Source of the DNA: a virus
Length of the DNA stretch: 25,304 nt
Direction: 5' to 3' (one strand)
Virus record (IMG/VR): IMGVR_UViG_3300042544_001510
Coordinates: 1-25,304 of that record
The notes under the pieces were generated by a model, which was given only the letters and a program-made list of their open reading frames with translations, had not been told where the DNA came from and ran no database searches. Shown piece after piece: positions 1 to 25,304 of this stretch. A program made the position numbers and the translations under genes. Each line of letters begins with the position of its first letter. The first letter of the stretch is position 1.

Positions 1-908
1 GCAAGTCCGGTAGATCCGCTACCGCCAGCACCTGACGACCTTAATTCCCAATTATAACCATTGCTTGGTGTTGGTGATGGTGCCGTCCAAGAAAGATTTG
101 CAGTTGATGATGAAGTGTATGATATTGTTGGTAATGTAGGACCTATACAAGACTGCACAGTCCAAATAAATATTAACCCTGTTGAAGGGACACATCCACT
201 ACGAAACCTTACGTTGTGAGCGTTAGATGTTCCAGCGGTTGTACCATTTGGTGCCCCCCAATTTGGTGTTGCATCCGGTATAGAAGTTGTTAATCTTCTG
301 TTATTGTAGTCTGTATTTGTGGAACCTCTTAAACCAACCATTGGTTGATAAGTTGTACTTGTTGTAATTGTCGTCATATTACCATACACAACACTTATTT
401 GACCATTTGATTTGTTTACTCTAATTTGAAATGAAAATCTTTCTGAACTACTTTGTAAATATCTTGCGGCATTTTGCCATTGAAACACCACTTCAGTTCC
501 TACATCCTCCCATCTTCTTTCATATACTTGTGATGCAATTGCCGTACTTCTTAAATCCATACCCATACCTGCAATAACACCTACTGCAGTACCTGTTGAT
601 GATATTGGTCCCGTTACACCGTTTCCTGTTGTTGTTGTTCCTGGGTTTAAAAACAAAGCACCATCTGCTGTCATATTAACAGATGTAATTGTTGTATTAT
701 TAAACTGAAATTGTGATCCGGACGGTATTGTAAAATAACTACCATCAGTATCATAAGTGATGGCACCGCCAGTTGTTGTTACTAATTGAGTACCACCAAC
801 AATTGCCGTATATGTACCGGTTGTCTCAGAAAATGAATAAAGACTTGATACTTGTGTAAAACCCAAAAAAGAAATTAGGGTAAATAGTAAGATTAAAAAA
901 TTTTTCAT
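1..908 (-). CDS. Secreted FN3-type protein, C-terminus cut by window edge
   Basis: Open from an ATG at 908 to the left edge with no stop (about 302 codons seen), so the true C-terminus lies outside the window. The N-terminus is a clear signal peptide: KK-like start, a hydrophobic run (FLILLFTLISFLGF) and TQ, as in flavobacterial exported proteins. A beta-rich Ser/Thr/Gly region follows (YSFSETTGTY near residue 25), then, after a Cys near residue 260, the start of a fibronectin type III-like domain (LPTISYTSSSTANLSW). This is the style of host secreted or adhesion proteins, so it may be an acquired host gene or a virion surface/fibre protein. A TATTTAT late-type motif lies 20 bp upstream, which favours expression with the virion genes. 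The reading was made by hand; family assignment is moderate, function unknown. Confidence 0.7.
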   Translation of the reverse strand, partial: MKNFLILLFTLISFLGFTQVSSLYSFSETTGTYTAIVGGTQLVTTTGGAITYDTDGSYFTIPSGSQFQFNNTTITSVNMTADGALFLNPGTTTTGNGVTGPISSTGTAVGVIAGMGMDLRSTAIASQVYERRWEDVGTEVVFQWQNAARYLQSSSERFSFQIRVNKSNGQISVVYGNMTTITTSTTYQPMVGLRGSTNTDYNNRRLTTSIPDATPNWGAPNGTTAGTSNAHNVRFRSGCVPSTGLIFIWTVQSCIGPTLPTISYTSSSTANLSWTAPSPTPSNGYNWELRSSGAGGSGSTGL

Positions 909-927
909 AATTAAGTATTTTTTCTTA

Positions 928-934
928 ATAAATA
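928..934 (-). promoter_or_regulatory. Putative late promoter core TATTTAT for the secreted FN3 gene
   Basis: Coding strand reads AAGTATTTATTAAG, 20 bp before the start codon at 908. It lies just past the terminator of the capsid gene, so this gene can be transcribed independently. Confidence 0.45.
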
Positions 935-1006
935 CTTTGAAAACGTTTAATTATAAAGTAAAATTTTACTTAGATGAATATTTACCGTAATAAAATTATT
1001 ATATAT

Positions 1007-1036
1007 CAAAAAAGGAGACAATTTCTTGTCTCCTTT
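1007..1036 (-). terminator. Intrinsic terminator after the major capsid gene
   Basis: Inverted repeat GGAGACAA (1014-1021) / TTGTCTCC (1026-1033) with a 4-nt loop, extended by A-T pairs to about 11 bp. In minus-strand RNA it is followed by a U run from the A tract at 1007-1013. It sits 24 bp past the capsid stop codon. Confidence 0.85.
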
Positions 1037-1059
1037 CTCTTATTCAGTTAAGATATTGA

Positions 1060-2901
1060 TTATCTCAATTCTTGTAAGTCGAATGTTCTAACTCCGTCAA
1101 CAGTAATACGTCCATAAAAACGATTGTTGACCATCTTCTTAGCGTATCTCGTCATGATACCTTTGATAGGTGTGAAGTTGAATGGGTTATACATTGTAGG
1201 TGTTAATTGTAGAGGTACATACGGAGCGTAAACATATCCTGTATCTAACAAAGAAGAACCTTTGTGTCCGATAAGGATTTGGTTAGCTGGGAAGTATGGA
1301 TCTCTATACACTTGGTAACGACCTGCTAATGTACCAACTCTTTCAATACCCATGTTGTATTGATCTTGCTCAGGAGACGCGTTAGATACGTGGAAGTATT
1401 CTAAATCGTCAAAGATTGCAGAAACCTCAGAAGATACAACGATCCAGTTAGCACCACCTCTCAAAGTTGATTTGTGGATTTGTGCTGACAATTGGTTGAT
1501 TGCTGTGATTAATGTTTGATTCCAGTCTTTTTGAGTATAAGTCATGTTTCCTGAAATTCTTCTCCATCCGTTATAATCCCATCTTAGGTTCCATGCCGCA
1601 CCTTTTCTAAGGTCTCTCAAGATTTCTCTATCGATTTCAGCAGCAACTTGTTCAGACAATAAAGCGGTTAATTCAGCCTCAGCGTCGATATTATGGAATG
1701 CTGAAACGTCTTGTGCCAATTCAGGTGACCATTGTGCTCTTAGTTTTCTTTCTGTAACAGATACAGTAACTGACTCAAGGTCAAAAGATACTTCACCAAT
1801 TTTATCTTCAAATTCTAATTCAGCATATCTTCTAAATACTGCCACAAAAGAAGTACCTGAAGTACCTGAAGTAATTGTTGCTCCTGTATAACCATCTAAA
1901 GATGTTGAATTACAATCAGCACATACTGGACAAGATAAATCAACTTCTAAGTAAATACATCCATTTTGGTCACAAACTTGATCATAAGATCCACCATTTC
2001 CGTTAGGGAATGTTGTTGGTGTTTGTGTGTATGTAGGAGAAACGATACCTTTACCGTATTGTTGAGTAACAACTCTAAACAACAATGGTGATGCGTTAGG
2101 TACTAAACAAGCACTACCTTCAGCAATACTCAAACCTGTTGATCTGATAATTTTTAAATCAGACAAGAAAGTTTCGCTATCTACCTCTGAACCATCAGGA
2201 CCAATTAATTTACCAACACCATTATCATAAAAACCACACATTTTAACAATTAGTTTTCTTTGAACGCCTGATGCGATTTCAACTCCTCCTGCAGGTGTAC
2301 CACCAGCAACAGTTGCGTCAACTAATGAACCATTTGACCATGCTTGGATAGTTGTAGTTGCAGTAACTGCAGTCCATGTACCTTTAGAATAGTCAAATAA
2401 TCCTGGAGGATCTAATGCTGCCTCAGCACCTTCATAAAATAAATCATAAAGATTTTTAGCATAAGCGTTAGCTCCATCATAACCAGTACCATCACCCGCA
2501 TTATAATTGGCAGAACCAATTGGTGCGTAGTGGTTTGTTCCAGCGGCAGTATCTGCGGAGTTATAACCTTGAATTTTAGGTACGAAGTAGAACAATTTAC
2601 CAATAGGTAAGTTCATTGCTTGTACAGATACTAAATCATTTGCTAACAATTTAGAGAATACACGTCTAACGATAGGAAATACTACAGTTTCAAATGAACC
2701 TGAACTATCAGTAGATGCTGCTTCGTTGATTAAGTGAGACGCTTGGTTTTCATATAATTGTGCCATGTTCTCTTTAACGTGTCCTTTAAGACCGTCTAGG
2801 AATCCTAATCTATCCCATTTGTTAATTGTATCTTCTTTGATAACTTTCAAGTGCTTAAGACCGATGTTACCAACAAGACCTGATTCTAATAATGCTCCCA
2901 T
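1060..2901 (-). CDS. Major capsid protein, T4 gp23-like
   Basis: 613 residues, longer than T4 gp23 (521), so it probably carries inserted surface domains. The N-terminal region resembles a gp23 propeptide, ending LINE (E60) before AASTDSSGSF; a prohead-protease site [LI]xE at this position matches maturation of gp23 at E65. Just after it, the stretch PIVRRVF..LLANDLVSVQAMNLPIGKLF parallels the gp23 region MVRRAIPNLIAFDICGVQPMNSPTG. Mid-protein (residues about 305-330) holds a cysteine cluster with pattern C-x4-C-x8-C-x2-C-x2-C, unusual for a capsid protein and possibly metal binding. The gene lies downstream of the prohead core gene, has its own TATTTAT motif and ends at a strong terminator, as expected for the most abundant late protein. 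Identification is by order, size and these motifs; high confidence. Confidence 0.93.
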   Translation of the reverse strand: MGALLESGLVGNIGLKHLKVIKEDTINKWDRLGFLDGLKGHVKENMAQLYENQASHLINEAASTDSSGSFETVVFPIVRRVFSKLLANDLVSVQAMNLPIGKLFYFVPKIQGYNSADTAAGTNHYAPIGSANYNAGDGTGYDGANAYAKNLYDLFYEGAEAALDPPGLFDYSKGTWTAVTATTTIQAWSNGSLVDATVAGGTPAGGVEIASGVQRKLIVKMCGFYDNGVGKLIGPDGSEVDSETFLSDLKIIRSTGLSIAEGSACLVPNASPLLFRVVTQQYGKGIVSPTYTQTPTTFPNGNGGSYDQVCDQNGCIYLEVDLSCPVCADCNSTSLDGYTGATITSGTSGTSFVAVFRRYAELEFEDKIGEVSFDLESVTVSVTERKLRAQWSPELAQDVSAFHNIDAEAELTALLSEQVAAEIDREILRDLRKGAAWNLRWDYNGWRRISGNMTYTQKDWNQTLITAINQLSAQIHKSTLRGGANWIVVSSEVSAIFDDLEYFHVSNASPEQDQYNMGIERVGTLAGRYQVYRDPYFPANQILIGHKGSSLLDTGYVYAPYVPLQLTPTMYNPFNFTPIKGIMTRYAKKMVNNRFYGRITVDGVRTFDLQELR

Positions 2902-2943
2902 TTTTTTATTTTTTTAATTAGAGTTTATTTTTATTTTATGTAT

Positions 2944-2950
2944 ATAAATA
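2944..2950 (-). promoter_or_regulatory. Putative late promoter core for the capsid gene
   Basis: Coding strand GTATATTTATATAC, 43 bp before the start codon at 2901, in the 75-bp gap after the prohead core gene. It leaves a roughly 35-nt A/T-rich leader with no Shine-Dalgarno sequence. Confidence 0.5.
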
Positions 2951-2976
2951 TACAGTAATTTTAAAAAGTTTATTTT

Positions 2977-4488
2977 TTATTTAATTTTTGTCATCAAATC
3001 CTTCATTCTTACAAATTGTGGATTTTCATACGTTTTACTTTCAATAAGATTAGTTGCGGAACCCGATTGTGGAGTTTTAATTACCTTTCTCTGAATAGAT
3101 TCAGTAACCACAGGTTGAGTACCTTTATCATCTAATTCTTTTTTGATTGATTGATAAAGATTTTTTGATTCCTTTAAAGATTCAACAGAATCAAATCTTC
3201 TAAGAATATTAATCTTTTCTTGTTTTGTTGTTGAATGTTCAGTGAACAAACGTGTAGAATACGCTAAATTAGAATTGAATACTGCAACTTCATTAAGTTT
3301 TGTTCTGAAGAAATCCAAAGCCTTTTTGTATTCTTCATTTTTTTCTCTTAATACGTTTAACTCACCATTTACTGATTCAACTTTTAAATGTCTAGGTGCG
3401 GTTCTTGGTTTAGGTAGGCCTTTTCTACCCCAATATTTACCGTTACCTAAAGTTCTTGATGCTTCAGTAGTTTCAGGAGATACCATTTCTTCATTTGTTT
3501 CTTCTTCCCATTGGTTGAATTCTTCTTCTTCTAAGTCGGTTTCAGTTACGCCTTTTTTAAGTTTTGAAGGGTACTTGAATTTAGGTCCTTTACCTGTAAT
3601 TCCTTTTCCTCCTGATTTTTTGTCATCACTAAATCCTTTATTGTTTACGGTCATTTTTGAGAAACCATTTCCTGGTTTACCCATACCAATACCCTTAGCT
3701 TTAAAAGATTCTAAAACAGATTCTAGTTCTTCTTGGTCAACCTCATATACCGTTTCATCAGAGACTTCCATATCACCGTAATCTTCTGACTCATCTTCAA
3801 ACTCGTCAAATTGTTCATACGTATTTTCTTCCAAAGAATCCTCAATTTCTAACTCATAAATGTTTTCATTAGTTTCTTCATATTCTTCGTTTTCTAAATC
3901 GTCTTCTTGCTCAAATAACGAACTTCTTTTTCTTGATGATCTTCTATAATTATTTTCCATCATTGTTTCTGGATTTTCAGATTCATCCCCCATTTGAATT
4001 AAATATTCAGTATCATTTGTTGGGTCTGATAAATGAATACCTTTGTCATCTTTCTTGACAATGATACCATCTTCATCACCCATTAATTTGAATACTTTGA
4101 TAACATCACTGATAGGTGATTGAGTCATGTCCAAAGCGGGTAATTCTTCTGATTGATTATCACCAGCAACGGCTTCTTCACCATCAACAGGTTCTTCCAT
4201 TTCAGGTTCTTCACCATCAACAGGTTCTTCCATTTCAGGTTCTTCACCATCAACAGGTTCTTCTACGTCTACTTCTTCTTCGTCTTCTACACCAACTTCT
4301 TGGTCTTGTTCTTCTTGTTCACGCAGGTTTTTCTTTTTTGAACCTCCAAGAGATTCCCTAACTAATTCACTGATTTCTTCTTTCATTGTTGAAGCAAGTA
4401 TTCCTTTTGCATTTTCACTGATAGCATTTTCAACAGCTTTAATTTGTAATAAAGCTTCTTCTACTACCGATTTTTCATTCATACTCAT
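2977..4488 (-). CDS. Prohead core (scaffold) protein, gp22-like by position
   Basis: 503 residues, very acidic in the N-terminal and central parts with long Glu/Asp runs; a tandem acidic repeat (unit PVDGEEPEMEE) spans residues about 75-105. The C-terminal half is more basic and predicted helical. It lies between the prohead protease and the capsid gene, the position of T4 gene 22. T4 gp22 is shorter (269 aa), but core proteins vary greatly and are recognised mainly by acidity and synteny. Several [LI]xE sites (LRE|Q near residue 57, LIE|S near the C-terminus) fit a protein chopped up by the prohead protease during maturation. Preceded by its own TATTTAT motif and by the terminator of the gene upstream. 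Role inferred from context and composition rather than a specific domain. Confidence 0.7.
   Translation of the reverse strand: MSMNEKSVVEEALLQIKAVENAISENAKGILASTMKEEISELVRESLGGSKKKNLREQEEQDQEVGVEDEEEVDVEEPVDGEEPEMEEPVDGEEPEMEEPVDGEEAVAGDNQSEELPALDMTQSPISDVIKVFKLMGDEDGIIVKKDDKGIHLSDPTNDTEYLIQMGDESENPETMMENNYRRSSRKRSSLFEQEDDLENEEYEETNENIYELEIEDSLEENTYEQFDEFEDESEDYGDMEVSDETVYEVDQEELESVLESFKAKGIGMGKPGNGFSKMTVNNKGFSDDKKSGGKGITGKGPKFKYPSKLKKGVTETDLEEEEFNQWEEETNEEMVSPETTEASRTLGNGKYWGRKGLPKPRTAPRHLKVESVNGELNVLREKNEEYKKALDFFRTKLNEVAVFNSNLAYSTRLFTEHSTTKQEKINILRRFDSVESLKESKNLYQSIKKELDDKGTQPVVTESIQRKVIKTPQSGSATNLIESKTYENPQFVRMKDLMTKIK
4174..4263. repeat. 33-bp in-frame tandem repeat in the prohead core gene
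   Basis: Three starts of TTCTTCACCATCAACAGG at 4174, 4207 and 4240 give an exact 33-bp period, the last unit partial. It encodes 11-residue acidic units (PVDGEEPEMEE). In-frame period and coding context show protein-level repetition, probably by slippage, not a CRISPR or regulatory array. Confidence 0.9.
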
Positions 4489-4522
4489 TTTTTTGACAAT
4501 ATGTTATGCGTTTATTTTTTTA

Positions 4523-4529
4523 ATAAATA
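4523..4529 (-). promoter_or_regulatory. Putative late promoter core for the prohead core gene
   Basis: Coding strand ACATATTTATTAAAA, 35 bp before the start at 4488. It lies between a terminator (4571-4605) and the gene, so the core and capsid genes form a separate transcription unit. Confidence 0.5.
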
Positions 4530-4570
4530 TGTAGATGTTTAAAAAAAACTTGGTTTTTATGATATTATAA

Positions 4571-4605
4571 AAAATAAAAAAGGGAGACACGTAATGTATC
4601 TCCCC
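4571..4605 (-). terminator. Intrinsic terminator between the 69-aa gene and the prohead core gene
   Basis: GGGAGACAC (4582-4590) pairs with GTATCTCCC (4596-4604) with one mismatch and a 5-nt loop; the A-rich tract at 4571-4581 gives a U run in minus-strand RNA. Confidence 0.75.
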
Positions 4606-4632
4606 AAACAATTTTAAATAAAGAATTATTAA

Positions 4633-4842
4633 TTACTCAATTACCTCATCAATTTTACTTTCAACAATTGCCGTAATTCTCCAATCCATAGTGTAACTTT
4701 CATACGCCTTTGTGACTTTTGCTTCTACGTCAGTTGGTGAAAAAGCCTTAACTAATTTTTCTTCTTTAATTTTTTTAACTTTACCTGTGTTTTCATCTAC
4801 CATGTCTGTGGTAACTCTCGCAACAAAATACTTTTCATCCAT
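4633..4842 (-). CDS. Small conserved phage protein, DUF4494-like
   Basis: 69 residues. It has the look of the DUF4494 group known from Bacteroidota and their phages: an N-terminal beta strand (YFVARVTTDMV), a charged KVKKIKEEKLVKAFSPTDVEAK segment where a helix follows the 'FSPTDVEAK' turn, and a C-terminal strand (WRITAIVESKIDEVI). No catalytic motif is visible. It sits 11 bp after the prohead protease gene on the same strand and is followed by a terminator, so it is the last gene of the protease unit. The DUF match is from memory of the pattern and is tentative; function unknown. Confidence 0.6.
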   Translation of the reverse strand: MDEKYFVARVTTDMVDENTGKVKKIKEEKLVKAFSPTDVEAKVTKAYESYTMDWRITAIVESKIDEVIE

Positions 4843-4853
4843 AATTTAATTTT

Positions 4854-5558
4854 TTATTTATCCAAATAATCGGATAATCTTTTCATTAAGTCAACAGATT
4901 TACTTAAAGGATTTGATTCTATTTCTTGATGCTCCGTTAAATTTTCTTCGTATTTAGGTCTATCTTCTTTGTTAAGATAAAGGTAAGCTCCCGGAGTTGA
5001 TGGTGAAGAAACTAAGTCAAAACAGATTAATTCAAAATCTTCTTGTACTTCATTTTGTTCTCCTTTTTTCACCAAAGACCCAACACCGCGAGAAGAAACA
5101 CCCATTGTAACTCCTTGTCTCATCATGTTTGCAGCAACATCCCCTTTAGACGAAATAATACCTCTTTCATGAAATCCAGGTGATGTCAACAATTTAATTT
5201 TACCCATTAGTACATTATCTTCCCACCATACATCAGTAATAAGATGTGCAACTCTATCTAAATCAATTAAAGAAGATTCGGGGTGATTCAATTCTGAAAT
5301 TGACATACCACGATTGATCATTTCTTTATATTTTTCAGCCTCTCTTTTTAATATTTTTTCGGGGTATACGCGTCCATTTCTATTTGGTACTCCATATTTT
5401 TGTAAAGTTGCATAAAAAACAAATGGTTTTGAATGATCTAATTGACCATATGATTCTTTTAAAACTTGACTGTTTCTATATTCATTTGGGTTAATTATTC
5501 CTGCATCCCACTCAACAAGTATACCTTTACCCGTGTCTTTAGGTCCTAATATTTTCAT
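4854..5558 (-). CDS. Prohead maturation protease, T4 gp21-like (S77)
   Basis: 234 residues, close to T4 gp21 (212). The herpesvirus-assemblin-type serine protease signatures are visible in order: PNRNGRVYP (residues 58-66), ELNHPES with the putative catalytic His92, GVSSRGVGS with the nucleophile at Ser155 or Ser156, and FDLVSSPSTPGA with Asp181. This enzyme cleaves head proteins after [LI]xE inside the prohead and finally degrades itself; its own sites VLKE|S near the N-terminus and NLTE|H near the C-terminus fit autoprocessing. It lies upstream of core and capsid genes as in T4. A TATTTAT motif 14 bp before the start suggests a short leader. High confidence. Confidence 0.93.
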   Translation of the reverse strand: MKILGPKDTGKGILVEWDAGIINPNEYRNSQVLKESYGQLDHSKPFVFYATLQKYGVPNRNGRVYPEKILKREAEKYKEMINRGMSISELNHPESSLIDLDRVAHLITDVWWEDNVLMGKIKLLTSPGFHERGIISSKGDVAANMMRQGVTMGVSSRGVGSLVKKGEQNEVQEDFELICFDLVSSPSTPGAYLYLNKEDRPKYEENLTEHQEIESNPLSKSVDLMKRLSDYLDK

Positions 5559-5571
5559 AATCTTTTTTATG

Positions 5572-5578
5572 ATAAATA
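5572..5578 (-). promoter_or_regulatory. Putative late promoter core for the prohead protease gene
   Basis: Coding strand AATATTTATCATAAAA, 14 bp before the ATG at 5558 and adjoining the stop codon of the 149-aa gene. If it is a -10-like element the mRNA leader would be only about 7 nt. Confidence 0.42.
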
Positions 5579-6028
5579 TTATATAGTTACAGTTTGTTTC
5601 GTTTTAGTCATACTTAATGTAAAATACTTTGAATTTTTTAGGTCATCTTTATAAATTGATCCTAAAATATTTTTTATTTTACTTTTTAATAGTATTGATT
5701 TGAAATCTATATTTTCTTTGTGTACAAATAATGTTATCTCTAAATTAAGGAAACTTTTTTTATTTTTTTGTATTCCACTTGTCCTTAAATCTAAATCCAC
5801 AATAAATTTTTTTTCAAAAATTGTTCTATCTACCGATTCTAATAATGTGTGTAAAATATTTCTTTTTATTTCTCCTGTTAATTTTGACCAATTTTCATAA
5901 TCATCGTTTGGCTCAATCCATGTTTGTAGTATTAAATAAATTGATTTTAAATTTTTTGAATCTACCGTACCGTATTGACATTTTGCATCACCAAAAATAT
6001 TCAGTTTTGATGTTTTTCCTTTTTTCAT
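5579..6028 (-). CDS. Unknown protein in head gene block
   Basis: 149 residues, Lys-rich, no signal peptide or membrane segment. The order of predicted elements is alternating strands and helices (YLILQTWIEP, FEKKFIVDLDLRTSG, SFLNLEITLFVHK), suggesting a compact alpha/beta fold. I do not recognise a family. It starts at an ATG at 6028, divergent from the bS21 gene, and ends 20 bp before the prohead protease start. No TATTTAT motif is seen immediately upstream; the upstream minus-strand unit appears to terminate inside the bS21 gene, so its promoter must lie in the 105-bp divergent gap or be weak. It may be a small head or neck protein, by position only. Confidence 0.65.
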   Translation of the reverse strand: MKKGKTSKLNIFGDAKCQYGTVDSKNLKSIYLILQTWIEPNDDYENWSKLTGEIKRNILHTLLESVDRTIFEKKFIVDLDLRTSGIQKNKKSFLNLEITLFVHKENIDFKSILLKSKIKNILGSIYKDDLKNSKYFTLSMTKTKQTVTI

Positions 6029-6108
6029 TTTTCATATCTTGAAAGTTTATTGTTTTAACAATTATAATAAAACTTTTAGTTCTTGTCAAAATTTAATTTT
6101 TTTGTTAC

Positions 6109-6115
6109 TATTTAT
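6109..6115 (+). promoter_or_regulatory. Putative late promoter core for bS21, on the plus strand
   Basis: Reads CTATTTATAGTG, 18 bp before the ATG at 6134. It is the only convincing plus-strand gene in the window with this motif, and its orientation follows the gene, which supports the motif being directional. Confidence 0.5.
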
Positions 6116-6133
6116 AGTGTAAACCAAAAAAAT

Positions 6134-6322
6134 ATGATTATAGTACATGTCAAAAATTCATCTTCTTTAGAACAGGCACTCAAAACTTATAAATTTAAAA
6201 TTTACAAAACAAAACAAATTCAAAAACTTCAAGAAAGACAAGAATACAAAAAACCCTCCGTAAAACGAAGGGCTCAAATTAAAAAGGCTCAATACAAACA
6301 AAAGAATCAAATAGTTTCTTGA
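6134..6322 (+). CDS. rpsU: Phage-encoded ribosomal protein bS21
   Basis: 62 residues from an ATG at 6134; an in-frame upstream start at 6083 lies before the promoter-like motif and is unlikely. The sequence follows bS21 closely: MIIVHVKNSSSLEQALKTYK at the N-terminus, then KFKIYKTKQIQKLQERQEY and KPSVKRRAQIKKAQYKQ, matching the Bacteroidota form (KPS-x-KR-x-I-KA-Y). bS21 binds the 30S platform next to the 3' end of 16S rRNA. In flavobacteria bS21, bS18 and bS6 are known to sequester the anti-Shine-Dalgarno, so a phage copy could change how host ribosomes choose start sites. Leader is A-rich without Shine-Dalgarno. The 3' end overlaps the convergent 90-aa gene by 16 bp. Family call strong; effect on translation inferred. 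Confidence 0.92.
   Translation: MIIVHVKNSSSLEQALKTYKFKIYKTKQIQKLQERQEYKKPSVKRRAQIKKAQYKQKNQIVS
6248..6272 (-). terminator. Minus-strand terminator embedded in the bS21 coding sequence
   Basis: CCCTCCG (6254-6260), loop TAAAA, CGAAGGG (6266-6272), with an A tract at 6248-6253. In minus RNA the odd pair is a G-U wobble, so the 7-bp stem is complete and is followed by six U. In plus RNA it is a C-A mismatch. It lies 35 bp past the 90-aa gene. Confidence 0.7.
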
Positions 6323-6579
6323 GTTTCTTCTTCTTTTTTCTCTTCGGATTTTTTTCCAAAAATCTTTTCTGTGGATGTAAGACCTAAACAACCAAAAGCC
6401 AACATAGCAACTGCATTCACTAAAGTGTCAGAAGGTCTTATGTCACCATGTGAATAGCTATTTACATAAAGTGTAACACAAAGAGAGACACCACACAAAA
6501 TACCAATAAATCTTTTTGAAGATGCGTTACCTTGGCTATCCATGAACAGTCTACCAATACCGTTAAAAAACTTTTTCAT
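6307..6579 (-). CDS. Small two-TM membrane protein, possible holin
   Basis: 90 residues with two hydrophobic segments (about 23-43, RFIGILCGVSLCVTLYV, and 53-70, LVNAVAMLAFGCLGL) joined by a short polar loop, and a highly charged Lys/Glu C-terminal tail. This layout (N-terminal SSKR, short hairpin, LGLTSTEKIFG, charged tail) is common among small phage membrane proteins annotated as holin-like in Bacteroidota phages. Its start overlaps the stop of the upstream 243-aa gene in an ATGA, suggesting coupled translation. Its 3' end overlaps the convergent bS21 gene. No lysin gene is next to it in the window, so the holin role is only a guess from topology. Confidence 0.65.
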   Translation of the reverse strand: MKKFFNGIGRLFMDSQGNASSKRFIGILCGVSLCVTLYVNSYSHGDIRPSDTLVNAVAMLAFGCLGLTSTEKIFGKKSEEKKEEETQETI

Positions 6580-7307
6580 AGTCCCAAACTTAGTTTTTTT
6601 AGTTTATAATAATCGTAATGTGTGCACTTTGCATCCATTATTTTACCGATTGTCTTTTTTATTGAGTCCTTCAATTCATCTTCTTTAGACTCATTTAAAT
6701 TACTTTTAAGTTTATCTACTACATGGTTTTTTAAGTTTTTCATTTCTACAACTAAATCGTCATAACTTAAAGAAACTATACTTTCTAATTCTTTTTGTTC
6801 GGTAATAGAAAGTGTTGATATTTCTTTTTTCAAAGATTCATTAGCAATTTTTACCATAGTAGAAATGGGTACATTATACTTTTCAGAAACATCTTTTCTA
6901 CTAGGTTCTTTTGTCAATAAATTTTTAATATTTTTTTTAGACTCTAAAATTGATTCTAAATTTTTAATTCCTTTAGAATAAATTGCATTATCAATATCGG
7001 AATAATTATTTTTATTTGTTATATTCCAAGAATTAATCCAATTATTTAATCTTTTAATGTCCGTTATTTGGTTTTCAATTAAAATTTGAGAATACTCAAC
7101 AGACTCATTAATATAGTCATTTGCTAAATCATTATCTAAACCTTTGTTAGATGATAAATCATCATATATGTAATAAAGTTCTGCCAAATCTTTGTTTTCT
7201 AAAACTAAAGAATTAAACTCTCTTATAAATTTTTTAAAACTTGGTTTTTTAGCAATTTCTACTGCTGTGTTTTCTATATTAGTTTTTATATTACCGAATG
7301 TGCTCAT
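6576..7307 (-). CDS. Unknown helical protein downstream of portal
   Basis: 243 residues from an ATG at 7307 (MSTFGN). A longer frame to a TTG at 7337 would overlap the portal stop and is not preferred; a TATTTAT motif lies between the two. The protein is almost wholly alpha-helical, Lys/Asn/Ser rich, with a segment NLNESKEDELKDSIKK near the C-terminus that contains an LNE|S prohead-protease-like site. A short motif SRKDVSEKYNVPISTMVKIA (residues about 135-155) resembles a helix-turn-helix-like pattern but without other support. No family recognised. Located between portal and the small membrane protein, it may be a head-core or assembly protein. Confidence 0.7.
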   Translation of the reverse strand: MSTFGNIKTNIENTAVEIAKKPSFKKFIREFNSLVLENKDLAELYYIYDDLSSNKGLDNDLANDYINESVEYSQILIENQITDIKRLNNWINSWNITNKNNYSDIDNAIYSKGIKNLESILESKKNIKNLLTKEPSRKDVSEKYNVPISTMVKIANESLKKEISTLSITEQKELESIVSLSYDDLVVEMKNLKNHVVDKLKSNLNESKEDELKDSIKKTIGKIMDAKCTHYDYYKLKKLSLGL

Positions 7308-7319
7308 ATTTTTTTTAAT

Positions 7320-7326
7320 ATAAATA
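7320..7326 (-). promoter_or_regulatory. Putative late promoter core after the portal gene
   Basis: Coding strand TAATATTTATATTAAAA, directly adjoining the portal stop codon and 13 bp before the ATG at 7307. Confidence 0.4.
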
Positions 7327-9147
7327 TTACTTATCAATCAAATCTTTCAATTTTTGGTCAATTTCTACTAAAGAATTTCTACCTTTAGATAAATCTAAGT
7401 TGTTAGTTTCATTAAAAAGTGTTTCTTCTAATATTAAATCTAAATCATTTCTAACAAATCTTTCAGGTGTAACCCCTCCTTCACCTCCAGGTGGGGGTGG
7501 TGGTGGACCTCCCATATCACCTCCCGGTGGTGGACCACCCATATCACCTCCCGGTGGTGGTGCCCCTCCTTCACCCGCAGTACCCGCAGCCACGTCAACA
7601 TCTTTTTTACCGTATAACTTATCAATGTTATCAAATAAACCAGTTTTTGTAATAACTTCAGGCGTTTTTTCTAATTCAGCATAAACAGCTCTTTCAACTC
7701 TTTGTTGTTGGATGTCTAATCTTATTTCTTCGTCAGAAAACCCTAATATGTGTTTTTTAGCCCAAGAAGCAGAAACAGGTGCTAATGATTTTGCAATTTC
7801 AGCGGTTGCGTCTTTATATAATGTAATTTTTTCCTTCCAAATCTCTAAAGATAATAATTCACCTTGTTTAGATGGGTTATTTAAACTTAAAGTAAAGTTT
7901 GTTAATTCGTCTTCAAAACCTAACAAAAATAAATGAATAATTGCTATTTTATTTAATTCCGCAATCATAGATTTTTGAATTCTGTTGATGGTTCTTGCAA
8001 ACCTAATATCTAACAAAGATAGGTTTTTACCGTCACCAACAGCCTCTTCAAACCCTAAATATGCCTTCGGTATTCTAAGTGCTGTTACTAACTTTTTTTG
8101 TATATATTCAATATCCGCAATTTCAGCTAAGTTAGAGGCTCCCGCCAATGTTGTTACAGGTTCAGGTGCCGAAGAGTCACGAACAGGTATGAAGAAATCT
8201 TGATCAACCGCCATCTGATTATATCTCATATCAACATTACCAGTTTTTGAATCAACAATTTGATCTCTTTTAAATTTGTTAGCCACTTTTTGTACATAAG
8301 CATCAACATCTTTATCATCCATATTACCCACAAACACCTTAAAAACTCTTCTTTCGGGTGCTCTAGAAACTCGGTAAATTAACATGGCGTCTTCACATAA
8401 TAATAATTGTTTCCAAATACGTCTCGCCTTTTCTAACATAGAGGTTCCATAAGGTAATTTTCTATCATCACCTAAAATCCTGAAATGACCAACTTCCCAA
8501 GTATTAAATTCCATGTTTTTTTCTTTCCAAACAAACTTCAAAGCGTCGTTTTCCATTTCTTGAGAATATTTGTCGGGTTGAAATCTCATCCCTTTTTCTA
8601 ATCTTTCAATTTGAATATTTGGTAACTGTTGGCACCCTACAATACCTTTTTCGGGATCCAATTTTAAGTAAATAAAATTATCTCCGAACTTACAAGTATT
8701 TCTTGTCCACATTGGTAAATTAGTATTTATATCCAATTTGTTAGTAAAAAGGTCGGTTAATACTTGTTTAATTCTTTTTGATTCGGAATAAACTTTTAAT
8801 ATTAAACCATCTTGATCTGGTGTTGTTGATTCTTCGGCGTATATATCTAAAGCTGCCGAAATTTCAGGAGTATACTCCATTGATTCGTAATCATAATATG
8901 ATGCCATTCTTGTCGGTTCATAATAAACTGCTTGTTGGTATAAATTACTTTCTACCTTTTGCCATTGCTGACCAATATATAATGATTGTTGTGCCTGTAA
9001 TTTCTCAACCTCAAATTCTTTTTTATCGGTTGTTTTTAATAATTCTTTTTTATCAAATTTGAATACAGGTGTTTGTTGGTCTAAAGTCGCATTAGGTCCA
9101 AACACCCTACCCAATCTTTGCCAAACCGTAAATTTTTCTTGTGCCAT
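7327..9147 (-). CDS. Portal protein, T4 gp20-like
   Basis: 606 residues against 524 for T4 gp20. The body carries gp20-family features: the N-terminal YYDYESMEYTPEISAALDIYAEEST segment, the LIYRVSRAPERRVFKVFVGN strand region, and the VTTLAGASNLAEIADIEYIQKKL region followed by RIPKAYLGFEE and the 'NRIQKSMIAELNKIAIIHLFL' helix. The extra length is mostly a C-terminal Pro/Gly/Met linker with GGDMGGPPP repeats (residues about 525-560), followed by a short conserved tail. It forms the dodecameric ring for DNA entry and exit at one capsid vertex. It lies 37 bp downstream of the terminase gene. No TATTTAT motif in front, so it is probably co-transcribed with terminase. High confidence. Confidence 0.93.
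   Translation of the reverse strand: MAQEKFTVWQRLGRVFGPNATLDQQTPVFKFDKKELLKTTDKKEFEVEKLQAQQSLYIGQQWQKVESNLYQQAVYYEPTRMASYYDYESMEYTPEISAALDIYAEESTTPDQDGLILKVYSESKRIKQVLTDLFTNKLDINTNLPMWTRNTCKFGDNFIYLKLDPEKGIVGCQQLPNIQIERLEKGMRFQPDKYSQEMENDALKFVWKEKNMEFNTWEVGHFRILGDDRKLPYGTSMLEKARRIWKQLLLCEDAMLIYRVSRAPERRVFKVFVGNMDDKDVDAYVQKVANKFKRDQIVDSKTGNVDMRYNQMAVDQDFFIPVRDSSAPEPVTTLAGASNLAEIADIEYIQKKLVTALRIPKAYLGFEEAVGDGKNLSLLDIRFARTINRIQKSMIAELNKIAIIHLFLLGFEDELTNFTLSLNNPSKQGELLSLEIWKEKITLYKDATAEIAKSLAPVSASWAKKHILGFSDEEIRLDIQQQRVERAVYAELEKTPEVITKTGLFDNIDKLYGKKDVDVAAGTAGEGGAPPPGGDMGGPPPGGDMGGPPPPPPGGEGGVTPERFVRNDLDLILEETLFNETNNLDLSKGRNSLVEIDQKLKDLIDK
7511..7564. repeat. 27-bp tandem repeat in the portal gene
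   Basis: Two near-identical 27-bp units starting CCCATATCACCTCCCGGTGG at 7511 and 7538 encode GGDMGGPPP. They lie in a Gly/Pro linker that also occurs, in a related form, in the 456-aa protein at 11945-13315. Confidence 0.85.
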
Positions 9148-9184
9148 ATTTTTTTATTTTAAAAATAATTCTAGAATTTATAAA

Positions 9185-10963
9185 TTAAACTCTTTTTCTT
9201 CCGAATAACCATAAATAGTTTTCATAATCACTTTGCGTTAAACTACTTCTATTCATACTCATTCTATCCATATAACTTACAGGTACTCCAGGATTAAAGT
9301 TTTGGTGGGATTCTCTAAAATCTTTTTTCTCAGTAGTCCAAGAATCTAACATGGCCTTCGCATGTTCAGTTGCCTTTTCTAATTGTGCGAAAGAGTTTTC
9401 ACCAACATATATACCCATAGCCAACGCCATAATTAAATCATCATGTTGACCCTTTTGGTGATCTGGTCTTCCATTCACATAAACAAAGGTATTTAGTTCA
9501 TTAAATAATCTTTGTGATCTAACACCAAAATCATGTCTAAGTGCCTCTTCAAAAGCAGCAACAATTTGAACTCTTTTTGAGTTAAAATTAATTCCAGGTA
9601 TTTTATCTTGACTTTTTGGGTCCCATTTCCATTTATCCGCCAAATTAACCCCATCAACATAAAGATTTTTGTATCCAAGTTCTTGTAATTTTCTTGATGT
9701 TGCAACACCCATACCACCAGTTATGTCTGTAACAATAAACGAGTTGTACAATGTTGCCCATCTAAATGCTATATCTGCGACAACATCGGGAGGAACCTTA
9801 CCGATATACTCAACTACCTGTTCTCTTTCGTCAAAATCAATTATGGTAAAAGTTGTAAAATCTTCACTATCCCCACGAGAAACATCCATACCCATAATAT
9901 ATTTATGACCAGGAACGGGATCTTTCCAAACCCACAAAGCACCACCCATTAATTTTTCTTTTGGTTCTTTTATATGTTTGTCTTTTATTGATTTCATTGT
10001 TTCGGGAGGTATTACGTTATCCCCCGAACCCAAAAAGTTACATTCAAGCTCTTGTGATATTTTTCTTTTATCAAATTTTAACTTTTTAGCCATGGCTTCA
10101 AACCACGAACTATACGCCTTGTAACCACCATTTTCTATTTTATCTTTTATTTCTTGAAAATCTCTATTACTAACTTTAATTTCACCATAATCTAAAGTTA
10201 TTTCATCGTCCTTATATTCTGCACGATTTAACATATAATGAACTATATCATCACATTTAATCAGTTTTAAATCTTTTGAATAACGTGGATCACGAAACCA
10301 ATACATCTCAGTAATTTTAAAGTCATTCATACCCTTAATTGCCTGATTGTAAATTGAATAATATATCGGATCAAATCCATTTGGTGTTGATATTACAATT
10401 ACTTTACCTCCTGTAGATAAAGACGCCATACACGCAGACCAAAAGTCTTCATCTGCGTTTATATAAGCCGCCTCATCAAATATAAGAATAGTTGGTGTAT
10501 AACCACGTAAAGCATCTTTTGATGTTGCTACCGCTTTAACTTCACATCCATTGGTTAATTTAAAATGTCTTTGGGAATTTTTTTCGTTTGAGAATCCAAC
10601 ACCTAACCATTTAGGCCATTGCTCTACAAATGCCCTTACTTTATTTGCCATTTCAACGGCAGTATCCATTTTGTTTGCAATTATAAGAATTTTTTCAGGT
10701 TTTTCTTTACGAGCAAATACCATTCTTTTTGATGCCCATGCTGAAGTTACTGTGGACACACCTGCCTGACGATATTTTAATGCAATATTTTCTTCACATG
10801 TATCGTAATCTTTTACAAGTGTAACTTGATCATTAAATAATTCTAACGGTACGTATTTAGATTGAGTATTGTCGTATGTTTGTAGATATGTTTTTAATGC
10901 ATAAGGAGTATCATTTACACATTTAGCATATTCTAATAAGGCTTGTTCTTTTGTTAACGACAT
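9185..10963 (-). CDS. Terminase large subunit, T4 gp17-like
   Basis: 592 residues (T4 gp17, 610). ATPase domain: an altered Walker A, KYRQAGVST (63-71), in which the usual P-loop lysine is replaced by Val69 and a lysine appears at the start of the loop, as in lambda TerL and many phage terminases; Walker B ILIFDE (159-164); coupling motif STPNG (192-196). Nuclease domain: GMDVSRGD with Asp360, VTD with Asp413, and QHDDL with Asp508/509, the three-carboxylate RNase H-like set. It packages DNA into the prohead through the portal and cuts concatemers (headful type in T4). It follows the 193-aa gene by 3 bp and precedes the portal. High confidence. Confidence 0.95.
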   Translation of the reverse strand: MSLTKEQALLEYAKCVNDTPYALKTYLQTYDNTQSKYVPLELFNDQVTLVKDYDTCEENIALKYRQAGVSTVTSAWASKRMVFARKEKPEKILIIANKMDTAVEMANKVRAFVEQWPKWLGVGFSNEKNSQRHFKLTNGCEVKAVATSKDALRGYTPTILIFDEAAYINADEDFWSACMASLSTGGKVIVISTPNGFDPIYYSIYNQAIKGMNDFKITEMYWFRDPRYSKDLKLIKCDDIVHYMLNRAEYKDDEITLDYGEIKVSNRDFQEIKDKIENGGYKAYSSWFEAMAKKLKFDKRKISQELECNFLGSGDNVIPPETMKSIKDKHIKEPKEKLMGGALWVWKDPVPGHKYIMGMDVSRGDSEDFTTFTIIDFDEREQVVEYIGKVPPDVVADIAFRWATLYNSFIVTDITGGMGVATSRKLQELGYKNLYVDGVNLADKWKWDPKSQDKIPGINFNSKRVQIVAAFEEALRHDFGVRSQRLFNELNTFVYVNGRPDHQKGQHDDLIMALAMGIYVGENSFAQLEKATEHAKAMLDSWTTEKKDFRESHQNFNPGVPVSYMDRMSMNRSSLTQSDYENYLWLFGRKRV

Positions 10964-10966
10964 TCA

Positions 10967-11548
10967 TTATCTTTTGTTTCTTCTGATTGCGTATAATAAT
11001 TCACCTTTTGTTGTATGTGGAGGTAAATGATCTTCAATCAATTTCATTATTCCTTCTTCTAATTTTTTAACAGAGTCTTTTGACTCAACCTTTTTAGGTA
11101 ATCCTTTATGTTTTGTGGATGCAAAATCTTCTAAATCTTTTTCTGACATTTTATTTGACATATCTTTAACTGATTTAGAAACTTTAGATTTAGGGGTATC
11201 TCCTCTTTTAACAGAAAGAGCCAATCCCATAATTTTTTGTTGTTGTTTTGATTTTGACTTTTCTTGTAATTCTGTTTCACCAATAGATGCGGTGTCATTT
11301 TTAGGATCAAAATTTACTTTATTTTTATCTGTAACGGCTTTAGATGCGTCTAAAAACTTATCTTTATCCTCTTTATTACCTAAATTATATTGTTTTATAG
11401 TTTTTGTTACTTCTTCTTTAGGTTCTTTTTTTACTTTTTTAGCCTTTTCGTATAATAAATTTATTTGAGTTTCATTCAAATTCTCTAAAGTTGAAATTGA
11501 AAGACCTTCATGTAATAATGTTGCTATTTTTGTATTAATATGTTTCAT
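10967..11548 (-). CDS. Basic helical protein just upstream of TerL; candidate small terminase
   Basis: 193 residues, Lys/Glu rich, largely helical and in parts probably disordered. It begins MKHINTKIATLLHEG, with an LHE|G site like the prohead-protease consensus, and ends with a conserved-looking element (LPPHTTKGELLYAIRRNKR). It stops 3 bp before the terminase large subunit and overlaps the 137-aa gene by 14 bp, so it is translated as part of the packaging operon. Position immediately before TerL is that of T4 gene 16 (small terminase), but no helix-turn-helix or oligomerisation core can be confirmed by eye; it may equally be an internal head or core protein. Function therefore open. Confidence 0.65.
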   Translation of the reverse strand: MKHINTKIATLLHEGLSISTLENLNETQINLLYEKAKKVKKEPKEEVTKTIKQYNLGNKEDKDKFLDASKAVTDKNKVNFDPKNDTASIGETELQEKSKSKQQQKIMGLALSVKRGDTPKSKVSKSVKDMSNKMSEKDLEDFASTKHKGLPKKVESKDSVKKLEEGIMKLIEDHLPPHTTKGELLYAIRRNKR

Positions 11549-11948
11549 CGTTCACTAAGTTTTTTTCCCATTTTAATACGATATCTCTTTCGTATAATTT
11601 ATTCTCAACAGTTTCAACACTATCACCGTATTGAAAAACTAATCTTTTCCTTTTGTGAATTAATATATCATCACTATCTGATTTTTCCCACGCTAAAGAT
11701 ATGACACCATCAATTGCATCATAAACACCAAAAAAATCAGAGTTTTGAATTAAATTTAATTCTATTTCTGAGTTCTTTAAAACTCCTACTTTTTTTATAT
11801 AATTTACTTCAGGTGGGAGTGGTTTTCCTGATGCTGGTTCAGCATCCCAATCCTCCCCCCAAACATCATCCAAATCAGAAAAAATAAATTCATATATATT
11901 ATCCCCCCTGTAGTTTGGTCCTAATTCATTTACATATACTAAAATCAT
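11535..11948 (-). CDS. Unknown acidic protein in packaging operon
   Basis: 137 residues, acidic, with several predicted beta strands (MILVYVNELG, YEFIFSD, EIELNLIQ, ISLAWEK, KRLVFQYGD) and a central Asp/Trp-rich loop DLDDVWGEDWDAEPASGKPLPPE. No signal peptide or membrane segment. The start overlaps the stop of the 456-aa gene by 4 bp and the 3' end overlaps the next gene by 14 bp, so it is tightly coupled to the packaging operon. The beta-rich pattern and position suggest a small virion protein. I do not recognise the family. Confidence 0.68.
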   Translation of the reverse strand: MILVYVNELGPNYRGDNIYEFIFSDLDDVWGEDWDAEPASGKPLPPEVNYIKKVGVLKNSEIELNLIQNSDFFGVYDAIDGVISLAWEKSDSDDILIHKRKRLVFQYGDSVETVENKLYERDIVLKWEKNLVNDETY

Positions 11949-13315
11949 AAAATTCTTCCTCTTGGGGTTATTTTAAACTGCCTATTTTCAACAACAAACA
12001 CTAAATTTTCTTTGTTTGTTTTACCAACAAACTTAGCGTTTTTGTTTGATTTGTAAAACTCATTAGCCGTCTCTAATTGAGCCAAACTTTCACTTAATTT
12101 TACAAATTCTTTTCTTACTTGAATTCTTTTTAGTTTTTCCTTTAAAAAATCTTTTTTTCTTTTTTCTTCAAGTATATTTTTTTCTTCTTGTTTTATATCA
12201 AAATACCCACTTAAAACCTTTTCAACTTTAGACTCCGTAAACAATGAATCCATAATATGCGAATACCCTTCAGCCTTTTCAGGTGCTGGTGGCGCTTCTG
12301 CACCCATATCAGGAGACATCATATCTCCACCCATATCAGGTTCTTCCATACCCAAATCTTCATCTCCCCCCATATCAATTTCTTCGTCACCCATATCATA
12401 TTCATCAACCTCATCAAATTTTCCAATAATATCATCTCTATCATCTTCATCTAAATTATCTAAATTAATTGCTGACAATATTGAATTTACCACGTATTTA
12501 ATATCTTGTGAGTCCATACCTTTATCTTTATCAAAAGATCTGATTTTTTGACTTAATCTTCCTGTTAATTTTTGTATAGATTTTAGACCTAAAGGTCCTG
12601 CAGGTTCTTCCTCATCTTCAGGTTCACCCATATCATCCATAGGTGGTTCCATACCTTCTTCACCCATATCATCCGTAGGTGGTTCACCTCCCATATCATC
12701 AGTCGGTGGTGCCCCTTCTTCCCCTGCTGGTGGTGCTCCTGCACCCATATCTCCTTCTGCTGGTGGTGCTCCTGCACCCATATCACCTTCTGCCGGTGGA
12801 GTCCCTGCGTCTGCTGGTGGTGCTCCTGCATCCATAGGTGGAACCCCAGCATCTGCCGGTGGTGGTGCTCCTGCACCCATATCACCTTCTGCCGGTGGAG
12901 CCCCTGCGTCTGCTGGTTTTGGTTTATTTTGTTTTAATACGAATTTTTTTTTTGCTTCGGCTTGTTCACCAATTAACGGAATACCATATTCATAACCAGT
13001 CACTCTATTAATTTCACTTGACATAATATTCAACCTTTTCATGGCCTCAGAATATGATCTATAGTGTTTTCTATGTTTCATAGATTCCGTATAATCCAAA
13101 GTAGACTCATTCAATCCACTTTTAATTATGTACCCTAATTTTTCTTTAACAATACCATATGTTTTACCATCTGATAATGTAATAGTATAATTTGTAGTAG
13201 AAAGGTCATTATTATCTTGTTTAGGTGATTCATTATAACGTGCAATTTCCATGATACGTCTAATTTTATCCATACCTTGTAATTTTTCACTTCCTAAAGG
13301 TCTTAAATCTGCCAT
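11945..13315 (-). CDS. Structural-type protein with Pro/Ala/Gly-Asp-Met repeats
   Basis: 456 residues in three parts. The N-terminal 125 residues are folded-looking, with DLSTTNYTITLSDGKTYGIV and the YRSYSEAMKRLNIMSSEINR helix. Residues about 130-235 form a low-complexity linker of GAPPAEGDMGAG and DAGAPP units. After a short helical segment comes a second acidic Met/Asp/Glu tract, then a coiled, Lys-rich C-terminal domain ending FKITPRGRIL. The linker resembles the one at the portal C-terminus. It opens the packaging operon, 67 bp after a TATTTAT motif. It may be a scaffold or head-completion protein, but this is by position only; no enzymatic motif is visible. A GLNE|S site is present near residue 68. 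Confidence 0.7.
   Translation of the reverse strand: MADLRPLGSEKLQGMDKIRRIMEIARYNESPKQDNNDLSTTNYTITLSDGKTYGIVKEKLGYIIKSGLNESTLDYTESMKHRKHYRSYSEAMKRLNIMSSEINRVTGYEYGIPLIGEQAEAKKKFVLKQNKPKPADAGAPPAEGDMGAGAPPPADAGVPPMDAGAPPADAGTPPAEGDMGAGAPPAEGDMGAGAPPAGEEGAPPTDDMGGEPPTDDMGEEGMEPPMDDMGEPEDEEEPAGPLGLKSIQKLTGRLSQKIRSFDKDKGMDSQDIKYVVNSILSAINLDNLDEDDRDDIIGKFDEVDEYDMGDEEIDMGGDEDLGMEEPDMGGDMMSPDMGAEAPPAPEKAEGYSHIMDSLFTESKVEKVLSGYFDIKQEEKNILEEKRKKDFLKEKLKRIQVRKEFVKLSESLAQLETANEFYKSNKNAKFVGKTNKENLVFVVENRQFKITPRGRIL
12605..12912. repeat. Degenerate Pro/Ala/Gly-Asp-Met coding repeat
   Basis: Repeated blocks of GGTGGTGCTCCTGCACCCAT and CACCTTCTGCCGGTGGAG on the plus strand encode PPAEGDMGAGA and PPADAGA units on the minus strand. 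Period is irregular (about 27-33 bp) and in frame. GC content is well above the surrounding sequence because of Pro/Gly/Ala codons. Confidence 0.8.
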
Positions 13316-13381
13316 TTTAATTTTGTTTTAATTGTTTAGTACATTAATTGTTCAGTTTTTAAACCGAAAATATTTTTATAT

Positions 13382-13388
13382 ATAAATA
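13382..13388 (-). promoter_or_regulatory. Putative late promoter core for the packaging operon
   Basis: Coding strand ATATATTTATATATAAAA, 67 bp before the ATG at 13315, in the gap behind the nucleotidyltransferase gene. It would drive the run of overlapping genes down to the portal. Confidence 0.48.
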
Positions 13389-13412
13389 TATTGTTTTTTT
13401 GTATTTTACGAC

Positions 13413-14165
13413 CTACTCGTAATTTTCTTGCTCCAAAGACAATTTTTTATCTATCATATTGTTTTTATAGTCATTTAATTTACCTATATATCCACTTCTT
13501 CTTAGGTATTTAAAAACTAAATTCTCATAAGAAAATTCACCTTCTTTTTTCAAACCGCACGATCTATATTTTCTGATTTTCTCTTTATACTTATCAACCA
13601 ATTTTGTTGCGGTTTCTAAGTCCTCATCTTCAGCATTTTCCAAAACACCGTCAATAATATCCATCCATTGTTGTGCTTTTTCTTTTAGTTTTTTCTCGTT
13701 GGGTTTGAAGTCTTCTTTTTGTGGTGTTTTTAACCATTTATCATAGATTAAAGAATACACACCCATACTTTCATTTTCTTCATTAAGATCTTGAACATAT
13801 AACTCAACCTCGTAACCTTTAATTCTTATATCATGAGAAGAATTGAAAACTGTTTTTTTTAATCTGAATAGTTCTTCGTATGTTTCTTTTTTCTCACCAG
13901 CATCATTAAAGTCATATATGATGTGTAAATCAAAATCAGAAAACTCACTCCAATTATATCCTGTTAAAGACCCTAATAGGTAAACATCGTGAACAAAAAT
14001 TTCCACGTTTAAAAAATCTATAAATAAGTTTGCGATTTTTAACAATCTATCTCTGATCTCAGAATTTAGTTTTGGTTTTATTTCACTTTTATTAGAATCC
14101 CAAACTTCCGGATTTAATTCATCCTGTAAATAAAAACTTTTGATTATTTTTTTATCAATTGCCAT
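13413..14165 (-). CDS. Nucleotidyltransferase-fold protein
   Basis: 250 residues. The Pol beta-type nucleotidyltransferase signature is clear: LLGSLTGYNWSEFSDFDLHI with Gly65-Ser66 and Asp77/Asp79, and a third carboxylate in YEVELYVQD (Glu121 or Asp126). The C-terminal half is helical and charged, with a short RRSGYIGKL element. Similar stand-alone proteins occur next to head genes of other large marine T4-like phages. All three acidic positions appear present, so it may be active in transferring a nucleotide to an RNA or protein, but the substrate cannot be read from sequence. It follows the KTSC gene by 22 bp. Family call good, role unknown. Confidence 0.8.
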   Translation of the reverse strand: MAIDKKIIKSFYLQDELNPEVWDSNKSEIKPKLNSEIRDRLLKIANLFIDFLNVEIFVHDVYLLGSLTGYNWSEFSDFDLHIIYDFNDAGEKKETYEELFRLKKTVFNSSHDIRIKGYEVELYVQDLNEENESMGVYSLIYDKWLKTPQKEDFKPNEKKLKEKAQQWMDIIDGVLENAEDEDLETATKLVDKYKEKIRKYRSCGLKKEGEFSYENLVFKYLRRSGYIGKLNDYKNNMIDKKLSLEQENYE

Positions 14166-14169
14166 GTAT

Positions 14170-14176
14170 ATAAATA
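14170..14176 (-). promoter_or_regulatory. TATTTAT motif just before the nucleotidyltransferase gene
   Basis: Coding strand CCATATTTATATACATG; the motif ends only 4 bp before the start codon. If it works as a promoter the transcript would be nearly leaderless, so this copy is less certain. Confidence 0.3.
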
Positions 14177-14187
14177 TGGCGTAATTT

Positions 14188-14436
14188 TTATTTATCTAAT
14201 TTTTTGTATTTGAATGTCTTTGAGATTTGGGTATTGAAAAATTTACCTTGTGATTCGGATAACCTAAATTGGGCATAAATATTATGAGGAACCTCATCGT
14301 ATTCGTATTTGAATCCATTTTTAAATTCAACTATCAATTTATTAGATTCGGTATCATATATTGTAGTTTTAAGGTTACTTGATTCGATTTCACAAGTAAT
14401 TTTGGTTCCGTCAATATCTGTTCTTTTAATTGCCAT
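14188..14436 (-). CDS. KTSC-domain protein
   Basis: 82 residues matching the KTSC pattern over nearly its whole length: SSNLKTTIYDTESNKLIVEF, then FKNGFKYEYDEVPHNIYAQF, then LSESQGKFFNTQISKTFKY. KTSC is a small domain of unknown function found alone in bacterial and phage proteins and attached to some enzymes. No membrane segment or signal. It is divergent from the plus-strand 36-aa peptide gene and followed by the nucleotidyltransferase gene on the same strand. Start at 14436 is in an AATTATG context like several other minus-strand genes here. Domain call is good; cellular role unknown. Confidence 0.8.
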   Translation of the reverse strand: MAIKRTDIDGTKITCEIESSNLKTTIYDTESNKLIVEFKNGFKYEYDEVPHNIYAQFRLSESQGKFFNTQISKTFKYKKLDK

Positions 14437-14488
14437 AATTTTTTATTAGAAAAATATTAAAAAAGTTTTTTAAATCAATAAAAAGTCT

Positions 14489-14496
14489 TATATTTG
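14489..14496 (+). promoter_or_regulatory. Host-type (Bacteroidota) -7 element TATATTTG
   Basis: TATATTTG matches TAnnTTTG; a T-rich -33 region lies about 20 bp upstream (14466-14470). Located 34 bp before the 36-aa gene, and would drive it and the first rhomboid gene. Confidence 0.6.
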
Positions 14497-14530
14497 TAGT
14501 ATAATTATTCACCTCTTAAAAATAAACCTC

Positions 14531-14641
14531 ATGAAAAATTTAGAACCCACAATTGTATTGTCACTTTTAGGTGTTATGATATTATCAGTTATTATTAATA
14601 TCGTTTTGTTTGGTATTCCCGCTACTTTATGGTCAATCTAA
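14531..14641 (+). CDS. 36-aa single-span membrane peptide
   Basis: ATG at 14531, stop at 14639-14641. MKNLEPTIVLSLLGVMILSV starts the peptide; most of residues 7-31 is hydrophobic, so it is a predicted single transmembrane helix with a short charged N-terminus and a Trp-containing C-terminus. It lies between a good TAnnTTTG promoter and the first rhomboid gene, 15 bp from the latter, which suggests a two-gene unit. It could be a substrate, partner or regulator of the rhomboid, or a small membrane-active peptide. No homologue recognised. It is short, but promoter placement, start context and operon fit support it. Confidence 0.6.
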   Translation: MKNLEPTIVLSLLGVMILSVIINIVLFGIPATLWSI

Positions 14642-14656
14642 TTAAAAATTAAATAA

Positions 14657-15244
14657 ATGAAAACAATAAAAAATATACCCGTAGTTACTAAATCTTTAAC
14701 ATTATTATCAATTATATTTTATTTATTAAATTGTTATGATGGTAATATTAACATTGATTTTGGAATGTATCAAATATCTGATAAAAATTTTAGTTTGTAT
14801 CAAATTTTGACATTTTCGTTCTGTCATAATGTGAATCCTTTTCACCTATTAAATAATATTGCATTTTTTATTTTAGTTTCTTCTCTTTTAGAAAAGGTGT
14901 TAGGTCATAAAATGATAGGTTTAGTTTTATTAACAATACTAATAAATGTTATCGGTATAAACTTGATTGATATAAAAAATAATGTTTTGGGGCTCTCGTC
15001 TATTCTTTTTTCAACAATAGCACTTTTTATTTTGAGTAAAAATAATTTAGAGTCTACGTTGAGTTTTGGGTTAAAATTTGTTTTGTTAATATATGTTGTA
15101 GATGTATTTTTAATACTAACTTTTGGTGTTATGGATAGTAAATATACCCCTGACTTTTATAGTGCATATCTACACTTATTAGGTATTATATCAGGAACAT
15201 TATTTTTCTTATTCTATAAAATAAAAAAACTCATCCTTGGATGA
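14657..15244 (+). CDS. Rhomboid-family intramembrane serine protease, short form
   Basis: 195 residues with about six hydrophobic segments. Rhomboid features: QILTFSFCH..PFHLLNNIAF with His57, His63 and Asn67 on the second helix; putative nucleophile Ser114 in GLSS (usual GxSG); putative base His173 in YLHLLGIISG on the last helix. Such enzymes cut transmembrane helices within the membrane. The second rhomboid at 16231 shares the FG-x-Y-x-I-x(2,3)-NF-x-LY-x-ILTF layout, so the two are paralogues. This copy lacks the long loop before the active serine and has Ser in place of the last Gly of GxSG, which may alter activity. Its stop codon lies inside a bidirectional terminator shared with the convergent gene at 15272. 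Confidence 0.83.
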   Translation: MKTIKNIPVVTKSLTLLSIIFYLLNCYDGNINIDFGMYQISDKNFSLYQILTFSFCHNVNPFHLLNNIAFFILVSSLLEKVLGHKMIGLVLLTILINVIGINLIDIKNNVLGLSSILFSTIALFILSKNNLESTLSFGLKFVLLIYVVDVFLILTFGVMDSKYTPDFYSAYLHLLGIISGTLFFLFYKIKKLILG

Positions 15245-15251
15245 GTTTTTT
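15223..15251. terminator. Bidirectional terminator between rhomboid 1 and leader protein A
   Basis: ACTCATCC (15229-15236) pairs with GGATGAGT (15239-15246); A tract to the left and T tract to the right allow termination on both strands. The stem contains the rhomboid stop codon. Confidence 0.85.
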
Positions 15252-15271
15252 ATCTATTATTTTTTTATTTT

Positions 15272-15673
15272 TTAGTATCTTCGTGATCCTCCACCACCAC
15301 CAGAACCAAATGTATTTGATAATGACTTTCTCATGTGTCCAGCATAACTATAATTAAAACAGTCAGACCCACCTATACTTTTAACGTAATCGTTTATTTG
15401 ACCGTATTCTTCATCAATATCACTCATTTCACTATTAAAATACTCACACCAACCTTTACCTGTTTTACCTTGGATTCTTTTAGAAAACTCAACCAAATCA
15501 TTTCTGTTTTTACATTTTCTTATTGCTGTTAATGCTCCCGCCTCATCATCGTCAAATGTACCTGACAATGCTGCAACAAACTCATCAGCCGCCGAGGTAC
15601 CAACACCCTCACTTAATACTCGCCTTACAATTCTTGTAAGATCTGATTCTGTTAATCTAACAATTCTTTTCAT
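15272..15673 (-). CDS. Leader-bearing small protein A (candidate internal head protein)
   Basis: 133 residues. Residues 1-22 (MKRIVRLTESDLTRIVRRV plus LSE) are nearly identical to those of two neighbouring paralogues and end at LSE|G, a prohead-protease-like site; LTE|S at residue 9 is another. The body (residues about 28-95) is helical and shared: SGTFDDDEAGALTAI, EFSKRIQGKTGKGW, NSEMSDIDEEYGQI. The pattern (DDE, TGK, SEMSD) loosely recalls annexin repeats, but calcium sites are not established. The C-terminus is Gly/Ser rich. T4 internal proteins carry an N-terminal capsid-targeting sequence removed by gp21, and I infer the same here. Function after ejection unknown. Confidence 0.72.
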   Translation of the reverse strand: MKRIVRLTESDLTRIVRRVLSEGVGTSAADEFVAALSGTFDDDEAGALTAIRKCKNRNDLVEFSKRIQGKTGKGWCEYFNSEMSDIDEEYGQINDYVKSIGGSDCFNYSYAGHMRKSLSNTFGSGGGGGSRRY

Positions 15674-15696
15674 AATTTTTTTTTATTTTTTATTGA

Positions 15697-16122
15697 TTAA
15701 TACCTTGTAGTACCGTTATTTTTAAAAGTATCTCCAGTCGCTAGGTTAAATCTATACGCAAAGTTATCCGCACTTCTTTTCATACTTCCCAGAGTACTTC
15801 CTTTGTAACAGTCACTACCACCTAAACTTTTTACGTGATCGTTTATTTGACCGTATTCTTCATCAACATCGCTCATTTCACTATTTAAATACTGACACCA
15901 ACCTTTACCTGTTTTTGCTGTAATTTGTTTACTAAATTCTTGTAACGCAGTTCTATCTTTTAAAAGTTTTATATTTCTTAATGCTGCCGCCTCATCATCA
16001 TCAAACAATCCAGATAAAGATTTAATAAAACTATCAGCAACTGCCGCCCCGTTTCCTTCGTTAATTACTCTTCTTACAATTCTTGTAAGATCTGATTCAG
16101 TTAATCTAATTATTCTTTTCAT
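15697..16122 (-). CDS. Leader-bearing small protein B (paralogue of A and C)
   Basis: 141 residues, closest to protein A at 15272 (SEMSD-DEEYGQIND and TGKGWC are shared, with GGSDC shortly after). The leader ends INE|G at residue 22, the same tripeptide that ends the capsid-protein propeptide (LINE|A). Body helices follow in the same order as in A, and the C-terminus diverges (FAYRFNLATGDTFKNNGTTRY). It heads a two-gene minus-strand unit with protein A 23 bp downstream, preceded by a TATTTAT motif at 16158. Two conserved cysteines could pair after release. Role inferred as for A: packaged and processed with the head, function unknown. Confidence 0.72.
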   Translation of the reverse strand: MKRIIRLTESDLTRIVRRVINEGNGAAVADSFIKSLSGLFDDDEAAALRNIKLLKDRTALQEFSKQITAKTGKGWCQYLNSEMSDVDEEYGQINDHVKSLGGSDCYKGSTLGSMKRSADNFAYRFNLATGDTFKNNGTTRY

Positions 16123-16157
16123 AATTTTTTTTTTGTTATTTTTTATTTTCTTTTCTA

Positions 16158-16164
16158 ATAAATA
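16158..16164 (-). promoter_or_regulatory. Putative late promoter core for leader proteins B and A
   Basis: Coding strand ACATATTTATTAGAAAAG, 36 bp before the ATG at 16122, a spacing nearly equal to those of the prohead core and leader protein C genes (35 bp each). Confidence 0.5.
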
Positions 16165-16207
16165 TGTTGTTTTTTAAAAAAAGTTTCTTTATCAAAAAAA
16201 AATTATC

Positions 16208-16215
16208 TATATTTG
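16208..16215 (+). promoter_or_regulatory. Host-type -7 element TATATTTG before rhomboid 2
   Basis: TATATTTG with TTT at 16184-16186 as a weak -33 element, 21-bp spacer. It overlaps an in-frame TTG at 16213, showing that the true start is the ATG at 16231. Confidence 0.6.
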
Positions 16216-16230
16216 TATAATAAATATTTT

Positions 16231-16983
16231 ATGAAAAAAACTTTAAACTTTTTAAAAAACCTACCTAAGTCTGTAAAAACCATAATTTTAATTAATTTAA
16301 TTATTAATTTAATTTTTATTTGTTATTACAATATATTTGGTTTTAATTTAAATTTAACATTTGGTGCATACCCTATATGCTCAGAAAATTTTGAACTTTA
16401 CAGGATATTAACCTTCATGTTTTCACATTCTTTAAATATCGGTCACATAATCTCAAATATTGTAATTTTTATTATATTCGCATCTTCTGTTTCTAATAAG
16501 ATTGGTAATTATAAAACTTATTTACTATATATTTTTTCTGGTGTTATTTCTTTTATTATTTTTAATAACCAAAAAAACTATGAAAACAAAATGATTAAAA
16601 AAGATATGATAAGTTTGGGTATTGATGTTAAAAAAATTAATCAGTTAGAAAATGGTGTAGTTGAGTTTTCTAATTTTAAAAACATGAACGAAGATCAAAA
16701 AAAATATTTAAATAATTACCCATACACTAATTCATATTTGAGTGGTTCGTCGGGATCTGTCTTTTCATTTGTTTTGTTGTTTTTATTTTTTAATATTAAA
16801 GAAAAAAAAATGTGGATACTAAATATTTTTGTAATGTTATTATTGTTTAATACGTTTTTATCTTATATTTTTAGGGATATCACAACATCGGGAAGTACTT
16901 TTGGTCACTTAGGTGGTATTTTAGGTGGATTAATATTTTTTATTTATATTAAAATTTTAGAATTAAAAAAAGGGGCACATTAA
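16231..16983 (+). CDS. Rhomboid-family intramembrane serine protease, full catalytic set
   Basis: 250 residues from the ATG at 16231; a longer TTG start at 16213 lies in the promoter. All rhomboid hallmarks are present: RILTFMFSHSLNIGHIISNI with His66, His72 and Asn76; nucleophile Ser174 in the canonical GSSG (172-175); base His226 in FGHLGGILGG. About six membrane helices. A roughly 55-residue polar loop (111-168) precedes the active-serine helix. The gene is convergent with leader protein C and shares a bidirectional terminator with it, repeating the arrangement of rhomboid 1 with leader protein A. Rhomboids are rare in phages; substrate unknown, possibly host membrane proteins or the co-encoded small proteins. 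Confidence 0.9.
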   Translation: MKKTLNFLKNLPKSVKTIILINLIINLIFICYYNIFGFNLNLTFGAYPICSENFELYRILTFMFSHSLNIGHIISNIVIFIIFASSVSNKIGNYKTYLLYIFSGVISFIIFNNQKNYENKMIKKDMISLGIDVKKINQLENGVVEFSNFKNMNEDQKKYLNNYPYTNSYLSGSSGSVFSFVLLFLFFNIKEKKMWILNIFVMLLLFNTFLSYIFRDITTSGSTFGHLGGILGGLIFFIYIKILELKKGAH

Positions 16984-16994
16984 CCCCTTTTTTT
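16965..16994. terminator. Bidirectional terminator between rhomboid 2 and leader protein C
   Basis: A7-GGGG (16965-16975), 8-nt loop, CCCC-T7 (16984-16994): perfect 11-bp stem overlapping the rhomboid stop codon, usable from both sides. Confidence 0.85.
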
Positions 16995-17015
16995 AATTAT
17001 TATAAATGGTTTTAA

Positions 17016-17441
17016 TTAATACGATATAGTACCAGCTCTACCTCCAGCCCATTTTAATATGTTATTCCAAGAATTATAACCGTCATTAAAGCTTTGACGA
17101 TCACCACAATTAGAACTAAGATTACTAATATGTGCGGTTATACCATCGTATTCTGAATCCGCAGCAGACATTTCAGAATCGATATACGCCGGTAAAGTTT
17201 TACCTGTAAGGGCTTTAATTTTGGTCATACACTCTTGTAACTCTTGACAAGTCTTAATAGTTTTTATTGCCGCTAAAGCGCCTGACTCATCATCATCCCA
17301 AAAACTACCACTTAACGCGGTGTGTAATTTTACCGCAGCATTAGCACCATTTCCTTCGTTAATCATTCCTTTTGATTCACGAATAACTCTTCTTACAATT
17401 CTAGTAAGATCAGATTCAGTTAATCTAACTATTCTTTTCAT
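17016..17441 (-). CDS. Leader-bearing small protein C (paralogue of A and B)
   Basis: 141 residues. The first 19 residues are identical to those of protein A. The leader is longer: after RRVIRE|S comes a 7-residue insertion ending MINE|G at Glu29, so two prohead-protease-like sites are present in line. The body keeps the shared helices (LSGSFWDDDESGALAAI, ALTGKTLPAYIDSEMSAADSEY) but has diverged: it lacks the GKGW and DEEYGQI motifs of A and B. The C-terminus is Gly/Trp rich (WAGGRAGTISY). It has its own TATTTAT motif 35 bp upstream and is convergent with rhomboid 2. Same inferred role as A and B. Confidence 0.72.
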   Translation of the reverse strand: MKRIVRLTESDLTRIVRRVIRESKGMINEGNGANAAVKLHTALSGSFWDDDESGALAAIKTIKTCQELQECMTKIKALTGKTLPAYIDSEMSAADSEYDGITAHISNLSSNCGDRQSFNDGYNSWNNILKWAGGRAGTISY

Positions 17442-17475
17442 AATTTAAATTTCTTTTTTTATTTTTTATTTACTT

Positions 17476-17482
17476 ATAAATA
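17476..17482 (-). promoter_or_regulatory. Putative late promoter core for leader protein C
   Basis: Coding strand ATATATTTATAAGTAAA, 35 bp before the ATG at 17441 and just past the terminator of the UVR gene. Confidence 0.5.
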
Positions 17483-17510
17483 TATCTATTTTTTAAAAAA
17501 TTCAAAAATC

Positions 17511-17540
17511 AAAAAAAAACCCCACCCCATAAAAGGGTGG
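17511..17540 (-). terminator. Terminator after the UVR-repeat gene
   Basis: CCACCC (17522-17527) pairs with GGGTGG (17535-17540), 7-nt loop; the A9 tract at 17511-17519 gives the U run in minus-strand RNA. Confidence 0.8.
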
Positions 17541-17564
17541 ATTCAAAACTAGTATTGGAACAAT

Positions 17565-17975
17565 TTATTTTAAACTCTTAATTTTATCTCTCAATTTGAT
17601 TGCATTTTCAAAATCTTGTTTTTTTACACATTCGTCTAGTTCCTTATTAAGTTTTGTAAGTTCTTCTTTATTTGACTCAAGTTTTTTAATTTTATCTCTT
17701 AACTCAACAGCCTTTTCAAAATCTTGATTCTCAACACATATATTTAATTCATATTTTAATGTGTCAATTTCATTTGTTGGTTTATTTGATTTTCTTGTTA
17801 AAAAAGTATAGGAAAATAATCCTGTGTCTGACACGTAGGATCTTTTCTCCCAATCTCCGTTTTCATCAGAAACACTCTCTATTTTTTCTTTATTTTTAAG
17901 ATGAGGTTGTTCAAAAAACATTTCATCAAATTCTTTAAATAACTTGTCAAAGTTTTTAAAATTTCTAAATAACAT
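17565..17975 (-). CDS. Tandem UVR-motif protein, candidate Clp adaptor
   Basis: 136 residues. The C-terminal half is two UVR motifs in tandem: LKYELNICVENQDFEKAVEL.. (residues 73-100) and LNKELDECVKKQDFENAIKL.. (109-136), each with the QDFE-[KN]-A-[VI]-x-LRDKIK core. UVR motifs occur in UvrB/UvrC, in ClpC middle domains and in McsA, the ClpC-linked kinase activator. The N-terminal half is Phe-rich (NFKNFDKLFKEFDEMFFE) with a small beta region (YVSDTGLFSYTFLTRK) and lacks the zinc-binding CxxC motifs of McsA. It is divergent from the ClpC-like gene, which also carries a UVR-like middle segment, suggesting a partner or adaptor. The partnership is inference. Confidence 0.75.
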   Translation of the reverse strand: MLFRNFKNFDKLFKEFDEMFFEQPHLKNKEKIESVSDENGDWEKRSYVSDTGLFSYTFLTRKSNKPTNEIDTLKYELNICVENQDFEKAVELRDKIKKLESNKEELTKLNKELDECVKKQDFENAIKLRDKIKSLK

Positions 17976-18043
17976 AATTTTTAATTTTTTATAAGTTTAT
18001 TTTGGTATAATTTTTTACTAATTAAATGCCAAACATAAAAACA

Positions 18044-18077
18044 TGACAGAATGTCAGTATAGTATGACACAATGACA
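18044..18077. promoter_or_regulatory. Paired TGACA operator-like sites in the UVR/clpC divergent gap
   Basis: TGACAGAATGTCA (18044-18056) is a perfect palindrome (TGACA-3-TGTCA); TGACACAATGACA (18065-18077) is a near copy starting 21 bp later, about two helical turns. Together they sit in the 176-bp gap between the UVR gene and the ClpC-like gene, about 75-108 bp before the latter. No clear TAnnTTTG element is visible in this gap. They may bind a dimeric regulator or form part of an alternative-sigma promoter. Confidence 0.45.
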
Positions 18078-18151
18078 ATTATAAAAAAACATTGATTATT
18101 ATAATGAATTCATTTAACTTTTAACCAAATAAAAAATTTAAATTTTACACA

Positions 18152-20188
18152 ATGATAGAATCATTTGATGACTCAGAAAAATCAAAAAATAAAACTAACG
18201 ACGCTAAATCAAAAACACCTGTATTAGATAATTTTTCAAGAGACTTAATTAAGTTGGCTGAAGAAGGAAAATTAGATCCTGTTGTTGGTAGAGAAAATGA
18301 AATACATAGAATTGCACAAATTCTTTCAAGAAGAAAGAAAAACAACCCAATTATATTAGGAGAACCAGGTTGTGGTAAGACGGCAATTGTTGAAGGTTTA
18401 GCAAAGAAAATATTTGAGGGTGATTGTCCTCAAAACTTATCAGGTAAAAGAATTGTTTCATTAGATATGACATCTGTAGTTGCTGGAACAAAATATAGAG
18501 GTCAGTTTGAAGAAAGAATGAAAGTAATAATGGAAGAGTTATATGCCAATCCTGATATCATTGTTTTTATAGATGAAATTCATACAATGATTGGTGCTGG
18601 TAATTCTTCAGGTTCTATGGATGCATCTAATATCTTTAAACCGGCACTTTCAAGAGGAGAATTACAGTGTATCGGAGCAACTACATTAGAAGAGTATAGA
18701 AAGAATATTGAAAAGGATGGTGCTTTAGAAAGAAGATTTCAAAAGGTAATGGTTGACCCATCAACAAAAGAAGAAACATTACAAATTTTAACTAACGTTA
18801 AAGATAGATATGAAGACCATCATAAAGTAACATATAGTGATGATATATTAAAACTTTGTGTTGAATTAGCGGATCGTTATATTACAGATAGAGAATTTCC
18901 TGATAAGGCGTTTGATATTATTGATGAGGTTGGTGCAAGATCCCAAGTTGAAATTAAACTACCTGAGATTATTGAAGATTTAAAACGTCAAGCACAAGAA
19001 ATAAAAGAAGAAAAAGTAAGAGTTATCAATAGTCAAAGATACGAGGAAGCTGCTAACTTGAGAGACAAGGAAAGAAAAATTTTAAATGATTTAGAAAGAG
19101 AAAAATCTGAGTTTGAAAAAAATAGAAATTTATTCAAAAGAGAAGTAACTGATGATATTGTTTATGATGTGGTTTCTCTAATGACAAAAATACCAATTTC
19201 TAAAATATCAACTGATGAGACTGAACAATTAAAAACATTAAAAGAAACCTTATCTAAAAAAGTTATTGGTCAAGAAGACGCCGTTGCAAAAATATCAAGA
19301 GCAATACAAAGAAATAAGGTAGGATTAAATGACCCTAAAAAACCAATATTTAGTGGGTTACTTATCGGTAATTCGGGTGTTGGTAAAACTGAGTTGGCAA
19401 AACAATTGGCAAAACATATGTTCAATACCGAAGACGCGCTTATTAGGTTAGATATGAGTGAATTTTCAGATAAAATAGCAACATCAAAACTTACAGGAAC
19501 ATCACCAGGTTATGTTGGTTATGAAGACGGATCACCATTTTTAAATAAAATTAAAAACAAACCTTATTCTGTTATTTTATTAGATGAGATTGAAAAGGCT
19601 CACCCTGAAATTTTTAACGTATTTTTACAAATGTTAGATGAAGGATTTTTAACTGACGGACACGGAAGAAAAATTAATTTTAAAAACTGTATTATTTTGA
19701 TGACATCAAATATCGGAACAAAAATTGTTCAGGATTTTGGTACAGGGGTTGGATTTTCAACAGGAACAAAAATTGATAAAAGAGAAGAAGAAATAAAATC
19801 AGTTTTAGAAAAAGAATTATTTAAAAAGTTTGCTCCTGAATTTATAAATCGTTTTGATGAGATTATTTATTTTAAAGACCTTAGTGAAACTGATTTATTA
19901 AAAATAGTTGATTTGGAACTTGAAAAGGTATATAAAAGAATTGAAAGTATTGAGTTTGATTTGGAAGTAGAGGAGAGTTTGAAAAAACATATTATCTCTG
20001 TGGGTACCGATACGAGGTTTGGAGCAAGAATACTAAAAAGGACAATTCAAAAATGGGTGGATGATTCGGTAACTGAAAAGATATTATCGGATAACCCAGA
20101 GAAGGGATCTAAATTTATCTTATCATATAATGAGACAGATAAAAAAACTGAGGTTAAAGTAAAAAAACCAACAAAAAGAAAAAAATAA
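18152..20188 (+). CDS. ClpC-like AAA+ unfoldase lacking the N-domain
   Basis: 678 residues against about 810-850 for ClpC; the N-terminal Clp_N repeat domain is absent and the protein starts just before the first ATPase module (LDNFSRDLIKLAEEGKLDPV). Module 1: Walker A GEPGCGKT (70-77), Walker B VFIDEIH (138-144). A short middle region holds a UVR-like motif, SQRYEEAANLRDKE (294-307), typical of ClpC rather than ClpB. Module 2: Walker A GNSGVGKT (406-413), Walker B ILLDEIEKAHPE (from 475), then the ClpP-docking tripeptide VGF (533-535) placed as in ClpC. So it should unfold substrates and deliver them to host ClpP, with substrate choice changed by loss of the N-domain. No clpP is in the window. 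C-terminus is Lys rich. Confidence 0.92.
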   Translation: MIESFDDSEKSKNKTNDAKSKTPVLDNFSRDLIKLAEEGKLDPVVGRENEIHRIAQILSRRKKNNPIILGEPGCGKTAIVEGLAKKIFEGDCPQNLSGKRIVSLDMTSVVAGTKYRGQFEERMKVIMEELYANPDIIVFIDEIHTMIGAGNSSGSMDASNIFKPALSRGELQCIGATTLEEYRKNIEKDGALERRFQKVMVDPSTKEETLQILTNVKDRYEDHHKVTYSDDILKLCVELADRYITDREFPDKAFDIIDEVGARSQVEIKLPEIIEDLKRQAQEIKEEKVRVINSQRYEEAANLRDKERKILNDLEREKSEFEKNRNLFKREVTDDIVYDVVSLMTKIPISKISTDETEQLKTLKETLSKKVIGQEDAVAKISRAIQRNKVGLNDPKKPIFSGLLIGNSGVGKTELAKQLAKHMFNTEDALIRLDMSEFSDKIATSKLTGTSPGYVGYEDGSPFLNKIKNKPYSVILLDEIEKAHPEIFNVFLQMLDEGFLTDGHGRKINFKNCIILMTSNIGTKIVQDFGTGVGFSTGTKIDKREEEIKSVLEKELFKKFAPEFINRFDEIIYFKDLSETDLLKIVDLELEKVYKRIESIEFDLEVEESLKKHIISVGTDTRFGARILKRTIQKWVDDSVTEKILSDNPEKGSKFILSYNETDKKTEVKVKKPTKRKK

Positions 20189-20190
20189 TT

Positions 20191-20220
20191 TTGTAGAACA
20201 GAAAAGTTTTCGTAAGTTTG
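20191..20220 (+). promoter_or_regulatory. Host-type promoter TTG-19-TAAGTTTG
   Basis: TTG at 20191-20193, 19-bp spacer, TAAGTTTG at 20213-20220 (TAnnTTTG). It begins 3 bp after the ClpC-like stop codon and lies 25 bp before the secreted 149-aa gene. Confidence 0.65.
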
Positions 20221-20245
20221 TGGTTAATCATTTAAATAAACACCT

Positions 20246-20695
20246 ATGAAAACTTTTCTTTTATCTTTAATTTTATTATTAACGTCGTTTTCGTTTTCTC
20301 AAAAAATAATGTTTGAGGTTTACAGGGCTGACATATATAGAAAGTTAGGCACAGTTAATATGGATACTCCTGTTGAGGATTATACAAAAGTAGAAAAGGA
20401 TATTAAATTAAAAGAAATTTTTATTTTTGATTTAGATTCTTCAATATTGAAAATAAATTCTTATCCGAATGAAGAAACAGATACTAAAACATTTAAGATT
20501 GATTGTATTAAAAAAATAAACGATAGTATAACAATTAAATCAAAAATAAATTTAAATAAAAAGGGGGTGTCTTATTTATTTACATCTGATTTTAACATAA
20601 ACGAAGATAATTCATATATTAATCTTTTGTTTTATGATGTCATTAATAATGAGTCAACATTTATAAATGTAAGTCATTTTTCTTATAAAAAATAA
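20246..20695 (+). CDS. Small exported protein of unknown function
   Basis: 149 residues with a strong signal peptide (MKTFLLSLILLLTSFSFSQ; likely signal peptidase I cut near residue 18-19), as in flavobacterial exported proteins. No lipobox. The mature part is Lys/Asp/Asn-rich, with alternating strands (IFIFDLDSSILKINSYP, SITIKSKINLN, YLFTSDFNI, YINLLFYDVI), suggesting a beta-sandwich or barrel-like fold in the periplasm or outside the cell. It has its own host-type promoter and ends at a bidirectional terminator. No family recognised. Being separately and probably early expressed and exported, it could act on the envelope, for example in superinfection exclusion, but nothing in the sequence proves it. 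Confidence 0.72.
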   Translation: MKTFLLSLILLLTSFSFSQKIMFEVYRADIYRKLGTVNMDTPVEDYTKVEKDIKLKEIFIFDLDSSILKINSYPNEETDTKTFKIDCIKKINDSITIKSKINLNKKGVSYLFTSDFNINEDNSYINLLFYDVINNESTFINVSHFSYKK

Positions 20696-20720
20696 AACCT
20701 TTATAGGGGTTTTATTTTTT
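20691..20720. terminator. Bidirectional terminator between the exported protein and the 347-aa gene
   Basis: AATAAAACC (20691-20699) pairs perfectly with GGTTTTATT (20708-20716), followed by T4 on the plus side and preceded by an A tract for the minus side. Confidence 0.72.
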
Positions 20721-20721
20721 A

Positions 20722-21765
20722 TTAATTTACACAAAATAACGCTCCTTTTTGATCTAAAGTCATTGTTGAGAGATCTCCAGTTGGTGGTGTTGTATAAACA
20801 TTTTTATCATTTAAAAGACCGTTAATTGCTTTAACGACTCTTTCTAATCCCGGTTTTTTATGTCTTCCACTATTAATGAATGTACAAATGTTAGTTTTAT
20901 TTTTCTTTACTTTTTCTATATTACCCGCATTAGATGGTACACCTGCCTGTACCGACCTTTCTAATCCTGGTAAGGTATTAACTAATAAATTATGTAATTT
21001 ATCAAATTCTACATCCTGCTCTTCAGTTCTATTTTTCATCCCTATATTAAGCAATTCATCGTATTTTTTTTGTGCCGCTGCTTTATCAGCAAATCCAAGA
21101 CTTTTCAATTGTGATTTTGCCGATTCTAATTTAGCTAAATTATCATTATATGATGTTGTATTTTTTTCCATATTGTATGATGTAGATTCAATCGCATCAA
21201 ATAAACTAACCAAACTTTCTTCAGCATCGCTTGGTTGTGACGGTAGAATATAATCCGTAGTATTGCATTTTGGATTGGTTCTTTTTACATATGCTTTACA
21301 TCTATCTTTTTGCCATTTATCAAAAGTTGGGTCAGCGATAACCCCAAGGGTGTCATTTTTTGTTGGGAATTGTTCATATTTTACAGGACCGATTGGTTCC
21401 GTTTCAACCCCCGATGGAAATTCAGTAGAACATTTACAACTAAATGATTGTGTCCATGTTTTATTTTGTTGTCCAGAATAACCTGAATTAAATATTAAAA
21501 CGGCTGTAGAAACTCCGGTGTCGTGATTAAAACTAACTTTTAATGTTTTTCCTTCTGTATTTGCACCTAATTTTAAATTACTTAACAGGTCTTTACTTAC
21601 AGGAAAATTATTATCCTTTTCAACACCAGATGTTGGAAATGCTGGTACCTCTGTTTGTGCGTTTGGATTTTGTTCCATTAAGTATTGTCTACCTGACGCT
21701 CTATAATGCATCTCAAGAATCCTTTTTTTTTCACCTTCGTTTAAACTTGATAAAATATTTTTCAT
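20722..21765 (-). CDS. 347-aa virion-type protein with SLNE leader
   Basis: 347 residues. The N-terminus MKNILSSLNEGEKKRILEMH is a short amphipathic leader with LNE|G at residue 10 and ILE|M at 18, and LME|Q at about residue 31: three candidate prohead-protease sites. It differs in sequence from the MKRIVRLTES leader but is similar in length, charge and site content. The middle has a beta region with SCKCSTEFPSG, and a cysteine/lysine stretch (DRCKAYVKRTNPKC); the C-terminal half is a long helical region with coiled-coil character (NDNLAKLESAKSQLKSLGFA..). No enzyme motif found. A TATTTAT motif lies 19 bp upstream, as for other virion genes. Internal or structural protein is inferred; the family is unknown to me. 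Confidence 0.7.
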   Translation of the reverse strand: MKNILSSLNEGEKKRILEMHYRASGRQYLMEQNPNAQTEVPAFPTSGVEKDNNFPVSKDLLSNLKLGANTEGKTLKVSFNHDTGVSTAVLIFNSGYSGQQNKTWTQSFSCKCSTEFPSGVETEPIGPVKYEQFPTKNDTLGVIADPTFDKWQKDRCKAYVKRTNPKCNTTDYILPSQPSDAEESLVSLFDAIESTSYNMEKNTTSYNDNLAKLESAKSQLKSLGFADKAAAQKKYDELLNIGMKNRTEEQDVEFDKLHNLLVNTLPGLERSVQAGVPSNAGNIEKVKKNKTNICTFINSGRHKKPGLERVVKAINGLLNDKNVYTTPPTGDLSTMTLDQKGALFCVN

Positions 21766-21783
21766 ATAATTTTGTTTTTATTA

Positions 21784-21790
21784 ATAAATA
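21784..21790 (-). promoter_or_regulatory. Putative late promoter core for the 347-aa gene
   Basis: Coding strand AGTATATTTATTAATAAAA, 19 bp before the ATG at 21765, in the 49-bp divergent gap shared with the peptidase gene. Confidence 0.47.
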
Positions 21791-21793
21791 TAC

Positions 21794-21801
21794 TATCTTT
21801 A
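21794..21801 (+). promoter_or_regulatory. Weak host-type -7 element TATCTTTA before the peptidase gene
   Basis: TATCTTTA differs from TAnnTTTG only in the last base and lies 13 bp before the ATG at 21815. No clear -33 TTG. It is back to back with the minus-strand TATTTAT motif at 21784. Confidence 0.35.
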
Positions 21802-21814
21802 TAAAAAAATTTAA

Positions 21815-22855
21815 ATGAACCTAAACAAATTCAAAGAGTTACTATCGGTCCCTTCTAAAACATATCAAGAAGAAGATATGGTAGAATATCTTTGTAATGA
21901 ACTTGACACATTTCCAGGCGTCTCCTACTACCGAGATGATATGATGAATATATATGCAACTAAAGGCAAATTAAACGAAGGCGAATATTACCCAATGTTT
22001 ATTGCCCACACGGACACCGTTCATCATAAGGTAGATAAAATCATAGTTAAAGAAGAAAACCTCATCAGACCAAATACATTTGGAAAAAAGTTTGATGAGG
22101 TTAAAGTCCCATGTTTAAAAGCATACACCGAAGATGGTAACCCAACCGGTATTGGTGGTGATGACAAATGTGGTATTTTTATTTGTTTAGAGTTATTAAA
22201 GACTTTAGATAAAGTAAAAATTGGTCTTTTTGTTTCAGAAGAAACAGGTTGTCACGGATCATCAAAATGTGATGAAAACTTCTTACAAGATGTTGGTTAT
22301 ATTACACAATACGATGCGCCAGGAAATCATTTAATCTCCGAGATTTGCTCGGGAGTTCGTTTATTTGAACGTGATAGTGAATTTTTTATTAAAACATTAG
22401 GTGTTATTGAAAATGCGTTTGGAAATGAAATGCTTGTTCAATCACACCCTTATACAGACATATCTCAATTAAAAAAGAAAATAGATGTTTGTTGTATTAA
22501 TATGTCTTGTGGGTATTACAACATGCACTCATCACAAGAGTTCGTATCAATTGAAGATGTAAGATGTGCTATTGAAGCAGGAAAAAATATGGTTAAAGAA
22601 TTAGGTTTGAAAAAATATAAGTATGAATATAAACCAATTTTATATACACCACAAACTGTTATGAACTCGTTATTACAATTTAAAGATGAAGAAGAAGATT
22701 ATCCTGTTCATCAGTTAGAAAGTATTGATGTTATTGAAGAAAAAGATGGTATTACAATATCAGATATTTTTGACGGAAATAATCTTTTTATAAATGATGA
22801 TGATTTGGTTTACTTATATGAAATATTAAAGGAACGTCTTATTTCTAAGTATTGA
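21815..22855 (+). CDS. M20-family metallopeptidase, PepT-like
   Basis: 346 residues with the full two-zinc set of the M20/M28 clan in order: IAHTDTV (His65, Asp67), GIGGDDKCG (bridging Asp117), SEETG (catalytic Glu142 and ligand Glu143), a ligand Asp167 in QYDAPG, and a final His238 in YYNMHSSQEF. The MHS-x-x-E end is characteristic of peptidase T-like tripeptidases. The dimerisation lid domain between Asp167 and His238 looks short. It has no signal peptide, so acts in the cytoplasm, where it could finish peptides released by Clp proteases. Its 3' end overlaps the convergent 394-aa gene by 30 bp. Family call high; link to proteolysis of host proteins is inference. Confidence 0.88.
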   Translation: MNLNKFKELLSVPSKTYQEEDMVEYLCNELDTFPGVSYYRDDMMNIYATKGKLNEGEYYPMFIAHTDTVHHKVDKIIVKEENLIRPNTFGKKFDEVKVPCLKAYTEDGNPTGIGGDDKCGIFICLELLKTLDKVKIGLFVSEETGCHGSSKCDENFLQDVGYITQYDAPGNHLISEICSGVRLFERDSEFFIKTLGVIENAFGNEMLVQSHPYTDISQLKKKIDVCCINMSCGYYNMHSSQEFVSIEDVRCAIEAGKNMVKELGLKKYKYEYKPILYTPQTVMNSLLQFKDEEEDYPVHQLESIDVIEEKDGITISDIFDGNNLFINDDDLVYLYEILKERLISKY

Positions 22856-24010
22856 AAATTTATCAAGGTGTTCAAGCATATCAAATAACTTTTCATTATA
22901 AATCATATTAATTAAACTATCAATATCAGTTTTTCCTGCTTTAGATTGCCATTTAAATGGTTCTTTAATTTTATATGTGATTAAACTAGTTTCCGGTTCA
23001 ATATTATCAATTCTTATTTCGTATTTTTTATCTTTTGTTTTAATCCAAGTATTAACGCCACCAAGTTGAGATACTTTATCTAAAACTTCTAAATATTTTT
23101 CATCATAATCTTCAAGGTTATTTTGAATGTCTTCTAATTTTTTTTCTAACACTCTTTCAACACCTCTACTCCAAGTGTCTTCAAATTTTTGAGTATCCCA
23201 AAATTCATATTGCATTTCATAATACACTGGTAAATGTTTAATACTGTCTTTTCTAATTGCATCAAATAATAAATCTAAAAATTTATCTTCGTCAGTACCA
23301 AAACGAGCGTATAACATCATACAAGATCCCCAATCCATTTCATATTTCCAAAAACAATATTTTTGACTATACCTTTCGACACCAACATTTCTTAAACAAT
23401 CGCAATACGTGTCTCCAATTCCTTTTGGTACTTCACTTGATACCGCTTCGACATTTGCGTCTGTATACACCTCTGTTATTTCATCACCAATATTTATTGT
23501 ATCTAAAAAATCTCTTATTTCAATATTTAAAATTCCGTCAAGAGGAGTACCTTCTTCTAACATTTTTGATAGTTTCATATATAATCTTGGTGAAATTGTT
23601 TTTGATATATCTCTAATTAATTCTAAATGATTTTTTCTTAATCTATCGGTAACATACCCTTCTTTCCAATCTTCACTATCTCTATCATAAAATTCTTCAT
23701 ACCAAGACCATCTACCATTATACATCGCATCGTAATTTCTAGCCTCCCATTCACCATCAGTATTATCTTCACCATATTCATCAGGAAAAAAGAATTTTAA
23801 ATACTCTTCTAACCCATCACTAAAAGTAAAAACTATACCATCACGAGTAACTTCAATAATATCGTCAAAACTTTTACCATCAGATGTTTCAAAAGTAACT
23901 CTATATGGACTAATTCTTTTTTTTGCTAAATGCATGATGTTTTTATAATCAGACCATTCGTCTTTTTCTTCCTCATCATCGTTTTCAAAAATAAATTTTT
24001 TCTTTAACAT
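22826..24010 (-). CDS. Large protein of unknown function
   Basis: 394 residues from an ATG at 24010 (MLKKKFIFENDDEEE); a longer frame reaches only a TTG at 24037, upstream of the TATTTAT motif, and is not preferred. Acidic and Trp/Tyr rich, with folded-looking segments: a beta region (YRVTFETSDGKSFDD, GIVFTFSDGLEEYLKFFF), a Trp/Asp/Tyr-rich stretch (YNGRWSWYEEFYDRDSEDW), a central Cys group (TYCDCLRNVG.. YCFW.. GSCMMLYARF) and a C-terminal helical part. No signal peptide, transmembrane segment or known catalytic motif. Its 3' end overlaps the peptidase gene. Not recognised. The late-type motif suggests a virion or late function. Confidence 0.7.
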   Translation of the reverse strand: MLKKKFIFENDDEEEKDEWSDYKNIMHLAKKRISPYRVTFETSDGKSFDDIIEVTRDGIVFTFSDGLEEYLKFFFPDEYGEDNTDGEWEARNYDAMYNGRWSWYEEFYDRDSEDWKEGYVTDRLRKNHLELIRDISKTISPRLYMKLSKMLEEGTPLDGILNIEIRDFLDTINIGDEITEVYTDANVEAVSSEVPKGIGDTYCDCLRNVGVERYSQKYCFWKYEMDWGSCMMLYARFGTDEDKFLDLLFDAIRKDSIKHLPVYYEMQYEFWDTQKFEDTWSRGVERVLEKKLEDIQNNLEDYDEKYLEVLDKVSQLGGVNTWIKTKDKKYEIRIDNIEPETSLITYKIKEPFKWQSKAGKTDIDSLINMIYNEKLFDMLEHLDKFSILRNKTFL

Positions 24011-24016
24011 ATTTAT

Positions 24017-24023
24017 ATAAATA
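24017..24023 (-). promoter_or_regulatory. TATTTAT motif before the 394-aa gene
   Basis: Coding strand AATATATTTATATAAATATG; ends 7 bp before the ATG at 24010, so the leader would be very short. It lies back to back with the tmRNA promoter. Confidence 0.35.
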
Positions 24024-24025
24024 TA

Positions 24026-24056
24026 TTGGATAATCAAAACAAATGTATTATCTTTG
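24026..24056 (+). promoter_or_regulatory. Host-type promoter of the tmRNA gene
   Basis: TTG at 24026-24028, 20-bp spacer, TATCTTTG at 24049-24056, the best Bacteroidota-type promoter in the window. It lies 35 bp before the mature 5' end, leaving a short 5' extension for RNase P removal. Confidence 0.72.
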
Positions 24057-24091
24057 TATAAGTTCTTTGAAAATATGGTTTTAAGATATAC

Positions 24092-24500
24092 GGGCCTACC
24101 TTGGAATTGACGGGCATTGGTTGAATAAAAGAAGCATGTCGGGACTGAATTAATCTCGTTAAAAACTGATTCACACTACAAATGGCAATGTGCTAAACAA
24201 CCTTGAGACTTTGGGTCTAATCTCAACTCAAGAAGTAACTGTAGCTTAATAAGTTTACGGATACGCGAGCCGGTTCACATACGCTCAGGAACAGAAGTGA
24301 CTAAGGTGGATTACCATTAAACCCGAAATTGAATGGTCTATTGGTTGTTAATTTACGATAGTGAAGAACAAATTAACCTTGTTTTTGGTCAAGACAAAAA
24401 TCAAATATTTTGGGGTATTAGAAAATGCCAACCTAAACATGTAGTCGTCTTTTAAACAAGATGAGCCGGACGAGGGAGTCGGAGCCCTCTAGGTCCACCA
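24092..24500 (+). ncRNA. ssrA: tmRNA (trans-translation RNA)
   Basis: 409 nt. The tRNA-like ends pair: GGGCCTA (24092-24098) with TAGGTCC (24490-24496), then A and an encoded CCA. The 5' region has the tmRNA-typical TTGGAATTGACGGG. A PK1-type pseudoknot is visible: CGGGA (24140-24144) with TCTCG (24054+100 to 24158) and its loop TGAAT (24146-24150) with ATTCA (24169-24173). The 3' part has the Bacteroidota-like TAAACATGTAG and GGACGAGGG. The tag frame most likely resumes at GGC 24184, 10 nt after PK1, and runs 21 codons (GNVLNNLE to STQEVTVA) to TAA TAA at 24247-24252. The tag is long and ends TVA, not ALAA. The T-loop is atypical (8 nt). The RNA frees stalled ribosomes and tags the product. 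Identity high, resume codon moderate. Confidence 0.93.
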
Positions 24501-24501
24501 A

Positions 24502-24903
24502 TTAAAGGGAGAAAAAATCATTCACAAATTTCTCCCTTTTTTCTTTTAATTCTTCAGTATATTTACCATTTCTTGGCGTCACAGATTTATAAGTACTCAA
24601 CACCAATTTTATTTTTTCTTTCTTTTTATAATGTCTTGAATTTAATTTTTCAGAAACTTTTAACGCGGCGTCGTATCGGTAAACTAAATTATAACAATCC
24701 GAGTGATTTTCTTTTTTTGATGTCCGTTTAGAAATAACACCTTTGACATTAATTTCAGATAATATAAAATTACGTACAGACTCAAGTAAAACTAAATCTA
24801 TGTTAGTAAAACCGACATGTGTTGTTTTTTCTTTATTTTTAAGACCGCTTAAGGTTATATGACCATCCGCATCAAAAAACCCACTAATATATTCCCAGTT
24901 CAT
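24502..24903 (-). CDS. Free-standing LAGLIDADG homing endonuclease-like protein
   Basis: 133 residues with one LAGLIDADG motif near the N-terminus: YISGFFDADGHITL (residues 5-18), the acidic Asp13 in the expected place. Then a beta-hairpin-like HVGFTNIDLVLLESVRNFIL, a linker KGVISKRTSKKENHSDCYNL with the usual basic/polar DNA-contact composition, and a helical Lys-rich C-terminus. Single-motif enzymes of this size act as homodimers. It is not inside an intron. Its 3' end abuts the tmRNA gene (2 bp after CCA), and its last codons form the shared terminator. It may cut and spread the tmRNA locus, or be a resident of it. Nuclease activity is inferred from the motif. Confidence 0.82.
   Translation of the reverse strand: MNWEYISGFFDADGHITLSGLKNKEKTTHVGFTNIDLVLLESVRNFILSEINVKGVISKRTSKKENHSDCYNLVYRYDAALKVSEKLNSRHYKKKEKIKLVLSTYKSVTPRNGKYTEELKEKREKFVNDFFSL
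24504..24542. terminator. Bidirectional terminator of tmRNA, overlapping the endonuclease gene end
   Basis: AAAGGGAGAAA (24504-24514) pairs perfectly over 11 bp with TTTCTCCCTTT (24529-24539), 14-nt loop, T6 following. It lies 3 bp past tmRNA CCA and encodes the last residues of the LAGLIDADG protein on the other strand. Confidence 0.85.
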
Positions 24904-24918
24904 ATTTATATTTTATAT

Positions 24919-24925
24919 ATAAATA
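24919..24925 (-). promoter_or_regulatory. Putative late promoter core for the endonuclease gene
   Basis: Coding strand AAATATTTATATATAAAATA, 16 bp before the ATG at 24903. Confidence 0.42.
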
Positions 24926-24948
24926 TTTAGGAAATGAGTAAAATTTCA

Positions 24949-24973
24949 CCCACCTCCACAGGTGGGTTTTTTT
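24949..24973 (+). terminator. Strong plus-strand terminator without an obvious upstream plus gene
   Basis: CCCACCT (24949-24955), loop CCAC, AGGTGGG (24960-24966), T7. Works only on the plus strand. No plus-strand gene is visible between the tmRNA terminator and this site. Confidence 0.8.
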
Positions 24974-24979
24974 ATGCAC

Positions 24980-25010
24980 AAAAAAACCTCACATCTTATT
25001 AAGAGTGAGG
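24980..25010 (-). terminator. Terminator after the lipoprotein gene
   Basis: CCTCAC (24987-24992) pairs with GTGAGG (25005-25010), with further pairing of TCTT/AAGA inside; the A7 tract at 24980-24986 gives a U run in minus-strand RNA. Confidence 0.8.
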
Positions 25011-25034
25011 TCAACTTTCTAGAGAAATAGAAAA

Positions 25035-25205
25035 TTACTTTTTTGTTGTGTCAGCAACCACGTCTGTCGCGTTAACTGTTGAATCAGCAACTGCTTCAGT
25101 TGTTGCGTTAGGTGTAGCATTTTGAGTTGCCGTTTTTTCACCACAAGAAGTCAATAGAGAAATTGTGGTCAAAACCGTAAGACACACTAATACTAACTTT
25201 TTCAT
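25035..25205 (-). CDS. Small lipoprotein
   Basis: 56 residues, read by hand from an ATG at 25205 to TAA at 25035. A type II signal peptide is clear: MKK, hydrophobic LVLVCLTVLTTISLL, lipobox LTSC with the lipidated Cys21, then GEKTATQ. The mature part is only 36 residues and is a low-complexity Ala/Thr/Asn/Val tail (NATPNATTEAVADS, NATDVVADTTKK) with no fold expected. It should be anchored in the inner or outer membrane on the periplasmic side. Similar small phage lipoproteins can block superinfection, but this cannot be shown here. It is a single-gene unit with a good terminator and lacks the TATTTAT motif upstream. Confidence 0.75.
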   Translation of the reverse strand: MKKLVLVCLTVLTTISLLTSCGEKTATQNATPNATTEAVADSTVNATDVVADTTKK

Positions 25206-25286
25206 TTTATAAAAATTAAACGTTTATTTATATAATATATATCATAAAAAATCATTTAAGTCAATCGGTTATATCAAAAATTGTTG

Positions 25287-25294
25287 TATCTTTG
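25287..25294 (+). promoter_or_regulatory. Host-type -7 element TATCTTTG at the right edge
   Basis: TATCTTTG matches TAnnTTTG exactly, though no TTG is seen 19-21 bp upstream. An ATG at 25300 follows within 6 bp, so a plus-strand gene or RNA probably begins at or past the window end. Confidence 0.45.
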
Positions 25295-25304
25295 TGGTAT
25301 GCAA

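Follow-up and report, generated by a model that had tools for sequence, protein, structure and literature searches.

The window, that is, the whole stretch of 25,304 bases that was analysed, is an IMG/VR virus record with T4-like head, portal and terminase genes. It also encodes a ClpC-like unfoldase with two AAA modules, a metallopeptidase of the M42/M20 type and a tmRNA (ssrA) gene, together with a small UVR-motif protein adjoining ClpC and a conserved protein located between the peptidase and the tmRNA (Table 1). The last of these has no Pfam or PHROG match, and its predicted structure, of moderate confidence (pLDDT 75), gave no fold match. Three related small proteins (15272-15673, 15697-16122 and 17016-17441) with the shared N-terminus MKRI(V/I)RLTESDLTRIVRRV sit among two rhomboid-like protease genes (14657-15244 and 16213-16983).

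Table 1. Features of the tmRNA locus and neighbouring genes, in window coordinates.
Feature	Position	Strand	Evidence
Small UVR-motif protein	17565..17975	-	PF02151 2e-20
ClpC-like two-AAA unfoldase, N-domain absent	18152..20188	+	phrog_4871 8e-225
M42/M20-like metallopeptidase	21815..22855	+	PF05343 25.4 bits; phrog peptidase 6e-36
Conserved protein, likely ATG 24010	22826..24037	-	conserved
Bacteroidota-type promoter, TTG-N20-TATCTTTG (TTG 24026-24028; TATCTTTG 24049-24056)	24026..24056	+	motif in relatives
Phage tmRNA (ssrA), CCA encoded	24092..24500	+	RF00023 75.8 bits, full length
PK1 pseudoknot	24140..24173	+	helices 24140-24144/24154-24158 and 24146-24152/24167-24173
A at -4 of the resume codon	24180	+	counterpart of E. 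coli A86
Tag frame GNVLNNLETLGLISTQEVTVA + stop TAA; resume codon GGC 24184-24186	24184..24249	+	conserved frame, synonymous excess, A(-4)
Helix P5	24235..24264	+	24235-24243 pairs with 24256-24264; read from sequence
T-arm, non-canonical 8-nt loop AGTCGGAG (24477-24484)	24472..24489	+	sequence; T-stem covaries

Together with SmpB, tmRNA rescues stalled ribosomes and appends an encoded tag. A sequence-only reading of this DNA had proposed a phage tmRNA and suggested a covariance-model search, which we carried out; RF00023 matched exactly the interval 24092-24500 on the plus strand, over model positions 1-374, with a score well above the gathering cut-off of 47 bits. The acceptor stem (GGGCCUA/UAGGUCC) contains the G3-U70 alanine pair, and in an RNAalifold analysis of 12 relatives the tRNA-like domain and further helices were recovered, with two-sided changes in at least one sequence for 30 of the 50 consensus pairs. 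The gene is thus confirmed as a tmRNA and the original observation strengthened, chance being excluded. The sequence of PK1, whose second helix was taken from the Rfam alignment and whose first was read by eye, is strongly divergent among relatives. The P5 loop holds the stop codon of the tag, as in ordinary tmRNAs, and cognate pairing between the 3' end of the tag and the sequence just past the stop exceeds swapped pairing (P = 3e-6). The T-loop has eight nucleotides where the canonical loop has seven, a form, AGUC(G/A)GAG in the phage tmRNAs, that is seen in about 29 of 114 distinct relatives and across several tag types. It is probably because of this loop that ARAGORN, run on the window, did not report the tmRNA.

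The tag comprises 21 codons (24184-24246) and is followed by two stop codons, TAA TAA, the first at 24247-24249. This frame, ending in TVA, had been put forward from the sequence alone, along with an alternative resume codon, GCA at 24185, which would give the three-residue tag AMC. In E. coli, A86 sets the tag frame (PMC2481249), and its counterpart, the A at position -4 of GGC, is present in 95 of 95 distinct relatives, as is a pyrimidine at position -5. When 41 distinct tag DNAs of 21 codons were joined in a minimum spanning tree, 112 synonymous and 91 non-synonymous changes were counted in the GGC frame, a synonymous share of 55% against 26% expected (binomial P ~5e-19, the tree edges being not fully independent); in the +1 frame the synonymous excess is much smaller, and in the +2 frame synonymous changes are fewer than expected. 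Stops break the +1 frame in all 41 of these DNAs and the +2 frame in 40, and the stop codon of the tag itself varies among relatives (TAA, TAG, TGA), with the tag length nearly constant. It is very improbable that translation resumes elsewhere, either at GCA or at a later codon, and that the long frame arises only as a side effect of RNA structure. ARAGORN does read only ATEQVTVA in one relative (L018), where it places the start too late, but in another (L488) it returns the same long frame, with the tag GNVINKLSAVGLIRAEEAVVA; moreover, the bases at -4 and -5 are invariant for GGC, the synonymous excess spans the entire GGC frame, and stops interrupt the GCA frame in each of the distinct 21-codon tag DNAs that were examined. 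The AMC alternative was accordingly rejected, the invariant A(-4) and decisive synonymous enrichment being found for GGC only. The resume codon GGC 24184 is secure, and its frame is under strong purifying selection.

Relatives were obtained from 20 virus loci found through the gene neighbouring the tmRNA, which the tmRNA adjoins in 18, and from scans with DNA patterns, by which the tag class was read in at least 128 loci with at least 50 distinct tag DNAs; a later set contains at least 203 loci with the tag class, of which at least one is a chance match. More than 30 distinct tag peptides, each of 21-22 codons, fit the pattern G[ND]V[LI]x[KN][LM]xxxGL[ILV]...xA, among them GNVLDNLSVVGLIATEQVTVA, GNVLNKMETLGLLRGSEVTVA, GNVLNKMATIGLIREDAAVVA, GNVLNKMALLGLVKQDELVEVA and GDVLSKMETLGLVRESEVTVA. 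The 21-22-codon frame was found in every related phage tmRNA read, with the exception of one internal deletion and of L348, in which the tmRNA is present with an altered stop and the in-frame read is ...VTVAY. The proposed frame has therefore held on both points on which it might have failed, the position of the resume codon and conservation in related phages. In 31 distinct 21-mers, G1, V3, G11, L12 and A21 are invariant and L4, K/N6, L/M7 and I/L/V13 are nearly so; the search filter had fixed the first five positions, but reads made earlier with looser criteria agree. An open read without a filter for Ala gave Ala ends only, apart from the deleted form. Most tags have Val at the penultimate position; a few relatives end in VAA, and VLA also occurs. 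The deleted form (L008:5722-5934, on the same contig as L200) is a 213-nt tmRNA scoring 93.9 bits with RF00023, with the tag cut to GNVLDNLSVVGLN, and is either a mini-tmRNA or an assembly artefact.

When a profile of the tag was run against 14 phage records, only the tmRNA itself was found, besides one extra match at chance level, so that the tag is not copied from a phage protein, an origin that we considered and rejected. The same profile gave nothing significant against the PDB, and a tblastn search of 50,697 deposited phage records with the 21-residue tag, a weak test given the short query, gave no match. In our view the long tag represents a new tag class within an already known kind of RNA, and it may have a private reader.

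The motif TTG-N19/20-TAnnTTTG, the promoter type of Bacteroidota, lies upstream of the tmRNA in 83 of 92 relatives, compared with 2.3% of random windows, so that the phage host very probably belongs to this phylum. Tags could be read in 35 of 39 tmRNAs from the host phylum, and all 35 end in [LMY]AA and are typically of 9-10 codons, which bears out the earlier remark that the tag is long and unlike the Bacteroidota tags of about nine codons. The phage tag has the C-terminal Ala of a Bacteroidota-type degron, but not its 9-10 codons ending in (Y)A[LM]AA. The phage tag pattern was found in 0 of 395 genomes of the phylum; a genome-wide scan with a DNA pattern gave 56 scattered pattern matches. 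The tag is the phage's own, distinct from host tags, and the clade consists of large T4-like Bacteroidota phages with their own tmRNA and a conserved tag.

The ClpC of the window aligns over residues 11-668 to residues 149-805 of S. aureus ClpC, and the N-domain is therefore missing. In the clade alignment the D1 and D2 AAA modules conserve their Walker motifs and pore loops, and the Pfam matches are AAA_2, AAA_lid_9 and ClpB_D2-small. A ClpP-docking loop, GVGF, is present at residues 532-535, and this [VI]GF loop of the D2 region (GVGF/GIGF) is kept among the homologues listed. In some relatives (L367, L369-L371, L375, L381 and L383) ClpC has an insert of about 500 bases (match span 2496-2504 against about 2004 bases), possibly an intron or an intein. 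Each of the 25 tag-bearing records that were tested encodes an unfoldase of the ClpC/ClpB-type Hsp100 class. ClpP was found in 6 of these 25, many of which are fragments, so that either host ClpP is needed or the records are incomplete. SmpB was found in one (L491, G023:84624-85514), where it adjoins the tmRNA in the opposite orientation.

The peptidase motifs HTD, GGDDK and EETG occur in 87 of 87 homologues, which were selected on the first two, and in all 144 loci that have both ClpC and the tag (the same contigs being partly repeated) the metallopeptidase lies between the two, with ClpC and the tag on the same strand. A LAGLIDADG homing-endonuclease-like gene (24502-24903) ends one base past the tmRNA CCA in the window; of the 144 loci, only 2 showed a homologue. 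Nine of 12 distant relatives have a homologue of the UVR protein near ClpC, and we speculate that this protein may be an McsA-like adaptor. Several relatives have GOLLD RNA (RF02032; records L022, L038, L043, L045 and L094, and L484 and L485) no more than a few kb from the tmRNA, and in two huge-phage genomes it lies near a ClpC homologue.

The sequence-only interpretation is supported in part. It had suggested that tagged products might be spared, or routed elsewhere, for instance to the phage ClpC. Concerning this routing, the constant presence of the unfoldase and its [VI]GF loop speak in favour, and two further results weigh against. Firstly, in 20-kb blocks from 12 distant members the region from portal and terminase through ClpC and peptidase to tmRNA is syntenic, with the peptidase strand varying; the linkage and co-occurrence of ClpC and tmRNA thus largely reflect shared descent, and since the whole block, terminase included, is syntenic, linkage alone is no proof of a functional link. 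For the same reasons we rejected a ClpC-peptidase-tmRNA operon as proof. Secondly, no coevolution of tag and ClpC beyond background was seen: distances between tags follow those between ClpCs no more closely than those between the peptidases (partial rank correlations 0.11 for ClpC, after allowing for the peptidase, and 0.25 for the peptidase). ClpCs that are 99% identical accompany two tag types, both of which fit the same motif and share every conserved position, which is compatible with a common reader. Among a few control phage tmRNAs with other tags, two are in records without a ClpC-type match (L024, AEKNFSLAA; L063, AESQFAMAA) and one has such a match elsewhere in its record (L087, GETLAIAA). 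The ClpC loci L326 and L009/L352, apparently without a tmRNA, are cut by contig ends, as is probably L324; in L321 the tmRNA is apparently absent. The huge phages LR756502, LR745206 and LR756508 have no tag or tmRNA near ClpC, and in LR756508 an RF00023 match lies elsewhere, away from ClpC.

The tmRNA gene, its reading frame and its conservation under purifying selection are direct observations; beyond them, we infer a route to ClpC. We give about an even chance to a working phage tmRNA with a phage-specific degron, most likely read by the phage ClpC together with ClpP from host or phage. The phage tmRNA, with SmpB mostly from the host, would free stalled ribosomes and add to unfinished proteins a C-terminal tag of 21-22 residues that is specific to the phage. 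This tag would be a degron for the N-domain-less unfoldase, which may use its [VI]GF loop to dock on ClpP of either host or phage, and the neighbouring metallopeptidase would possibly trim the peptides as a final step of degradation. Within the tag, the recognition element may be the body with the conserved pattern G[ND]V[LI]x[KN][LM]xxxGL[ILV]; an acidic or polar linker follows, and then a hydrophobic ending with terminal Ala that would serve pore engagement. In its stricter form, a private disposal route in which the phage ClpC reads the degron directly, independently of host adaptors, and feeds both ClpP and the phage peptidase, we advance the proposal tentatively, at somewhat less than an even chance.

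For E. coli ClpXP the Ala-Ala end matters most (PMC7652416). The penultimate Val of the phage tag probably weakens recognition by host ClpX, but the sequence-only expectation that host ClpX should read the tag poorly is not supported in that form. All tags keep the terminal Ala and some end in VAA, so that host ClpXP could still read them. It is thus conceivable, if rather unlikely, that host ClpXP (or host ClpC/ClpAP) reads the tag simply as a divergent ssrA degron, that the phage ClpC is unrelated to it, and that the phage tmRNA boosts ribosome rescue, the long body being neutral or meant for a host adaptor. The hydrophobic ending of all tags, the VAA and VLA relatives, the lack of special tag-ClpC coevolution and a linkage for which synteny accounts would all fit this explanation. 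However, host tags are short and end in xAA, no phage tag has drifted to YALAA, and G1, V3, G11 and L12 are invariant over the clade, which is unexpected for a neutral spacer. We consider it clearly improbable that the tag is no degradation signal at all, and that rescued proteins are spared by it or sent to other ends (assembly, lysis timing), the phage rescuing ribosomes while avoiding host proteolysis. Such a role would agree with the predominance of penultimate Val in place of the Ala-Ala end most important for ClpX, and with a tag length and conserved body that suggest binding to something, but the terminal Ala is invariant, the hydrophobic end is typical of degrons, the unfoldase and the peptidase are kept in all sampled members, and no tag-like sequence was found in other phage proteins of the 14 records searched.

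The usual explanation of phage tmRNAs is that they supply spare ribosome rescue. Purifying selection over the full length of a phage-only tag suggests that the tag itself is of importance to the virus, with a reader dedicated to it. If this reader is the phage ClpC, the system would be a testable case of a viral orthogonal degradation channel, and possibly a new orthogonal degron for synthetic biology. As ARAGORN misses or misreads this class of tmRNA, the tags of phage tmRNAs are probably under-described.

The closest likeness in the RNA is to the one-piece tmRNA of Bacteroidota (tags GENNYALAA, GESNYALAA and GEYNYALAA), which has a similar fold, the GGC resume codon with A(-4), the CTAARCRTGTAG region, the G3-U70 alanine-identity pair and, in many cases, an encoded CCA. 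In contrast, the phage tag has 21-22 codons instead of 9-10, the body G[ND]V[LI]...GL and mostly an xVA rather than [LM]AA end, while the phage T-loop is unusual in about one quarter and the RF00023 scores are lower. The phage unfoldase resembles ClpC/MecB of B. subtilis and S. aureus in its two AAA rings, its VGF-type ClpP loop and a UVR-like middle region (read by eye), but is devoid of the N-domain. In ClpC this domain is the docking site of MecA/McsB-type adaptors; with it absent, substrate choice in the phage protein must work differently. Other phages likewise carry a tmRNA gene in their genome, as described for mycobacteriophages and Bacillus phage G (PMC4131195) and for methylophage Melnitz (PMC9004378). 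A conserved, phage-specific class of long tags was not found in this literature on phage tmRNAs (PMC4131195, PMC9004378), and the control tags of L024, L063 and L087 are short and end in AA.

Long tags without LAA are also known from the Mollicutes, where the tag ends in FA-type residues. In Mesoplasma florum the ssrA tag, whose length and sequence differ, has been switched to a different protease and is handled by the organism's own Lon (PMC8138137). There the system is bacterial and its reader is Lon, whereas here it is viral, with a VA end and a ClpC-like unfoldase as the proposed reader; the private route, if true, would be an independently evolved viral counterpart of the switch of tag and protease in Mollicutes.
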